Positions 1 to 64,000 of a stretch of 64,000 nucleotides of DNA are shown here, in pieces. Numbering within the stretch: the stretch's first letter is position 1; each line of letters begins with the position of its first letter. The notes under the pieces are model-generated. The model did not search any database. It was not told the origin of the DNA and saw only the letters and a list, made by a program, of their open reading frames with translations. This DNA is from Microbacterium sp. BH-3-3-3 (GTDB lineage Bacteria; Actinomycetota; Actinomycetes; Actinomycetales; Microbacteriaceae): assembly GCF_007679045.1 (NCBI RefSeq), contig NZ_VEFS01000001.1, positions 305,520 through 369,519 of the forward strand, given 5' to 3'. A program made the position numbers and the translations under genes.

Positions 1-1
1 C

Positions 2-784
2 CGAGACGCGGAGGCCAACCCCGCGTTCCGCATCGCCGCGCGCGCGGGGTACGCGGCCAACGGCATCCTGCACCTGCTCATCGGCGGGCTCGTGATCGCG
101 GTCGGCCTCGGCGCGAAGGAGGACAGCGATCAGACCGGAGCGTTCCGCGCGGTCGCCGCGGCGCCCCTCGGCGCCGCCGCTCTGTGGGCCCTGGCCGTCG
201 GACTCGTGGCCCTCGGCGCCTGGCACCTGCTGCAGGCGTTCGCCCCGCGTCACCTCTCGGTGTGGCGCCGGATCGGCCGGATCTTCGCCGAGGCCCCGCA
301 GGGCCTCGTCTTCGCCGCGGTCGGGCTGGTGTCGGCATCCGTCGCCCTGGGGGCCCGTCCACGCGCCGAGCAGGCGGCCGAAGACCTCAGCCAGGGCGTG
401 CTCACCTGGCCGATCGGCGGATTCGTGCTCGGCGTGGTCGGTCTCGCGGTGGCCGCGGTCGGCGTCGGCTTCGTCTGGATGGGCCTGCGCCGGTCGTTCC
501 ACTCCAGGGTGCGCACGCCGGCAGGCCCCGGCGGCTTCGCCCTCACGGTGCTCGGCGTCGTCGGATTCGTCACGAAGGGCGTGGCCCTGCTGATCGTGGG
601 GGTGCTCGTGGTCGTCGCCGCCGTCACCGTCGAGCCCGACACCGCGGGCGGGCTCGACGGAGCGACCGCCGCCGTCGTGGCCCTGCCCGCCGGCCCCGTG
701 CTCGCCTGTCTCGTCGGTGTGGGATTCCTCGCCTACGGCGTCTTCACGGTCTTCCGCGCGCGGTACGCACGGCTCGACGCCTGA
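2..784 (+). CDS. DUF1206 family membrane protein (5' end missing)
   Basis: The gene enters from the left edge in an open frame, so its true start is outside the window. The visible 260 residues begin with a stretch reading ARAGYAANGILHLLIGG, typical of the first helix of DUF1206 proteins. About six hydrophobic segments follow in three similar pairs, and the protein ends in a short basic tail (FRARYARL). The family is actinobacterial, lies in the inner membrane and has no firmly assigned function. The gene runs head-on into an aldo/keto reductase gene only 9 bases after its stop, with no clear terminator between them. Family assignment is confident; the role is unknown. Confidence 0.82.
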   Translation, partial: RDAEANPAFRIAARAGYAANGILHLLIGGLVIAVGLGAKEDSDQTGAFRAVAAAPLGAAALWALAVGLVALGAWHLLQAFAPRHLSVWRRIGRIFAEAPQGLVFAAVGLVSASVALGARPRAEQAAEDLSQGVLTWPIGGFVLGVVGLAVAAVGVGFVWMGLRRSFHSRVRTPAGPGGFALTVLGVVGFVTKGVALLIVGVLVVVAAVTVEPDTAGGLDGATAAVVALPAGPVLACLVGVGFLAYGVFTVFRARYARLDA

Positions 785-793
785 GCTCGGGCC

Positions 794-1615
794 TCAGTCG
801 AGGTCGGGGTTGCGGCCCGTGCGCTCGCCCGTGTCGAGGGTCGCGATGACGGTGTGGTCGTCCTCGTCGAGCGTGAAGTCGAAAACGTCGCCGTTCTCGC
901 GGATGCGGTCGAGCGACACCGACTTCGGGAACACCACGAGGTCGCGATCGAGGTGCCAGCGGATGACGACCTGGGCCGGCGTCTTGCCGTATTTCTCGGC
1001 GATGCGGGCGAGCACCGGCTCGTCGAGCAGGCCGCCGCGCGCGAGCGGCGCCCACGACTCGGTCACGATGCCGTTCGCGACGTGCCAGTCGACCAGCTCG
1101 TTCTGCGGGAAGCGCGGGTGCAGCTCGACCTGGTTCACGGCCGGCAGCAGTCCGGTCTCGTCGCGCAGGCGATCGAGGTGCACGACCGAGAAGTTGCTGA
1201 CGCCGATCGAGGCCGCTCGTCCCTCCTGCTGCAGGCGCTGGAGCGCCCTCCAGGTGTCGACGTAGCGGTCGGCACTGGGGATCGGCCAGTGGATGAGGTA
1301 GAGGTCGACGCGGTCGAGACCGAGCTTCGCGGCGCTGGCGTCGAAGGCCCGCAGCGTTTCATCGAACCCCTGGTCGTCGTTCCACACCTTCGTGGTGACG
1401 AACACCTCGTCGCGCTCGAGGCCCGAGGCGCGCAGCCCTTCGCCGACCTCGGCCTCGTTGCCGTAGAGCGCGGCCGTGTCGATGTGGCGGTACCCGGCGG
1501 CGAGCGCGCCCTCGACGAGACCGGCGGTGACGTCTGCGGGCACCTTGTACGTGCCGACGCCGAGCTGCGGGATGGTGGAGCCGTCGCTCAGCGACAGGCG
1601 GGGTGCGGCGATCAT
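794..1615 (-). CDS. aldo/keto reductase (AKR5-like)
   Basis: This is a cytoplasmic NADPH-dependent reductase of 273 residues, the usual size for the compact AKR class (2,5-diketo-gluconate reductase or YdhF-like). The catalytic tetrad is visible: Asp and Tyr in DTAALYGNE, Lys in TTKVWN and His in IHWPIP. The C-terminal cofactor region includes VVFPKSV. An upstream extension of 29 codons is possible, but I chose the ATG at 1615 because it begins MIAAPRLSLSDG, where family members start, and because a TAGCGT box lies exactly 7 bases upstream, as in a leaderless transcript. The substrate cannot be read from sequence. A second, distant AKR lies at 31014-31994. Confidence 0.88.
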   Translation of the reverse strand: MIAAPRLSLSDGSTIPQLGVGTYKVPADVTAGLVEGALAAGYRHIDTAALYGNEAEVGEGLRASGLERDEVFVTTKVWNDDQGFDETLRAFDASAAKLGLDRVDLYLIHWPIPSADRYVDTWRALQRLQQEGRAASIGVSNFSVVHLDRLRDETGLLPAVNQVELHPRFPQNELVDWHVANGIVTESWAPLARGGLLDEPVLARIAEKYGKTPAQVVIRWHLDRDLVVFPKSVSLDRIRENGDVFDFTLDEDDHTVIATLDTGERTGRNPDLD

Positions 1616-1622
1616 GGCATCC

Positions 1623-1628
1623 ACGCTA
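1623..1628 (-). promoter_or_regulatory. -10 box of aldo/keto reductase (leaderless type)
   Basis: The minus strand reads TAGCGT, then 7 bases, then ATG at 1615. This places the expected transcription start on or beside the start codon. Confidence 0.5.
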
Positions 1629-1690
1629 CCGAGTCGCCCGCGCGTGCCGGGTCGCTTGACCACCCGCCCCGACTTGCTGCGTCGAAGACC

Positions 1691-1759
1691 GCGAAACTGC
1701 ATCTCGCTGACATGTCGGTTGCAACCTGCAGCCGTGTCGTCAGCGAGATGCAGTCTCGC
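1691..1759. repeat. 21-bp imperfect inverted repeat with palindromic loop
   Basis: Two 21-base arms (1691-1711 and 1739-1759) are reverse complements with one mismatch; each contains ACTGCATCTCGCTGAC or its complement. The 27-base spacer holds a second palindrome, GGTTGCAACC (1717-1726). It lies 23 bases past the proS stop codon, so it could end proS transcription. It has no U-tract and its long arms look more like a mobile palindromic element of the REP/MITE kind. It is unrelated to the CTGAGCCTGTCGAAG repeat found elsewhere in the window. Confidence 0.7.
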
Positions 1760-1781
1760 GATGAAAAGGCGGGGCGAAGGC

Positions 1782-3578
1782 TCAGCGCGTGAGCGCCGCC
1801 ACGGCGTCGTCGACCGACACGGTGTCGCGTTCGCCCGTGCGGCGGTCCCAGAGCTCGACCTGACCCTCGGCCGCGCCGCGACCCACGATGAGGATGCGCG
1901 GGATGCCGACGAGCTCGGCGTCGCCGAACTTCACGCCGGGCGACACCTTGGGGCGGTCGTCGTAGAGCACGTCGAGACCGGCTGCCTCGAGCTGGTCGGA
2001 GACGGATGCCGCGAGCTCGAACGCCACGGCGTCGCGGCCGGTCGCGACCACGTGCACGTCGAACGGCGCGACGGACTCCGGCCAGATCAGGCCCTTGGCG
2101 TCGTTGTTGAGCTCGGCGATGATCGCGAGGATGCGGGTGACGCCGATGCCGTACGAGCCCATCGTGACGGTGGCGAGCTTGCCGTTCTCGTCGAGCACCT
2201 TCAGGCCCAGAGCCTCGGCGTACTTGCGGCCGAGCTGGAAGACGTGGCCGATCTCCATGCCGCGCGCCAATTCCACCGGGCCGGAGCCGTCGGGGGCGGG
2301 GTCGCCCGCGCGCACGGTCGAGACCTCGACGACGCCGTCGCCGACGAAGTCGCGGCCTGCGACGAGGGAGTGCACGTGCTTCTGGTCGATGTTGGCGCCC
2401 GTGATCCACGCCGTGCCGTCGACCACGCGGGGGTCGAGCACGTAGCGGATGTTCGTCGCCGACTCCTCGCCCAGCACGGGACCGGTCGGCGACCAGGGGC
2501 CGATGTAGCCCTTGACCAGCAGCGGGTTCTTCGCGAAGTCGGCCTCGGTGGCCGCCTCGACCTCGGCGGGGGCGAAGGCGACCTCGACGCGCTTGTCGTC
2601 GACGTCGCGGTCGCCGGGAAGGCCCACGACGACGAGCTCGCGCGTGCCGTCGAGGTGTGTGAGGGCGAGCACGACGTTCTTGAGCGTGTGCGCGGCCGTC
2701 CACTGGGTGGCCTCGGCGGTGGCCGGACCGGCGATGCCGGGCGCGGGGGCCTCGAGGTGCGCGTTCGCGTGGTCGACGAGGGTCGCGATCGTCGGAGTGT
2801 TCGGCGAGTCGAAGACCACGGCCTCGGGCTGCCCCTCGATGGGCAGCGACTCGGGAACGACGGTCGTGAAGGCCTCGACGTTCGCCGCGTAGCCGCCGGC
2901 CGAGCGCACGAAGGTGTCTTCGCCGATCGGGGTCGGGTGCAGGAACTCCTCCGACTTCGATCCGCCCATCGCGCCGGCGTCGGCGGCGACGATCACGTAC
3001 TCGAGGCCCAGGCGGGTGAAGATGCGCTCGTAAGCGTCGCGCTGAGCCTGGTACGAGGCGTCGAGACCGGCATCCGTCGCGTCGAACGAGTACGCGTCCT
3101 TCATCGTGAACTCGCGGCCGCGGAGGAGGCCGGCGCGGGGACGCGCCTCGTCGCGGTACTTGTCCTGGATCTGATAGATCGTCAGCGGCAGGTCTTTGTA
3201 CGACGAGTACAGGTCCTTCACCAGCAGGGTGAACATCTCCTCGTGCGTGGGCGCGAGAAGGTAGTCGGCGCCCTTGCGGTCCTGCAGGCGGAACAGCGCG
3301 TCGCCGTACTCCTCCCAGCGTCCCGTGACCTCATACGGCTCGCGGGGCAGCAGCGCCGGGAAGTGCACCTCGAACGCTCCGGCGTTCGCCATCTCCTCGC
3401 GGACGACGGCCTCGATCTTGGCCTTGACCCTCAGACCCAGAGGGAGCCACGCGAAGACGCCCGGGGCGTTGCGACGGATGTAACCGGCGCGCACGAGCAG
3501 GCGGTGGCTCGTGACCTCGGCATCCGAGGGATCTTCGCGGAGCGTGCGGAGGAAGTAGTTCGACAGACGGGTGACCAC
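1782..3578 (-). CDS. proS: prolyl-tRNA synthetase
   Basis: This class II aminoacyl-tRNA synthetase charges tRNA-Pro. At 598 residues it is the long bacterial form. The N-terminus ([20 protein letters not shown]) and the class II motif 1 region ([12 protein letters not shown]) are clear. The insertion editing domain sits in the middle at about residues 230-400 ([14 protein letters not shown]) and removes mischarged alanine. The C-terminal half carries motif 3 ([13 protein letters not shown]) and the anticodon-binding domain ([10 protein letters not shown]). The GTG start at 3578 lies 8 bases behind a TAGACT box, so the leader is at most a base or two. The gene stands alone, with an inverted repeat just after its stop. 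Confidence 0.97.
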
Positions 3579-3596
3579 GAGAGACGAGTCTAGGCC

Positions 3597-4802
3597 TCAG
3601 CCGTAGACGCCCTCGAAGACCAGCTCGGCGATGCTCTTCACCGCCGCGGGACGATCACCCTCCGTCATGGACCAGGGCAGGGCGACGCGCACCCAGTTCC
3701 CGTCGACGAGAACGTCCGCGTAGTAGACGGTGCCCCCGCCCAGCGGCCCCTCGCTGAGTCGCGCGGCGTCGGTCGTTCGCCCGCCGGTCGCCGAAATCGG
3801 CTGGCCGGTGACCGCGGCGTCGAAGGCCCACTCGCCGCCCGGCAGCCAGGTCACGCGAACCGACTCCGTGTCGAGATCGTTCGTGGCACTCGCGGGGTAG
3901 TAGTGGCAGAGAGGTGCGTCCCAGTAGCCGTCGAGCATCCATGCCTGCACGCTCCATCCTCCCCACCCGTCTTCGACGGATTTGAGGCCGGGGATGCCGA
4001 CGATCGGTCCCAACCGTTCCGGAGGAAGGACCGTCGCGCACTCACCCGGGAGCGCCCTCGACCCGGTCGGCGGGACCCATCGCGACGCGGATGGCGGAGA
4101 CGCGCGGATGAGATCGCCGATCTGCGAGGCCGCGACCGCGCTCAGCGCGTCGTCCTCGGGCGTTCGCCCGACCTCGCCATCCGAGGTTCCCACGACGGAG
4201 AGGAAGGCGCCCTCGATGAGTTCGCACGGGAACTCGGCGCTACAGGTGTCGCCGAGCACGGCACGATGATGCTCCACGACGCCCTCGGCGTCGGGAACGA
4301 TCGAAACCTCCGCCGAGCGCCCGTTGAGCTCACCGAACTCGCAGTAGAGCGCGCCCGCCTGCTCGAAGGAGTACTGCATCGGCCCGGGCAGCCAGGCGTT
4401 CCCCGTGAGACGCGGAATCGTGGAAGCGATCTCGGGCACCTCCCCACCGAAGAACGACGCGACGAATGGAGCCACGTCGGCGCAGCCGAACGAGAAGCGC
4501 GACGCGGGTTGTGCCACGATCCGCGCCGGCGGCGCCGTCGGGGTCGGAGTCTGCGAGGCCGTCGGGGTCGGCACCGGCGCCACGGTGGCCGTGGGGCTGG
4601 GCGACGGGGTGTTCGCGATCGGCGGTGCGCTGAGCGTCGTCGTGGCCGCCACTCCCCCGGCGAGCGCGACCACGAGCAGGGCCGCGACGGATCCGGCGAT
4701 CCAGGCGCCGCGGTGGGCACCCGCGGGCTTGATGTCGCGGGCTCCGCCCACGATGCGGGCGCGCAGGGCGGCGCGCTCGTCGGGTGTCAGCTGGTCGATC
4801 AT
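3597..4802 (-). CDS. membrane-anchored putative anti-sigma factor
   Basis: The 401-residue protein starts with a short cytoplasmic part (residues 1-32, MIDQLTPDERAALRARIVGG), followed by one membrane helix (about 33-55). A Pro/Thr-rich linker (TPSPSPTATVAPVPTPTA) then leads to a large extracellular part. That outer part looks like two related units, each with a Gly-Cys or Glu-Cys start (SFGCADV, PGECATV) and a later Cys in LYCEF or PLCHYYP, so each may be closed by a disulfide. Its ATG overlaps the stop of the ECF sigma gene by 4 bases (ATGA), meaning translational coupling. That arrangement and the topology suggest an anti-sigma factor that senses something outside the cell. No classic zinc anti-sigma motif is visible, so the role is inferred. 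Confidence 0.7.
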   Translation of the reverse strand: MIDQLTPDERAALRARIVGGARDIKPAGAHRGAWIAGSVAALLVVALAGGVAATTTLSAPPIANTPSPSPTATVAPVPTPTASQTPTPTAPPARIVAQPASRFSFGCADVAPFVASFFGGEVPEIASTIPRLTGNAWLPGPMQYSFEQAGALYCEFGELNGRSAEVSIVPDAEGVVEHHRAVLGDTCSAEFPCELIEGAFLSVVGTSDGEVGRTPEDDALSAVAASQIGDLIRASPPSASRWVPPTGSRALPGECATVLPPERLGPIVGIPGLKSVEDGWGGWSVQAWMLDGYWDAPLCHYYPASATNDLDTESVRVTWLPGGEWAFDAAVTGQPISATGGRTTDAARLSEGPLGGGTVYYADVLVDGNWVRVALPWSMTEGDRPAAVKSIAELVFEGVYG

Positions 4803-5326
4803 GCCCGGACCCCTTCCAGCGCGAGCTCGTCGCGCAACTTCGCCTTCGCGCGGGACAGCCGCGACTTCACCGTTCCGGCCGGAATGCCGAGTGCCTGAGC
4901 GATCTCGCGCTCGGGGTAGCCCTCGAGCACCGACAGCACCACGACCGCCTGTTCGCGCTCGGGCAACCGCTTGAGCGCCGAGAGCACTCCGCTGTCGTCG
5001 TGTCCCGACGTCGCGGTCGCCGCGACCGGTGCGCGATCGAGCAGGGCGCGGTACCTCCTGCTCGAGCGCTCGAGGTTCCGCGCGCAGTGGGCGACCGTCG
5101 TCAGCAGCCACGGCAGGGGCGACCCGTCGACCAGACGCACCGAGGCGCGTTTGCGCCACAGCTCGAAGAACGCCACGGTCACGGCGTCCTTGGCGTCCTC
5201 CCGATGGGTCAGCAGGCGCGACGCGTGCCGGAACAGCCGCGCGTCGTACCGATCGAACAGAGCGGCGAGCGCGAGCTCGTCGCCTTGGCGCACCCGGGTC
5301 CACAGCCCGGCGTCGTCGTCATCCAC
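4799..5326 (-). CDS. ECF-type RNA polymerase sigma factor
   Basis: This sigma-70 family factor of 175 residues has only regions 2 and 4. Region 2 runs from about residue 15 to 75 (LALAALFDRYDARLFRHASR, EDAKDAVTVAFFELWRK). Region 4 lies at about 115-165 with a helix-turn-helix (LPEREQAVVVLSVLEGYPER, AQALGIPAGTVKSRLSRAK). The start is a GTG followed by four Asp codons. The gene is first in a two-gene operon with the membrane protein at 3597-4802, which is probably its anti-sigma partner. Its target promoter is unknown; the region upstream contains a GAACC sequence but no convincing ECF promoter pair. Confidence 0.92.
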   Translation of the reverse strand: MDDDDAGLWTRVRQGDELALAALFDRYDARLFRHASRLLTHREDAKDAVTVAFFELWRKRASVRLVDGSPLPWLLTTVAHCARNLERSSRRYRALLDRAPVAATATSGHDDSGVLSALKRLPEREQAVVVLSVLEGYPEREIAQALGIPAGTVKSRLSRAKAKLRDELALEGVRA

Positions 5327-5447
5327 ACTCTGTAATGTCCACGATCCGTCGATCGGTTCACGACCGACGTGGCGGTTTCGATAACGAAAAGGTGACGGGT
5401 CCGTCGCTCTCGAGACGGCCGTGCTCGCACGTCCCGTGCGATCACGA

Positions 5448-5489
5448 ACGGAGGGGGCCGATTCGCCATCGCGCTTCGGCCCCCTCCGT
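5448..5489 (-). terminator. hairpin terminator of the surface-protein gene
   Basis: There is a perfect 14-bp stem (5448-5461 with 5476-5489, ACGGAGGGGGCCGA) and a 14-base loop. It begins 8 bases past the stop codon of the minus-strand gene at 5497. There is no real U-tract, as is common in actinobacteria. Confidence 0.7.
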
Positions 5490-5496
5490 CGCTCCT

Positions 5497-5890
5497 CTAT
5501 CGACGCGAGGCGGTCCGTCGTGCGGTCCGCGCCCGTCGAACGGCCATCAGGGCCGCCCCGCCGCCCAGCAATAGCGACGCAGCCGTCACCGGTCCGGCTG
5601 GCGCGGCATCCGTTCCCATGACCGCGAGGGCACCCGCCGGCGATCCCGTGGCCGGGGCGGAGGTCGGCGTGGCCCCTGCCCCACCCGTGCCGGCACCCGC
5701 ACCGGGACCGGTGCTCGACGACGGGCTCGGCGTGGGCGTCGGGCTCGGCGCGGCTTCAGCGGTGAACACGGCGCGCGCCACCTCCGCGCGGCCGGCGCAC
5801 CAGCGACCCCGTCGACGTCAGCGTCAGGGCGAGGACGACGAGAAGACCGGCTCGGGCGCGGGCCGGGCGTCCGGAGGTCGAGCGGGACAT
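5497..5890 (-). pseudogene. small sortase-type surface protein, probably frameshifted
   Basis: Two minus-strand frames together make one sensible secreted protein. The first, from the ATG at 5890, encodes a signal peptide (MSRSTSGRPARARAG, then LLVVLALTLTSTGSL) that ends abruptly in an arginine-rich tail. The second encodes a Pro/Ser/Thr/Gly-rich stalk (AAPSPTPTPSPSSSTGPGAG) and a C-terminal sorting-signal shape: LAVMGTDAAP, a hydrophobic helix (VTAASLLLGGGAALMAV) and a basic end (RRARTARR). The join lies around 5785-5825, where a 1-base shift would fuse them. The second frame's own GTG start at 5781 has no well-placed ribosome site. LAVMG departs from LPXTG/LAXTG, so anchoring may be lost. 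A sequencing error is an alternative. Confidence 0.55.
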
Positions 5891-6093
5891 GGAGCCACCT
5901 CGGGTGCGGGGGATCGGAAGGAGAGCGACGGCGTGCACCGGGCGTTCGCCGGATCGCCGCGGGCTCATGAAACCACTCGGAGAGAGTCACGCCCTCCGAC
6001 GAAGCACAGAAGTAGTCGAGCATTCACCAGCTCTCGCGGCAGAATCACCTCCCTGCGCGCGGGCTCACAGGAAAAAGTCCGACCGCTCACGTC

Positions 6094-6483
6094 TCACCAC
6101 TGAACGGCGAGGCCTGCCAGCCGAGAGAACGCGTCGTCGCTGCTGAGAAGCGTGAGGGACTCCACCATCGCCTGCGCGGCGAGCATCCGGTCGAACGGGT
6201 CACGATGATCCCACTGCAGGGCTCCGGCGAGGAGCGCATGCGTCTCGTCGATCGGGAGCCTCTCCGCGCCGAGGCGATCGAGATGGCGTGCGTAGCCCCC
6301 GACGAGCGCGTCGGCGTGCGGGAGTTTGCCGATCCGCTGCTTCGTCGAGATCTCCCACGCAGAGGCGGCGGACACGACGATCGTCGACGACGGGTCGGCA
6401 AGGATCGTCGAGGAGGCCGGGCCGAGGCGATCCGGGGCGGTCAGCGCCCAGAGAAGCGTGTGCGTGTCGAGCAGATACCTCAC
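6094..6483 (-). CDS. PIN-domain toxin of a type II toxin-antitoxin pair (VapC-like)
   Basis: The 129-residue protein is a PIN-domain ribonuclease. The first acidic residue is in YLLDTHTLLWAL at the N-terminus, the Glu is in SAASAWEISTKQRIGKL, and the C-terminal acidic cluster is in WDHRDPFDRMLAAQA and LLSSDDAF. This is the PIN subfamily with the DTHxLLW start. Such enzymes cut RNA when freed from their antitoxin. The GTG start at 6483 overlaps the antitoxin stop as GTGA, so translation is coupled. A longer reading frame upstream exists but only runs through the antitoxin gene. The identity of the RNA target cannot be inferred. Confidence 0.88.
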   Translation of the reverse strand: MRYLLDTHTLLWALTAPDRLGPASSTILADPSSTIVVSAASAWEISTKQRIGKLPHADALVGGYARHLDRLGAERLPIDETHALLAGALQWDHRDPFDRMLAAQAMVESLTLLSSDDAFSRLAGLAVQW

Positions 6484-6716
6484 GCACCGGCCTCCCAGGC
6501 CGAGAGCTCCTCTTCGGGCAGGGGGTCGGAGAACGACTCCGGGATCGCGTAGGCCACGAAGCCCAACTCCCGCTCCGCCGGCGGCTCGACGGCGACCAGC
6601 CGCGCGGCCGGGGTATCGCCCCGCGCGATGACGACCTCGTCGCCGCGTTGCACGGAGGCGATGAGGGCGGACAGATGCGTCTTGGCGTATTGCACCTTCA
6701 CTCGCGACGTCTTCAT
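6480..6716 (-). CDS. Phd/YefM-type antitoxin
   Basis: The 78-residue protein begins MKTSRVKVQYAKTHLSALIA, the N-terminal DNA-binding dimer fold of Phd/YefM antitoxins, and continues with GDEVVIARGDTPAARLVAV. Its C-terminal tail (SDPLPEEELSAWEAGA) is acidic and would bind and block the PIN toxin encoded just downstream with a 4-base overlap. The ATG at 6716 is preferred over one 14 codons upstream because family members begin there. A TTGACC followed 17-18 bases later by GAGTCT may be the promoter. Autoregulation is usual for the family but not shown here. Confidence 0.87.
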   Translation of the reverse strand: MKTSRVKVQYAKTHLSALIASVQRGDEVVIARGDTPAARLVAVEPPAERELGFVAYAIPESFSDPLPEEELSAWEAGA

Positions 6717-6771
6717 GAGAGCAGACTCGCACCCACCTCCGACATCGGTCAACCGCACTTGGTCAACCTGG

Positions 6772-7959
6772 TCACGCGGCGCGACGCCGCCCCACGTGCA
6801 GCACGGTGCGCACCACGAGCCCCGCCAGCAGGGCCCAGAACGCCGCGCTGACCCCGAAGACGGCGATCCCGGATGCCGCGACGAGGAACGTCACCACGGC
6901 GGGAACCCGCTCGCCGGGGTCGTCGATGGCCTGCTGCACGGCCGAGCCGAACGCACCGAACAGGGCCACGCCGGCCACCGCGGGGATGACCCCCGCCGGG
7001 GCGAGAAGCACGATCGCGGCGAACGCGGCCGACAGCGCGCCGAGCACGAGGTAGGTGCCCCCGGCCGAGACTCCGGCGACCCAGCGTCTTTTCGGGTCGG
7101 GGTGCGAGTCGGGGCCGGCGGCGATCGCCGCGCTGATCGCGCCGAGGTTCATCACGTGCCCGCCGAAGCCCGCGGCCGCGGCCGAGCCGAGGCCGGTGAC
7201 GAGCATCGCGGGGCGCCACGGGATCGTGAACCCGAGGCTGCGCATGACCGCGACGCCGGGCACGTTCTGCGACGCCATCGTCACCACGAACAGGGGCAGC
7301 CCGACGCCCACCACCGCGCCGAGGGTGAGGGTCGGGGCGGTGAACTCCAGATGCGGCAGGAGCGAGGCGGCATCCGCGTTCACGCCCGTGCGCGCCAGCT
7401 CGATCGCCACCACGACGATCGCGGCGACGAACGCCAGCGGCACGGCCCATCGGGGAAGAACCCGCGAGGCGACCAGCCACACGATCAGCACCGGCGCGAC
7501 ACCCCACGGGTCGTCGACGAGGCCGACGAAAGGCGCGACGCACAGCGGCAGCAGCACCCCCGCGAGCATCGCCTGCGCGATCGAGGGCGGGATGCGCGCG
7601 ATGAGCGCCCCCAACGGCGGGAACAGCGCCGTGCACAGGATCAGCGCCGCGCACACGAAGAACCCGCCCACCACGGCCGACCAGCCGCCGTCGACCGTGC
7701 CGGTGGCCGCGAGCAGCGCGACACCCGGCGTCGACCACGCCACGGTGATCGGGATGCGATACCGCGACGCGAGGATCACGCAGCCGATGCCGACCACGAG
7801 GGTGATCGCGAGCAGACCGCTCGCCGCCTGCGCGGGCGAGGCGCCCACCGAGCGAAGACCCGTCAGCACGACGGCGAAGGTGCTGGTGAAACCGACCAGG
7901 GCGGTGACGACCCCGGCGATGAGGGGACGAGCGAGGGAGGCGGGGGGAGTCTCGGTCAT
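6772..7959 (-). CDS. BenE-type benzoate/H+ symporter family transporter
   Basis: The 395-residue integral membrane protein has about twelve hydrophobic helices and the BenE family look: an N-terminal PLIAGVVTALVGFTSTFAVV, a SRYRIPITVAWSTPGVALLA stretch, and a C-terminal WALLAGLVVRTVLHVGRRRA. BenE proteins import benzoate with protons, but no benzoate or catechol degradation gene is nearby, so the substrate here is uncertain. The protein starts MTETPPASLARPL at 7959; a TAGCGT box lies 10 bases upstream, which implies a very short leader. It stands alone between the toxin-antitoxin pair and ispG. Confidence 0.86.
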   Translation of the reverse strand: MTETPPASLARPLIAGVVTALVGFTSTFAVVLTGLRSVGASPAQAASGLLAITLVVGIGCVILASRYRIPITVAWSTPGVALLAATGTVDGGWSAVVGGFFVCAALILCTALFPPLGALIARIPPSIAQAMLAGVLLPLCVAPFVGLVDDPWGVAPVLIVWLVASRVLPRWAVPLAFVAAIVVVAIELARTGVNADAASLLPHLEFTAPTLTLGAVVGVGLPLFVVTMASQNVPGVAVMRSLGFTIPWRPAMLVTGLGSAAAAGFGGHVMNLGAISAAIAAGPDSHPDPKRRWVAGVSAGGTYLVLGALSAAFAAIVLLAPAGVIPAVAGVALFGAFGSAVQQAIDDPGERVPAVVTFLVAASGIAVFGVSAAFWALLAGLVVRTVLHVGRRRAA

Positions 7960-8018
7960 GAGAATCCCGACGCTATCGGACCGCGGGGGTCGCTCCCGGA
8001 CGCGGGTGCGTTCGGCGG

Positions 8019-8035
8019 CCGGGCGTCGCGCCCGG
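8019..8035 (-). terminator. short GC hairpin after ispG
   Basis: A 7-bp stem CCGGGCG/CGCCCGG with a 3-base loop lies 6 bases beyond the ispG stop codon. It is a weak terminator candidate without a U-tract. Confidence 0.35.
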
Positions 8036-8040
8036 GTGAA

Positions 8041-9192
8041 TCAGGCCGTGATGACCTGGGCCGTCCCGGTCGCGGCATCCGGACCCATCTCCGCAGCGAG
8101 GCGGTTCGCCTCGGCGATGAGGGTCGCCACGATCTCGCTCTCGGGAACGGTCTTGACGACCTCTCCCTTGACGAAGATCTGGCCCTTGCCGTTGCCGGAG
8201 GCCACACCCAGGTCGGCGTCGCGCGCCTCGCCGGGTCCGTTGACGACGCAGCCCATGACGGCCACGCGCAGCGGAACAGTCATGTCCTTGAGGCCCTCGG
8301 TCACGTCGTCGGCGAGCGTGTACACGTCGACCTGGGCGCGACCGCACGAGGGGCACGAGACGATCTCGAGCTTGCGCTCGCGCAGGTTCAGCGACTGCAG
8401 GATCTGGTGGCCGACCTTGACCTCTTCGGCCGGCGGGGCCGACAGCGAGACGCGGATCGTGTCGCCGATGCCCTCGGACAGCAGGATGCCGAACGCCGTG
8501 GCGCTCTTGATCGTGCCCTGGAACGCGGGGCCGGCCTCGGTCACACCGAGGTGCAGGGGCCAGTCGCCCCGCTCGGCGAGCATGCGATACGCCTTCACCA
8601 TCACGACGGGGTCGTTGTGCTTGACCGAGATCTTGAAGTCGTGGAAGTCGTGCTCTTCGAACAGCGAGGCCTCCCACACGGCGCTCTCGACGAGGGCTTC
8701 GGGCGTGGCCTTGCCGTACTTCTCGAGCAGGCGACGGTCGAGCGATCCGGCGTTGACGCCGATGCGCAGCGAAACGCCGGCGTCTTTCGCGGCCTTGGCG
8801 ATCGCGCCGACCTGGTCGTCGAACTTGCGGATGTTGCCCGGGTTCACGCGCACCGCGCCGCATCCGGCGTCGATCGCCTGGAACACGTACTTCGGCTGGA
8901 AGTGGATGTCGGCGATGACCGGGATCTGGCTCTTCTTGGCGATGATGTGCAGCACGTCGGCATCGTCCTGCGACGGCACCGCCACGCGCACGATCTCGCA
9001 TCCGGATGCCGTGAGCTCGGCGATCTGCTGCAGCGTGGCGTTGATGTTGGTGGTGGGCGTCGTGGTCATCGACTGGACGCTGACGGGGGCGTCGCCACCG
9101 ACGAGCACCTTGCCGACCCGGATCTGACGGGTCTTGCGACGAGGCGCGAGGGTCTCCGGCACGCGGGGCATTCCGAGGTTCACAGCAGGCAC
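8041..9192 (-). CDS. ispG: 4-hydroxy-3-methylbut-2-enyl diphosphate synthase
   Basis: IspG (GcpE) carries out the next-to-last step of the MEP isoprenoid pathway, turning MEcPP into HMBPP with a [4Fe-4S] cluster. The protein has 383 residues, a TIM-barrel N-terminal part ([32 protein letters not shown]) and the cluster Cys residues in [11 protein letters not shown] and [16 protein letters not shown]. The start is the GTG at 9192, supported by a TAGGCT box exactly 6 bases upstream (leaderless). Another MEP gene, dxr, lies at 15464-16546, separated by an unrelated cluster. The gene diverges from the tryptophan leader peptide. Confidence 0.97.
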
Positions 9193-9198
9193 GGGCTC

Positions 9199-9204
9199 AG
9201 CCTA
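9199..9204 (-). promoter_or_regulatory. -10 box of ispG (leaderless type)
   Basis: The minus strand reads TAGGCT, 6 bases, then the GTG start of ispG at 9192. This supports the GTG over later starts. Confidence 0.55.
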
Positions 9205-9254
9205 CGCCGCCCGCACCGCACGGGGCCTGAACCGCCGCCGAGAGCCCCCTGTGG

Positions 9255-9260
9255 TAGGTT
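9255..9260 (+). promoter_or_regulatory. -10 box of the trp leader
   Basis: TAGGTT followed by 7 bases and the ATG of the leader peptide at 9268. The leader peptide would sit at the very 5' end of the mRNA, as reported for leaderless actinobacterial attenuator peptides. Confidence 0.5.
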
Positions 9261-9267
9261 CGGCGCC

Positions 9268-9303
9268 ATGCATGCACCCCTGTCTTGGTGGCCCACCGTC
9301 TAG
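9268..9303 (+). CDS. trpL: tryptophan leader peptide (attenuator)
   Basis: An 11-codon reading frame encodes MHAPLSWWPTV and stops at TAG. Its two neighbouring Trp codons (9286-9291) lie just ahead of a set of competing hairpins and a terminator (9294-9363), and the next gene encodes an anthranilate/ADIC synthase. This is the classic layout of transcription attenuation: ribosomes stall at the Trp codons when charged tRNA-Trp is scarce and so allow read-through. The ATG lies 7 bases behind a TAGGTT box. Confidence 0.88.
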   Translation: MHAPLSWWPTV

Positions 9304-9363
9304 GCGGTGAGCACGCATGCGCAGACCGCCCCTCCCCTGGAGATCCGGGCGGTCTTGTTGTTT
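9294..9363 (+). promoter_or_regulatory. trp attenuator: pause, anti-terminator and terminator hairpins
   Basis: Four pairing segments are visible. Segment 1 CACCG (9294-9298) pairs with segment 2 CGGTG (9305-9309) to make a pause hairpin around the leader stop codon. Segment 2, as GGCGGT (9303-9308), can instead pair with segment 3 ACCGCC (9325-9330), which is the anti-terminator. Segment 3, as AGACCGCCC (9323-9331), can pair with segment 4 GGGCGGTCT (9347-9355), followed by TGTTGTTT, which is the intrinsic terminator. Segments 2 and 4 compete for segment 3, as required for attenuation by leader translation. Confidence 0.85.
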
Positions 9364-9407
9364 CCGGCGGCCGCTTTGGACCCACGATCACAGACGGAAG
9401 TACCTCG

Positions 9408-11303
9408 ATGACCGGGCCCGACCCCTCCACCCTGCTCGCCGACCTCGCGGCGGGATCCGCCCCCTTCGCCCTCATCGCCCGTGACGGCGAGTCGGTCGAG
9501 GTGCTCACCGGCGATGTCGTCGACGTCGAGCTGCTCGCCGACATCCCGCTGATCGACGCCTCGGGCGCGCCGCGCGAGGTGCTCGCCCTCGTGCCGTACC
9601 GCCAGGTGCGCGAGCGCGGGTTCGTCTGCCACGACGACGGCGCGCCGCTGCGGTGCCTCGTGATCGACGAGCGGGTGGCCCTGCCGCGCGCCGAGGCCAT
9701 GGCCGCCCTGCCCTCCTCCCCCGTGCCGCTCGACGACGCCGGCTTCGACCTCGCCGACGAGGACTACGCCGACATCGTGCGCCGGGTGATCGCCGACGAG
9801 ATCGGTCGCGGCGAGGGGGCGAACTTCGTGATCCGTCGCGACTTCGTCGCCGGCGTCGACGTCGATCCGCGCGTCGCCGCCCTCACGTGGTTCCGCGCTC
9901 TGCTCGAGCACGAGAAGGGCGCCTACTGGACCTTCGCGGTCGTGACCGAGGGGCACATCGCCGTGGGCGCGAGCCCCGAGGCGCACGTGAGCGCCAAAGA
10001 CGGCATCGTCACGATGAACCCCATCTCGGGCACCTTCCGTCACCCCGCCGGCGGGGCGACCGCCGAGACCCTCGCGGAATTCCTGCGCTCGACCAAAGAG
10101 ACCGAAGAGCTCTTCATGGTCGTCGACGAGGAGCTGAAGATGATGAGCGCCGTCTGCAGCGACGGCGGACGCATCACGGGCCCGCACCTCAAAGAGATGT
10201 CGCGCCTGACCCACACCGAGTACATGCTGCGCGGCCGCAGCGACCTCGACCCGCGCGACATCCTGCGCGAGACGATGTTCGCCCCCACCGTGACCGGCTC
10301 GCCCATGCAGAACGCGTGCACGGTGATCGCGCGCCACGAGACGACGCCGCGCGGGTACTACTCCGGCGTCGCCGCGCTCTTCACCCCGAACGGCAACGCC
10401 GAGGGGCCCACGCACGACCTCGACGCCCCGATCCTCATCCGCACGGCCTATCTGGTGGACGGCCGCCTGCGCGTGCCGGTGGGAGCCACCCTCGTGCGCC
10501 ACTCCGACCCCTACGGCGAGGTCGGCGAGACCCACGGCAAGGCCGCCGGCGTGCTCGGTGCGATCGGCGCCATCCCCCGCGACGTGCCCGTGGCCCCCGC
10601 CGACGCCGATCCCGACGCCCCGGCCACCGCACGTCGGCCGCTGGCCGAGGATCCCGCGATCGCCGAGCTGCTGGCATCCCGCAACGAACGCCTCGCGCCG
10701 TTCTGGATGAACCCGCAGGACCCCGACGGATCGGGTCCCTTCGCCGGTCGCACCGCCCTCGTGGTCGACGCCGAGGACCGCTTCACCACGATGCTCGCGC
10801 ACCAGCTGCGTCACCTCGGCCTCGACACCCGCATCGTCCACTGGTCGGAGGCGTCGGATGCCGACGTCGACGGCGCCGACCTCGTCGTGTCGGGCCCCGG
10901 GCCCGGCGACCCGCGCGACGACAGCGCGCGCATGAGCGCGATGCGCCACGTGGTCTCGCGGCGGCTGACGAACGACGCCCCGCTGCTCGCGGTGTGCCTC
11001 AGCCACCAGATCCTCGCCGACCGGCTCGGCCTCGACCTCGCCCCGCTCGCGCAGCCCCACCAGGGTCTGCAGAAGAGCGTCGACGTGTTCGGCGAGCCCG
11101 CCTCGATCGGGTTCTACAACACCTTCACGGCACGGGCGACGGATGCCGCGGCCCCGGGCGTCGACATCGCCGCGGATGCCGAGACGGGCGACGTCTACGC
11201 GCTGCGGGGCCCCGGCTTCGCGAGCGTGCAGGGCCACCTGGAGTCGATCCTGTCGCGCGACGGCATGCGCACCCTCGAGCGTCTCATCGCCCACGCGCTC
11301 TGA
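9408..11303 (+). CDS. PhzE-like anthranilate/ADIC synthase (fused synthase and glutaminase)
   Basis: The 631-residue fusion joins a chorismate-binding synthase domain (about residues 100-420) to a class I glutamine amidotransferase domain (about 450-631). Synthase landmarks are RRVIADEIGRGEGANFVI, EHEKGAYWTF, MNPISGTFRHP, MVVDEELKMM and ILRETMFAPTVTGSP. In the glutaminase domain the nucleophile is in LAVCLSHQIL and the His/Glu pair is in VQGHLESIL. These match the layout of the phenazine enzyme PhzE more than a stand-alone TrpE. PhzE makes aminodeoxyisochorismate, whereas other family members make anthranilate. No phenazine genes are visible, and the tryptophan attenuator in front argues that this copy feeds tryptophan. 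I chose the ATG at 9408, 45 bases after the attenuator. Confidence 0.88.
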   Translation: MTGPDPSTLLADLAAGSAPFALIARDGESVEVLTGDVVDVELLADIPLIDASGAPREVLALVPYRQVRERGFVCHDDGAPLRCLVIDERVALPRAEAMAALPSSPVPLDDAGFDLADEDYADIVRRVIADEIGRGEGANFVIRRDFVAGVDVDPRVAALTWFRALLEHEKGAYWTFAVVTEGHIAVGASPEAHVSAKDGIVTMNPISGTFRHPAGGATAETLAEFLRSTKETEELFMVVDEELKMMSAVCSDGGRITGPHLKEMSRLTHTEYMLRGRSDLDPRDILRETMFAPTVTGSPMQNACTVIARHETTPRGYYSGVAALFTPNGNAEGPTHDLDAPILIRTAYLVDGRLRVPVGATLVRHSDPYGEVGETHGKAAGVLGAIGAIPRDVPVAPADADPDAPATARRPLAEDPAIAELLASRNERLAPFWMNPQDPDGSGPFAGRTALVVDAEDRFTTMLAHQLRHLGLDTRIVHWSEASDADVDGADLVVSGPGPGDPRDDSARMSAMRHVVSRRLTNDAPLLAVCLSHQILADRLGLDLAPLAQPHQGLQKSVDVFGEPASIGFYNTFTARATDAAAPGVDIAADAETGDVYALRGPGFASVQGHLESILSRDGMRTLERLIAHAL

Positions 11304-11309
11304 CGCGCG

Positions 11310-11500
11310 CCGAGGTGGCTGAGCCTGTCGAAGCCCCCGCCACCCGCGAACTCCCGGGCCCTTCGACAAGCTCAGGGACCTCTGCTCCCAGGGTGGCTGA
11401 GCCCGTCGAAGCCCCGCCACCCGCGAACTCCCGGGCCCTTCGACAAGCTCAGGGACCTCTGTTCCCAGGGTGGCTGAGCCCGTCGAAGCCCCCGCCACCC
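11310..11500. repeat. palindromic repeat cluster, about 77-bp composite period
   Basis: Three copies in one orientation (GGTGGCTGAGCCTGTCGAAG, or with CCCGTCG, starting near 11314, 11392 and 11469) alternate with two inverted copies (CCTTCGACAAGCTCAGGGAC, starting at 11360 and 11437). The two orientations are reverse complements of one core, so transcripts from either side can fold. The cluster fills the 210-base gap between two converging genes and may serve as their shared terminator. Confidence 0.9.
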
Positions 11501-11513
11501 GCGGCGCGGAGCG

Positions 11514-12830
11514 CTAGAGCAGCTGCACCGGGTTGAAGACGTCGGCGAGGAACAGCACCCCGCCCATGCCCACCAGCAGCACGACCACCACGAAGGTCAG
11601 GGGCACCAGCTTCGTCGCGTCGACCGGCCGGGCGACCGTGCCGCGCAGCCGCGCGAACCAGCGCTTGATGCCGTCCCACAGCGCGACGACGACGTGACCG
11701 CCGTCGAGGGGCAGCAGCGGGATGAGGTTGAACACGAACAGCGCGATGTTCAGCGCCGCGAGCAGACCGATGATCGCGCCCACGCGATCGAGGATCGGCG
11801 CGTCGATGGCGGCGAACTCGCCGGCCAGGCGCCCGGCGCCGACGACGCTCAGCGGACCGTTCGGGTCGCGCGGCTGACCGGTGAACAGGTCGACGGCCGT
11901 GTCGTAGACGCGCACCGGGAGCTGCGTCATGATCTGCGCGACGCTGCCCACCTGCTGGATGGTCGCCTCGGGGCCGGCCCAGATCGGCTGCGGAACCAAA
12001 GTCTGCTGCGCGGTGAGCCCGGCGAAGCCGAGGGTCTCGTACTCGGGCGCGCCGGAGGCGTCGGTGACGGCCTTGCCCTGCGCGTCGGTGACGGCGCGAT
12101 CGGTCTGCGCCGGCGTCACGCTGACCGTCCGCTGCGTGCCGTCGCGGTCGATGACGACCGACAGCGCCTGGCCCGGCGACTTCTGGATGATCGCCGCGGC
12201 TTCTGCGAACGTCGACACCGGGGTCCCGTCGACCGACACGATCTTGTCGCCGGGCTGGATGCCGGCGGCGGCGGCCGGGGCGACGGGGTCGGTCGAGGTG
12301 CAGTCGGTGCGGTTGTCGCTGGCCGGGATCACGCACTGCGACACCGCCGCGACGGTCGTGGTGGCCGTGGCCACGCCGATACCGCTGAGCGCGATGGCAG
12401 AGAGCACGAACGCCAGGATGAGGTTCATGATCGGTCCGCCGAGCATGACGATGATGCGCTTGTAGACCGGCAGCTTGTAGAAGACGCGGTCGTCGGCGGC
12501 GATCAACGTCTCGGCGTTCGCGTCGCGGGCGTCCTGCACCATCGTGGCGAAGAAGCGCGAGCGCTTCTTCTCGGGGGTGCCGTCGTCGGGGGCCGGCGGG
12601 TACATGCCCGCCATCGAGATGAATCCCCCCAGGGGAAGCAGCTTGAAGCCGTACTCGGTCTCGCCGATGCGCTTGGACCACAGCGTCGGTCCGAAGCCGA
12701 TCATGTACTGGCCCACGCGCACGCCGAAGAGCTTGGCGGGCAGCAGATGTCCGATCTCGTGCAGCGCGATCGAAACGGCGAGTCCGACGACGAGCACGAC
12801 GACGCCGATGAGGAACGCGATCGCAGTCAC
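11514..12830 (-). CDS. rseP: RIP metalloprotease RseP (site-2 protease, M50 family)
   Basis: This is an intramembrane zinc protease that cuts membrane-bound regulators, often anti-sigma factors, after a first outside cut. It has 438 residues. Helix 1 carries the HExxH site (VSIALHEIGHLLPAKLFGVR). One PDZ domain lies at about residues 180-270 (AAAAGIQPGDKIVSVDGTPV), and the third zinc ligand lies in NLIPLLPLDGGHVV near residue 370. The start is the GTG at 12830, supported by a TATCGT box exactly 6 bases upstream. It is close to dxr, as in many actinobacteria, but here a MurE-like gene and a repeat array intervene. The putative anti-sigma protein at 3597-4802 is a possible but unproven substrate. 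Confidence 0.94.
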   Translation of the reverse strand: MTAIAFLIGVVVLVVGLAVSIALHEIGHLLPAKLFGVRVGQYMIGFGPTLWSKRIGETEYGFKLLPLGGFISMAGMYPPAPDDGTPEKKRSRFFATMVQDARDANAETLIAADDRVFYKLPVYKRIIVMLGGPIMNLILAFVLSAIALSGIGVATATTTVAAVSQCVIPASDNRTDCTSTDPVAPAAAAGIQPGDKIVSVDGTPVSTFAEAAAIIQKSPGQALSVVIDRDGTQRTVSVTPAQTDRAVTDAQGKAVTDASGAPEYETLGFAGLTAQQTLVPQPIWAGPEATIQQVGSVAQIMTQLPVRVYDTAVDLFTGQPRDPNGPLSVVGAGRLAGEFAAIDAPILDRVGAIIGLLAALNIALFVFNLIPLLPLDGGHVVVALWDGIKRWFARLRGTVARPVDATKLVPLTFVVVVLLVGMGGVLFLADVFNPVQLL

Positions 12831-12836
12831 CCGCCG

Positions 12837-12842
12837 ACGATA
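12837..12842 (-). promoter_or_regulatory. -10 box of rseP (leaderless type)
   Basis: The minus strand reads TATCGT, 6 bases, then the GTG start at 12830. Confidence 0.5.
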
Positions 12843-12904
12843 CCGCCGCGGGCCTTTGAACCGCCCGTGCGGCCGCGATGCGGTGTCTGTGCGACCCCGG
12901 ATGA

Positions 12905-12910
12905 GACAAT
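12905..12910 (+). promoter_or_regulatory. possible -10 box of the MurE-like gene
   Basis: GACAAT followed by 7 bases and the ATG at 12918. It fits the leaderless pattern only loosely because the first base is not T. Confidence 0.35.
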
Positions 12911-12917
12911 GGTGGGG

Positions 12918-14582
12918 ATGTCCTCCGACGCCCCCTCGAACCTGCCGCCCGTCCTCCGACCGGAGCGTCCGCCCCGCCGCGACCTCGCCGAGCTCGCCCG
13001 CCGCTACGGCGTGCGCACCGTGGGAGATGTCGAGGGCACGACCCTGACCGGCATCACGCTGGCCACCGCCGATCTGCGCGCGGGCGAGGCCTTCGTGGCG
13101 ATCCGCGGCGTCAACCGTCACGGCGCGGAGTTCGCCGCCACCGCCGCCGAGCGCGGCGCCGTCGCGGTGATCACCGACGACGCGGGCGCCGAGATCGCCG
13201 CCCCCACGGGGCTTCCCATCGTCGTGGTCGACGACCCGCGCGCGCTGCTCGGCGACCTGTCGGCCTGGGTCTACGGCACTGGCCCCGACGACCGGCTTCC
13301 TCAACTGTTGGCGACCACCGGCACCAACGGTAAGACGAGCGTCTCGCACCTGCTCGAGGGCATCCTCGGCCAGCTCGGCGTCGTGACCGGACTGTCGTCG
13401 ACCGCCGAGCGTCACATCGCGGGTGAGGTCATCGTTTCTCGACTGACCACGCCCGAGGCCTCGGAGTTCCACGCCCTGCTCGCCCTCATGCGCGAACGAG
13501 GCGTCGAAGCCGTCGCCGTCGAGGTCAGCGCGCAGGCCCTCACCCGGCACCGCGTCGACGGCCTCGTCTTCGACCTCGCGGGCTTCACCAACCTCACGCA
13601 CGACCACCTCGACGACTACGCCGACATGCGCGAGTACTTCGAGGCGAAGCTCCCCCTCTTCCGCCCCGATCGCGCGCACCGCGGCGTGGTGTGCCTCGAC
13701 TCCGCCTCGGGCGCCGAGATCGCCGCGCGGGCCGAGATCCCCGTCGTGACCATCGCGACCCCCGCCATCGCCGAAGACGCCGCCTCCGCGGCATCCGCCG
13801 ACTGGACCGTCGAGATCGTGGACGAACGACAGGAGGGCACCGAGTTCACCCTCAGCGACGGCAAGGGTCGCGCGTTGACCACCGTCGTGCCCGTGATCGG
13901 CCGACACATGGCCGCCAACGCGGGCCTCGCGATCGTCATGCTGCTCGAGGTCGGCTACACCTGGGAGCACGTGTTCAGCACCCTCGACGGCGAGCGCATC
14001 GACGCGTCGTTGCCGGGTCGCACGCAGCTCATCTCGGGCCCCGAGGGTCCCGCGGTCTACGTCGACTTCGGTCACTCCCCCGACGCCTTCGAGAAGACGC
14101 TCGCCGCCGTGCGCCGCGTCACGCCCGGCCGCGTCGTCATGCTCTTCGGCGCCGACGGCGACCGCGACGCCACGAAGCGCCACGACATGGGGCGCACCGC
14201 GGTCGAGGGCAGCGACATCCTCATCGTGACCGATCACCACCCGCGTCACGAGAATCCCGACACGATCCGCGAGGTGCTCGTCGAGGGCGCTCGTCGTGCG
14301 CGTCCGGATGCCGAGATCCATGAGTTCACCCCGCCCGAGCGCGCGATCCTCGAGGCCGTGAAACTCGTCGGCGAGGGCGACGCGATCCTCTGGGCCGGCC
14401 CCGGGCACCAGGACTACCGCGACATCCGCGGAGTGCGCACGCCCTACTCGGCGCGCGAGCTGTCCCGCCGTGCCCTGCGGGCCGCAGGGTGGGCTGTGCC
14501 CGACCCCCAGTGGCCCGTGCCGTACCCGGCCGACAGCACGCCGTCGTCCGACCCCGAGCGCCCGGTCGACTTCCCCGCCTGA
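12918..14582 (+). CDS. MurE-like Mur ligase (peptidoglycan peptide ligase family)
   Basis: The 554-residue protein has the three Mur-ligase domains: an N-terminal UDP-sugar domain (TLTGITLATADLRAGEAFVA), a central ATPase with the P-loop TTGTNGKTSVSHLLEG near residue 133, and a C-terminal domain. MurE joins the third amino acid to the peptidoglycan stem. The amino-acid signature, usually DNPR for diaminopimelate or DNPA-like for lysine, reads HHPR here (TDHHPRHENPDTIRE, near residue 440). The gene is outside any cell-division cluster, so it may be a second paralog or act on another amino acid. I chose the ATG at 12918 over one 3 codons earlier because of promoter spacing. Confidence 0.83.
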   Translation: MSSDAPSNLPPVLRPERPPRRDLAELARRYGVRTVGDVEGTTLTGITLATADLRAGEAFVAIRGVNRHGAEFAATAAERGAVAVITDDAGAEIAAPTGLPIVVVDDPRALLGDLSAWVYGTGPDDRLPQLLATTGTNGKTSVSHLLEGILGQLGVVTGLSSTAERHIAGEVIVSRLTTPEASEFHALLALMRERGVEAVAVEVSAQALTRHRVDGLVFDLAGFTNLTHDHLDDYADMREYFEAKLPLFRPDRAHRGVVCLDSASGAEIAARAEIPVVTIATPAIAEDAASAASADWTVEIVDERQEGTEFTLSDGKGRALTTVVPVIGRHMAANAGLAIVMLLEVGYTWEHVFSTLDGERIDASLPGRTQLISGPEGPAVYVDFGHSPDAFEKTLAAVRRVTPGRVVMLFGADGDRDATKRHDMGRTAVEGSDILIVTDHHPRHENPDTIREVLVEGARRARPDAEIHEFTPPERAILEAVKLVGEGDAILWAGPGHQDYRDIRGVRTPYSARELSRRALRAAGWAVPDPQWPVPYPADSTPSSDPERPVDFPA

Positions 14583-14612
14583 GAACGCGAGGGCCGCGCC
14601 CCTTCGCACGCG

Positions 14613-15452
14613 AGGTCGCTGAGCCCGTCGAAGGCCCCGGGGCCGACGCACGCCCGAACGCAAGGTGGCTGAGCCTGTCGAAGGCACCGGGGCTGCGCAC
14701 GCGCTAACGCAAGGTGGCTGAGCCTGTCGAAGCCACCGGGGCCTGCGCACGCGCGAACGCGAGGTGGCTGAGCCCGTCGAAGCCACCGGGGCCGACGCGC
14801 GCGCGAACGCAAGGTGGCTGAGCCTGTCGAAGCCACCGTGGCCGGCGCACGCCCGAACGCGAGGTGGCTGAGCCTGTCGAAGCCACCGGAGCAAACGCAC
14901 GCCCGAACGCAAGGTGGCTGAGCCCGTCGAAGCCACCGGAGCAAACGCACGCCCGAACGCAAGGTGGCTGAGCCTGTCGAAGCCACCGGGGCCAACGCAC
15001 GCCCGGCCCCTTCGACAAGCTCAGGGACCTCCCGAACGCGAAGGTCCAACGCACGCGCGAACGCAAGGTGGCTGAGCCTGTCGAAGCCACCGGGGCCAAC
15101 GCACGCCCGGCCCCTTCGACAAGCTCAGGGACCTCCCGAACGCGAAGGTCCAACGCACGCGCGAACGCAAGGTGGCTGAGCCTGTCGAAGCCACCGGGGC
15201 CAACGCACGCCCGGTCCCTTCGACAAGCTCAGGGACCTCACGAACGCGAAGGTCCAACGCACGCGCGAACGCAAGGTGGCTGAGCCTGTCGAAGCCACCG
15301 GGACCCATGTAAGCCCGGTCCCTTCGACAAGCTCAGGGACCTCCCGAACACGAGGGTCCAGCGCACGCCCGGTCCCTTCGACAAGTTCAGGGACCTCCCG
15401 AACGCGAGGGTCCAACGCACGCCCGGTCCCTTCGACAAGCTCAGAGACCTCC
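14613..15452. repeat. modular palindromic repeat array (50-bp and 54-bp units)
   Basis: The 881-base gap between converging genes is almost filled by repeats. Eight direct copies of a 50-bp unit A (core GGTGGCTGAGCCTGTCGAAG) start at 14614, 14664, 14713, 14763, 14813, 14863, 14913 and 14963. From 14963 on, A alternates with an inverted 54-bp unit B (core CCTTCGACAAGCTCAGGGAC), giving a 104-bp period: A at 14963, 15067, 15171 and 15275; B at 15009, 15113, 15217 and 15321. Two more B units follow at 15375 and 15429. Spacers are also conserved (for example CAACGCACGC), so the units are tandem duplications, not CRISPR spacers. No protein is encoded. Confidence 0.93.
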
Positions 15453-15463
15453 TACCCCCGGGG

Positions 15464-16546
15464 TCAGCGCGCGGCGATGATCTCGTCGGCGGTGCGGCGC
15501 GCCCAGGTCTCGGCCTCGGCGAGCGACGCGCGCGTGAGCTGCGCCGGGGCCTCGTGGCGGTCGACGACGCGCTCGATGAGCTCGACGATGTCGAGGAAGC
15601 CGAGGCGCCCCTCGTGGAACGCGTCGACGGCCTGCTCGTTCGCGGCGTTGAACACGGCCGGGTAGGTCGCCCCCGCGCGTCCGACGCGCTTGGCGAGCGC
15701 GACCGAGCCGAAGGCCTCCTCGTCGAGCGGCTCGAAGGTCCACTGCGAGGCGCGGGTCCAGTCCAGGGGCACTCCGACGCCGCCGACGCGGTGCGGCCAG
15801 TCGAGGCCGAGCGAGATGGGCAGGCGCATGTCGGGCGGCGATGCCTGCGCGATCGTCGAGCCGTCGACGAACTCGACCATCGAGTGCACGATCGACTGCG
15901 GGTGCACGGTGACGTCGATGCGGTCGTAGTCGACGTCGAACAGCAGATGCGCCTCGATCACCTCGAGGCCCTTGTTGACGAGGGTCGCGGAGTTCGTCGT
16001 GACGACGCGGCCCATGTCCCACGTCGGGTGGGCGAGCGCCTCGGCGGGGGTGACGTCGACGAGCTGATCGCGCGAGCGTCCACGGAAGGGGCCTCCGGAT
16101 GCCGTGAGCACGAGCCGGCGCACCTCCGACGCCTCGCCCGAGCGCAACGCCTGCGCGATGGCTGAGTGCTCGGAGTCGACGGGGACGATCTGTCCCGGGG
16201 CAGCGAGCGCGGTGACGAGGTCGCCGCCGACGATCAACGACTCCTTGTTGGCGAGGGCGAGAGTGCGCCCTTCTTCGAGCGCGGCGATGGTGGGGCCGAG
16301 CCCGACCGAGCCGGTGATCCCGTTGAGCACCACGTCGGCCTTGACGTCGCGGACCAGCTGCTCGGCCTCGACCGCGCCGAGGGCGAGGTGCTCGACGCCG
16401 AACTCGCGCGCCTGCGCCTCGACGCCGGCACGGTCGCTGCCGGCGGCGAGGCCCACGACCTCGAAGCGTTCGGGGTTGGCCCGGATGACGTCGAGCGCCT
16501 GCGTGCCGATCGAACCGGTGGACCCGAGGATGAGGACGCGGCGCAT
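15464..16546 (-). CDS. dxr: 1-deoxy-D-xylulose-5-phosphate reductoisomerase
   Basis: Dxr converts DXP to MEP in the second step of the non-mevalonate isoprenoid pathway using NADPH and a divalent metal. The protein has 360 residues. The dinucleotide fold is at the N-terminus ([19 protein letters not shown]), followed by [16 protein letters not shown], the catalytic metal region around [12 protein letters not shown], and [16 protein letters not shown]. The ATG at 16546 lies exactly 6 bases behind a TAGGCT box, so the gene is probably leaderless. Its 3' end abuts the long repeat array. Confidence 0.97.
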
Positions 16547-16552
16547 CCCGTC

Positions 16553-16558
16553 AGCCTA
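16553..16558 (-). promoter_or_regulatory. -10 box of dxr (leaderless type)
   Basis: The minus strand reads TAGGCT, 6 bases, then ATG at 16546. Confidence 0.55.
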
Positions 16559-16602
16559 CCGAGCCGGTGCCCGTCGGGTGCCGGGCGCCGGACGCGGCCT
16601 GC

Positions 16603-17565
16603 TTATCCGGCGGCGGTCGCGTGCTGGACGCCGAGGATGTCGACGACGAAGACGAGCGTCGAGTTCGCGGGGATCTCGCCCTGCGCCTGATCGCCGTAGC
16701 CCGAAGCGGGCGGGATCACGACGACGACCTGCGAGCCGACGGTCTGTCCCTCGAGCGCCTGGCGGAAGCCGTCGACCACCTGGTTGGTGACGAACTGGGC
16801 GGGCTCGCCGCGCTGCCAGCTCGAGTCGAACACGGTGCCGCCGTCGTACAGCGCACCGGTGTACTGCACGATGACCTGGTCGCCGGGGTTGACGACGTCG
16901 CCGGTGCCCTGGCGGAGGTTCTCGATGCGCACGTCGGTGGGGGCCGGAGCGTCGGGCATGGTGATGGTGGGGGCGCCCGAGTCGTCGAAGGTGACGGTGG
17001 GCATGCCGTCGACGGGGGCGACCTCGGCACCGTCGGCGCGGGTGGGCAACTCCGAGATCGCGTCGGCGACCAGCACGAAGGCGGGCGAGCCCTCGCCGAG
17101 CGTTCCGGCGGGGAACGACGAGACCGTGCGCGCGCCGATGTTCTCGCACTCGAGGGCGGCTCCGAAGATCTGCTGCGAGTTGATCAAGGTGTCCATGCCG
17201 GCGGGCGCGGTGTCGAGCGACTGCAGCTGCACCTGGCCGGAAGCCGCGTCGATGAGCGTGTAGTTCGCCTTCAGGACGTCGCCGGCCTTGACCTGCTGGC
17301 CGGAGCCCTCGACGAGGGTCGTGCGCTGCAGCTCGGTGGGGGCGTACCCCGAGGGGAGGGTCACGTTCACCTTGCCCTGGAAGTCGCCGGAGACGACGAG
17401 GCCGTCGGGCGCAGGAGCGTCCGTCAGAGCGCTCTGGCACTGGCCGGCGTCGGCGGAGGCCGTGGCATTCGGAGTCTCCGCGGCGTCGGGCGAGCCGGCG
17501 CACCCGGCCAGCAGCAACGCCGCAGCGGCGGCGACGGACAGGGAAGCGATCGGGCGGAAGCGCAC
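16603..17565 (-). CDS. FKBP-type peptidyl-prolyl isomerase lipoprotein
   Basis: The 320-residue protein has a lipoprotein signal peptide (VRFRPIASLSVAAAAALLLAG followed by the lipidated Cys). A degenerate FKBP-like N-terminal half runs from about residue 55 to 180 (LVEGSGQQVKAGDVLKANYT). The C-terminal FKBP domain at about 220-318 is complete (GDVVNPGDQVIVQYTGALYD, GTVFDSSWQRG, VVVVIPPASGYGDQAQGEIP). It would speed up folding of exported proteins outside the membrane. I chose the GTG at 17565 because it starts the signal peptide and has a GAGAGG ribosome site upstream; an earlier ATG would add a hydrophilic extension in front of the signal. Confidence 0.9.
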   Translation of the reverse strand: MRFRPIASLSVAAAAALLLAGCAGSPDAAETPNATASADAGQCQSALTDAPAPDGLVVSGDFQGKVNVTLPSGYAPTELQRTTLVEGSGQQVKAGDVLKANYTLIDAASGQVQLQSLDTAPAGMDTLINSQQIFGAALECENIGARTVSSFPAGTLGEGSPAFVLVADAISELPTRADGAEVAPVDGMPTVTFDDSGAPTITMPDAPAPTDVRIENLRQGTGDVVNPGDQVIVQYTGALYDGGTVFDSSWQRGEPAQFVTNQVVDGFRQALEGQTVGSQVVVVIPPASGYGDQAQGEIPANSTLVFVVDILGVQHATAAG

Positions 17566-17677
17566 AGGTGACCTCTCGAAGAAGACGGGGAAGCTCCATC
17601 CTCGCGTATCCGGCTTTGGCGGGGCTGAGAGAGCGCAGCCGATCACCCCCATGCACACGCGGGCATGCTGCGGCGAG

Positions 17678-17683
17678 TAGCCT
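17678..17683 (+). promoter_or_regulatory. -10 box of the plsC-like gene (leaderless type)
   Basis: TAGCCT, 6 bases, then the GTG start at 17690. Confidence 0.5.
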
Positions 17684-17689
17684 CGTCGA

Positions 17690-18439
17690 GTGAGTTCCGA
17701 CGTGCCCGCCGAGACCCCCGCCGCACCGCCGCAGCAGATGGGCGCGGCCTACGGCCTGGGGCGGTTCTTCATCGCCCCCCTTGCCCGCGCCGTCTATCGG
17801 CCCCGCATCGAGGGGCGCGAGAACGTCCCCCGCACGGGACCGGTGATCTTCGCGAGCAACCACCTGTCGTTCATCGACTCGATCGCCATTCCCGTGGCCG
17901 CTCCCCGCCCGGTGCACTTCATGGCGAAGTCGGCGTACTTCGAGAAGTGGGCCTCGCGGCAGTTCTTCACCGCCATCGGGGCGATCCCTGTCGAGCGCGG
18001 CGCCGGCCAGAAGGCGCTCGACGCCCTCGATCAGCAGCGTGCGTTCCTCGATGACGGGCGCGCCGTGGCGCTCTACCCCGAGGGCACGCGCTCGCTCGAT
18101 GGCCGCCTCTACAAGGGCCGCACCGGCGTCGCCTTCCTCGCCCTGCAGACGGGAGCCCCGGTCGTGCCGGTCGGGCTGATCGGCACCGACAAGGCCATGC
18201 CCGTGGGGGCGAAGTTCCCGAGCACCTCCGAGCGCATCACGGTGCGCTTCGGCAAGCCGCTCGATCTCTCACCGCACGGCCCCGCCACCTCGGGGCGCGC
18301 GCGCCGCGGCGCCACCGACGAGATCATGGCGGCCATCCACGCCCTCAGCGGGCAGGAACTCGCGAACGCGTACAACGAGGCCCCCGCGCAGAACCCTCTC
18401 GAGCGCATCAAGCAGGTGCTCCCGCACGAGCGTCTCTGA
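17690..18439 (+). CDS. 1-acyl-sn-glycerol-3-phosphate acyltransferase (PlsC family)
   Basis: This 249-residue membrane-associated acyltransferase carries the PlsC signatures: the catalytic HX4D box in ASNHLSFIDSIAI near residue 65, an EKWASRQFFTAIGAIPVERG stretch, and the substrate-binding ALYPEGTRSLDGRLYKGRTG. Such enzymes add the second fatty acid to make phosphatidic acid; some actinobacterial paralogs acylate other polar lipids. The GTG start at 17690 lies 6 bases behind TAGCCT. The dha genes downstream start 102 bases later and have their own ribosome site, so this gene is probably transcribed separately. Confidence 0.92.
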   Translation: MSSDVPAETPAAPPQQMGAAYGLGRFFIAPLARAVYRPRIEGRENVPRTGPVIFASNHLSFIDSIAIPVAAPRPVHFMAKSAYFEKWASRQFFTAIGAIPVERGAGQKALDALDQQRAFLDDGRAVALYPEGTRSLDGRLYKGRTGVAFLALQTGAPVVPVGLIGTDKAMPVGAKFPSTSERITVRFGKPLDLSPHGPATSGRARRGATDEIMAAIHALSGQELANAYNEAPAQNPLERIKQVLPHERL

Positions 18440-18541
18440 CGAACCCGCTCCTCTCGCGCACCGACCCTTGACGTGAAGCCGCGCGGCGACCAGGGTCGTG
18501 ACTGACGGCCCGAACCGTCGACGCCACAACGAGGAGGCAGC

Positions 18542-19537
18542 GTGAAGAAGTTCGTCAACGACCCCGCGAACGTGCTGGCAGAGGCCCTGCGCGGCATCGA
18601 GGCAGCGCACCCGGATCTGCGGGTGGATGCCGAGAATCGGGTCATCCTGCGGGCCGAACCGACCCGCGCCGGCAAGGTCGCCCTCGTTTCGGGCGGAGGC
18701 TCCGGCCACGAGCCGATGCACGGCGGGTTCGTCGGTCGCGGCATGCTCGACGCCGCCGCCGCCGGAGAGGTGTTCACCTCCCCCACTCCCGACCAGGTGC
18801 TCGCGGCGACGCAGGCCGTCGACTCGGGTGCGGGCGTGCTCCATATCGTGAAGAACTACACCGGCGACGTGCTGAACTTCGAGATGGCCGCCGAACTCGC
18901 CGCCGGTGAGGGCGTGCAGGTCGAATCCGTCGTCGTGGCCGACGACGTCGCGGTCACCGACTCCACCTGGACCGCGGGTCGCCGCGGCACCGGCACCACC
19001 GTCATCCTCGAGAAGGTCGTCGGAGCCCTCGCCGAAGAGGGCGCCGACCTCGCCGCCGTCGCCGCCCTCGCGCGCCGCGTGTCCGAGGCCGGTCGGTCGA
19101 TGGGCGTCGCGCTCACCAGCTGCACGGTCCCCGCCGCGGGGCGGCCCACCTTCGAACTGCCCGACGACGAGATGGAGGTCGGCGTCGGCATCCACGGCGA
19201 GCCCGGCCGTTCGCGGGTGAAGTTGGCATCCGCTCACGAGATCGCGAAGCTCATGGTCGATCCGATCGTGCACGACTTCGGCGAGGCCGTGGGCCCGGCG
19301 ATCGTTCTGCTGTCGGGTCTGGGCGGCACCCCGCTCATCGAGCAGTACCTGCTCTACGGCGAGATCGCCCCGCTGCTGGCCGAGGCGGGCGTCGACGTGC
19401 AGCGCGTGCTGATCGGCGACTACATCACGAGCCTCGACATGGCGGGCGCCTCGCTCACCGTGGTGAAGGCCGACGACGAGATGATCCGCCTGTGGGACGC
19501 GCCGGTCGTCACCCCCGGCCTGCGGTGGGGCGCATGA
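18542..19537 (+). CDS. dhaK: dihydroxyacetone kinase subunit DhaK (PTS-dependent)
   Basis: DhaK binds dihydroxyacetone covalently through a histidine so that DhaL can phosphorylate it. The protein has 331 residues, starts KKFVNDPANVLAEALRGIE and shows VSGGGSGHEPMHGGFVGRG near residue 50. The active-site His is in EVGVGIHGEPGRSR. The GTG start at 18542 follows a strong GAGGAGG-type ribosome site, unlike the leaderless genes around it. Its stop overlaps the dhaL start by 4 bases (ATGA), so dhaK-dhaL-dhaM form one translationally coupled operon. Use of DhaM makes the phosphate donor phosphoenolpyruvate through the PTS, not ATP. Confidence 0.97.
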   Translation: MKKFVNDPANVLAEALRGIEAAHPDLRVDAENRVILRAEPTRAGKVALVSGGGSGHEPMHGGFVGRGMLDAAAAGEVFTSPTPDQVLAATQAVDSGAGVLHIVKNYTGDVLNFEMAAELAAGEGVQVESVVVADDVAVTDSTWTAGRRGTGTTVILEKVVGALAEEGADLAAVAALARRVSEAGRSMGVALTSCTVPAAGRPTFELPDDEMEVGVGIHGEPGRSRVKLASAHEIAKLMVDPIVHDFGEAVGPAIVLLSGLGGTPLIEQYLLYGEIAPLLAEAGVDVQRVLIGDYITSLDMAGASLTVVKADDEMIRLWDAPVVTPGLRWGA

Positions 19538-20169
19538 GCGACGCCGTCTCGACCGACGACCTCGTCGCGTGGATCCGCGCGTTCCGCGACGCCGTGCACG
19601 CGCACAAAGACGAGCTGACGCAGCTCGACTCCGAGATCGGCGACGCCGACCACGGCTCGAACATGGCGCGCGGTCTCGACGCGGTCGTCGCCAAGCTCGA
19701 CCCCGTGCCGGCCACCGCGTCCGACCTGTTCAAGACGGTCGGGATGACGCTCGTCTCGTCGGTGGGCGGGGCGAGCGGGCCCCTCTACGGCACGCTCTTC
19801 CTGCGCATGGGTCCGCCCCTCGCGGGTGACGGAGAGGCGGATGCCGCCGCGCTCGGCGCCGCACTGCGCGCGGGCGTCGAGGGCGTCGTCGCCCGCGGCA
19901 AGGCCGAGCTCGGCGACAAGACCATGATCGACGCCCTCTCCCCCGCGCTCGACGCGTGGGACGCCGCCGTCGCCGACGGACCGGCCGCCGCCGCGCGCGC
20001 CGCCGCCGACGCCGCAGCGCGCGGGCGCGACGCCACCGAACCGCTCGTGGCGCGCAAGGGCCGCGCGAGCTACCTCGGCGAGCGCAGCGCCGGACACATC
20101 GACCCGGGCGCGACCTCGGCGACCCTGCTGCTCGAGGCATTGCGCGACACACTGGCGGGCGCGGAGTGA
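19534..20169 (+). CDS. dhaL: dihydroxyacetone kinase subunit DhaL (ADP-binding)
   Basis: DhaL holds a permanently bound ADP that is rephosphorylated by DhaM and passes phosphate to DhaK-bound dihydroxyacetone. The protein has 211 residues. The metal-binding aspartates are in LDSEIGDADHGSNMARG near residue 30, and the nucleotide loop is in VGGASGPLYGTLFLRM. The C-terminus has the usual HIDPGATSATLLLEAL. The ATG at 19534 overlaps the dhaK stop, and the gene's own stop overlaps the dhaM start (GTGA), so all three subunits are made together. Confidence 0.96.
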   Translation: MSDAVSTDDLVAWIRAFRDAVHAHKDELTQLDSEIGDADHGSNMARGLDAVVAKLDPVPATASDLFKTVGMTLVSSVGGASGPLYGTLFLRMGPPLAGDGEADAAALGAALRAGVEGVVARGKAELGDKTMIDALSPALDAWDAAVADGPAAAARAAADAAARGRDATEPLVARKGRASYLGERSAGHIDPGATSATLLLEALRDTLAGAE

Positions 20170-20900
20170 TCGGCATCGTCGCGGTCTCGCACTCGCGCGC
20201 GCTCGCGGAGGCCGCCGTGCATCTGGCCCTGCAGATGGGCGGGGATCAGCCGCCCGCGGTGCGCGTGGCCGCGGGCGGGCCCGACGACGATCTGGGCACG
20301 GATGCCGTGGCGATCGCCGCGGCCATCGACGAGGCCGACTCCGGAGACGGGGTGCTCGTGCTGATGGACCTCGGCTCGGCGATCCTCAGCGCCGAGACGG
20401 CGGTGGAGTTCGTCACGGCGCCGGAGCGGGTTCGGCTGAGTCCCGCGCCGTTCGTGGAGGGCCTCGTCGCCGCAGTGGTCACGGCCGCGGGTGGGGCCGA
20501 TCTCGCCGCGGTGGCGGCGGAGTGCGCCACCGCGGGCGAGGCGAAGCGCCGTCAGCTCGGCGACGGGGCGTCGACGGTTCCGGATGCCGCGCCCCCGGCA
20601 TCCGCCGATGACACCGCCGGCGACTCGCTGTCGTTCGAGGCGGTCGTGTCGAACCCCTCGGGGCTGCACGCCCGGCCGGCCGCGACGTTCGTCAAAGCCG
20701 CGTCGCGCTTCGGCGCGGAGGTGCGCATCGCCGACCTCGACACGGGGAGCGCCGAGGTGTCGGGGCACAGCCTGCTCGCGCTCATGGCCCTCGGGGTGCG
20801 TCAGGGTTCGCGCGTGCGCGTCAGCGCCTCCGGGCCGCAGGCGCGGCAGGCGCTCGACGAGCTGCGGGCGCTGATCGACGACGGCTTCGGCGAGCGCTGA
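20166..20900 (+). CDS. dhaM: DhaM phosphotransferase with fused HPr domain
   Basis: The 244-residue protein joins an EIIA-Man-like DhaM domain (residues 1-130) to an HPr domain (about 155-240). The DhaM phospho-His is in GIVAVSHSRALAEAA, and DLGSAILSAETA follows. The HPr phospho-His is in VSNPSGLHARPAATFVKAA, but the usual regulatory serine region reads VSGHSLLALMALGV. Phosphate should flow from enzyme I to the HPr domain, then to DhaM and to ADP on DhaL. Unlike the E. coli DhaM there is no enzyme I-like domain, so a separate PTS enzyme I is needed. An Ala/Pro-rich linker separates the domains. The start is a GTG overlapping the dhaL stop. Confidence 0.93.
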   Translation: MIGIVAVSHSRALAEAAVHLALQMGGDQPPAVRVAAGGPDDDLGTDAVAIAAAIDEADSGDGVLVLMDLGSAILSAETAVEFVTAPERVRLSPAPFVEGLVAAVVTAAGGADLAAVAAECATAGEAKRRQLGDGASTVPDAAPPASADDTAGDSLSFEAVVSNPSGLHARPAATFVKAASRFGAEVRIADLDTGSAEVSGHSLLALMALGVRQGSRVRVSASGPQARQALDELRALIDDGFGER

Positions 20901-20902
20901 TC

Positions 20903-20929
20903 CGGGCGTTCCGGCTCCTCGGACGCCCG
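20903..20929. terminator. hairpin between converging dhaM and SorC-type regulator genes
   Basis: CGGGCGT (20903-20909) pairs with ACGCCCG (20923-20929), extended inward by TCC/GGA with one bulged base. It starts 3 bases after the dhaM stop and ends 5 bases from the regulator stop, so it may work in both directions. Confidence 0.55.
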
Positions 20930-20933
20930 CGGG

Positions 20934-21899
20934 TCAGCGGGTGACGGCGAGGAGTCGGCGCGCGAGGGACTCCTCGACGACGAGCTCGGTGATCAGTCCC
21001 GCGGCGAGCGCCCCGCGCAGCCCGTCGAGCTTCGACAGGCTCGACACGACGCAGAAGCGTCGCGGGATGCGCCGCACCGTGTCGAGGTCGGGTCCGCTGG
21101 AGCGCGCGTTCAACTCGGGGATGTCGCTCGACCCGTCGGCGCGGTAGAACACCGTCGCGCAGTCGCCGACCACGCCTTCGCGCTCGATGACCGCGCGGTC
21201 GCGCTCGTCGAAGTAGTCGCCGCTGTAGACGTGCGAGGGGACGTCGGCGTGGGGCGAGCCGAGTCCGAACACGAACAGACCGACGCGCTGCTGGATCTCG
21301 AGCACCGAGCGCACCGACCGTTCGCGCCACATGGCCTGCTTCGTGCGGGGATCGTCGAAGAGGGCCGGCACCGGGAATTGGTGCACCGACGACGACCACG
21401 CCGCACCGAACTTCGACAGGATCTCGCCCGCGTAGGGGATGCCGGAGGTGCGCACGTTGGCGGCGCCGTTCATCTGCACGATGTGCGTGTCGTGCACGTC
21501 TTTCTGCGGCACGTGGCGCGCCATCGCCGACAGGGTCGAGCCCCACGCGACGCCGACCGTCATCGACGATTCCACCCGCTCGGCGAGGATGCGCGCTGCC
21601 GTCAGAGCGGTTCGCTCCAGGCGCTCGGCCTCGGAGGTGCGCGCGGGCGTGGGCACGATGTGCGCCGTGATGCCGAACCGGTCGGCGATGCGCTGCGCCA
21701 TCTGTCCGCGCGCGTCGTCGGGCGGGCTGATCGAAATGGTCACCAGGCCCACGTCGCGCGCGTGCTGCAGCAACCGCGACACCGAGGAACGCGACACCCG
21801 CATCTCGTGCGCGATGGCGTCCATCGTGAGGTCTTGCATGTAGTAGAGCTGCGCCGCGCGCAGCGCGTCGCGGGAGCGCTCTTCGGCCTGTGTGGTCAT
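20934..21899 (-). CDS. SorC/DeoR-family sugar-binding transcriptional regulator
   Basis: The 321-residue regulator has an N-terminal helix-turn-helix (DLTMDAIAHEMRVSRSSVSRL, about residues 18-50). A SorC-type sugar-phosphate-binding domain follows (VGVAWGSTLSAMARHVPQK, and LFVFGLGSPHADVPSHVYSG). Such proteins bind a phosphorylated sugar or triose and release DNA. It converges on dhaKLM and diverges from glpD, so it very probably controls glycerol and dihydroxyacetone use. Its ligand may be a triose phosphate, which is inference. I chose the ATG at 21899, preceded by GAGAAG, over one 11 codons upstream. Confidence 0.9.
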   Translation of the reverse strand: MTTQAEERSRDALRAAQLYYMQDLTMDAIAHEMRVSRSSVSRLLQHARDVGLVTISISPPDDARGQMAQRIADRFGITAHIVPTPARTSEAERLERTALTAARILAERVESSMTVGVAWGSTLSAMARHVPQKDVHDTHIVQMNGAANVRTSGIPYAGEILSKFGAAWSSSVHQFPVPALFDDPRTKQAMWRERSVRSVLEIQQRVGLFVFGLGSPHADVPSHVYSGDYFDERDRAVIEREGVVGDCATVFYRADGSSDIPELNARSSGPDLDTVRRIPRRFCVVSSLSKLDGLRGALAAGLITELVVEESLARRLLAVTR

Positions 21900-21915
21900 G
21901 GTCTTCTCACCCGCA

Positions 21916-21962
21916 TGAACACCATTGTGCACGTTTGTTCAAGGGGCTTGCAACAACGTGCA
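21916..21962. promoter_or_regulatory. candidate operator of the SorC-type regulator / glpD control region
   Basis: Two 15-base half sites, TGCACGTTTGTTCAA (21928-21942) and TTGCAACAACGTGCA (21948-21962), are inverted copies matching at 12 of 15 positions with a 5-base gap. A second inverted pair, TGAACA (21916-21921) and TGTTCA (21936-21941), overlaps the first. The region is AT-richer than its surroundings and lies in the divergent gap between the regulator and glpD. This is where an autoregulating SorC protein would bind. Confidence 0.6.
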
Positions 21963-22011
21963 GACGAGCGCAATGTGGTCGACGTACCAACTACGAAAGG
22001 TCGCAGTCGAC

Positions 22012-23730
22012 ATGTCGTCCCCTACTTCTTCGCTCCGCGCCGACGTCCAGGCGCTCCGTGACGCCGAAGACCTCGACGTCCTGATCATCGGTGGGGGCAT
22101 CAACGGCCTCGCCACCCTCCGCGACCTCGCGCTCCAGGGCGTCAGCGTCGCCCTCGTGGAGCGCGGCGACTTCGTGTCGGGCGCCTCCTCGGCCTCCAGC
22201 CACATGGTGCACGGCGGCATCCGCTACCTCGAGAACGGCGAGTTCCGTCTCGTGAAAGAGGCGGTCACCGAGCGCAACGACCTGCTCAAGACGGCCCCGC
22301 ACTACGTCAAGCCGCTCGAGACGACCATCCCGATCTACAAGACGTTCTCGGGCATCCTCTCGGCGCCCTTCCGCCTGCTCGTCACACACGGCCGCGGCAA
22401 GCCCAACGAGCGCGGCGCCCTGCTGATCAAGGTCGGCCTGATCATGTACGACACCTTCTCGCGCGACGGTGGCTCGGTTCCCCGCCACACGTTCCTCGGC
22501 AAGAAGAAGTCGCTGCAGGCCCTCCCGCAGCTCAACCACGACCTGCGCTACACCGCGACCTACTTCGACGCGTCGATGCACGACCCTGAGCGCATCGCCC
22601 TCGACGTGCTGCGCGACGGCATCGAGGCCGGCGGCGGCCGTACTCAGGCCGTCAACTACGTCTCGGCCGTCGGCGCCGACGCGAACGGCGTCCGCGTGCG
22701 CGACGAGGTCTCCGGCGAGGAATTCAGCGTGAAAGCGAAGGTCGTGCTCAACACGGCCGGGCCCTGGACCGACCTGGCCAACTCCGCGATGGGCCTCGAC
22801 ACGAAGTTCATGGGCGGCACCAAGGGCTCGCACATCGTGCTCGACAACCCCGAGCTGCTGGCCGCCACCGGCGGGCGCGAGATCTTCTTCGAGCACTCCG
22901 ACGGCCGTATCGTGCTCATCTACCCGCTCAAGGACCGCGTCCTCGTCGGCACCACCGACATCGACGCCGACCCCTCGAAGCCCGTGGTGTGCACCGACGA
23001 CGAGATCGAGTACTTCTTCGACCTCATCGGACACGTCTTCCCGAAGGTGGGCGTCGACCGCTCGCAGATCGTCTACACGTTCAGCGGCATCCGCCCCCTC
23101 CCCCGCCACGACGACACCGCGCCCGGCTTCGTCTCGCGCGACTACCGCATCGTCGAGGACGAGGTCGCCGGCGTCCCCGCGATGAGCCTGGTCGGCGGCA
23201 AGTGGACCACCTTCCGCGCCCTCGCCGAGCACCTCAGCATGAAGACGCTGCAGAAGCTGCGTCGCCCGCACCGTGTGAGCACCCAGGGTCTCGCGATCGG
23301 CGGCGGCGCCGGCTTCCCCGCCACGCCCGAGCAGCGACGCCGCTGGGTGTCCGCACGCACGAATGCGCACTCCGGCGAGATCGTCGAGGCCATGCTCGAG
23401 CGCTACGGCACGCGCGCCGACGCCATCCTCGCCGCCCTCCCCACGGAGCCGACGCCCGTCCCCGACGCGCCCGGCTACTACCGCGAGGAGCTCGCCTGGA
23501 TCGCCGCGAACGAGCAGGTCGTGCACCTCATCGACGTGCTGCTGCGCCGTACGCACCTCGCCTTCGTCGGCGGCATGACCGAGCGGACCCTCCGCGAGGT
23601 CGCCGAGGCCGTCGCCGAGCCGCTCGGGTGGGACTCCGCCCGCGTCGACGACGAGGTCGCCCGCTCGACGGAGATCCTGCGCTCCGCGCACCGCGTGGAT
23701 CTGGCACAGGCCGGGGTCGCTCGAATCTGA
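22012..23730 (+). CDS. glpD: glycerol-3-phosphate dehydrogenase (FAD-dependent, aerobic)
   Basis: GlpD oxidises sn-glycerol 3-phosphate to dihydroxyacetone phosphate at the membrane and passes electrons to quinone. The protein has 572 residues. The FAD fold is near residue 24 (LDVLIIGGGINGLATLRDLA), followed by SGASSASSHMVHGGIRYLE, and the substrate region includes SGIRPLPRHDDTAPG and VGGKWTTFRALAEH. The C-terminal cap domain spans about residues 440-560. The ATG at 22012 has a GAAAGG ribosome site about 11 bases upstream. glpD leads the glpD-glpF-glpK set, with a strong hairpin after its stop. Confidence 0.95.
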   Translation: MSSPTSSLRADVQALRDAEDLDVLIIGGGINGLATLRDLALQGVSVALVERGDFVSGASSASSHMVHGGIRYLENGEFRLVKEAVTERNDLLKTAPHYVKPLETTIPIYKTFSGILSAPFRLLVTHGRGKPNERGALLIKVGLIMYDTFSRDGGSVPRHTFLGKKKSLQALPQLNHDLRYTATYFDASMHDPERIALDVLRDGIEAGGGRTQAVNYVSAVGADANGVRVRDEVSGEEFSVKAKVVLNTAGPWTDLANSAMGLDTKFMGGTKGSHIVLDNPELLAATGGREIFFEHSDGRIVLIYPLKDRVLVGTTDIDADPSKPVVCTDDEIEYFFDLIGHVFPKVGVDRSQIVYTFSGIRPLPRHDDTAPGFVSRDYRIVEDEVAGVPAMSLVGGKWTTFRALAEHLSMKTLQKLRRPHRVSTQGLAIGGGAGFPATPEQRRRWVSARTNAHSGEIVEAMLERYGTRADAILAALPTEPTPVPDAPGYYREELAWIAANEQVVHLIDVLLRRTHLAFVGGMTERTLREVAEAVAEPLGWDSARVDDEVARSTEILRSAHRVDLAQAGVARI

Positions 23731-23734
23731 GAGA

Positions 23735-23770
23735 ACGTGCGGGCGCGCCGACTATTGCGCGCCCGCACGT
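23735..23770 (+). terminator. strong hairpin after glpD
   Basis: A perfect 14-bp stem (23735-23748 with 23757-23770, ACGTGCGGGCGCGC) and an 8-base loop begin 5 bases after the glpD stop. There is no U-tract. It would end or weaken transcription before glpF. Confidence 0.75.
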
Positions 23771-23850
23771 GACCCATAGGTTCGGATCACCGAGCCGCAT
23801 CACGCTCGAGCCGATGGAGGCCGAGCAGTAGGAGAAAGGTCGATGACGAC

Positions 23851-24606
23851 ATGCAAGATGTGAACCTGGGGCTGTACTTCCTCTCGGAGGTGGTCGGAAC
23901 CGCGATGCTCATCCTCTTGGGCTGTGGTGTGGTGGCCAACGTGGCCCTCGCCAAGACCAAGGGCAACGGCGGCGGAACCCTGATGGTCAACTGGGGCTGG
24001 GGCCTGGCGGTGTTCGCCGGTGTCATCGTCTCCGCGTACTCCGGAGCACAGCTGAACCCCGCCGTGTCGATCGGTCTGCTGGTGGCCGGCAAGATCGGCA
24101 TCGCGCAGTTCTTCGTGGCCGTGGCCGCGCAGATGGTCGGTGCCATCATCGGTGCCGTACTCGCCTGGGCCTCGTACAAGCAGCACTTCGACGACGAGCC
24201 CGACCCCGCCGCCAAGCTGGGCGTGTTCTCGACGGGCCCCGCGATCCGTTCGTACGGCTTCAACTTCCTCACCGAGGTCATCGCCACCTTCGTGCTGGTC
24301 TTCGTGATCTTCGGCTTCGGCGACTACGGCGTGGCCGACATCGGCGTCCCGGGCGGGATCGGCGGCCTCGCGGCCGTGCCCGTCGCCCTGCTCGTGGTCG
24401 GTATCGGTGCGAGCCTCGGTGGCCCCACCGGCTACGCGATCAACCCGGCCCGTGACCTCGGCCCGCGTATCGCCCACGCCATCCTCCCGATCAAGGGCAA
24501 GGGCTCCAGCGACTGGGGCTACGCCTGGGTCCCGGTCGCCGGCCCCCTCGTCGGTGGTCTGCTCGCGGGTCTGCTGGCCCCCGTGCTGCTCGGCCTCGGC
24601 AAGTAA
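23851..24606 (+). CDS. glpF: glycerol facilitator (MIP/aquaglyceroporin family)
   Basis: GlpF is a channel that lets glycerol diffuse into the cell. The 251-residue protein has six membrane helices and both pore motifs: the first NPA in YSGAQLNPAVSIGLLVAG and the second in TGYAINPARDLGPRIAH. The aspartate right after the second NPAR favours glycerol over water, as in GlpF. An AGGAGAAAGG ribosome site sits just upstream; an out-of-frame ATG lies 8 bases before the chosen ATG at 23851. It lies between glpD and glpK, whose product traps the glycerol as glycerol 3-phosphate. Confidence 0.96.
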   Translation: MQDVNLGLYFLSEVVGTAMLILLGCGVVANVALAKTKGNGGGTLMVNWGWGLAVFAGVIVSAYSGAQLNPAVSIGLLVAGKIGIAQFFVAVAAQMVGAIIGAVLAWASYKQHFDDEPDPAAKLGVFSTGPAIRSYGFNFLTEVIATFVLVFVIFGFGDYGVADIGVPGGIGGLAAVPVALLVVGIGASLGGPTGYAINPARDLGPRIAHAILPIKGKGSSDWGYAWVPVAGPLVGGLLAGLLAPVLLGLGK

Positions 24607-24613
24607 TACCTCC

Positions 24614-24639
24614 GCGGGGGCGTCACCCGGCGCCCCCGC
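24614..24639 (+). terminator. hairpin between glpF and glpK
   Basis: A 9-bp stem GCGGGGGCG/CGCCCCCGC with an 8-base loop starts 7 bases after the glpF stop and is followed by CTCCCTTCTCC. It is probably partial, allowing some read-through into glpK, or stabilises the upstream mRNA. Confidence 0.55.
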
Positions 24640-24691
24640 CTCCCTTCTCCACCTCTTCACCTCTCACTGATTCAGACAAAGGAGTCCATCC

Positions 24692-26203
24692 ATGGCTGAC
24701 TACGTCCTCGCCATCGACCAGGGCACGACCTCGACGCGCGCGATGATCTTCGACAAGTCCGGGAGCGTCGTCTCCGTCGGGCAGAAGGAGCACGAGCAGA
24801 TCTTCCCGCGCGCGGGATGGGTCGAGCACGACCCCGCCGAGATCTGGCGCAACACCCAGGAGGTGATCGGCCTGGCCCTCAGCCGCGCCGACATCACCCG
24901 TCACGACATCGCCGCCGTCGGCATCACCAACCAGCGCGAGACCGCGGTGGTCTGGGACAAGAACACCGGTAAGCCCGCGTACAACGCCATCGTCTGGCAG
25001 GACACGCGCACGCAGTCGATCGTCGACCGTCTCGCCGATGGCGACCCCGAGCGTTACAAGAGCATCGTCGGCCTGCCGCTGGCGACCTACTTCTCGGGCA
25101 CCAAGATCGTGTGGATCCTCGAAAACGTCGAGGGAGCCCGCGAGAAGGCCGAGGCCGGCGACCTCATCTTCGGCACCACCGACTCCTGGGTGCTGTGGAA
25201 CCTCACCGGCGGCATCGACGGTGGCGTGCACGCCACCGACGTCACCAACGCCAGCCGCACGCTGTTCATGGACCTCGAGACCCTCGAGTGGCGCGACGAC
25301 ATCCTCGCCGACTTCGGTGTTCCGCGCTCGATGATGCCCGAGATCCGCTCCTCCTCCGAGGTGTACGGCACGGTCGAGTCGTCGTCGCTGCTGCGCGAGA
25401 CGCCGATCGCCGGCATCCTGGGCGACCAGCAGGCCGCGACCTTCGGCCAGGCCGCCTTCGATCCGGGCGAGAGCAAGAACACCTACGGCACGGGCAACTT
25501 CCTCATCTTCCAGACGGGCGAAGAGATCGTCCACTCGAAGAACGGTCTGCTCACCACCCTCGGCTACAAGCTCGGCGACCAGCCCGCCCGGTACGCGCTC
25601 GAGGGCTCGATCGCGGTGACCGGTTCGCTGATCCAGTGGCTGCGCGACCAGCTCGGCATCATCTCCTCGGCCCCCGAGGTCGAGGCGCTGGCCAGCTCGG
25701 TCGACGACAACGGCGGCGTGTACTTCGTGCCGGCGTTCTCGGGCCTGTTCGCCCCGTACTGGCGTCCCGACGCCCGCGGCGCGATCGTCGGCATGACCCG
25801 CTACGTCAACAAGGGCCACATCGCGCGCGCTGCGCTCGAAGCGACGGCCTTCCAGACGCGCGAGGTGCTCGACGCCGTCAACGCCGACTCCGGTGTCGAC
25901 CTGGCCGAGCTCAAGGTCGACGGCGGCATGACCGCCAACGACGCGCTGATGCAGTTCCAGGCCGACATCCTGGGCGTGCCGGTCGTGCGTCCGGTCGTCG
26001 CCGAGACCACCGCCCTGGGCGCCGCGTACGCCGCGGGCCTCGCGGTCGGCTTCTGGGACAACCTCGACGACCTGCGTGCCAACTGGCAGGAAGACAAGCG
26101 CTGGGAGCCGAACATGGACGGCGTCGAGCGCGACCGCGAGCTGCGCCTGTGGAAGAAGGCCGTCACCAAGTCGATGGACTGGGTCGACGACGACGTGCAG
26201 TAA
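24692..26203 (+). CDS. glpK: glycerol kinase
   Basis: GlpK phosphorylates glycerol with ATP to glycerol 3-phosphate, which GlpD then oxidises. The 503-residue protein is of FGGY type. The first phosphate loop is [18 protein letters not shown] at the N-terminus, then [29 protein letters not shown], and the second ATPase signature [20 protein letters not shown] near residue 410. The ATG at 24692 follows an AAAGGAG ribosome site. It ends the glpD-glpF-glpK set and is followed by a clear terminator and then three copies of the palindromic repeat. Confidence 0.97.
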
Positions 26204-26220
26204 GCACCACCGAACGATAC

Positions 26221-26253
26221 GGAACCCCGTCGGCATCGCGCCGGCGGGGTTCC
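26221..26253 (+). terminator. rho-independent terminator after glpK
   Basis: A 14-bp stem with one G-U type mismatch (26221-26234 with 26240-26253, GGAACCCCGTCGGC) and a 5-base loop begins 17 bases after the glpK stop and is followed by GTCGTTCTT. Confidence 0.8.
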
Positions 26254-26267
26254 GTCGTTCTTCGTGG

Positions 26268-26332
26268 GGGGCTGAGCCCGTCGAAGAGGGTCCCTGAGCC
26301 TGTCGAAGGGGGTCCCTGAGCCTGTCGAAGGG
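26268..26332. repeat. three head-to-tail copies of the palindromic repeat core
   Basis: One partial copy (CTGAGCCCGTCGAAG from 26272) is followed by two exact 22-bp copies back to back (26289-26310 and 26311-26332, GGTCCCTGAGCCTGTCGAAG plus GG). The same 22-mer occurs once more, inside the end of atpF (38856-38877). The copies lie in the gap between converging glpK and the next minus-strand gene. Confidence 0.9.
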
Positions 26333-26347
26333 CCGGATGCCGCGCCC

Positions 26348-26827
26348 TCAGCGCTGCGGCTTGGGGAACGCCGCACGCACGGGATCCGACTGCAGGTAGT
26401 CCGAGACGCCGATGAGCAGGATCGCGAAGAGGATCTGCTCGGTCACGACCCAGAAGGGATACAGCCCCGGGATCGCGGCGAGCACGAGGGCGACGATCGG
26501 GAAGATGCGACTGAACAGCTGCAGGCGCCGGAACGCCCAGTACCACCCGGCATGAGCGCGCCAGAGGAAGTAGAACAGCGTCGTCGTGATCGCCAGCACC
26601 ACCAGGCACCGCATCCACACCGCGAAGCCGACGTCGTCGCCGTTCAGCGTCATCACCAGCGCGATGACGACGGTCGCGACGCCGAGCACGAATCCCGCGG
26701 CCAGCAGCAGCGTGATGGCTCGGAACGCACGGCGCACCTTCGGGTCGTCCGAGACGTCGACGCGGTGGTCGGCCTGCCGCCCGCCGGCCAGGCGGTCGAG
26801 TCGGCGCAGGGTCGGTTCGAGCTGCAT
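26348..26827 (-). CDS. four-helix membrane protein of unknown function
   Basis: I do not recognise a named family. The 159-residue protein has a hydrophilic N-terminus (MQLEPTLRRLDRLAGGRQAD) and four predicted membrane helices (ITLLLAAGFVLGVATVVIAL, then MRCLVVLAITTTLFYFLW, FSRIFPIVALVLAAIPGLYP and EQILFAILLIGVSDYL). A Trp/Tyr/Arg-rich loop (RAHAGWYWAFRRLQL) lies between helices 2 and 3. The ATG at 26827 lies exactly 6 bases behind a TAGAGT box, so the gene is probably leaderless and real. It stands apart from the OsmC gene 15 bases upstream, which shares its strand and could be co-transcribed. Confidence 0.75.
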   Translation of the reverse strand: MQLEPTLRRLDRLAGGRQADHRVDVSDDPKVRRAFRAITLLLAAGFVLGVATVVIALVMTLNGDDVGFAVWMRCLVVLAITTTLFYFLWRAHAGWYWAFRRLQLFSRIFPIVALVLAAIPGLYPFWVVTEQILFAILLIGVSDYLQSDPVRAAFPKPQR

Positions 26828-26833
26828 CCGCTC

Positions 26834-26839
26834 ACTCTA
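26834..26839 (-). promoter_or_regulatory. -10 box of the membrane-protein gene (leaderless type)
   Basis: The minus strand reads TAGAGT, 6 bases, then ATG at 26827. The box lies within the last bases around the OsmC stop, giving this gene its own promoter. Confidence 0.5.
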
Positions 26840-26842
26840 CGA

Positions 26843-27313
26843 TCAGCCGACGGTGACCTCGGGCTCGTGGTGCACCGGGAAGTTGACGGAGTTGGCGATG
26901 AAGCACCACTCCCGCGCCTGCTTGTGTGCGGCGAGAGCCGCCTCGACCATCGACTCGTCGGCGACGCGCACGCGCGGGCGCAGCGTCACCTCGGTGAAGG
27001 CTCCCCCGCTGTTGCCGTCCTCCTGCAGGGTCCCCGAGGCGTCGTCCTCGTACCCGGTCACGACGACCCCCGTGGTCACGCACGCGTGCAGGTACGACAG
27101 CAGGTGGCATTCGCTGAGGGCGCCCAGCAGCAGCTCCTCGGGGTTCCACTTGGCGGGGTCGCCGCGGAAGGGTTTGTCGGCGGATGCCGCGATGGCGGGC
27201 TTGCCGTCGACCTCGAGGGTCACGGCGCGGTCGTACTCGCGGTACCCGCTCGTGCCGGTGCCCCGGTCGCCGGTCCAGGTCGAGCGCAGGCGGTAGTGGT
27301 GCTCTCCGTTCAT
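26843..27313 (-). CDS. OsmC family peroxidase-like protein
   Basis: OsmC/Ohr proteins reduce organic or inorganic peroxides with two reactive cysteines. In this 156-residue protein the first Cys lies in LLGALSECHLLSYLHAC and the second in AREWCFIANSVNFPVHHEP, at the family's spacing. The Arg/Glu helpers are probably in KPFRGDPAKWNPEELLLGAL. The YjfI/YhfA-like start is GEHHYRLRSTWTGDRGTGT. The start is the ATG at 27313; a CAGACT sequence 6 bases upstream could be a weak leaderless -10 box. It diverges from the asparaginase-like gene. Confidence 0.9.
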   Translation of the reverse strand: MNGEHHYRLRSTWTGDRGTGTSGYREYDRAVTLEVDGKPAIAASADKPFRGDPAKWNPEELLLGALSECHLLSYLHACVTTGVVVTGYEDDASGTLQEDGNSGGAFTEVTLRPRVRVADESMVEAALAAHKQAREWCFIANSVNFPVHHEPEVTVG

Positions 27314-27436
27314 GCCTCCAGTCTGCCCCTCTCCGTCGCGTGCGTCGCCGGAATCCGTCCCTTCGAGAGGACCGGAGGCGACGGATCCCTGCGACTCGCA
27401 CCGGCGTCCACCCGGGGGCGGAGCGACCCTGCGCGA

Positions 27437-27442
27437 TACGAT
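27437..27442 (+). promoter_or_regulatory. -10 box of the asparaginase-like gene (leaderless type)
   Basis: TACGAT, 6 bases, then ATG at 27449. This supports that start over other nearby start-like codons. Confidence 0.55.
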
Positions 27443-27448
27443 GAAGGG

Positions 27449-28432
27449 ATGCCCGCCACGCCCCCCGCCTCCGTCGAACTCGCCGTCGTCGATCGCAACG
27501 GATTCGTCGAATCACGCCACTTCGGCGTCGCCGTCGTGCTCGCTCCCGACGGCACCGAGAAGATCACCCTCGGCGATGCGTCGGCGCCGTTCCTCCCGCG
27601 ATCGAGCATGAAGCCCCTGCAGGCGCTGGCGTGCCTGTCGGCCGGAGCCGATCTCGCCGACGAGCGGCTCGCGATCTCGATGGCGAGCCACTGCGGCACC
27701 GACCGCCACGCCGAGCTCGCCCGCGACATCCTGCAGTCGGCCGGTCTCACCGAAGACGACCTCGGCTGCCCCGCGGCGTGGCCCACCGACACCGCCTCGC
27801 GCGACGAGCTCGTGCGCGATCACGGCGCCCCCTCCCCCCTGCGCATGAACTGCTCGGGTAAGCACGCCGCGATGCTGCTCACGTGCGTCGCCAACGGCTG
27901 GTCGACGACCGACTACCTCGACCCGCAGCACCCGCTGCAGGTGCACATCCGCGAGGTGCTCGAGCGTCTCGTGGGCGAGCGCATGACGACCACCGCGATC
28001 GACGGCTGCGGCGCCCCCGTCTACGCGATGAGCATGGTCGGCCTCGCCCGGGCGATCCAGCGCATCGCGACCTCGTCGGAGCGCTCGCCCTTCGCCCTGC
28101 ACCGCAGCGCCGGCGCTCTCGTGCGCGCGGTCAAGGAGCACCCGTGGACCATCGACGGTCCGGGCCGCCCCGACACGATCGTCATCGAGCGCCTCGGGGT
28201 GTTCTCGAAGATGGGCGCCGAAGGCGTGCAGGTCATGACCGCGCCCGACGGCACGACCGTCGCGTTGAAGATGTTCGACGGCTCCAACCGCGCCGCGCAC
28301 GCCGTGGCGCTCCGCCTCCTCGAGCGCGCCGGTTCTCTCACCCCCGAGGCGGTCTCCGACACCCTCGCGCTGCTGCCCCTGACGGTGTCGGGCGGCGGAG
28401 GCGTGGTCGGCTCGATCCGCGCCGTCGTCTGA
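27449..28432 (+). CDS. L-asparaginase II family protein (AnsA/thermolabile type)
   Basis: The 327-residue protein belongs to the asparaginase II family found in Rhizobium (AnsA type), which is unrelated to the E. coli enzymes. Landmarks are PRSSMKPLQALACLSAG, ISMASHCGTDRHAELARDIL, SPLRMNCSGKHAAMLLTCVA and AIDGCGAPVYAMSMVGLARA. The conserved Ser-x-x-Lys and Cys residues of this family are present in RSSMK and in NCSGKHA. It should hydrolyse L-asparagine to aspartate and ammonia in the cytoplasm. It converges on an amino-acid permease gene, which might import its substrate, although that link is only positional. Confidence 0.9.
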   Translation: MPATPPASVELAVVDRNGFVESRHFGVAVVLAPDGTEKITLGDASAPFLPRSSMKPLQALACLSAGADLADERLAISMASHCGTDRHAELARDILQSAGLTEDDLGCPAAWPTDTASRDELVRDHGAPSPLRMNCSGKHAAMLLTCVANGWSTTDYLDPQHPLQVHIREVLERLVGERMTTTAIDGCGAPVYAMSMVGLARAIQRIATSSERSPFALHRSAGALVRAVKEHPWTIDGPGRPDTIVIERLGVFSKMGAEGVQVMTAPDGTTVALKMFDGSNRAAHAVALRLLERAGSLTPEAVSDTLALLPLTVSGGGGVVGSIRAVV

Positions 28433-28486
28433 GCCCTGCCGCACCGCGCTTCGCGGCACGACCGCGAACACACGCACGGCCACCGC

Positions 28487-28523
28487 ACGGCATCCGCCCG
28501 CCCTTTTCGAGAGCGGATGCCGT
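28487..28523. terminator. bidirectional hairpin between asparaginase and permease genes
   Basis: A perfect 11-bp stem ACGGCATCCGC/GCGGATGCCGT (28487-28497 with 28513-28523) with a 15-base loop containing CCCTTTTCG sits between two converging stop codons. The stem is made of the GGCATCCG/CGGATGCC motif that is also abundant in genes here. Confidence 0.65.
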
Positions 28524-28529
28524 CACGCC

Positions 28530-30062
28530 TCAGATTCCGCCGTCGACCGACCGCGGGTAGGCGATCGGCTCGTCGGGCACGAGCACCTCGGTCTCGCGAT
28601 TGAGGCTCTCGCCGCGGAAGAAGGGCTTCGACCCGGGGAACGCGAACCACACGAGCATGAGCACCACGCCGATCGCGAGGGCGCCGATGCCCACGACGAA
28701 CGTGCCGCCGATTCCGAGCAGCACGGTGTTGCCGTACTCGGGGTCGTACATGTCGATCGCCGACTGGATGAACGCGTAGGTCAGCATGAGCGCACCCAGC
28801 AGCGGCAGGATGCCGCGGTAGAACAGGCTCTTCGCCGACGAGAACAGCTCGCGGCGGTAGTACCAGACGCACGCGTACCCGGTCATGGCGTAGTAGAACG
28901 CGATCGCGAGCCCGAGCGACAGGATCGAGTCCTGCAGGATGTTGTCACTGATGAGCGTCATGCCGATGTAGTACAGGCTCGCCACGATGCCCATGACGAG
29001 CGTCGAGAACGACGGCGTCTTGTACTGCGGGTGCACCGTCTTGAACCGCTCGGGCAGCGCCTTGTACGCCGCCATCGCGAGGGTGCCGCGCGCGGTGGGG
29101 AGGATCGTGGTCTGCGTCGACGAGACGGCCGAGATGAGCACGGCGACGATCAGCAGCCACCCGAACGGGCCGAAGAGGCCGTCCTTGAGGGCGAGAAAGA
29201 CGTCGTCGGCGTTATCGGGGTTGGCCAGGCCCGCCCCGTCCTCGCCGACCCCGGCGTACATCATCGCGGCGACGGTGACGGTGACGTAGGTGCCGAGCAG
29301 GATCACCGTCGTCAGGAGGGCCGCCCGACCGGGGATGCGCTTGGGGTCTTTGGTCTCTTCGTTCAGCGCCAGGCACGTGTCCCAGCCCCAGTAGATGAAC
29401 AGCGCGAGCAGCACGGCCTCGGTGAAGCCGCTCCAATCGGTGAACCCGAGCGGGTTGAACCAGGCCAGGTCGAAGGGGGTGGGGTTCGGAGCCGTGCCGT
29501 CGAAGAACTTCCACAGCGCCAGCACCACGAACAGGGCGAGCACGAGGTACTGCACCGCGAGCAGCACGTTCTGCAGCTTTTCGCCGATCTCGACGCCGCG
29601 GTAGCTGACGTAGGTCATCGCCGCGATGAAGGCGACTCCGGTGGCGGTCACCAGCGGCACGTTCTCGGCGAGCGAGCCGTCGCCGATCAGCGACCAGAGG
29701 TAGATGCCGGCGATCTGCGAGAGGTTGGCGAGCACGACCATGCCGGCCACGGCGACACCCCAGCCGCCCATCCAGCCGACCCACGGACCGAACGCCTTGG
29801 TCCCCCACGTGAACGTGGTGCCGCAGTCGGGGATCTCGTTGTTCAGCTCGCGATAGGCGAAGGCGATGAACAACATCGGCACGAAGGCGACGACGAAGGC
29901 GATCGGCGCTTGAGCGCCCACGGCCAGCACGACGAATCCGAGGGTGGCGACGAGCGAATACACGGGGGCGGTGGATGCCAGACCGATCACGGTCGAGCCC
30001 CATAGGCCCAGGGTGCCGGTGGCCAGGCCCTTGCCGGCCGTCCGTTCGGGTGCGGAGGTCAT
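28530..30062 (-). CDS. APC-family amino-acid permease
   Basis: The 510-residue inner-membrane transporter has about 12-14 helices. It shows the APC superfamily start (GTLGLWGSTVIGLASTAPVY) and FAYRELNNEIPDCGTTFTWG with the family's Gly-rich kink before FGPWVGWMGGWGVAVAG. ALFIYWGWDTCLALNEETKD marks the region between helices 6 and 7. This layout is common in actinobacterial amino-acid or polyamine uptake permeases; the exact substrate is unknown. The ATG at 30062 is preceded by TACGTT exactly 6 bases upstream (leaderless). A longer start 12 codons upstream is less likely. The gene converges on the asparaginase gene. Confidence 0.9.
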   Translation of the reverse strand: MTSAPERTAGKGLATGTLGLWGSTVIGLASTAPVYSLVATLGFVVLAVGAQAPIAFVVAFVPMLFIAFAYRELNNEIPDCGTTFTWGTKAFGPWVGWMGGWGVAVAGMVVLANLSQIAGIYLWSLIGDGSLAENVPLVTATGVAFIAAMTYVSYRGVEIGEKLQNVLLAVQYLVLALFVVLALWKFFDGTAPNPTPFDLAWFNPLGFTDWSGFTEAVLLALFIYWGWDTCLALNEETKDPKRIPGRAALLTTVILLGTYVTVTVAAMMYAGVGEDGAGLANPDNADDVFLALKDGLFGPFGWLLIVAVLISAVSSTQTTILPTARGTLAMAAYKALPERFKTVHPQYKTPSFSTLVMGIVASLYYIGMTLISDNILQDSILSLGLAIAFYYAMTGYACVWYYRRELFSSAKSLFYRGILPLLGALMLTYAFIQSAIDMYDPEYGNTVLLGIGGTFVVGIGALAIGVVLMLVWFAFPGSKPFFRGESLNRETEVLVPDEPIAYPRSVDGGI

Positions 30063-30068
30063 ATGCCG

Positions 30069-30074
30069 AACGTA
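30069..30074 (-). promoter_or_regulatory. -10 box of the permease gene (leaderless type)
   Basis: The minus strand reads TACGTT, 6 bases, then ATG at 30062. Confidence 0.5.
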
Positions 30075-30108
30075 GAATCCGCGGCCAGCCGCGGTCAAGA
30101 GCGGATTC

Positions 30109-30882
30109 TCAGGAAGAGCGGCGCGCGACGTCGAGCACGACGATGGTGATGTTGTCGCGGCCGCCGTTCTCGAGCGCGGCGGCCATCATCGCTTCGACGG
30201 CCGCGGCGGGGTCGGCGTTGTTGTCGAGGAAGTGGCGGATGCCGAAGTCGGTGAGCTCTTTCGTCAGCCCGTCGGAGCAGATGACGAAGCGGTCGCCGTC
30301 GAGCACGTCGAGGCGGAGGTAGTCGGGCTTGACGCTGTCGCTCGGGCCCACCGCGCGCGTGATGACGTTGCCGTACGGGTGGTTCTCGGCCTCTTCGGGG
30401 CTCAGACGCCCGGCGGCGATCAGCTCCTGCACGACCGAGTGATCCGTCGTGACCTGCACGATCTCGCCGTCGCGGAGCAGGTACACCCGGGAGTCGCCGA
30501 TGTTCAGCGTGACCCAGTGCGGCTCGTCGGTGTGCGTCTCGAGATAGAGACCGGTGAGGGTCGTGCCGGTGCCCTCGTCGGTGGTCTCGGGGTGGGCGAT
30601 GATGTCTTTGACGGCGCGCGAGAGGGCCTTCTCGATGTTCTTCGTCGAGACGGTCTGATTGTCGACGACGGCGCGGAGGCGGTCGACCGTGCTGGCGCTG
30701 GCGATCTCGCCGCCGAGATGCCCGCCCATGCCGTCGGCGACGACGAACAGGGGGTACTCCGCGAGGACCGCGTCCTGATTGACTTCGCGGCGACGGCCGG
30801 TGTCGGTGCTGGCCGCCCACGACAGATCGAGCGTCGCGTCGTCGAGAGCGACGGTACGCGTGTGGGTGGTCACCTCGGGCAC
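30109..30882 (-). CDS. PP2C-type serine/threonine protein phosphatase
   Basis: The 257-residue cytoplasmic phosphatase has all the PP2C metal-binding motifs: REVNQDAVLAEYPLFVVADG (first Asp pair, residues about 33-52) with MGGHLGGEIAS following, LNIGDSRVYLLRDGEIVQ, FVICSDGLTKELTD and NGGRDNITIVVLDV. It removes phosphate from Ser/Thr, usually opposing a PknB-type kinase, but no kinase gene is adjacent. I chose the GTG at 30882 because a GGAGGA ribosome site lies 6 bases upstream and the N-terminus before it is arginine-rich and unlike the family. Confidence 0.94.
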   Translation of the reverse strand: MPEVTTHTRTVALDDATLDLSWAASTDTGRRREVNQDAVLAEYPLFVVADGMGGHLGGEIASASTVDRLRAVVDNQTVSTKNIEKALSRAVKDIIAHPETTDEGTGTTLTGLYLETHTDEPHWVTLNIGDSRVYLLRDGEIVQVTTDHSVVQELIAAGRLSPEEAENHPYGNVITRAVGPSDSVKPDYLRLDVLDGDRFVICSDGLTKELTDFGIRHFLDNNADPAAAVEAMMAAALENGGRDNITIVVLDVARRSS

Positions 30883-31013
30883 GAACGATCCTCCGGTTGG
30901 CCGACAGCTTCGCCGGCGGAAACGCACGGCCCTGTCATCTTAGTCGACGAGGGCACGCGAACCGCGGATACGCGGGCGCGTTGCATGACGGATGCGGCAT
31001 CCACCGTCGAGGT

Positions 31014-31994
31014 TTACCCGGCTGCGGGGTCGGCGGGCAGGGGCAGGATCCCGTCGAGCTCGGCGATGTCGGCCGCGCTCGGGGTCCACGCGGTCGCTGC
31101 GGCGACGTTCGCGCGGACCTGCTCGGGGCTCGTCGCGCCCGCGATGACGCTCGAGACGACCGGGTGCGCGAGGAACCATCCGAACGTGGCCTCGAGCATG
31201 CTGATCTCGCGCGCGTCGCAGAACGCCTGGTATCGCTCGAGCGCGTCCCACGGGGCGTCGCGCCACAGGTGCGGGCGCTGACGCATGATGCGACTGCCCT
31301 CGGGTCCGCCCTCGCGCGTGAACTTTCCGGTCAGCAGACCGTTGTGCAGGGGGAAGAAGGGGAAGAACCCGAGCCCCCATCGCTCGGCGGCCGGGAGCAC
31401 CTCGCGCTCCGCCGCGCGCGCCAGCAGGCTGTACTGGTTCTGCGCCGAGACGAAGCGCACTCCGGATGCCGCGTACTCGGCCTCGGCGATCTGCCATCCC
31501 GCGAAGTTCGAGTGACCGACGTAGCGCACCTTCCCCTCGCGGACGAGATCCGCCAGGGCGTCGAGCGTCTCGTCGACGGGCGTGGAGGGATCGGGCGTGT
31601 GCAGCTGGTACAGGTCGATCCAGTCTGTGCGCAGCCGCCGCAGGGAGTCCTCCACCGCCCGGCGGACGTGCGTGCGCGAGCCCTTCGCGCCGCCGCGGAC
31701 GGGCGGGGCGAAGTCCGCGTGGCCGAACTTCGTCGCGAGGACGACCTCGTCACGGCGCCCCTCGAGCGCCTCCCCCATCAACGTCTCCGACAACCCGAAC
31801 TCGCGGCCGTACATGTCGGCCGTGTCGAGGAAGGTGACTCCCGCCTCGATCGCCGCGTCGAGCACCGCGCGCGTTCCGTCGAGCGTTTCGGTGGCGGTTC
31901 CCGCTCGCCCGAAATTGTTGCACCCGAGTCCGATCGCCGACACGCGGAGTCCGGAGCGGCCGACGGGACGGAGAGGCAGGTCTGCGGGGGTCAT
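31014..31994 (-). CDS. aldo/keto reductase (AKR/YccK-like, NADP-dependent)
   Basis: The 326-residue enzyme is of the longer AKR class related to Kv-beta and YghZ-type reductases. Catalytic residues are visible: Asp and Tyr in FLDTADMYGREFGLSE, Lys in VVLATKFGHADFAP and His in DLYQLHTPDPSTP. The C-terminal NADP region reads PVVSSVIAGATSPEQVRANV. The start, MTPADLPLRPVG at 31994, lies 6 bases behind a TAGCGT box. The substrate is unknown. The family fold is shared with the gene at 794-1615, but the two are not close paralogs. Confidence 0.92.
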   Translation of the reverse strand: MTPADLPLRPVGRSGLRVSAIGLGCNNFGRAGTATETLDGTRAVLDAAIEAGVTFLDTADMYGREFGLSETLMGEALEGRRDEVVLATKFGHADFAPPVRGGAKGSRTHVRRAVEDSLRRLRTDWIDLYQLHTPDPSTPVDETLDALADLVREGKVRYVGHSNFAGWQIAEAEYAASGVRFVSAQNQYSLLARAAEREVLPAAERWGLGFFPFFPLHNGLLTGKFTREGGPEGSRIMRQRPHLWRDAPWDALERYQAFCDAREISMLEATFGWFLAHPVVSSVIAGATSPEQVRANVAAATAWTPSAADIAELDGILPLPADPAAG

Positions 31995-32000
31995 CCCTCC

Positions 32001-32006
32001 ACGCTA
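32001..32006 (-). promoter_or_regulatory. -10 box of the second aldo/keto reductase
   Basis: The minus strand reads TAGCGT, 6 bases, then ATG at 31994. The same hexamer serves the first aldo/keto reductase. Confidence 0.5.
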
Positions 32007-32019
32007 GCGGCGGGAACGG

Positions 32020-32053
32020 CGAAGGGCTCCCCGCGAGTGCGAGGAGCCCTTCG
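32020..32053 (-). terminator. hairpin terminator after the DUF5684-like gene
   Basis: A perfect 11-bp stem CGAAGGGCTCC/GGAGCCCTTCG (32020-32030 with 32043-32053) and a 12-base loop begin 16 bases after the stop of the minus-strand gene at 32070. Confidence 0.7.
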
Positions 32054-32069
32054 TGAACCAGTCCGTGTG

Positions 32070-32774
32070 TCAGACCACGGGTCCGGCCGGCGGCGGCGGG
32101 GGCGTGGTGCCCGTCGCCGGCGGCGGCGGAGTCGTGCCGGTGGCCGGCGGGTTGTACGACTGCGGGGCCGGGGGCGGGGGCGTGCTGCCGTAACCGGGAG
32201 CGCCGTAGCCGGAGCCGCCGACACCCGGGCCGCCGTTGCCGGAAACCTGCTGGGAGGGCTGCACGGGGATGCCGTTCCACACCGTCTTGTCGGCGAGGAA
32301 GGAGTTGGCCCACGGGGCGGGGCGAATGGCGGGGTTCCACGGGTTGTTGCCGAACGCGAGGATCGCGAGGAAGATCCACTGCCCCAGGGGGCCGAGGATG
32401 AACAGCAACAGGATCGGCCACTCCCGACCGAACTTCGCGTTGACGCGGTACGACACCATGATCAGCGCGACCACGATCGCGATGCCGGCCAGGAAGTTGA
32501 GGATCGGAACCGCGGTCGCCACGACCAGGGCCAGGATGACCCACGGCGAGAGGTCGCCCAGCTTGGCGAAGACCATGTAGTTGTAGATCGGGACCCAGGC
32601 GCGCCACTTGCCCTGGACGCCGGCCTTGTCGAAGATGCGCATCAGAAGGAATGCGCTGATGACGTACCCGGCGATGGAGAACAAGAAGATGAACAGGTAG
32701 ACGATGCCGACCAAAGCGGCTTCGGCTCCGCTCGTCGTCCCGTAGTCGCTGTAGGCGAGATAAGAAGTGTTCAC
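32070..32774 (-). CDS. multi-helix membrane protein with Pro-rich tail (DUF5684-like)
   Basis: The 234-residue protein has about four membrane helices in its first 150 residues (GIVYLFIFLFSIAGYVISAF, PWVILALVVATAVPILNFLA, IAIVVALIMVSYRVNAKFG and PILLLFILGPLGQWIFLAIL). The loop AGVQGKWRAWVPIYNYMVFA is the feature shared with DUF5684-type proteins. The C-terminal third is a low-complexity Gly/Pro/Thr tail with repeats of ATGTTPPPP. The GTG start at 32774 follows a GAGAGGAACC ribosome site. The function is unknown; the family name is offered with moderate confidence. Confidence 0.7.
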   Translation of the reverse strand: MNTSYLAYSDYGTTSGAEAALVGIVYLFIFLFSIAGYVISAFLLMRIFDKAGVQGKWRAWVPIYNYMVFAKLGDLSPWVILALVVATAVPILNFLAGIAIVVALIMVSYRVNAKFGREWPILLLFILGPLGQWIFLAILAFGNNPWNPAIRPAPWANSFLADKTVWNGIPVQPSQQVSGNGGPGVGGSGYGAPGYGSTPPPPAPQSYNPPATGTTPPPPATGTTPPPPPAGPVV

Positions 32775-32881
32775 GAGGTTCCTCTCGTACGGAGTCGTGC
32801 GCGTCGCGCGACACCGGCGGGGCTCTCCCGCGACTCACATGGTAGCGAAGCTGTGACTTTCCTGACAGGGGTCGGGCGATG

Positions 32882-33631
32882 TCATAAAATCAGCGCGATC
32901 TCTCCGGCATCCGCGTCCTGCAGCGCCCACCCTGCCGCTCGAGCCCACTTCCGGAACTCCGCCAGACTCTCGATCCGGGGCCGCGTCAGCGCCAGGGACC
33001 GCACGAGGTCGCCCTTCGCGTGCTTGTTGAAGTGGTTTAGCGCTCGCACGGCGCCACCCTCGCCGGGGGTGACCACGCGCACGTACACCGAGGAGACCCC
33101 GGTCGGCACTGGCCCGAGGGCGGCATAGGCCTCCGACCGCAGGTCGAGCACGAAGCCGGGCCGCAGCTCTGCGAGGGCGTCGGTCACCGCATGCGCCCAT
33201 ACCCGCCGCAGCGCGGGGAGCCCCGGGATCGACGTTCCGGCGGCCAGTCGATACGCCGGGATCCCATCGAGCGCACCCACCGGACCGAACGGCGCCGAGT
33301 GGATCATGATGTGCTCCCCCAGCCACGCGCGGGCGTCGGCGTCAAGGCCGGCGGCATCCAGGGCGTCGAAGAGCACGCCCGTGTACCGATCGATCGCCGG
33401 CATGGTCGCGGCGGTCCGCAGCGCTGCGTTGTCGGCGATCTCGTGCCGACGCTTCTCGCTGAGCTTCAGCACGCGCGCGGCGAGGTCCTCGTCGGCCGCC
33501 AGGGCCACGAGCGCGTCGACCACCGCGTCGCGAGGCTCGCGCAGCAGGGTCAGCGCCAGCCCCTCGAGGTCGAGAGGCGGGCCCTCACCGCCGGGGCGCT
33601 TCGTCTCGGACGGGGGAAGCAGGACGAGCAT
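32882..33631 (-). CDS. yaaA: YaaA family peroxide-stress protein (DUF328/UPF0246)
   Basis: The 249-residue protein starts MLVLLPPSETKRPGGEGPPL, which is the YaaA hallmark, and continues with SEKRRHEIADNAALRT, DRYTGVLFDALDAAGL and HFNKHAKGDLVRSLALTRPR. YaaA lowers free intracellular iron under hydrogen peroxide stress in E. coli and binds DNA; the role here is inferred from the family. The ATG at 33631 has GGAG 6 bases upstream. It follows the ATP synthase operon on the same strand but is separated from it by a strong terminator. Confidence 0.93.
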   Translation of the reverse strand: MLVLLPPSETKRPGGEGPPLDLEGLALTLLREPRDAVVDALVALAADEDLAARVLKLSEKRRHEIADNAALRTAATMPAIDRYTGVLFDALDAAGLDADARAWLGEHIMIHSAPFGPVGALDGIPAYRLAAGTSIPGLPALRRVWAHAVTDALAELRPGFVLDLRSEAYAALGPVPTGVSSVYVRVVTPGEGGAVRALNHFNKHAKGDLVRSLALTRPRIESLAEFRKWARAAGWALQDADAGEIALIL

Positions 33632-33651
33632 GGGTACTCCGGAGAAACAGC

Positions 33652-33687
33652 GACGCGCGCCGCCCGGAGAACCGGGCGACGCGCGTC
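33652..33687 (-). terminator. terminator of the ATP synthase operon
   Basis: A 16-bp stem with one mismatch (33652-33667 with 33672-33687, GACGCGCGCCGCCCGG) closed by an AGAA tetraloop begins 16 bases past the atpC stop. On the minus strand it is followed by CGCTGTTTCTCC. It is one of the strongest hairpins in the window. Confidence 0.85.
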
Positions 33688-33702
33688 AGCGATGAAGCGG
33701 CG

Positions 33703-33963
33703 TCAGGAGACGAGAGCGGCGTTTCCGGCGACGATGGTGAGTTCGTCGTCGGCCATCGACAGGAAGCCGTCCTCGGCGTTGGCCAGGATCTTCGTGCCGT
33801 CGGTGCGGGTGATGCGCACCTCGCCCTGGGCGAGGATCGCCAGCACCGGCTCATGCCCCTGCATGAAGCCGATCTCACCCTCGACGGTCTTGGCGACGAC
33901 CAGCGTCGCCTCCCCCGTCCACACCTCGGCGTCTGCCGACACCAGGCTCACGCGCAACGACAT
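33703..33963 (-). CDS. atpC: ATP synthase F1 epsilon subunit
   Basis: Epsilon is part of the central rotor stalk of F1 and limits wasteful ATP hydrolysis. The 86-residue protein has the N-terminal beta-sandwich (SLRVSLVSADAEVWTGEATL, GEIGFMQGHEPVLAILAQGE) and ends after ELTIVAGNAALVS. The C-terminal helical hairpin of longer epsilons is missing, which is usual in actinobacteria. Its ATG starts one base after the atpD stop. It is the last gene of the atp operon, 16 bases before the terminator. Confidence 0.95.
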   Translation of the reverse strand: MSLRVSLVSADAEVWTGEATLVVAKTVEGEIGFMQGHEPVLAILAQGEVRITRTDGTKILANAEDGFLSMADDELTIVAGNAALVS

Positions 33964-33964
33964 G

Positions 33965-36335
<2,371 letters not shown>

Positions 36336-36361
36336 GATTTACGTCCTCGTGTCGTCGCTAT

Positions 36362-37993
36362 TCAGCGACGGCCCTTGACGATTCGCTCCTGATTGACGTC
36401 TTCGGCCTCGGCGGCGTCGACCTTCTCGGCACCGACGACGCTGGTGTCCTGACCCGGCTGGAACTCCTTCGAGAAGGCATCGACGTGCTTCTCGAGCTCA
36501 GCGAGCGTGTCGTCACCGAGCACGTTGGTCTCGCGCAGGGTGTCGAGCACGGTCGAGTTGCGACGGAGGTAGTCGAGCAGCTCGCGCTCGAAGCGGAGCA
36601 CGTCGGAGACCTCGACGGTGTCGAGCTTGCCGTTGGTTCCGGCCCAGATCGAGACGACCTGCTCCTCGACGGGGTACGGCGAGTACTGGGGCTGCTTGAG
36701 CAGCTCCGTCAGGCGCGCACCACGAGCCAGCTGACGACGCGAAGCCGCGTCGAGGTCGCTCGCGAACATCGCGAAGGCCTCGAGCGAGCGGTACTGCGCG
36801 AGCTCGAGCTTCAGGGTTCCGGAGACCTTCTTGATCGACTTGACCTGAGCGTCACCACCCACGCGCGACACCGAGATACCCACGTCGACCGCGGGACGCT
36901 GGTTGGCGTTGAAGAGGTCGGACTGCAGGAAGATCTGGCCGTCGGTGATCGAGATCACGTTGGTCGGGATGTACGCCGAGACGTCGTTGGCCTTGGTCTC
37001 GATGATGGGCAGGCCCGTCATCGAACCGGCGCCGAGCTCGTCGGACAGCTTCGCGCAACGCTCGAGCAGACGCGAGTGCAGGTAGAAGACGTCGCCGGGG
37101 TACGCCTCGCGGCCCGGCGGGCGGCGCAGCAGAAGCGAAACGGCACGGTAGGCCTCGGCCTGCTTCGACAGGTCGTCGAAGATGATCAGAACGTGCTTGC
37201 CGCCGTACATCCAGTGCTGGCCGATGGCCGAACCGGTGTAGGGGGCGAGGTACTTGAAGCCGGCGGGGTCGGAGGCGGGGGCCGCGACGATGGTGGTGTA
37301 CTCCATCGCGCCGGCGTCCTCGAGCGCGCCCTTCACCGAAGCGATGGTCGAGCCCTTCTGGCCGATGGCGACGTAGATGCAGCGCACCTGCTTGTCGACG
37401 TCGCCCGACTCCCAGTTGGCCTTCTGGTTGATGATCGTGTCGATCGCGATGGCCGTCTTACCGGTCTGGCGGTCGCCGATGATGAGCTGACGCTGGCCGC
37501 GGCCGACGGGGATCATGGCGTCGATGGCCTTGATGCCGGTCTGGAGGGGCTCGTGCACGCTCTTGCGCTGCATGACGCCGGGAGCCTGGAGCTCGAGGGC
37601 ACGACGACCCTCGATCGCGATCTCGCCGAGACCGTCGATCGGGTTGCCGAGCGGGTCGACGACACGGCCGAGGAAGCCGTCGCCGACGCCGACCGAGAGC
37701 ACCTCGCCGGTACGGGTGACGCTCTGGCCCTCTTCGATGCCGGAGAACTCGCCGAGCACGACGACACCGATCTCGTTCTCGTCGAGGTTCTGGGCGAGGC
37801 CCAGCGTGCCGTTCGCGAAGCGGATGAGCTCGTTGGCCATCACGCCCGGGAGGCCCTCGACGTGAGCGATGCCGTCGGCCGCGTCGACGACGGCGCCGAC
37901 CTCGGTCGCCGCAGCGCCGGTGGGCTCGTAGGCGGTGACGAAGTCCTTCAGCGCGTCACGAATGACGTCGGGGCTGATAGAGAGATCTGCCAT
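36362..37993 (-). CDS. atpA: ATP synthase F1 alpha subunit
   Basis: Alpha forms the F1 hexamer with beta and binds nucleotide without catalysis. The 543-residue protein begins [19 protein letters not shown]. The P-loop is in [20 protein letters not shown] near residue 170, and [20 protein letters not shown] marks the alpha/beta signature. A C-terminal extension of about 30 residues ([20 protein letters not shown]) is acidic and typical of actinobacterial alpha subunits. I chose the ATG at 37993; 8 extra codons upstream are unlikely. It lies between atpH and atpG. Confidence 0.98.
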
Positions 37994-38054
37994 TGTCTTC
38001 CTTCGTTCGTGGGGCACTGGGCCCCCAGATCCACGCCCACTCGGGCGGAAAGTC

Positions 38055-38843
38055 TTAGCCTGCGATCCGCTGGCGGAGGTCGGCGAGACGTGCGGACACG
38101 CTCGCGTCGATGACGTCGTCGGCGACCTGCACGCGCAGTCCGCCGAGGACCGAGGTGTCGATCACGGTGTTCAGCGTGATCGCCGAACCGTAACGCGCGC
38201 TGAGAGCGTTCTGCAGGCGCGTCTGCTGGTCGGCGTTCAGCGCCACGGCCGTGTAGACGGTCGCGACGATGCGCGAACGCTGGTCGGCGACGATGCGCTC
38301 GGCGCGGCGCAGCAGGGCGCGTACGCGACGACCGCGTGCCAGCCCGACCAGCGACGACACGATGAGCTCGGTGCCCGCGCTCGTGCGTCCGCCGAGCAGC
38401 GTCGACACCAGTGCGCTCTTCGCCGACGCGTCGCCGAGGCGACCGCCGAGGGCGAGTTCGAGCTCACCGTTCGAGGCGACCGTGCGCGAGAACGCGAACA
38501 GTTCGGACTCGATGTCGGCCGACTCGGCGACGGAGGTCGCCTGGACGGCGAGCTCCTCGAGTCCTTCGATGAACTCGCCGGCGTTCGACCAGCGCTGCTG
38601 CGCGGCACTGCTGAGCAGCGACACGGTCTGGGGCCGGTACGACGGTCCGAAGACCGCCGAGACGAGCCCTGCACGCGCCGCGGGCGGCACCGACGAGTCG
38701 GACAGCGCGCCGCTCAACTGCGCCGAACCGCTCACGGCACCGACGGCCGCGAACAGTTCGCGCGCGACGTCGAGATCGACGCCCGAGGTGGAGGCCAGGG
38801 CCTCCGCGGTCGCGGTCCGCGCCTGAGTGGTCGCGCTGCCCAT
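38055..38843 (-). CDS. atpH: ATP synthase delta subunit
   Basis: Delta ties the top of F1 to the peripheral stalk. The 262-residue protein is longer than the 180-residue E. coli delta, as usual in actinobacteria. Its N-terminal region reads [20 protein letters not shown], and the conserved C-terminal segment is [20 protein letters not shown] with [17 protein letters not shown]. Its ATG overlaps the atpF stop by one base (TGATG), so translation of the two stalk subunits is coupled. Confidence 0.95.
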
Positions 38844-39424
38844 CAGTTACCCACCGGTCCCTGAGCCTGTCGAAGGGTTTCGGAAGCCTCGAGCTCGGCG
38901 AGGAAGCGGTCGACCACGGCGTTGGCGCGCGCGTCGTCCGTCAGGGTCTCACCGATGACGTTGCCCGCGAGGTCGACCGCGAGGGTCCCGACCTCGGAGC
39001 GCAGCTGGACGAGGGTCGACTGACGCTCGGCCTCGATCTGCGCGTGGGCGGAGGCGGTGATGCGCGCAGCCTCTGCGGCGGCGGTCTCCTTCGCCTCGGC
39101 GACGATCTTGCGACCGTCCTGAGTCGCGCCCTCGCGGATCTCACCGGCCTGCTTGCGCGCCTCGGCGAGCTGAGCGGTGTACTCCTCGAGCGCGGCCTCG
39201 GCCTGGCGCTGGGCCTCGTCGGCCTTCGCGATGTTGCCCTCGATGGCGGCACTGCGCTCGTCGAGCAGCTTCGCCATGCGGGGCAGGGCGACGCGCCACA
39301 CCACGACGACGATGATGATGAAGCACACCAGCGACCAGACGATGTCGTACACCGCCGGGATCAGCGGGTTCGGCGGCGCCTCGCCCGCGGGTTCCGCGGC
39401 GAGAGTGACAAGAGCGTTCAGCAT
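38843..39424 (-). CDS. atpF: ATP synthase F0 b subunit (C-terminus built from a repeat)
   Basis: Subunit b forms the outer stalk. The 193-residue protein has one N-terminal membrane helix (YDIVWSLVCFIIIVVVVWRV) followed by a long charged coiled coil (IEGNIAKADEAQRQAEAALE and onward). The last residues, LRQAQGPVGN, are encoded by an exact copy of a 22-bp palindromic repeat found between genes elsewhere (38856-38877). The natural b subunit probably ended a few residues earlier before the repeat inserted at the 3' end and supplied a new tail and stop context. The stop still overlaps the atpH start, so coupling survived. Confidence 0.96.
   Translation of the reverse strand: MLNALVTLAAEPAGEAPPNPLIPAVYDIVWSLVCFIIIVVVVWRVALPRMAKLLDERSAAIEGNIAKADEAQRQAEAALEEYTAQLAEARKQAGEIREGATQDGRKIVAEAKETAAAEAARITASAHAQIEAERQSTLVQLRSEVGTLAVDLAGNVIGETLTDDARANAVVDRFLAELEASETLRQAQGPVGN
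38856..38877. repeat. palindromic repeat copy inside the 3' end of atpF
   Basis: The 22 bases are identical to the two tandem copies at 26289-26332. In the atpF frame they encode residues about 184-190 (LRQAQGP). Confidence 0.85.
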
Positions 39425-39458
39425 CCTGTCTCCTTACAGTGAGTCGAGAGCGGCCGGA

Positions 39459-40579
<1,121 letters not shown>

Positions 40580-40778
40580 CTTCGGGGCATCGGTGTGAAC
40601 CGTTGCGACGATGGTCGGTGAGAGTACCCGAAGTGCGAACCTGGAGAAGATTTCCCATCGCGGGTGGGTACTTATGCAACCCTATCAAACTCCCGGCGGA
40701 TCCATGAGTCCGGGCATCCGATCGTCTCGCCGCCGGACTAACGTGCACGGCTGCGGCGAGAGGTGGGTTATGGGCGAT

Positions 40779-41267
40779 TCAGTCCCGTCGGTCGCCCGCA
40801 TCGGGGTCGGTCGGAAGCGTCACATCGCTCGCGCTCGGGATACGCATGCGCAGCAGGACCACGACGTCGACGGCCAGTGAGGCGATCACGCTGACCACGA
40901 GGGCGACGTAGAAGACGACCGGGTCGACCCAGTCCTGTCCGCGCAGCACGACGATCGCGACGATGAACAGCACGAGCTTCAGCAGCCACCCGCCCAGCAC
41001 GATGCCGAAGAAGATCGGCACGTAGAGGGGGTCGCCGAACCAGCGGTTGGCGATCAGGATGCTGGTGGCCGTGACCGCGAGGAAGATCGCGCTGACCGCG
41101 ACGCCGGCGAGCGCGCTGCCGAGGCCGCCCGCTCCCCCGACCAGGAAGCCGACGACACCGCCGATCACGAGGAGCGCGAGAGTAACGAACCCTCCCCAGA
41201 CGAGCGCCGTGCGCAGCACGGGAGTGCTCGAGAGGGGACGACGATGGGCGGGGGCGGTGCTGCTCAT
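40779..41267 (-). CDS. AtpI-like membrane protein upstream of the ATP synthase genes
   Basis: The 162-residue protein has about four membrane helices (TALVWGGFVTLALLVIGGVV, ALAGVAVSAIFLAVTATSIL, FFGIVLGGWLLKLVLFIVAI and VVFYVALVVSVIASLAVDVV) and a hydrophilic C-terminus. Its place directly before atpB and its topology match actinobacterial AtpI-like proteins, which help assemble the c ring or load magnesium in other bacteria. Its ATG overlaps the stop of the WecA-like gene by 4 bases. The identification rests mainly on context. Confidence 0.8.
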   Translation of the reverse strand: MSSTAPAHRRPLSSTPVLRTALVWGGFVTLALLVIGGVVGFLVGGAGGLGSALAGVAVSAIFLAVTATSILIANRWFGDPLYVPIFFGIVLGGWLLKLVLFIVAIVVLRGQDWVDPVVFYVALVVSVIASLAVDVVVLLRMRIPSASDVTLPTDPDAGDRRD

Positions 41268-42439
41268 GAGGGGGACTCCGGTCGGGTGGGTCGGGGGCGC
41301 CGCGCGAGGCGGCGCAGACGATGCTGTGAGGGCAGGAGGGTGAGCACCGCGCACGCGGCGACGCCGACTACTCCGAAGGCGATGCCGAACGCGTAGTCGC
41401 CGGGCCAGCTCTGCTGCGTGCCGATGTACATCAGCAGGAACGCCAGGCTCACCACGGCGGTCCAGCTGTAGAAGATCAGCACGGCGTCGCGGTCGGAGTG
41501 ACCCATGTCGAGCATGCGGTGGTGCAGGTGCTTGCGGTCGGGTGAGAAGGGCGAGCGCCCGGCCCATTGGCGGCGGGCGACGGCCAGACCGAAGTCGAGC
41601 AGCGGCAGCAGCACGATCACGACCGGGAGCAGGATCGGGATGAACGCACCGAGGAGCTGCGAACGGCCGATCTTCTCGGGGTCGAGCACCGCGGGGTCGA
41701 GCTGACCGGTGATGGCGACGGCGGAGCTGGCCATCAGCAGGCCGAGCATGAGAGCCCCGGCGTCGCCCATGAAGAGCTTGGCGGGCGTCCAGTTCATCGG
41801 CAGGAAGCCGAGGCACGCCCCCACCAGCACGGCCGCGATGAAGGAGGCGAGGTTGAAGTAGGTGCTGGCGCCGGTGTCGCGCACGAGCAGGTAGGAGTAG
41901 GCGAAGAACACCCCGTTGGCGATGAGGCACACCCCCGCGACGAGGCCGTTCAACCCGTCGATGAAGTTGACGGCGTTCATGACCACGACGAGGGCGAAGA
42001 CCGTCAGCAGGAAGCTCACCCAGCTCGAGCCCACCGTCAGAGCTCCGATGGGCAACGACAGGATCTGCAGTTGCCCGAACCAGGCGATGACGCCGGCGGC
42101 GATGAACTGCGCGCCGAGCTTGATCATCCAGTCGAGGTCCCACAGGTCATCGGCCACTCCGACCAGCACGATGAGCAGCACGGCTCCGAGCAGAGAGAGC
42201 ACGGGGACCGGATCGGTCCAGAAGATCGCGAAGTAGGGGTTGCGGCTCGACAGCGCGAACGCCGCGACGACACCGAGGAACATCGCCACCCCGCCCAGGC
42301 GCGGCGTCGGCGTCTTGTGCACGTCGCGATCCCGGATGCCGGGATAGAGCTTGAACCGCAGAGCGAGCTTCCACACCACCCACGACAGCGCGAGCGTCAC
42401 CGCGGCCGTGAAGAGGATGGTGAGGAGGTATTGGGTCAC
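41264..42439 (-). CDS. MraY/WecA-family UDP-GlcNAc:undecaprenyl-phosphate transferase
   Basis: This 391-residue integral membrane enzyme transfers a sugar-1-phosphate from a UDP-sugar to the lipid carrier and so starts a wall glycopolymer such as a teichoic or teichuronic acid. It has about ten or eleven helices. Family motifs are HKTPTPRLGGVAMFLGVVAA, the paired Asp in VGVADDLWDLDWMIKL, VMNAVNFIDGLNGLVAGVC, GDAGALMLGLLMA and the HHRMLDMGHSDRDAV His loop. In actinobacteria this gene regularly lies between Sua5 and atpI. It overlaps both neighbours by 4 bases. Confidence 0.93.
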   Translation of the reverse strand: MTQYLLTILFTAAVTLALSWVVWKLALRFKLYPGIRDRDVHKTPTPRLGGVAMFLGVVAAFALSSRNPYFAIFWTDPVPVLSLLGAVLLIVLVGVADDLWDLDWMIKLGAQFIAAGVIAWFGQLQILSLPIGALTVGSSWVSFLLTVFALVVVMNAVNFIDGLNGLVAGVCLIANGVFFAYSYLLVRDTGASTYFNLASFIAAVLVGACLGFLPMNWTPAKLFMGDAGALMLGLLMASSAVAITGQLDPAVLDPEKIGRSQLLGAFIPILLPVVIVLLPLLDFGLAVARRQWAGRSPFSPDRKHLHHRMLDMGHSDRDAVLIFYSWTAVVSLAFLLMYIGTQQSWPGDYAFGIAFGVVGVAACAVLTLLPSQHRLRRLARRPRPTRPESPS

Positions 42440-43200
42440 GGACCCGGCGCCTCGGCATCCGGGGTCGCGTCGGCGATCGGCGCGGCGTCGGACAACGCGG
42501 CGTCGGATGCGGACGGGGTCGGGCCCTCGTCGACCGGGTCGGGCTCGAGCAGGTCGCCCAGCACGGCACGCAGGCGATCGCGCGAGATCGCGCCCTCGCG
42601 CAGCACGCGCACCTGCGGCTCGGCGCCGCCCACGAGCGTCGTGGCGTCGATGATGGTGGAGGCGACGCCGGTCTCGCTGGGACCCGCGTCGAGGTACGCC
42701 GCGACGTTGTCGCGCAGCATGTCGCGCGCGGAGTCGATGTCGACGGCCGCCGGACGACCCGTCAGATTGGCGCTCGAGACGGCGAGGGGGCCGGTCTCCT
42801 CGAGCAGCTCGAGCGTGAGCTTCTGCGCGGGCATGCGCACCGCGACGGTGCCGTGCGTGTCACCGAGGTCCCACGATAGCGAGGGCTGCGCGGGCAGGAC
42901 GATGGTGAGCCCGCCGGGCCAGAACTCGCGCACGAGGTCGTCGACCGCGGGCGGGATCTCGGCGACGAGCGCGCGCAGGGTGGCGACGCCCGGAACGAGC
43001 ACGGGCGGCGGCTGCTGGCGACCGCGGCCCTTCGCCTCGAGCAGACCCGCGACGGCGCGCGCGTTGAACGCGTCCGCGGCGATTCCGTAGACCGTATCGG
43101 TGGGGAGCACGACGAGTTCGCCTCTGCCGATCGCCTGACGCGCATGGCGCATCCCGGACAGCAGTTGCGACTCGTCACGGCAGTCGTAGACGGGAGACAT
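42436..43200 (-). CDS. L-threonylcarbamoyladenylate synthase (Sua5/YrdC)
   Basis: The enzyme makes the precursor of the t6A base next to tRNA anticodons from threonine, bicarbonate and ATP. The 254-residue protein has the YrdC domain (GRGELVVLPTDTVYGIAADA, KGRGRQQPPPVLVPGVATL, AVRMPAQKLTLELLEETGPL and AVSSANLTGRPAAVDID). A C-terminal tail rich in Asp, Pro and Ala replaces the extra Sua5 domain. The ATG at 43200 lies 10 bases behind TAGACT, implying a very short leader. It follows prmC and overlaps the WecA-like gene. Confidence 0.95.
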   Translation of the reverse strand: MSPVYDCRDESQLLSGMRHARQAIGRGELVVLPTDTVYGIAADAFNARAVAGLLEAKGRGRQQPPPVLVPGVATLRALVAEIPPAVDDLVREFWPGGLTIVLPAQPSLSWDLGDTHGTVAVRMPAQKLTLELLEETGPLAVSSANLTGRPAAVDIDSARDMLRDNVAAYLDAGPSETGVASTIIDATTLVGGAEPQVRVLREGAISRDRLRAVLGDLLEPDPVDEGPTPSASDAALSDAAPIADATPDAEAPGP

Positions 43201-43249
43201 GTCGGGCCACAGTCTAGTCGGGCCGCGTGGGAGCCGTGATCGGCCGCGA

Positions 43250-44155
43250 TCAGGGACGGACGGCCGTCGTCGCGCGGTCGCGGGTGGTCAGGTCGGGGTG
43301 CGTCGCGGCCGATCTCCAGCCGTCGGCCGAGAGGATCGCGCGGATCGCCTCGCCCTGCCACTCGCCGTGCTCGATGACGATCGTGCCGCCCGGGTGCGCG
43401 AGGCGCAGACCCACACGACTGAGAGTACGCACGGCATCCAGCCCGTCCGGTCCGCCGTAGAGCGCCGCGGGAGGGTCGTACAGCCGCACCTCGGGGTCGC
43501 GCGGGATGGCGTCGTCCGGAACATACGGGGGGTTGGATGCCACGACCGAGACCGTGCCGTCGAGCTCGGGGAACGCCTCGGCGAGGTCGATGAAGGCGAG
43601 CTGCAGATTCTGCGCGCCGATGCGGGCGAGGTTGAGCTTGGTCCAGACGAAGGCGTCGACGGAGTTCTCGGCGGCGAAGACCCGGGCGTGCGGGACCTCG
43701 GTGGCGAGGGCGAGGGCGATCGCTCCGCTCCCGGTGCCGAGGTCGACGGCGATGGGGGCATCGGATGCCGCGACGCGCAGCGCGTCGATCGCCAGCTGCG
43801 CCACCATCTCGGTCTCGGGGCGCGGAACGAACACCCCCGGCCCGACGGCGAGCTCCAGGGCGCGGAAGGGCGCGAGTCCGGTGAGGTGCTGCAGCGGCTC
43901 GCGGGCGCAGCGTCGGTCGACGAGGGGCGCGAGAGCGCGAACGGCGGACTCCGGCATCCGGTCGCCGCGGATGGCCGCCGCCTGCACTCCCCCGCGCGAG
44001 GTCTCGAGCACGTGGCCGACGAGCAGTTCGGCGTCGACCTGCGCGTCGGGGATCCCGGCGGCGGCCAGTCGGGCGGCGGTCGCGCGCACCGTCTCGACGA
44101 CGCTCGCGGCGGCGGGGGCGGGCGCGGGCGCGGGCGCGGAAGCTGTCTCAGGCAT
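43250..44155 (-). CDS. prmC: release factor glutamine methyltransferase
   Basis: PrmC (HemK) methylates the Gln of the GGQ motif in RF1 and RF2. The 301-residue protein has an N-terminal helical domain (ARLAAAGIPDAQVDAELLVG), the SAM site AVDLGTGSGAIALALATEVP and the catalytic NPPY in VVASNPPYVPDDAIPRDPE. It normally follows prfA directly, but here four other genes separate the two. I chose the ATG at 44155; the first residues are a low-complexity Ala-Pro run. A TAAACT box lies 11 bases upstream, so prmC now has its own promoter. Confidence 0.95.
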   Translation of the reverse strand: MPETASAPAPAPAPAAASVVETVRATAARLAAAGIPDAQVDAELLVGHVLETSRGGVQAAAIRGDRMPESAVRALAPLVDRRCAREPLQHLTGLAPFRALELAVGPGVFVPRPETEMVAQLAIDALRVAASDAPIAVDLGTGSGAIALALATEVPHARVFAAENSVDAFVWTKLNLARIGAQNLQLAFIDLAEAFPELDGTVSVVASNPPYVPDDAIPRDPEVRLYDPPAALYGGPDGLDAVRTLSRVGLRLAHPGGTIVIEHGEWQGEAIRAILSADGWRSAATHPDLTTRDRATTAVRP

Positions 44156-44296
44156 GACGGGAGTCGAGTTTAGTCGTGCGGGTCCCGCCCCCGCCGGGGC
44201 GCCTGCGCGCATCCTGCCGCACGGCGTCACACAGGCGTCGGTGTCGGAGGGCTCACCTAGGATGATCGCGACCCGAACGACGGCGAAAGGCGAGCC

Positions 44297-45235
44297 ATGC
44301 CCGGCATCCACCCCGACATCACGACAGCTTTCGGCGACACTCCGCTGGTGCGCCTGAACCGCGTCGCCGAAGGCACCGACGCGCAGATCCTGGCGAAGCT
44401 GGAGTTCTACAACCCCGCCTCGAGCGTCAAGGACCGCCTGGGCATCGCGATCGTCGATGCGGCCGAGGCCTCGGGCGAGCTCAAGCCCGGCGGCACCCTG
44501 GTCGAGTCCACCAGCGGCAACACCGGCATCGCGCTGGCCATGGTCGGCGCCGCCCGCGGCTACAAGGTCATCCTCACGATGCCCGCGTCGATGTCGAAGG
44601 AGCGCCGCATCCTCCTGAAGGCGTTCGGCGCCGAGCTCGTGCTCACCGACCCCACCAAGGGCATGTCGCACGCCGTCGACGAAGCCAAGCGCATCGTCGC
44701 CGAGACCCCCGGCGCCGTCTGGGCCCGTCAGTTCGAGAACGAGGCCAACCCCGCGATCCACCGCAAGACGACGGCCGAAGAGATCCTGCGCGATACCGAG
44801 GGCAAGGTCGACTACTTCGTCGCCGGCATCGGCACGGGCGGCACCATCACGGGTGTCGGCCAGGTGCTCAAGGAGCGCGTACCCGGGGTCAAGATCGTCG
44901 CCGTCGAGCCCGCCGACTCCCCCGTCCTCACCAAGGGCCACCCCGGCCCGCACAAGATCCAGGGCATCGGCCCCAACTTCGTGCCCGCGATCCTCGACCG
45001 CGACATCATCGACGAGGTCATCGATGTCGAGTTCGACGACGCGATCCGCCTGGCCCGCGAGACCGCGGCGAAAGACGGCATCCTCGTCGGCATGTCGTCG
45101 GGTGCCGCCATCTGGGCCGCGCTCGAGGTCGCACGTCGCCCCGAGGCCGCGGGCAAGAACATCGTCGTCATCATCCCCTCGTACGGCGAGCGCTACCTCT
45201 CGACCGCTCTGTACGAGCACCTGCGCGAAGACTGA
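44297..45235 (+). CDS. cysK: cysteine synthase A (O-acetylserine sulfhydrylase)
   Basis: CysK joins sulfide to O-acetylserine to make cysteine with PLP. The 312-residue protein shows the PLP lysine in [20 protein letters not shown], the STSGNTG loop in [17 protein letters not shown], and the phosphate-binding [12 protein letters not shown]. The ATG at 44297 has GAAAGGCGAG upstream, and a TAGGAT box lies 34 bases before the start, so this gene has a normal leader. The next gene, cysE, starts 1 base after its stop, and its product makes CysK's substrate. Confidence 0.97.
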
Positions 45236-45236
45236 C

Positions 45237-45806
45237 GTGGGGGTCCTCTCCCGAATCCGCGAAGACGTCTCCTCCGCCAAGCTCCGCGACCCCGCGGCGC
45301 GCGGCGCTCTCGAGATCGCCGTGCTCTACCCGGGTCTTCACGCCGTGTGGTCGTACCGCATCGCGAACCGCCTGTGGCGGCGGGGTCTGCGCTTCCCGGC
45401 GCGGGCCCTGTCGCAGGTGACCCGGTGGCTCACGGGCATCGAGATCCACCCCGGAGCCACCATCGGGCGCCGGTTCTTCATCGATCACGGCATGGGTGTC
45501 GTCGTGGGCGAGACGGCCGAGGTCGGCGACGACGTCATGCTCTACCACGGCGTCACTCTCGGCGGTCGTCAGCGCGAGGGCGGCAAGCGCCACCCCACGC
45601 TGCACGACGGGGTCGCCGTGGGCGCGGGGGCGAAGATCCTCGGCCCGATCACTCTGGGCGCGCGTTCCGTGGTCGGAGCGAACGCCGTGGTGACGCGGGA
45701 TGCACCGGCCGACAGCGTGCTGGTGGGGGTGCCGGCCACGGCCCGCACGCGCCGCGGGGGCGAAGACACCCGCGCGCTGCTGACCACGCCCGAGTACTGG
45801 ATCTGA
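45237..45806 (+). CDS. cysE: serine O-acetyltransferase
   Basis: CysE acetylates serine with acetyl-CoA to feed CysK. The 189-residue protein is the short form without the long N-terminal helix bundle of E. coli. The left-handed beta helix is clear: [60 protein letters not shown] and [20 protein letters not shown]. The GTG at 45237 begins one base after the cysK stop, so the two are co-transcribed and probably coupled, giving a compact cysteine operon. Confidence 0.95.
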
Positions 45807-45833
45807 TCGCGACCGCCTGCGCCGGCATCGCCG

Positions 45834-45839
45834 TAGGCT
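45834..45839 (+). promoter_or_regulatory. -10 box of the amidase gene (leaderless type)
   Basis: TAGGCT, 6 bases, then ATG at 45846. Confidence 0.5.
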
Positions 45840-45845
45840 CGGACA

Positions 45846-47246
45846 ATGCCCCGTCTGCACGACCTCTCGCTCGTGGCCCAGGTCGACGGACTCCGCAGCG
45901 GTGATCTCTCACCCGCCGAGCTGACGACCCACTACCTCGATCGCATCGACCGCCACCGCGGTCTCGGCGCCTTCGCCGAGGTCACTCCGGATGCCGCGCT
46001 CCGACGGGCGGCCGACCTCCCCCGACCGGCCGACAGACCGCTGTGGGGCATTCCGCTGGCGGACAAAGACCTCGTCGCCCGCGCCGGCGTGCCCACGCGG
46101 TACGGATCGCGCGCGCGGGTCGACCACGTGCCCACGGCATCCGATCCCCTCGCCGCGGCACTCGACGCCGCCGGAGCGATCAACGTCGGTAAGACCAGCA
46201 CCTCGGAGTTCGGTCTCACCGGGTTCACCGAACCGCTGATCCACGACCCGGCGCGCGATCCCTGGCGCCCCACCGCGGGCGCGGGCGGCTCGAGCGGTGG
46301 GGCGGCGGTGGCCGTCGCCGCGGGACTCCTCCCTGCGGCCGTCGGCTCGGACGGCGGCGGCTCGATCCGCATCCCCTCGGCGACCGTGGGGGTCGTGGGC
46401 CTGAAACCCTCGCGCGGGCGGCTTCCGATCGGCTCGGGCTTCGACTCCCCCGACGGACTGTCGGTCACGGGACCGATCGCACGCACGGCGGAAGACGCGG
46501 GCCTCCTGCTCGACGCCCTCGTCGGCCTCGCCCCCTTCTCGTACGCGACGGCCGCCCCCGGAGCCGGGCCCTTCGTCGACGCCGCCCGACGCGTCCCCGG
46601 CCACCTGCGCCTCGGCGTCACCACCGTCTCACCGTGGGATGACGACGAAGACATCGTCCTCGACGCCGACGCTCGCACGGCCCTCGACACGGCCACCGCC
46701 TGGCTCGACGACTCTGGGCACGCGGTGGCGGATGCCGACTGGCATCCGTTCGGCTATGCGGAGCTCTTCCACGTGCTCTGGCGGGCGAGTGCCGCACGCA
46801 TTCCGCTGAGCGACGCCGATGCCGAGCTCGTCGAGCCGCTCACGGCCTGGCTCGTGCAGGAGGGGCGTCGCCTGTCGGCCCTCGACCTGCTCGGCGGACT
46901 CGCGGCCGCCCGGGCGTTCGAGCGTCGCACCATCACCGACTTCTCGGCCTTCGACGCCGTGCTCACCCCGGCTCTCGCGCAGCCGCCCCAGCCGGTCGGC
47001 TCGTACGCGGAGCACAGCCCCGAGCGCACGTTCGCGATGCAGGTCGAGTACGCGCCGTACTCGAGCTTCGTCAACGTCGCCGGGTTGCCCGCGATCACTG
47101 TGCCGGTGACGACGGATGCCGCGGGCCACCCCGTGTCGGTGCAGCTCGTCGGCCGCCCGGGGGGTGAGGCGACGCTGCTGTCGCTCGCCGCTCAGCTCGA
47201 GGCCCGCCGGGGCCCGCTCCCCCATCCGCCCGCCTGGGACGTGTGA
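45846..47246 (+). CDS. amidase (amidase signature family)
   Basis: The 466-residue enzyme has the Ser-cis-Ser-Lys catalytic set of the signature family: the Lys in GAINVGKTSTSEFGLTGF and both Ser residues in the glycine-rich core GGSSGGAAVAVAAGLLPAAV with GSDGGGSIRIPSA. It hydrolyses an amide bond of unknown substrate. It is not GatA by context, as no gatB or gatC is near. The ATG at 45846 lies 6 bases behind TAGGCT, so it is probably transcribed separately from cysK-cysE, 39 bases upstream. Confidence 0.93.
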   Translation: MPRLHDLSLVAQVDGLRSGDLSPAELTTHYLDRIDRHRGLGAFAEVTPDAALRRAADLPRPADRPLWGIPLADKDLVARAGVPTRYGSRARVDHVPTASDPLAAALDAAGAINVGKTSTSEFGLTGFTEPLIHDPARDPWRPTAGAGGSSGGAAVAVAAGLLPAAVGSDGGGSIRIPSATVGVVGLKPSRGRLPIGSGFDSPDGLSVTGPIARTAEDAGLLLDALVGLAPFSYATAAPGAGPFVDAARRVPGHLRLGVTTVSPWDDDEDIVLDADARTALDTATAWLDDSGHAVADADWHPFGYAELFHVLWRASAARIPLSDADAELVEPLTAWLVQEGRRLSALDLLGGLAAARAFERRTITDFSAFDAVLTPALAQPPQPVGSYAEHSPERTFAMQVEYAPYSSFVNVAGLPAITVPVTTDAAGHPVSVQLVGRPGGEATLLSLAAQLEARRGPLPHPPAWDV

Positions 47247-47352
47247 CGCTCCCTGCGACACAGCGCAGGAGATCCGACTTCATCCCCGCGCCGGCCTCGG
47301 CATGTAGACGGGGTGACGTCCCTGGATCCTGCGTTGTGGTCTCGGGATGGTG

Positions 47353-47946
47353 TCAGGGCAACAGGCCGGCCGCGGTGAAGGCTCGGGCGTAGATCTCGCG
47401 GATCACACCCTCTTTGCGGGCGTTGTACTCGCTCATCAGGCCGTCGGCCGCGACAGCGCGCTTGACCGCGGCGTACCGCTCGCGATCGGCCTCGTCGGCG
47501 CGCAGCCAGTCGCGGAAGATGCGGTGCCGTGCGGCCTCGGGGCTGTCGGGCGGCCACACGTGAAGGTTGGCGGCCGGCTCGGCCGAGACCAGGCAGCGAT
47601 GGCCGAACCACCACGGCTCGCGCACGCGCAACACGAAGCCGAGTGCTTCGAGTGCCGGCACGTAGGCATCCTCGTCGTCGGTGTCGGCGACCGTCAGGTC
47701 GATGTCGATGACGGGCTTGGCGGCCAGCCCGGGGACCGACGTCGACCCCACGTGGTCGATCCGCAACGCGCGCTCGCCGAGCGCCGCGACGATGCCCGCG
47801 CGGAGCGTCTCGAAGAGCTCGGGCCAGGCGGCATCCGGATCCACGATCTCGATGTGCCGCACCTGCTCCACGGCGCCGACCCATGGCGAGAGTCCAGGCG
47901 GGGGCGGGGTGTCGTCGAACGACACGATCTGAGCGGCGGTGAGCAC
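47353..47946 (-). CDS. GrpB family protein (UPF0157 nucleotidyltransferase fold)
   Basis: The 197-residue protein shows the GrpB landmarks IEIVDPDAAWPELFETLRAG, RIDHVGSTSVPGLAAKPVID and IDLTVADTDDEDAYVPALEA, followed by FRDWLRADEADRERYAAVKR. The fold resembles nucleotidyltransferases; some fused members take part in CoA synthesis, but stand-alone members have no proven role. Of two adjacent GTG codons I chose the second (47946), because TAAGCT then lies exactly 6 bases upstream. It lies between prfA and the amidase as part of an insertion in a conserved gene order. Confidence 0.88.
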   Translation of the reverse strand: MLTAAQIVSFDDTPPPPGLSPWVGAVEQVRHIEIVDPDAAWPELFETLRAGIVAALGERALRIDHVGSTSVPGLAAKPVIDIDLTVADTDDEDAYVPALEALGFVLRVREPWWFGHRCLVSAEPAANLHVWPPDSPEAARHRIFRDWLRADEADRERYAAVKRAVAADGLMSEYNARKEGVIREIYARAFTAAGLLP

Positions 47947-47952
47947 CACCCG

Positions 47953-47958
47953 AGCTTA
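47953..47958 (-). promoter_or_regulatory. -10 box of the GrpB-family gene (leaderless type)
   Basis: The minus strand reads TAAGCT, 6 bases, then GTG at 47946. The box overlaps the prfA stop codon, so this gene has a promoter inside the end of prfA. Confidence 0.45.
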
Positions 47959-49047
47959 GGAGTCGGCGAGGGCCGCGAGGCGCGCTTCTTCGTCGGCCGT
48001 GATCGCCGACTCGATGATCGGGCCGAGGGCGCCGTCCATGACCTGATCGAGGTTGTACGCCTTGTATCCGGTGCGGTGATCGGCGATGCGGTTCTCGGGG
48101 AAGTTGTAGGTGCGGATGCGCTCGGAGCGATCCATGCCGCGAATCTGCGACTTGCGCGCATCGGCGGCGACCGCGTCGCGCTCCTCCTGCTGCTTGGCGA
48201 GCAGGCGGGCGCGCAGCACGCGCATACCGGCCTCGCGGTTCTGCAGCTGCGACTTCTCGTTCTGCATCGACACGACGATTCCGGTGGGAACGTGGGTGAT
48301 GCGCACCGCGGAGTCGGTCGTGTTCACGGACTGACCACCGGGGCCCGAGGAGCGGAAGACGTCGATCTTCAGGTCGTTCGGGTCGATGCCGACCTCTTCG
48401 GGCTCGTCGACCTCGGGGAACACGAGCACGCCCGTGGTGGAGGTGTGGATGCGACCCTGCGACTCGGTGGCGGGCACGCGCTGCACGCGGTGCACTCCGC
48501 CCTCGTATTTCAGGTGCGCCCAGACACCCTGAGCGGGGTCGCTCGACGATCCCTTGATCGCGACCTGGACGTCTTTGTAGCCGCCGAGATCGGATTCGGT
48601 GCGTTCGAGCAGCTCCGTCTTCCAGCCCATGGATGCCGCGTACTGCAGGTACATGCGCAGCAGGTCGGCCGCGAAGAGGGCGCTCTCGGCCCCACCCTCG
48701 CCGCCCTTGATCTCCATGATCACGTCACGGGCGTCGTCGGGGTCGCGCGGGATGAGCAGGCGCCGCAGGCGCTCCTGCGTCTCGGCCACGCGCTCCTCGA
48801 GCGCCGGGACCTCTTCTGCAAAGGCGGAGTCCTCACGGGCGAGCTCGCGAGCCGCCTCGAGGTCGTCGGACGCCGCGGTCCACGCTTCGTGGGCCGCGAC
48901 GATCCGCGACAGCTCGGCGTAGCGTCGGTTGACGCGCTTGGCGCGCGCGGCGTCCGCGTGCACGGCCGGGTCGGAGAGTTCCTCCTGGACGGCCTTGTGC
49001 TCGTCGAGCAGTCCGCGGACCGACTCGAACATGGCGGGTTCCGACAT
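47956..49047 (-). CDS. prfA: peptide chain release factor 1
   Basis: RF1 ends translation at UAA and UAG. The 363-residue protein has the PAT tripeptide that reads the stop codon in [19 protein letters not shown] and the catalytic GGQ in [20 protein letters not shown], whose Gln is the target of PrmC. It lies 17 bases after rho. prmC usually follows directly in actinobacteria; here it is displaced by about 3.8 kb. Confidence 0.97.
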
Positions 49048-49064
49048 CGCGCCTCCCGCCCCGA

Positions 49065-51263
49065 TCAGCGGATGCTGTTGTCGTCACCGCCGCGCGAGGG
49101 CGCCGGGATCGACTTCTGCATCTGCACGAGGAACTCGACGTTGGACTGCGTCTCCTTGAGCTTTCCGAGCACGACCTCGAGGGCCTGCTGGGGGTCGAGA
49201 CCGGCCAGCGCGCGACGGAGCTTCCAGGTGATCTTGACCTCGTCGCTCGACAGCAGCATCTCTTCGCGACGGGTGCTCGACGCGTTGACGTCGACCGCCG
49301 GGAAGATGCGCTTGTCGGCGAGCTGGCGGCTCAGGCGCAGTTCGCTGTTGCCGGTGCCCTTGAACTCCTCGAAGATCACGTCGTCCATCTTGGACCCGGT
49401 CTCCACGAGCGCCGTGGCCAGGATCGTGAGCGATCCGCCGTTCTCGATGTTGCGCGCGGCGCCGAAGAAGCGCTTGGGCGGGTACAGCGCCGAGGCGTCG
49501 ACACCGCCGGAGAGCACGCGGCCCGAGGTGGGGGCGGCGAGGTTGTACGCGCGGCCGAGGCGGGTGATCGAGTCGAGCAGCACGACGACGTCGCGGCCGA
49601 GCTCGACGAGACGCTTCGCGCGCTCGATGGCCAGCTCGGCGACCGTGGTGTGGTCTTCGGCCGGACGGTCGAAGGTCGAGGCGATGACCTCGCCGCGCAC
49701 GGTGCGCTGCATGTCGGTGACCTCTTCGGGACGCTCGTCGACGAGCACGACCATGAGGTGGACCTCGGGGTTGTTCGTCGCGATCGCGTTGGCGATCTGC
49801 TGCAGCACGATCGTCTTACCGGCCTTGGGGGGCGCGACGATCAGGCCGCGCTGGCCCTTGCCGACCGGGGCGACCAGGTCGATGATGCGCTGCGTGAGCT
49901 TCTCGGGGCCGGTCTCGAGGCGCAGGCGCTCCTGGGGGTACAGGGGCGTGAGGTTGTTGAACTCGACGCGGGTGGCGGCGTCGTCGACCGACAGGCCGTT
50001 GATCGAGTCGACCTGCACGAGCGCGTTGTACTTCTGACGGCCCTGCTGCTCGCCCTCGCGGGGCTGCTTGATGGCGCCGACGACGGCGTCGCCCTTGCGG
50101 AGGTTGTACTTCTTGACCTGACCGAGCGAGACGTAGACGTCGCTCGGGCCGGGCAGGTAGCCGGTGGTGCGCACGAACGCGTAGTTGTCGAGCACGTCGA
50201 GCACGCCGGCGATGGGGACGAGCACGTCGTCTTCGCCGATCTCGGTCTCGAACTCATCGCCCGCGGTGGTCTGGCCGCGGCGCTTGTTGCGCTGACGGTT
50301 GCGGCTGTTGGCTGCGCCGCCCTGCTGCTGCTGCGCCTGCTGGCCGTTCTGCGCGTTGTCGCGCTGGGCACCGTCGCGCTGGCCGCCGTCACGCTGGCCG
50401 CCGTCGCGCTGGCCGCCGTCGCGCTGTGCGCCGTTGTCGCGACCGCCCTCGCGCTGGCCGCCCTGCTGCTGCGGGGCCTCGGCCTCGTCGGCGGCGGGCT
50501 GAGCGACGTCGGCCTTGTCGGCGTCGGTCTTGTTGCGGTTGCGGTTGCGCGAGCGGCTGCGGCCACGGCCACGGGCCGGGGTCTCGTCGGCCTGCTCGGC
50601 ACCGTCGGCGGGCGCGGCGTCTGCCTGCTCGGCGTCGGCCTGCTCGGCGTCGCCGTCAGCGGTCGCGGCGTCGGCGGCGGGAACCTCGGTGGCGGCAGCC
50701 TCGTCGACCGCGGGGGTCTCGGTGCTGGCGTCGGCGTCGGCGGCCACGTCGGCGGCCGTGGTGACCGGGGTGGTCGCGGGCTCGTCGGTCACGGCGTCGG
50801 CGGCAGCGGTCTCGGCGGCGGGCGCCTCGGCGGCGGCGGCCTCAGCGGCGGCCTTCTCTTCAGCGGCGGCGGCCTCGGCGGCGGCCGTCTCTTCGGCGGT
50901 CGCGCTCTTGGCACGGCGCGGAGCACGCTTGCGCGGGGCGCGCGCGGGCTTCTCGACCGGCGCCGCCTCTACGGCGGCGGGCTCTGCGGCGACCTCGGCG
51001 GCGGGCGCCTCCGCAGCGGCGGGCGCGTCGGCGACCGTCTCGGCCGGGGCCTCGGCGGCGAGAGCGTCATCGGTGAACAGTGCCTCGGGGGCGGCGTCGG
51101 CCGGGGCCTCGTCGGCCTCCGGGGCCGCTTCGCCCTCGGCCGCAGCGGGCGCGTCGGTCTGTTCGGTGTCGGTGCCCTCCACCGCAGCCGTGGGCTGCTC
51201 TTCGGTGGGGGTCTCGGCGCCCTCGGGCGCGTCGACGGGCTGGGTCTCGGAGATGGACTCCAC
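49065..51263 (-). CDS. rho: transcription termination factor Rho with long disordered N-terminus
   Basis: Rho is the hexameric RNA translocase that ends transcription. The core begins near residue 340 with the RNA-binding part ([20 protein letters not shown]). The P-loop is in [20 protein letters not shown] near residue 460, and the secondary RNA loop region includes [20 protein letters not shown]. The first 340 residues are unlike E. coli Rho: an Ala/Glu/Pro-rich acidic half, then an Arg/Asn/Gln/Gly-rich part with five-residue GGQRD repeats and a basic [10 protein letters not shown] patch. Such extensions are known in actinobacterial Rho and bind RNA or drive condensation. The start, [15 protein letters not shown], is the GTG at 51263. 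Confidence 0.96.
50370..50450. repeat. 15-bp tandem repeat inside rho
   Basis: About four to five near-identical 15-bp units on the plus strand (CGCTGGCCGCCGT plus 2 bases) encode successive GGQRD or GAQRD pentapeptides in the Rho N-terminal extension. Such runs can change length by slippage between strains. Confidence 0.75.
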
Positions 51264-51414
51264 GAGTGCTCCTCAGGATGAAACGTGATCAGATCGCGCG
51301 TCGTCGTGCAGATCGCAGACGACGGACACCAGCGGTTCGGGAGACTGCAGCCGATACCGGGTTCGCGATGTGTTGCGGATTTCGCAGGTGGTGCAGAGGC
51401 TCAGATTCGCGAAT

Positions 51415-52347
51415 TTACGCGGAACCCTCTGCGTTTTTCACTGTACCACCCTTGACGTCGACGGCGAGCATGAGCGCCTGCCACGGGGTGTCGACGACGG
51501 ATGCCATAAGATCCGCGGCCGCGAGTCGCTGTCCCGGCCCGTCGGCGAGGACGAGCACGCTCGGTCCGGCACCGGACACGACCGCGGCGTACCCCTCCGC
51601 GCGGAGGGCGCGCACGAGCCGGTCGGTCTCGGGCATGGCCTGCGCGCGGTAGTTCTGGTGCAGCTTGTCTTCGGTGGCCGCCATGAGCAGCTCGGGGCTC
51701 TGCGTCATCGCCGCGATCAGCAGCGCCGAGCGCGAGACGTTGAACACCGCGTCTTCCCGCGGCACCTGCAGCGGCTGGAGGCTGCGCGCGACCGCCGTCG
51801 ACATCGTGAAGCTCGGCACGAGCACGAGGGGCGACACACCGCGGTGCACGATCAGCTGCTTGTGCTGGGGGCCGGCGGCATCCATCCACGCGATCGTGAG
51901 ACCGCCGAACAGCCCGGGGGCAACGTTGTCGGGGTGGCCCTCCATCTCGGTCGCGAGGCGCAGCAGGTCGACGTCGCTGAATGCGACCTCGCCCTCAAGC
52001 AGACCCTTCGCGGCCAGGATGCCGGCGACCACGGCCGCACCGGACGAGCCCATGCCCCGCCCGTGCGGGATGACGTTGTGCGCGGTGAGGCGGAGCCCCG
52101 GCAGGGTGCGGCCGACCGAGGCGTACGTGTGCGCCATCGCGCGCACGACGAGGTGCGACGCATCGCGCGGCACCTCGGCGACCCCTTCGCCCTCGACCTC
52201 GATCTCGAGGCGGTCGCCCTCGAGCTGCTCGACGACGAGTTCGTCGTAGACGCTCAGTGCGAGGCCGAGGGTGTCGAAGCCGGGCCCGAGGTTCGCGCTG
52301 GTGGCGGGAACCCGGACGGCGACCCGACGGCCGGGGCCTGAACTCAC
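51415..52347 (-). CDS. thrB: homoserine kinase
   Basis: ThrB phosphorylates homoserine, giving the substrate of ThrC. The 310-residue protein is a GHMP kinase with [20 protein letters not shown] at the N-terminus, the phosphate loop [20 protein letters not shown] near residue 95, and the C-terminal [15 protein letters not shown]. The GTG start overlaps the thrC stop by 4 bases (GTGA). It ends the hom-thrC-thrB set, and rho follows after about 150 bases that hold no evident gene. Confidence 0.96.
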
Positions 52348-53426
52348 GCGGTCACCGGCTGCAGGTCGAGCACGGAGGCGACCTCCGAGGTGGCGGCGTC
52401 GACGACGGTCGGCTGCACGTCGGTGCCGTCGGACTTGCGCAGGGCCCACTGGGGGTCCTTCAAGCCGTGGCCGGTGACGGTGAGCACGACCTTCGCGCCG
52501 GCGGGCACGATGCCGGCCTCGGCGCGCTCGAGCAGACCCGCGACGCTGATGGCCGAGGCGGGCTCGACGAAGATGCCCACCTCGCCGGCGAGGATCTTCT
52601 GCGCCTCGAGGATGCGGGCGTCGTCGATCGCGCCGAAGTAGCCGTCGGTGGCCTCGCGGGCTTCGAGGGCGAGATCCCACGACGCGGGGTTGCCGATGCG
52701 GATGGCGCTGGCGATCGTCTCGGGCTGCCTGACGACCTCGCCGCGCACGAGCGGCGCGGAACCCTCGGCCTGGAAGCCGAACATGCGGGGCACGCGCGTG
52801 GCGACGCCGCGGGCGGCCTCTTCGCGGTAGCCGCGCGAGTACGCGGTGTAGTTGCCGGCGTTGCCGACGGGGATGAAGTGGAAGTCGGGGGCGTCGCCCA
52901 GAACCTCGACGACCTCGTAGGCGGCGGTCTTCTGCCCCTCGATGCGGTCGGGGTTCACCGAGTTCACCAGGTGCACCGGGTAGTGGTCGGCGAGCTCGCG
53001 CGCGATCTCGAGGCAGTCGTCGAAGTTGCCGCGGATCTGGATGAGCCGGCCGTTGTGCGCCACCGCCTGGCTGAGCTTGCCCATGGCGATCTTGCCCTCG
53101 GGCACGAGCACCGCGGCGGTGATGCCGGCGTGGGCGGCGTAGGCCGCGGCCGAGGCCGAGGTGTTGCCGGTCGAGGCGCAGATGACGGCCTTCGCCCCAT
53201 GCTCGACGGCGCGCGAGAGGGCCACGGTCATGCCGCGGTCCTTGAACGAACCCGTCGGGTTCATGCCCTCGTACTTCACCCAGACGTCGGCGCCGGTGCG
53301 ACGCGACAGTGCGGGTGCGGGCAGCAACGGAGTGCCGCCCTCGCCCAGGGTGACGACGGTGGAGGCGTCGGTGACACCCAGACGGTCGGCGTATTCGCGG
53401 AGGACTCCGCCCCAGAGGTGTGCCAT
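52344..53426 (-). CDS. thrC: threonine synthase
   Basis: ThrC converts O-phosphohomoserine to threonine with PLP. The 360-residue protein has the PLP lysine in [20 protein letters not shown] and the nucleotide-like loop [19 protein letters not shown], with [18 protein letters not shown] further on. It is the shorter actinobacterial class. The ATG at 53426 follows the hom stop by one base; a start 6 codons upstream is less likely. It is coupled to thrB by overlap. Confidence 0.97.
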
Positions 53427-53427
53427 G

Positions 53428-54795
53428 TCAGTTCCCTTCCACACGCAGCACGGAGACCACGCGCTCGACGACGCCGCTCGCGGCGAGACGCTCGACGGTC
53501 TCGCTCAAATCCTGCTCGCGGGCCTTGTGTGTTCCGATGACCAGGCGGGCCGATCCCGCTCCGGTCGCTGAGCCTTGCGCTTCGTTCGCTGAGCCCGTCG
53601 AAACGACGGCACCCGAAGACGCCTCGATGACGGTCTGCTCGACGGTCGCGATCGACACGCGACCCTCGCTGAGGATGCCCGCGACGGTGGCCAGCACGCC
53701 CGGCTGGTCGTCGACCTCGAGCGTGATCTGGTACCGCGTGATGACGTGCCCGATCGGCACGGCGGGCAGGTTGGCACGGGTCGACTCACCCACGCCGATG
53801 CCGCCGGCGATGTGGCGGCGCGCGGCCGAGACCACGTCGCCGAGCACGGCCGAGGCGGTCTGCACGCCGCCGGCGCCGGCGCCGTAGAACATCAGGTCGC
53901 CCGCGGCCTCGGCCTGCACGAAGACGGCGTTGTTCGCACCGTGGACGCTCGCCAGCGGGTGCGTGCGCTCGACGAGCGCGGGGTACACGCGCACCGAGAT
54001 CGACTCACCGCCGCCGTTCTCGCCGGCCAGGCGCTCGCACACGGCGAGGAGCTTGATGACGTAACCCGCGTGCCGGGCCGACTCGATCATCGCGGCGTCG
54101 ACCGCGGTGATGCCCTCGCGGTGCACGGCGTCGAGCGGGACGGTGGTGTGGAAGGCGAGGCTCGCGAGGATCGCGGCCTTCTGCGCGGCGTCGTAGCCCT
54201 CGACGTCGGCGGTGGGGTCGGCCTCGGCGTACCCGAGGGCCTGCGCCTGGGCGAGCACGTCGCCGAAGTCGGCGCCCTCGGTGTCCATGCGGTCGAGGAT
54301 GTAGTTCGTCGTGCCGTTGACGATGCCCATGATGCGCACGACCCGGTCGCCGGCGAGCGAGTCGCGCAGCGGTCGGATGATGGGGATGGCACCCGCGGCG
54401 GCGGCTTCGTAGTAGACCTCGGCGCCCACCTGGTCGGCGGCCTCGAACACCTCGGAGCCGTGGGTGGCCAGCAGCGCCTTGTTGGCGGTGACGACGTCGG
54501 CGCCCGACGCGATCGCGTGCAGCACCTGCGTGCGGGCGGGCTCGATGCCGCCCATGAGCTCGATGACGATGTCGCTGCCGACGATCAGGGTGTCGGCGTC
54601 GGTGGTGAACAGCTCGCGCGGCAGGTCGACGTCGCGCTTGGCGTCGAGGTCGCGCACGGCGATACCGGCGAGTTCGAGCTTCGCGCCCGCGCGGTCGGCG
54701 AGCTCGTCGCCGTGCCTGAGAAGCAGGTCGGCGACCTGCGAGCCGACGGCGCCGGCGCCGAGGAGCGCCACGCGGAGCGTGCGGTAGTCGGTCAT
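53428..54795 (-). CDS. hom: homoserine dehydrogenase with repeat insertion in ACT domain
   Basis: Hom reduces aspartate semialdehyde to homoserine, the branch point to threonine and methionine. The 455-residue protein has the NAD(P) fold ([20 protein letters not shown]), [16 protein letters not shown]-like substrate residues, [14 protein letters not shown] and a C-terminal ACT domain for threonine feedback from about residue 365 ([20 protein letters not shown]). Between two ACT strands, residues about 397-411 ([15 protein letters not shown]) are encoded by a degenerate palindromic repeat (53563-53607), which lengthens a loop. Whether feedback still works is unknown. It lies between lysA, which it overlaps by 4 bases, and thrC. 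Confidence 0.96.
53563..53607. repeat. palindromic repeat remnant inside hom
   Basis: GGTCGCTGAGCC, then TTGCGCTTCGTTC, then GCTGAGCCCGTCGAAACGAC: two repeat cores in the same direction, in frame with hom. They encode a Ser/Gly/Ala-rich loop in the ACT domain. Confidence 0.75.
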
Positions 54796-56222
54796 TCGGT
54801 GTCTCCGTGGGGTGTTTTCGTGGGGGCGGATGCCGGGATCCCGGCGTCGCGCGCGAGCAGGTCGTCGATGCTCTCGCCGTGGACGATCACGCGGGCCCGA
54901 CCGTCGCGCACGGCGACGACCGGCGGACGCGGGGTGTAGTTGTAGTTGCTCGCGAGCGAGAAGCAGTAGGCACCGGTGGCGGGCACGGCCAGCAGGTCGC
55001 CCGGGGTGACGTCGGAGGGGAGGTACTCGGCATCCACCACGATGTCGCCCGACTCGCAGTGGTGGCCGACGACGCGCGAGAGCGCCGGGGTCGCGCCGCT
55101 CGTGCGCGAGACCAGCCGCGCCGAGAAGTCGGCGCCGTACAGGGCGGGCCGGGCGTTGTCGCTCATGCCGCCGTCGACGCTGACGTAGGTGCGGTCGAGG
55201 TTCTCACCCGCCGTCACGGTCTTGACCGTGCCGACCTCGTAGAGGGTGATGCCGGCCTGACCGACGATGACGCGACCGGGCTCGGTGGCGACGTCGGGCA
55301 TGGGGATGCCGCGCACCGCGCACTCGTCGGCGATGGCGTCGACGATGCCGTCGGCGATCTCTTCGATGGGCTTCGGGTAGTCGACCGAGGTGTACGAGAT
55401 GCCGAAGCCGCCGCCGACGTTGAGCAGGGGGATCTCTCCCCCGGCCAGCAGGTCGGCGTGCAGGTCGACCAGGCGTGCGGCCGACTCGCGGAAGCCCGAG
55501 GAGTCGAAGATCTGCGAGCCGATATGGGCGTGCAGACCGACGAAGCGCAGGCTCGACAGCTCGCGGATGCGGGCCACGGCTTCGGCCGCCCCCTCGAGCG
55601 AGAAGCCGAACTTCTGGTCTTCGTGGGCGGTGGCGAGGAACGCGTGGGTCTCGGCGTGCACGCCCGTGCGCACGCGCACGAGCACCGACTGCACGGCGCC
55701 GCGACGCTCGGCGATCGCGGCGAGACGCTCGATCTCGATGGGGCTGTCGACGACGACCGAGCCGATCCCCACTTCGACGGCGCGTTCGAGCTCGGACACG
55801 CTCTTGTTGTTGCCGTGGAAGCCCAGGCGTGCCGGGTCGGCACCGGCGGCGAGCGCGACTTCGAGCTCACCACGCGTGCAGACGTCGACCGCGAGTCCTT
55901 CGTCGACGACCCAGCGCACGACCTCGGTCGAGAGGAACGCCTTGCCGGCGTAGTACACGCGGGCACGGATGCCGTGGCGCGCAGCCGCGGCGTCGAAGGC
56001 GGCGCGAGCGCGACGCGCGTGGGCGCGCACCTCGTTCTCGTCGAGCACGTAGAGGGGGGTGCCGAATCGGTCGCGGAGGTCGAAGACCGACACCCCGCCG
56101 ACCTCGACGGAGCCGTCGGCGACGCGATGCGCGGACGAGGGCCAGACGGAGGCGACGAGCTCGTTCGCTTCGGCCGGGGCGGTGAGCCAGGCGGGCACGA
56201 GCGCGGAGTGCGAGGCGGACAC
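54792..56222 (-). CDS. lysA: diaminopimelate decarboxylase
   Basis: LysA makes L-lysine from meso-diaminopimelate with PLP. The 476-residue protein has the PLP lysine in RVYYAGKAFLSTEVVRWVVD near residue 75, FHGNNKSVSELERAVEVG, the barrel segment GLHAHIGSQIFDSSGFRES, the phosphate loop LLNVGGGFGISYTSVDYPKP and the C-terminal Cys in VVGHHCESGDIVV. The start is the GTG at 56222; I see no clear ribosome site or -10 box there. It usually follows argS, but an M60 peptidase and an HPr-kinase-like gene now lie between them. Confidence 0.96.
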   Translation of the reverse strand: MSASHSALVPAWLTAPAEANELVASVWPSSAHRVADGSVEVGGVSVFDLRDRFGTPLYVLDENEVRAHARRARAAFDAAAARHGIRARVYYAGKAFLSTEVVRWVVDEGLAVDVCTRGELEVALAAGADPARLGFHGNNKSVSELERAVEVGIGSVVVDSPIEIERLAAIAERRGAVQSVLVRVRTGVHAETHAFLATAHEDQKFGFSLEGAAEAVARIRELSSLRFVGLHAHIGSQIFDSSGFRESAARLVDLHADLLAGGEIPLLNVGGGFGISYTSVDYPKPIEEIADGIVDAIADECAVRGIPMPDVATEPGRVIVGQAGITLYEVGTVKTVTAGENLDRTYVSVDGGMSDNARPALYGADFSARLVSRTSGATPALSRVVGHHCESGDIVVDAEYLPSDVTPGDLLAVPATGAYCFSLASNYNYTPRPPVVAVRDGRARVIVHGESIDDLLARDAGIPASAPTKTPHGDTE

Positions 56223-56359
56223 AGGGGGACCAATCGGGTTTTGCGGCGACGCGACGGCCGCGGATCACGGCTCCCACCCGCGCGGAGAGTCACGCGGCGG
56301 GCAGTCCTTGCAGTCTAGGGCACGTCGTATGCCGCACCTTTCCCACGCCGGGGCGACGG

Positions 56360-58654
56360 TCACACCACGAAACGCCCACCCCGGATCGCGAGGGTCTGCG
56401 GCCGCGTGGTCACCGCGTCGACCCGGACGCTGTCGCGGTACACGCGCACGCGGTCGACCTCCGCGGCGTTCACGACGAGGACGAAGCCGTCGGCCACGGG
56501 GAAGCCGTCGAGGGCGGTCACGACCTTGTCGTGTGTCTCGTCGCCGTTCACCGACACGCTCACGAGCTCGGCGCCGTCGGCATCCGTCAGGGTGAGCTCG
56601 TAGTAGAGCCGCCCCTGGAAGTAGTAGTCGTGCGGGCGGATGCCGGTGGAGGTCGCGGTCAGGTGGGTTCCGTCGCGACTGATCCCGACCCACCCGGCGA
56701 GCCAGTCCATGATGCCGACGAACTGCAGTCCCGAGGTGACGCTGACGGGTGCGGGACGCCACAGCGCCTCGAGCGTGCCGTCGGCGCTCTGCAGCACCAC
56801 CGTGACGCGGCCGTCGGTTCCGACGTCCTTCGCCGTCGACTCGGCGGCGGCGACCACGCTCGTCGCCCCGCCGAGCGTGGACAGGCCGGTCACGCGACCG
56901 GACGAGCCGTCGTGCTCGCCCAGGTCGATCGTCCCGTCGACGAGCGAGAGCGATCCGACGGGCAGGTCGTAGCCGACGGAGCGCTCCACGACCGCGTCGT
57001 GGGAGTCGACGGCCGCCCAGATCGGGTTCTGCAGCGCGGGGTACGCCGAGAGGGACGACAGCACGGATGCCGACAGGGGCACGCCCCACTCGGTGAAGAA
57101 CGGACCCAGGTCGCGGTCGGCGACCCGCGACGCGATCTCGGCGAAGAGGTCTTTCTTGTCCTGGTCGGGCTCGGGCATCGACAGCCCGCGGATTCGCCGA
57201 ACGCGGTACTCCTGGTTCAGCGCGGGATAGAAGGCGTCGCCGAAGGATCGGCGGAGCTGCTCGAACAGGTAGAGGCCGAGGAACGGATCGTCGGCGGTCA
57301 TCTGCGCGTGGTCGCGCTCGTCGAGCGGGCGGGCGAGGTAGTGCGCGGCGCGGTCCTTGCGGTCGGCCTCGTCGTCGAGGCGGTTCTGCCCGGTCAGCCG
57401 GTTCTGCAGGGCGAGGGCCGAGATGTTGACGGTGACCTCCATCAGCCCGCTCCACCGGTACGCGGGCGCCTGGAAGGTGTGACCGACCTCGTGCCAGATC
57501 CCCCAGCTGTCGGTGTCGGTCAGCAGGGTCTCGCTGGCCCCGGTGTCGACCTGGAAGCACACCCACTGGCTGGTGGCGAACGCCCATCCGCCGCCGGAGT
57601 CGGGCCCGCCGAAGTACACGCGACCCGGGTACTTGCGCGCGACCCCGACCGCGGCGCGCGAGAGCCCGTAGACGTCGCAGGTGTACGCCACGACCCGGTC
57701 CAGGCGCAAGACGACGTCGGCCGGATCCCACGCCACGCCACGCGAGGCGAGGTCGTCGATCACCCGTCGCTGCAGGTCGGCGAAGGCCCGCTCCCCCACC
57801 AGCGTCACGGCCGGCGCGGCCGCCCACGCGGCGAGCTGGGCGGCGAACTCGTCGGGCTTGGTCTGATCCTTCACCCACACCGGGTGCGGGGCTCCACCGG
57901 AGATCGTCAGCGCTCCGGAGCGTTCGGTGGAGCCGTTGCGGACGAAGACGAGGCCGTCCTGGGGTGCGGTGATGCTCTGGGCACCCGGCGACAGGGCGAT
58001 CACGCTGAGGTCCTGCTGCTGTCCCGCGTTGAAGGCGCGCCACGGCCCTCGCACCCCGATCACGAGCGACATGTCGGCGGGCGCGTCGGCTGCGACGACG
58101 ACGTCGAGCGCGTCGCCTGCGAAGACGTACCGCCCGGTCGGCTGCAGGTCGCTGTGGGCGAACTGGCGGTTCTCGACCGCGGCGACGGCGTCTTGGCTCC
58201 CGTGCGCGAGCGCGATCACACGCGTGGTCGCGCCCGAGGAGTCGTGCGTCGAGGCCCGCGGCGCCCGCACCTCGAACGCGCAGCTCGCGGTTCCCGAGGC
58301 GGCGGCCACAGAGAGGGTGCCCCCGCCCGCCGCGGCGTCGCCGCGGACGCGCAGGGTCGTTTCGTACACCCCGGTCGCGTCGGTCAGACCCGTGGGCTGG
58401 TCGATGACCCCCTGGCCGGGGTCGCCCAGCGCGAGCACGACGGGCCGTCCCCCGAGCGGCGCGCCGTCGTCGTCGGGGCTCGTGACGCGCACGGCGACCA
58501 CCTCGTCGGGATAGGCCCACGCGGGAGAGGTCGTCACCGTCCAGCCGCGCACGGCGCTCGAGGTCGATGCGGGCGCGGCCGCGACGGCGGCCACCGCGGG
58601 GACGGCCCAGGCGCCGGCGGCGAGCACGCTGCGGCGGGTGAGGGGGATGCTCAT
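56360..58654 (-). CDS. Tat-exported M60-family (enhancin-like) metallopeptidase
   Basis: The 764-residue secreted protein has a Tat signal peptide (PLTRRSVLAAGAWAVPAVAA), an Ig-like N-terminal part (about residues 35-140, VRVTSPDDDGAPLGGRPVVL) and an M60 N-terminal domain (LQPTGRYVFAGDALDVVV, LTISGGAPHPVWVKDQTKPD). The catalytic zinc site HEVGHTFQ lies at about 388-395, with a downstream Glu region. A C-terminal beta-rich part follows (DGRVTVVLQSADGTLEALWR). M60 peptidases cut mucin-type glycoproteins in gut microbes; here the target could be plant, fungal or animal surface glycoprotein. The ATG at 58654 has GGAGG 8 bases upstream. It is divergent from the kinase-like gene and interrupts the argS-lysA order. 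Confidence 0.87.
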   Translation of the reverse strand: MSIPLTRRSVLAAGAWAVPAVAAVAAAPASTSSAVRGWTVTTSPAWAYPDEVVAVRVTSPDDDGAPLGGRPVVLALGDPGQGVIDQPTGLTDATGVYETTLRVRGDAAAGGGTLSVAAASGTASCAFEVRAPRASTHDSSGATTRVIALAHGSQDAVAAVENRQFAHSDLQPTGRYVFAGDALDVVVAADAPADMSLVIGVRGPWRAFNAGQQQDLSVIALSPGAQSITAPQDGLVFVRNGSTERSGALTISGGAPHPVWVKDQTKPDEFAAQLAAWAAAPAVTLVGERAFADLQRRVIDDLASRGVAWDPADVVLRLDRVVAYTCDVYGLSRAAVGVARKYPGRVYFGGPDSGGGWAFATSQWVCFQVDTGASETLLTDTDSWGIWHEVGHTFQAPAYRWSGLMEVTVNISALALQNRLTGQNRLDDEADRKDRAAHYLARPLDERDHAQMTADDPFLGLYLFEQLRRSFGDAFYPALNQEYRVRRIRGLSMPEPDQDKKDLFAEIASRVADRDLGPFFTEWGVPLSASVLSSLSAYPALQNPIWAAVDSHDAVVERSVGYDLPVGSLSLVDGTIDLGEHDGSSGRVTGLSTLGGATSVVAAAESTAKDVGTDGRVTVVLQSADGTLEALWRPAPVSVTSGLQFVGIMDWLAGWVGISRDGTHLTATSTGIRPHDYYFQGRLYYELTLTDADGAELVSVSVNGDETHDKVVTALDGFPVADGFVLVVNAAEVDRVRVYRDSVRVDAVTTRPQTLAIRGGRFVV

Positions 58655-58875
58655 CGATCGGCCTCCGGATCGGGGTCGGCCCTTCGCGGGAGGTCCGGTG
58701 GGCGCGGGGCAGCATACGGCCGCGCGCCCCGCGGTCGCCTTCGGCGCCGCCGCGGAACGCTGCAGCGATCGCGGACCAAGGCGACACCACCCGCGGGTGA
58801 GGCCGCGGGCGATGCGCGGGCACCCCCCTGCGGGCGGGCGACGACCGCGTGTGGACCGCGACCTAGGGTGGCCCG
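58655..58875. other. 221-base divergent gap between M60 peptidase and kinase-like genes
   Basis: The gap holds the GGAGG ribosome site of the M60 gene near its left end and the TAGGGT box of the kinase-like gene at its right end. Between them are only GC-rich short palindromes such as CCGCGGG-type runs. I see no coding frame with family resemblance, no repeat copy and no operator-like AT-rich inverted repeat. Confidence 0.6.
58864..58869 (+). promoter_or_regulatory. -10 box of the HPr-kinase-like gene (leaderless type)
   Basis: TAGGGT, 6 bases, then the GTG start at 58876. Confidence 0.5.
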
Positions 58876-59961
58876 GTGTCGTCCTGCCCCACCGTGCCCC
58901 CGCTCCTCGTCGACGCCGTCGGATCACGCGTGGCGATCGACCATTCAGGGCTCGACCCCGACGCCCGGGCCGCGGTCGAGAGCGCGTGGCGCGACGCCCG
59001 CAGCCGTGACGTCGTCACTGCCGACGCCACGGTCGTCGCCGACCCGTCGGTCTCCCGCGCACGCATGCTCTCCGACCTGTCGAGCGCCGTCACGCAGGCC
59101 GCGATCGTCGCCGGGCGCGGAAAGCGCTGGATGCTGCACGCGGCGGGCCTTGAGGCCTCCGACGGACGCGTGATCGTGCTGGTCGGCGCCTCGGGTGCGG
59201 GCAAGACCACCGCGACGCGCACCCTCGCCCGTCGGTGGGGGTACGTCTCGGACGAGACGGTCGGCATCGACCTCGACGGCACCGTGCATCCCTACCGCAA
59301 GCCGCTGTCGATCATCACCGACGGCCACGAGGTCAAAGTGCAGCGCGCCCCCGGCGACCTCGACCTGCGCGGGCTCGAGTCGACCCGTCTGCGGGTGGGC
59401 CGCATCGTGCTGCTCGACCGCCGCGCCGACCTGCGGCGAGCCCGACTGGTGCCCGTGTCACCGGCCGAGGCCCTCACCGCCTGCGCCCCGCACTCGAGCG
59501 CCATCACCTCTCTGCCGCGTCCGCTGCACGCGATCACGCGTCACCTCGACGCCACCGGAGGCGCACTCCGGGCGGAGTACACCGAGGCGGAGCAGCTGCT
59601 CGCGCTGTGCGACCACCTCGACCTCGCGGCCGCGCCGATCGAGCGGCCCCCGCTCGACGACGTTCCGCTGCGGGTCGCAGAGGCGACCGGGGGCCCGCGA
59701 TATCGGCTGGCGGATGCCGTGGACTCCCTGTCGTTCGACGACGGGCGCCTCGCCGTGCTCACCGCCACCTCCGCGGGGGCGGGCACCCTGCGCGTGCTGG
59801 CCGGGCTGGCTCCTTCGCTGTGGAAGGCCGCCGACGGCGCGACGCTGGACGCCCTCGAAGACGCGGTGATGCACGGGCTCGGCGACGAGACGGCGGGTCC
59901 CGCGGTGCGCGGCATCCTGGATCAGCTCGTCGAGGCCGAACTGCTGCACGTCGAGGCCTGA
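58876..59961 (+). CDS. HPr-kinase-like P-loop protein with PqqD-like C-terminus
   Basis: The 361-residue protein has a Walker A loop LVGASGAGKTTATRTLARRW at about residues 102-115, preceded by MLHAAGLEASDGRVIVLVG. This 'swallow-then-P-loop' layout is typical of HPr-kinase-like proteins; YVSDETVGIDLDGTVHPYRK follows, with acidic residues in the Walker B/catalytic area. The last 45 residues (ATLDALEDAVMHGLGDETAG, RGILDQLVEAELLHVEA) resemble the PqqD/RRE-like winged helix seen near peptide-modifying enzymes. No peptide precursor, radical SAM or cyclase gene is adjacent. The GTG at 58876 is supported by the TAGGGT box. The biochemical role is unknown. Confidence 0.75.
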   Translation: MSSCPTVPPLLVDAVGSRVAIDHSGLDPDARAAVESAWRDARSRDVVTADATVVADPSVSRARMLSDLSSAVTQAAIVAGRGKRWMLHAAGLEASDGRVIVLVGASGAGKTTATRTLARRWGYVSDETVGIDLDGTVHPYRKPLSIITDGHEVKVQRAPGDLDLRGLESTRLRVGRIVLLDRRADLRRARLVPVSPAEALTACAPHSSAITSLPRPLHAITRHLDATGGALRAEYTEAEQLLALCDHLDLAAAPIERPPLDDVPLRVAEATGGPRYRLADAVDSLSFDDGRLAVLTATSAGAGTLRVLAGLAPSLWKAADGATLDALEDAVMHGLGDETAGPAVRGILDQLVEAELLHVEA

Positions 59962-59986
59962 TGCCCCTGCGGCGCGCGAGAGCGTC

Positions 59987-60769
59987 TCAGCCGCAGCTGC
60001 CGTCGGCCTGCAGCGCGGGGTCGTCGAGGATGCCGCCGGCGACGTCGAAGGTCGCGACGAGGTCCTGCCCCTGCACGGTCGCCGAGGTGAGGGTGAGCCC
60101 GGCCGGAAGGCGATCGGCGATGCACAGGCTCTGCGTCTGCACGAGCGGGTCGGCGATGCCGCCGAACTGACCGCGGAGGGTGTCGGCGTCGATCGCGTTG
60201 CCGCCCACCGAGAAGGCGGAGGGCGTGAGCGTCAGGTCGCCCTCGGCCGCACCGGGAGACACCGTGGCCCCGATGGGGATGGCGATGCCGAACAGCGACA
60301 GCGAGGTCTCGAACGTCACGTCGGGGGCGGCCACGGTGACGGTGCCCGAGGGGAAGTCGGGGATCTGCGCGAGCAGCGACCGCAACTGGTCCTGGTCCAA
60401 CCTCACCGAGGCGACTCCCCCGTCGGCCGCCGACGCACCCGACACGGGGACTCCGCGCAGCTCCACGCGCACGTCCCCGGTGATCGGGCCGAGGGTGACG
60501 TCGTCGGACGACACCGTGACGTCGTCGAGCCGCCCCGTGATGACCTGCGGCAGCACGAGGCCGCTCAGCTGCACGTCGACGTCCTGATCGGCGGGGAGGC
60601 CGACGTTCTCGACCACGAGCGTGCGGACCGTGCCGGTCACGACCGAGCGCGCGATGAACTCCGCCGCCACGACCGCGGCGACCAGCAGCACCACGACCAC
60701 GACGAGCACCGCGATCCACCGCCCGCGACGGCGGCGGGGCGCTCGGGCGGGGGCCGCGGCGTCGGTCAT
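59987..60769 (-). CDS. DUF2993 family membrane-anchored lipid-binding protein (LmeA-like)
   Basis: The 260-residue protein has a short basic N-terminus (PARAPRRRRGR), a membrane anchor (WIAVLVVVVVLLVAAVVAAE) and an extracellular domain with repeated beta strands typical of DUF2993 (VQLSGLVLPQVITGRLDDVT, DVRVELRGVPVSG, LTLTPSAFSVGGNAIDADTL). Mycobacterial LmeA of this family binds phospholipids and supports mannan maturation; that role is only inferred here. The C-terminus ends CG, with a second Cys in TQSLCIADRLPAG, which may form a disulfide. Its ATG lies 2 bases after the argS stop, so it is co-transcribed with argS. Confidence 0.85.
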   Translation of the reverse strand: MTDAAAPARAPRRRRGRWIAVLVVVVVLLVAAVVAAEFIARSVVTGTVRTLVVENVGLPADQDVDVQLSGLVLPQVITGRLDDVTVSSDDVTLGPITGDVRVELRGVPVSGASAADGGVASVRLDQDQLRSLLAQIPDFPSGTVTVAAPDVTFETSLSLFGIAIPIGATVSPGAAEGDLTLTPSAFSVGGNAIDADTLRGQFGGIADPLVQTQSLCIADRLPAGLTLTSATVQGQDLVATFDVAGGILDDPALQADGSCG

Positions 60770-60771
60770 CG

Positions 60772-62436
60772 TTACATCCGCTCCGGAGCGCTGACGCCGA
60801 GCAGGTCGAGGCCGTTGCGCAGCACCTGACCGGTGGCGTCGTTCAGCCACAGGCGCGTGCGGTGCACGGGTTCGACCGGGGCGTCGCCGAGCGGGATGAC
60901 GCGGCAGTTGTCGTACCAGCGGTGGTAGAGACCCGCGAGCTCCTCGAGGTAGCGCGCGACGCGGTGCGGCTCGCGCACCTCGGCGGCGTAGGCGACGATG
61001 CGCGGGTACTCCTGCAGCGCTCCCAGCAGAGCCGATTCGGTCTCGTGGGCGAGGAGCTCGGGGGCGAACTCCGAGCGGTCGACACCCGAATCCGCGGCGT
61101 TGCGGGCAACGTTGTGCGTGCGGGCGTGCGCGTACTGCACATAGAAGACGGGGTTGTCGTTCGTGCGCTTCTGCAGGATCTCGGGGTCGAGCGTCAGCGG
61201 CGAATCGGCCGGGTAACGCGCGAGCGAGTACCGCAGGGCGTCGGTGCCGAGCCAGGCCTGCAGGTCGTCGAGCTCGACGATGTTCCCCGCTCGCTTCGAC
61301 AGGCGCGCGCCGTTGATCGACACGAGCTGACCGATGAGCACCTCGATGTCCTTGTCGGGGTCGTCTCCCGCCGCACCCGCGAGGGCCTTGAGGCGGTGGA
61401 CGTAGCCGTGGTGGTCGGCGCCGAGCAGGTAGATCTTGTGCGCGAAACCGCGGTCGCCCTTGTTGAGGTAGTACGCGGCATCGGCGGCGAAGTAGGTGTA
61501 CTCGCCGTTCGAGCGCCGGATGACGCGGTTCTTGTCGTCGCCGAAGTCGGTCGTGCGCACCCACACGGCGTCGTCCTCGTCGAAGACGTGCCCCTGCTCG
61601 CGCAGGCGGTCGACGGCCTCGTCGACGAGGCTCGGCTGGCCCTCGATCCGCGCGTGCAGGTCGCGCTCCGAGAACCAGACGTCGAAGTGCACGTTGAAGC
61701 GCGCGAGCGAGGCCTGGATCTCGCCGAGCTGGAACCCGTAGGCCAGCTCGGTGGCGACGGAGATCTGCTCGGCGCGATCGAGGTCGAGGATGTCGGTGCG
61801 GGCGGCCTGCACGCGCTCCGCGAGAGCCGCGATGTACGCTCCGCCGTACCCGTCCTCGGGAGTCGGCTCGCCCGCGATGGCCGCGACGACGGAGCGACCG
61901 AAGCGCTCCATCTGGGCGCCGGCGTCGTTGATGTAGAACTCGCGCACCAGGGTCGCGCCGCTGGCCAGCAGCACGCGGGCGATCGCGTCACCCAGGGCCG
62001 CCCAGCGGGTGTGGCCGATGTGCAGCGGCCCGGTGGGGTTGGCGCTGACGAACTCGAGGTTGATCGTGTTGCCGCGCTGGGTGTCGTTCGTGCCGAACGC
62101 CGCTCCCTGCTCGACGATGAGCTTCGCCAGCGCGCCCGCCGCAGCGGCGTCGAGGCGGATGTTGATGAAGCCGGGGCCGGCCACCTCGACGCTCGCGATG
62201 CCGTCGACGGCCTCGAGGCCCGCGGCGATCTCGGCCGCGAACTCGCGCGGGTTCGCCCCGACGACCTTCGACAGCTTCAGGGCGGCGTTGGACGCCCAGT
62301 CGCCGTGGTCGCGGTTCTTCGGCCGCTCCAGCGGCAGATCGGCGGCGGTCAGCCCCGCCGACGAGCCCTCGCGTCGCGCCTCGGCGAGCGGAGCGATGAC
62401 GGCGAGAAGGGCGGCGGAGAGGGCTGCAGGATCCAT
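60772..62436 (-). CDS. argS: arginyl-tRNA synthetase
   Basis: ArgS charges tRNA-Arg. The 554-residue class I enzyme has the N-terminal additional domain (PLERPKNRDHGDWASNAALK), the HIGH motif in ANPTGPLHIGHTRWAALGD near residue 135, the KMSKS-like ISINGARLSKRAGNIVEL, and the C-terminal anticodon domain ending NGLDLLGVSAPERM. The ATG at 62436 lies 9 bases behind TAGAAT, so its leader is only about 3 bases long. Downstream are a DUF2993 gene and then, unusually, the kinase/M60 insertion before lysA. Confidence 0.97.
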   Translation of the reverse strand: MDPAALSAALLAVIAPLAEARREGSSAGLTAADLPLERPKNRDHGDWASNAALKLSKVVGANPREFAAEIAAGLEAVDGIASVEVAGPGFINIRLDAAAAGALAKLIVEQGAAFGTNDTQRGNTINLEFVSANPTGPLHIGHTRWAALGDAIARVLLASGATLVREFYINDAGAQMERFGRSVVAAIAGEPTPEDGYGGAYIAALAERVQAARTDILDLDRAEQISVATELAYGFQLGEIQASLARFNVHFDVWFSERDLHARIEGQPSLVDEAVDRLREQGHVFDEDDAVWVRTTDFGDDKNRVIRRSNGEYTYFAADAAYYLNKGDRGFAHKIYLLGADHHGYVHRLKALAGAAGDDPDKDIEVLIGQLVSINGARLSKRAGNIVELDDLQAWLGTDALRYSLARYPADSPLTLDPEILQKRTNDNPVFYVQYAHARTHNVARNAADSGVDRSEFAPELLAHETESALLGALQEYPRIVAYAAEVREPHRVARYLEELAGLYHRWYDNCRVIPLGDAPVEPVHRTRLWLNDATGQVLRNGLDLLGVSAPERM

Positions 62437-62484
62437 AACCCTGCAATTCTAGGCGGAGCGGACGACCCGACCCTCCGTTCGCCC

Positions 62485-63288
62485 TCAGGCGATCTGCACC
62501 AGGCCGCGGTGGTCGTCGGGCCCGACGGGGGCCTCGTCTTCGAGCACCGCATCGACGCGCATGCTCTCGAGGCCGACGTACCCGCCGTGATAGCTGAGGA
62601 AGGCGCAGTCCGCGGCGTCGCGCCCGGTCGCGATCCGCACCAGCGACCGGCGGTCCGACAGGCGCGTCGCGTCGATGACGTGCCACTGTCCGTCGAGGTA
62701 CGCCTCGGCGACCGCGTGGAAGTCCATGGGCACCAGGCCCGGCGCGTAGCAGGCGGCGTAGCGGGCGGGAACGTCCATCGCGCGCAGCAGGGCGATCACG
62801 AGGTGCGCGTAGTCGCGGCACACGCCTTGACCGCTCGCCAGCGTGGTGACGGCGCTGTCGGTGCCGAGGCTGAGTCCGGGCGAATACGTGACGGTGGATG
62901 CCACGAACTCCGACACCGCGTCGATCAGGTCGGCGCCGACCAGTCCGCGGAACTGGCGACGGGCCTGCCCGAAGACCTCATCGGACTGGCAGTACCGACT
63001 CGGACGGAGGTAGGCGATGGTGTCGAGCGCGCTCGTCGCCGGCGGCGTGGCTTGCGCGTCGATGACGGCCTCGTACCGGATGCTCAGCGGACCCTGGTCG
63101 CCGATCAGCCGGTGCAGACGACTCCCGGCGGCGTCGACGAGCTCGGTGGCCGCCCACGTGAGGTCACCCCTCGAGAAGGTCAGCGTCTCCTCCGAGAGCG
63201 GCACGCCGCGCGCAGCGGTGATCTGGAAGATGAGGTCGACGGACGTCCCCAGATCGAGGTCGAGTTCGGCGGTCACGCGGCGCGGCAC
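62485..63288 (-). CDS. transglutaminase-like (TGc domain) family protein
   Basis: The 267-residue cytoplasmic protein has an N-terminal bacterial transglutaminase-like beta domain (about residues 1-90, SRLHRLIGDQGPLSIRYEAV) and a papain-fold TGc domain. The triad is complete: Cys in LASGQGVCRDYAHLVIALLR, His in VPMDFHAVAEAYLDG and Asp in QWHVIDATRLSDRRS. Such proteins act as proteases or amide-forming enzymes; the substrate is unknown. I chose the GTG at 63288 (VPRRVTAELDLDL) because GAGGA lies 6-8 bases upstream; a GTG 9 codons earlier is possible. It lies alone between the lipoprotein gene and argS. Confidence 0.9.
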   Translation of the reverse strand: MPRRVTAELDLDLGTSVDLIFQITAARGVPLSEETLTFSRGDLTWAATELVDAAGSRLHRLIGDQGPLSIRYEAVIDAQATPPATSALDTIAYLRPSRYCQSDEVFGQARRQFRGLVGADLIDAVSEFVASTVTYSPGLSLGTDSAVTTLASGQGVCRDYAHLVIALLRAMDVPARYAACYAPGLVPMDFHAVAEAYLDGQWHVIDATRLSDRRSLVRIATGRDAADCAFLSYHGGYVGLESMRVDAVLEDEAPVGPDDHRGLVQIA

Positions 63289-63342
63289 CGAGCAATCCTC
63301 GCACGCGGTGCGCACCGCACGGGCCGCCGCGACGAGCGGGCT

Positions 63343-63843
63343 TCAGCCCTTCTTGCCCGGACCACCGCCGGGCCCGCCGCCGTCTTTGCCGGGACCCTTG
63401 TCTTTGCCGTTGTCCCCGGGCCCGGGCGCCTTGTCGGCGGGGCCGTCGTTCGACGAATCGTCGCCGCCGTCGTCGGTCACCGTGTCCTGCTGATCGTCGG
63501 TGCTGGACTCGGTGGTCTGCGAGGGTTCGGGCGTCGGCGTGGGGGTCGACGCCGGAGCCGGGACCAGCGAGGTGAGGTCGGCGCGAACGGTGGCGATGCG
63601 CGTGAGGATGGCGTCGGCCTCGTCGGCCGCGATCTCCCCCGCGTCGCGGCGCGCGGTGACCTCGGCCTCGAGGGCGTCGAGGCTCGTCAGGGCCGTCGAG
63701 TAGTCGCCCGTCGAGGCCTGCTCGGCGACCGTCTGCACGCTCTGCTGCCACGCGGTCGGCGTCGCGGCGGGCGGGGTGCAGCCCGCGAGCACGAACACCG
63801 CCGCGACGGTCACGACGACCGCGGGAAGTCCGTGTCCCCTCAC
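63343..63843 (-). CDS. lipoprotein with charged low-complexity tail
   Basis: The 166-residue protein has a lipoprotein signal (GLPAVVVTVAAVFVLAGC, lipidated Cys near residue 22), a helical middle part of about 70 residues (WQQSVQTVAEQASTGDYSTA, LDALEAEVTARRDAGEIAAD), and a Pro/Thr then Asp/Gly/Lys-rich disordered tail ending GPGGGPGKKG. The tail resembles that of wall-associated proteins. I do not recognise a named family. The GTG start overlaps the stop of the upstream gene by 4 bases, so both are made together. Confidence 0.8.
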   Translation of the reverse strand: MRGHGLPAVVVTVAAVFVLAGCTPPAATPTAWQQSVQTVAEQASTGDYSTALTSLDALEAEVTARRDAGEIAADEADAILTRIATVRADLTSLVPAPASTPTPTPEPSQTTESSTDDQQDTVTDDGGDDSSNDGPADKAPGPGDNGKDKGPGKDGGGPGGGPGKKG

Positions 63844-64000
63844 GGGGCCACCTCGTCGTAGAGGTCGTTCATGTGCTGGTCGAGGGGCTGCGGCAGCGTC
63901 GGCAGAGCGGGTTCGCTCGCGGCGCCCGTGTTGGTCATCGCGACGGCGGCGGTGATTCCCCCCGCGACCAGGACGGCGGCGACGACCGCGCCGATGATCA
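63840..64000 (-). CDS. membrane-anchored protein, 5' part outside window
   Basis: The minus-strand frame is open to the right edge. The visible 53 C-terminal residues contain a membrane helix (IIGAVVAAVLVAGGITAAVA) followed by a short outer tail (MTNTGAASEPALPTLPQPLD and QHMNDLYDEVAP). The stop overlaps the lipoprotein start as GTGA. A short outer tail after the helix suggests a bitopic protein whose cytoplasmic part, such as a kinase or sensor, is outside the window; this is inference. The coupling implies the two products act together at the membrane. Confidence 0.65.
   Translation of the reverse strand, partial: IIGAVVAAVLVAGGITAAVAMTNTGAASEPALPTLPQPLDQHMNDLYDEVAP

Follow-up and report, generated by a model that had tools for sequence, protein, structure and literature searches.

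What fills the gap between murE and dxr in Microbacterium sp. BH-3-3-3, and does it serve the two genes that converge on it? The window (by which we mean the whole stretch of DNA analyzed, 64,000 nt of contig NZ_VEFS01000001.1) carries at this locus an array of 17 hairpin units, 11 on the forward and six on the reverse strand, built around the near-constant 15-bp core CTGAGCYYGTCGAAG. The array occupies the 881 bp (14583-15463) that separate the murE stop (14582) from the dxr stop (15464). A units read GGTGG-CTGAGCCTGTCGAAG-CCACC and B units GGTCC-CTGAGCTTGTCGAAG-GGACC, with the outermost units altered (Table 1).

Table 1. Positions of the murE-dxr array, its parts, the bordering genes and two further clusters in the window
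Feature	Position	Strand	Basis
murE, UDP-N-acetylmuramyl-tripeptide synthetase, left convergent gene	12918-14582	+	TIGR01085 337.8 bits, cut-off 257.3; gene call
Entire array, 17 palindromic units, gap filled	14583-15463	both strands	
Eight direct A units, stem GGTGG-core-CCACC, first two diverged	14614-14987	+	
Four A(+)/B(-) inverted pairs, period 104	14963-15341	both strands	
Two extra B units, stem GGTCC or GGTCT-core-GGACC, cores 15376 and 15430, spacing 54	15371-15449	-	
dxr, 1-deoxy-D-xylulose-5-phosphate reductoisomerase, right convergent gene	15464-16546	-	TIGR00243 362.9 bits, cut-off 315.7; gene call
Second, smaller cluster, five cores (+ - + - +), between convergent genes 9408-11303 (+) and 11514-12830 (-)	11314-11503		
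Third cluster, three direct units, period 22, convergent gap	26272-26332	+	

A first-pass annotation had described eight direct 50-bp copies followed by alternating A and B units at a 104-bp period and two extra 54-bp units. The core positions bear this out, save for one spacing of 49: the direct A cores start at 14619, 14669, 14718, 14768, 14818, 14868, 14918 and 14968 (spacings 50, 49, 50, 50, 50, 50 and 50), and the eighth doubles as the A unit of the first inverted pair. In the pairs, A cores at 14968, 15072, 15176 and 15280 alternate with B cores at 15010, 15114, 15218 and 15322, 42 bp from A to B and 62 bp from B to A. The first of the extra B cores reads CTGAACTTGTCGAAG. The annotation had also called for a check of self-periodicity, and TRF recovered periods of 50, 104 and 54 bp. 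Allowing up to two mismatches, CTGAGCNTGTCGAAG matches the window 32 times against 0.77 expected, a count reached in none of 100 shuffles, which excludes chance. The proposed capacity for hairpins in either transcript is likewise supported: folded as RNA, the gap gave z = -7.96 on the forward and -9.80 on the reverse strand, and none of 20 shuffles folded as well on either. The number of units is to be read with some caution since assembly has trouble with such arrays, as indicated by a 98-base run of N inside another core cluster and by contig C16, whose match to the murE-dxr array begins at its base 1. Elsewhere in the window, 15-bp and 33- to 42-bp tandem repeats are clustered at 50358-51060, probably in a low-complexity coding region.

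The core had been taken for a repeat of the host genome, and a genome-wide search confirms this, with 559 exact copies of CTGAGCYTGTCGAAG in 3.56 Mb (291 forward, 268 reverse) and none of the reversed pattern. A contiguous 409 kb with 393 called genes, which also holds the cluster with the N run, contains 117 cores (at most one mismatch) distributed over 15 intergenic clusters and five called genes; 112 of the 117 are intergenic. The murE-dxr array is the largest in this stretch, yet it is one among many: other clusters hold 14, 14, 13 and 12 cores, so the view that arrays of this regularity are unusual fails for the host genome. Unit spacing varies among host arrays from 22 to 80 bp or more. 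We also noted that the first 79,000 nt of contig C17 are rich in large arrays (64 cores in 79 kb).

Repetitive extragenic palindromes (REPs) are in general 20- to 40-bp palindromes of high copy number that lie mainly outside genes, a description that the copy number and intergenic location of this element match. The clustering of units in alternating orientation that defines BIMEs is seen in the murE-dxr array and in others, although the array differs from BIMEs in its long runs of one orientation (the eight A units and the two extra B units). We consider the array to be, most probably, a locally expanded BIME-like cluster of a dispersed REP-type palindrome.

The element begins with a 5' tag (AGGT in the host); a pair of stem bases that covary with their partners follows, then the 15-bp core CTGAG-CYTGT-CGAAG, which is constant, and finally the partner bases of the stem. 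Single units, inverted pairs and arrays all occur. The tag stands in register two bases before the core, as AGGT in 167 of 192 host copies and as GGT in 178. The constant core is by itself an imperfect palindrome and would, if it folds as a hairpin, continue the stem with C-G and T-A pairs, two G.A mismatches (G.A, A.G) and a G-C pair beneath a five-base loop, CYTGT; a folding program left the inner 11 bases of the forward orientation unpaired. Both tandem G.A mismatches and the tetraloop CUUG are stable. In 104 distinct host copies, stem positions 1 and 2 pair in fractions of 0.89 and 0.96 (expected 0.46 and 0.50). Among 80 copies from many phyla, one per contig, the same positions pair in 0.88 and 0.82 (0.45 and 0.35 in shuffles; 0/2000 as high), position 3 in 0.49 (0.34; 6/2000) and position 6 in 0.39 (0.25; 4/2000), with positions 4, 5 and 7 at chance level. 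In the congener G029, position 1 covaries (0.93 versus 0.60) and position 2 is nearly invariant. A fixed core flanked by a covarying stem indicates that the folded form is what is recognized or kept. A search of Rfam gave five matches up to E 5, every one below the gathering score.

Sequence beyond the core and stem records how the arrays grew. Among units of the same stem class, flanks are 0.67 identical within arrays (158 pairs) and 0.35 between arrays (1494 pairs), and none of 300 label shuffles reached the within-array value. Because units of one array have flanks in common that other arrays lack, the arrays appear to have grown locally, in keeping with the growth by unit and double-unit duplication proposed in the first-pass annotation. 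Most host arrays contain both stem classes, GGTGG and GGTCC. Inverted pairs in the host genome favor one geometry, with 36 of 47 +- pairs spaced 42-44 bp apart; by orientation there are 47 +- and 39 -+ pairs in host arrays, 17 +- and 2 -+ in 80 contigs of many phyla, and 3 +- and 4 -+ in 80 viral contigs. The preferred pair spacing and the shared flanks fit local duplication of single units and inverted pairs. At this locus, an inverted pair would have landed between murE and dxr and then multiplied through unequal recombination or slippage during replication, initially in the form of single A units and A/B pairs.

In a sample of 59 genomes of the genus, the core occurs in 39, with at least 20 copies in 10 and none in 20 (range 0 to 559). 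The dxr end could be inspected in 16 genus genomes; murE adjoins it in 12, and the other four have a different neighbor and no core within 300 nt. Cores are absent from the murE-dxr gap in 11 of the 12 relatives, and one (G006) carries three. The 11 core-less gaps hold other sequences, several of them other palindromes. Two of these gaps (L056 in G009, L054 in G016) show palindromes with arms GCACAACTCC, GGAGTTGTGC or similar, by their look a second repeat family, and a third (L055 in G007) has a run of about 21 C.

Within the host genome, the position of the clusters relative to genes is far from even. Genes for these gap statistics, here and in G029, were called with our own hexamer gene finder rather than taken from the annotation, and its training sets were small for the G029 stretches and for host stretches beyond the 409 kb. 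In the 409 kb, clusters occupy 12 of 43 convergent gaps of at least 40 bp and none of 64 divergent ones; three lie in codirectional gaps (109 + 28 = 137), one of them in a 35-bp gap outside that count. For the excess in convergent gaps, Fisher p = 6.6e-8. Host stretches outside the 409 kb, which were partly picked for their cores, have cores in 5/15 convergent, 5/29 codirectional and 1/14 divergent gaps.

This placement speaks for a selected two-way terminator or insulator, which the cell would keep and enlarge to stop transcription of murE and dxr from colliding. The array does sit between convergent genes, and across the 12 core-bearing convergent gaps the nearest core lies within 50 nt of 18 of 24 gene ends, most of which leave no space for another hairpin; the hairpins fold on both strands. 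Most relatives, moreover, carry what by eye are unrelated hairpins in the murE-dxr gap, so a hairpin may be wanted there. However, the gaps of G012 and G015 measure only about 15 and 20 bp and have no notable hairpin, and a terminator scan of the array gap returned no hairpin with a U-tract, against 1.1 in shuffles; on that scan we reject a canonical intrinsic terminator. The idea of a stronger terminator also fared poorly in a comparison of 3' ends: those next to cores show less structure (-0.454 kcal/nt) than the remaining convergent 3' ends (-0.512 kcal/nt, p = 0.022). The very strong two-way transcription barrier suggested in the first-pass annotation gains no support from these two results. 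U-tract hairpins occur at 1/24 core ends and 2/62 other convergent ends, indicating that 3' ends in this host seldom show them either way. Nor is orientation constant, the element being sense to the upstream gene in 27 of 42 cases in the host and 3 of 18 in G029. This inconsistency argues against a strand-specific RNA function, which we reject, and weighs against the terminator as well.

We judge a selected terminator or insulator possible but unlikely. Tolerance of insertion behind genes accounts for the placement as well as selection does. Under the reading we prefer, a dispersed REP-type element with local amplification, any effect at the 3' ends would be incidental: hairpins beside both stop codons would form the 3' ends of both mRNAs, where they could block exonucleases or help termination. 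That such an effect matters to the cell is possible, but we lean against it.

The array might instead bind a protein or extrude a DNA cruciform and so take part in chromosome structure. Binding of gyrase, IHF or DNA polymerase I is among the marks of a BIME, and a comparable role, with the first two, has been proposed for BIMEs. The regular spacing of the units would suit such a role, and conservation of the core in both sequence and pairing is expected of a protein target. Yet spacing within the host differs widely from array to array, and the spread in copy number across the genus, down to zero, speaks against an essential role; we regard this explanation as improbable.

Two features of the element lay outside the view of the first-pass annotation: its dispersal across phyla and its copies inside genes of a congener. 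The core was found in 28 of 396 genomes of the phylum sample (reversed control in 8), in 21 of 142 genomes of the class of Sphingomonas (reversed control 1) and in 37 of 148 of the phylum of Mucilaginibacter (reversed control 0), the genome at the center of each of the latter two samples having been chosen for its cores. Among the matches listed are Sphingomonadales, Bacteroidota, Chloroflexi, Cyanobacteria, candidate phyla and Actinobacteria, isolates included. From 80 core-bearing loci among those matches we hand-picked 50 for breadth and added six other genomes; all 56 carry the core, at 7 to 635 copies per genome (0 to 2 for the reversed control), a set selected on the core and hence no measure of prevalence. 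In the 50 hand-picked genomes, the general form CTGAGCN{2,4}GTCGAAG is present in 7 to 536 copies, with the reversed control again at 0 to 2. Loop-length variants CTGAGCNNNGTCGAAG occur in 35 of the 56 genomes, with high counts in a few, G504 (44), G354 (41), G484 (33) and G479 (31), and twice in the host. In G504, Mucilaginibacter lappiensis, the 44 copies with the three-base loop insert include many inverted pairs 43-44 bp apart, near the 42-44 bp of the host. A 221-bp query had no match in plasmids and phages at E 1e-3.

What moves such an element? For GTAG-type REPs of E. coli, Pseudomonas and Stenotrophomonas, the proposed mover is a Y1 transposase (RAYT), and the present element might belong to a classical REP or REPIN system driven by a RAYT, a Y1 HUH transposase, that was lost from the host or missed in it. 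The inverted pairs at genome-specific spacing, with +- orientation dominant across phyla, are REPIN-like. The element has in common with GTAG-type REPs its high copy number, mismatched hairpin and intergenic position 3' of genes. The Y1_Tnp profile (PF01797), however, found nothing in the host and nothing in 58 of 59 genus genomes, a search that a RAYT too divergent for the profile would escape; the sole positive genome (G041) has a single core, and none of the five genus genomes searched with more than 100 cores (G000, which is the host, G005, G019, G029 and G058) was positive. Among the 56 carriers across phyla, PF01797 was not found in 27, the richest among them; Plantibacter G505 (536 general cores) and Sphingomonas G465 (297) gave no match. 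In 142 alphaproteobacterial genomes core and profile show no association (positive in 5/21 genomes with the core and 27/121 without; Fisher p = 1.0), and when the retrieved flanks of 61 Y1 loci were inspected, a core turned up at one locus. The GTAG tag is no commoner than in shuffled flanks, in the host (9/192 on the 5' side against 11 in shuffles, 0/192 on the 3' side against 7) or in other phyla (0 and 3 of 114 at the two sides against 6 and 8).

In Bertels and Rainey (2011, PMC3116915), REPINs are likewise inverted doublets that form a hairpin with their spacer, but these doublets are linked to RAYTs, none of which was found in the window genome by the profile search; the mismatched hairpin also resembles the bulged E. 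coli REP as described in PMC8266576. With no PF01797 in the host, no association and no GTAG tag, we reject RAYT-driven mobility as the main account and give the lost or missed RAYT little credence; the mover appears to be other than the Y1 transposase proposed for GTAG-type REPs. A CRISPR-like or other acquired-spacer array, suggested by regular repeats at about 50 bp, is refuted by anatomy and has practically no probability, as the spacers repeat with the cores, the units invert and the 559 cores are scattered genome-wide.

The closest counterpart described so far is the CGTC-type REP (Di Nocera, De Gregorio and Rocco 2013, PMC3733652). That paper describes a group that includes Rickettsia RPE-4 and RPE-6 and Neisseria dRS3, with a stem of 8-9 bp, A-T at positions 1 and 2, a loop of 4-5 bases, an unpaired CCA tail and the tag forms CGTC, TGTC and CCTC. 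The same text reports inverted dimers, clustering in certain species, copies within genes, conv-REPs lying by both 3' ends and an apparent lack of a dedicated transposase; it names five phyla for these repeats, Actinobacteria not among them, and that word is absent from the text. The element of the window corresponds to this description in being a tagged short palindrome with a five-base loop (as in families 2 to 4) that forms inverted dimers, clusters, intragenic copies and conv-REPs and, as far as PF01797 goes, has no dedicated transposase. It differs in its host tag, AGGT, and in a host stem that starts with GGT rather than A-T.

In 115 copies from other contigs, the tag register holds CGTTCR 23 times, YGTCA 17 times (13 contigs), GGT 12 times, CCTCA seven times (seven contigs) and CGCTCR four times; shuffled flanks give 1.4 for GGT and no more than 0.1 for any of the longer tags, of five or six bases. 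YGTCA or CCTCA, which stand in the tag register of the core in 24 of these 115 copies from other phyla, occur in none of the 192 host copies; in G029 the tag is GGT in 54 of 61. Because forms of the CGTC tag occur in register, and because both show inverted dimers, copies at 3' ends and in genes and apparently no dedicated transposase, the element looks like a relative of the CGTC-type REPs that carries a different tag in this genus, and it may be a member of that kind. A text search of the literature did not find the core letters (14- and 15-base spellings), a weak negative in that figures lay outside the search. In S. wittichii, a species of the CGTC paper, the one stretch examined (the first 50 kb of plasmid pSWIT01) has no core.

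Copies inside genes are most apparent in G029, where 16 stretches contain 61 cores, 34 in gaps and 27 in called genes. Gaps with cores number 3/26 convergent, 12/90 codirectional and 0/43 divergent, a weaker convergent preference than in the host. Of the copies in genes, 25 of 27 are antisense to the gene; the sense strand of the element has a TGA in one frame, and the opposite strand is stop-free. Domains recognized in the carriers include those of PheT, ArgC, PutA, an HrpA-like helicase, RecF-like proteins and the Lhr helicase. In pheT and argC the element lies in frame, and orthologues are without it: the argC copy belongs to a segment that exceeds its counterpart in relatives such as G002 by about 75 bp, and most relatives lack the copy. 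In G005 a core occupies the argC site, and pheT contains a copy with one mismatch. Separately, argC of G003 (L255) has an unrelated palindromic-looking insert at the place where G029 and G005 have the core.

Compared across these genomes, the pheT and argC pattern resembles in-frame insertion at positions that vary between relatives, and the sites common to G029 and G005 could be old. In some congeners the element would be tolerated in frame, in exposed protein loops. The Rickettsia palindromic elements, according to PMC3733652, also insert in frame into conserved genes; those elements are found in Rickettsia, and the gene copies reported here are those of G029, with their largely antisense orientation. 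At five loci of G029 (L076, L079, L080, L081 and L086), where copies lie close to the ends of proteins, the encoded peptides are tandem and PSTGSGTQ- or LRQAQGP-like; in this genome the element thereby adds tails to proteins.

We propose that the element is a hairpin-forming sequence that spreads by moving or by being copied and is tolerated where it does no harm, downstream of genes and foremost between convergent ones. More tentatively, and with the balance somewhat against it, we speculate that a single hairpin element, with a CTGAG-N5(6)-CGAAG core, a covarying stem and a lineage-specific tag in fixed register, colonized many phyla without a RAYT, reached hundreds of copies and entered conserved genes in frame, moved by an undescribed, widespread machinery that acts on folded single strands; the array of the window would then be its local amplification record. 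What this teaches about the window is modest: its gap is filled by an expanded repeat cluster, and no special regulatory device. For REP-type repeats without a known mover, an open question since the CGTC repeats were described, the element offers a test system in a culturable-looking genus. Its copy number ranges from 0 to 559 among the 59 sampled genomes, which allows gene content to be compared, gene by gene, with the number of copies; the copies in pheT and argC mark insertion events.
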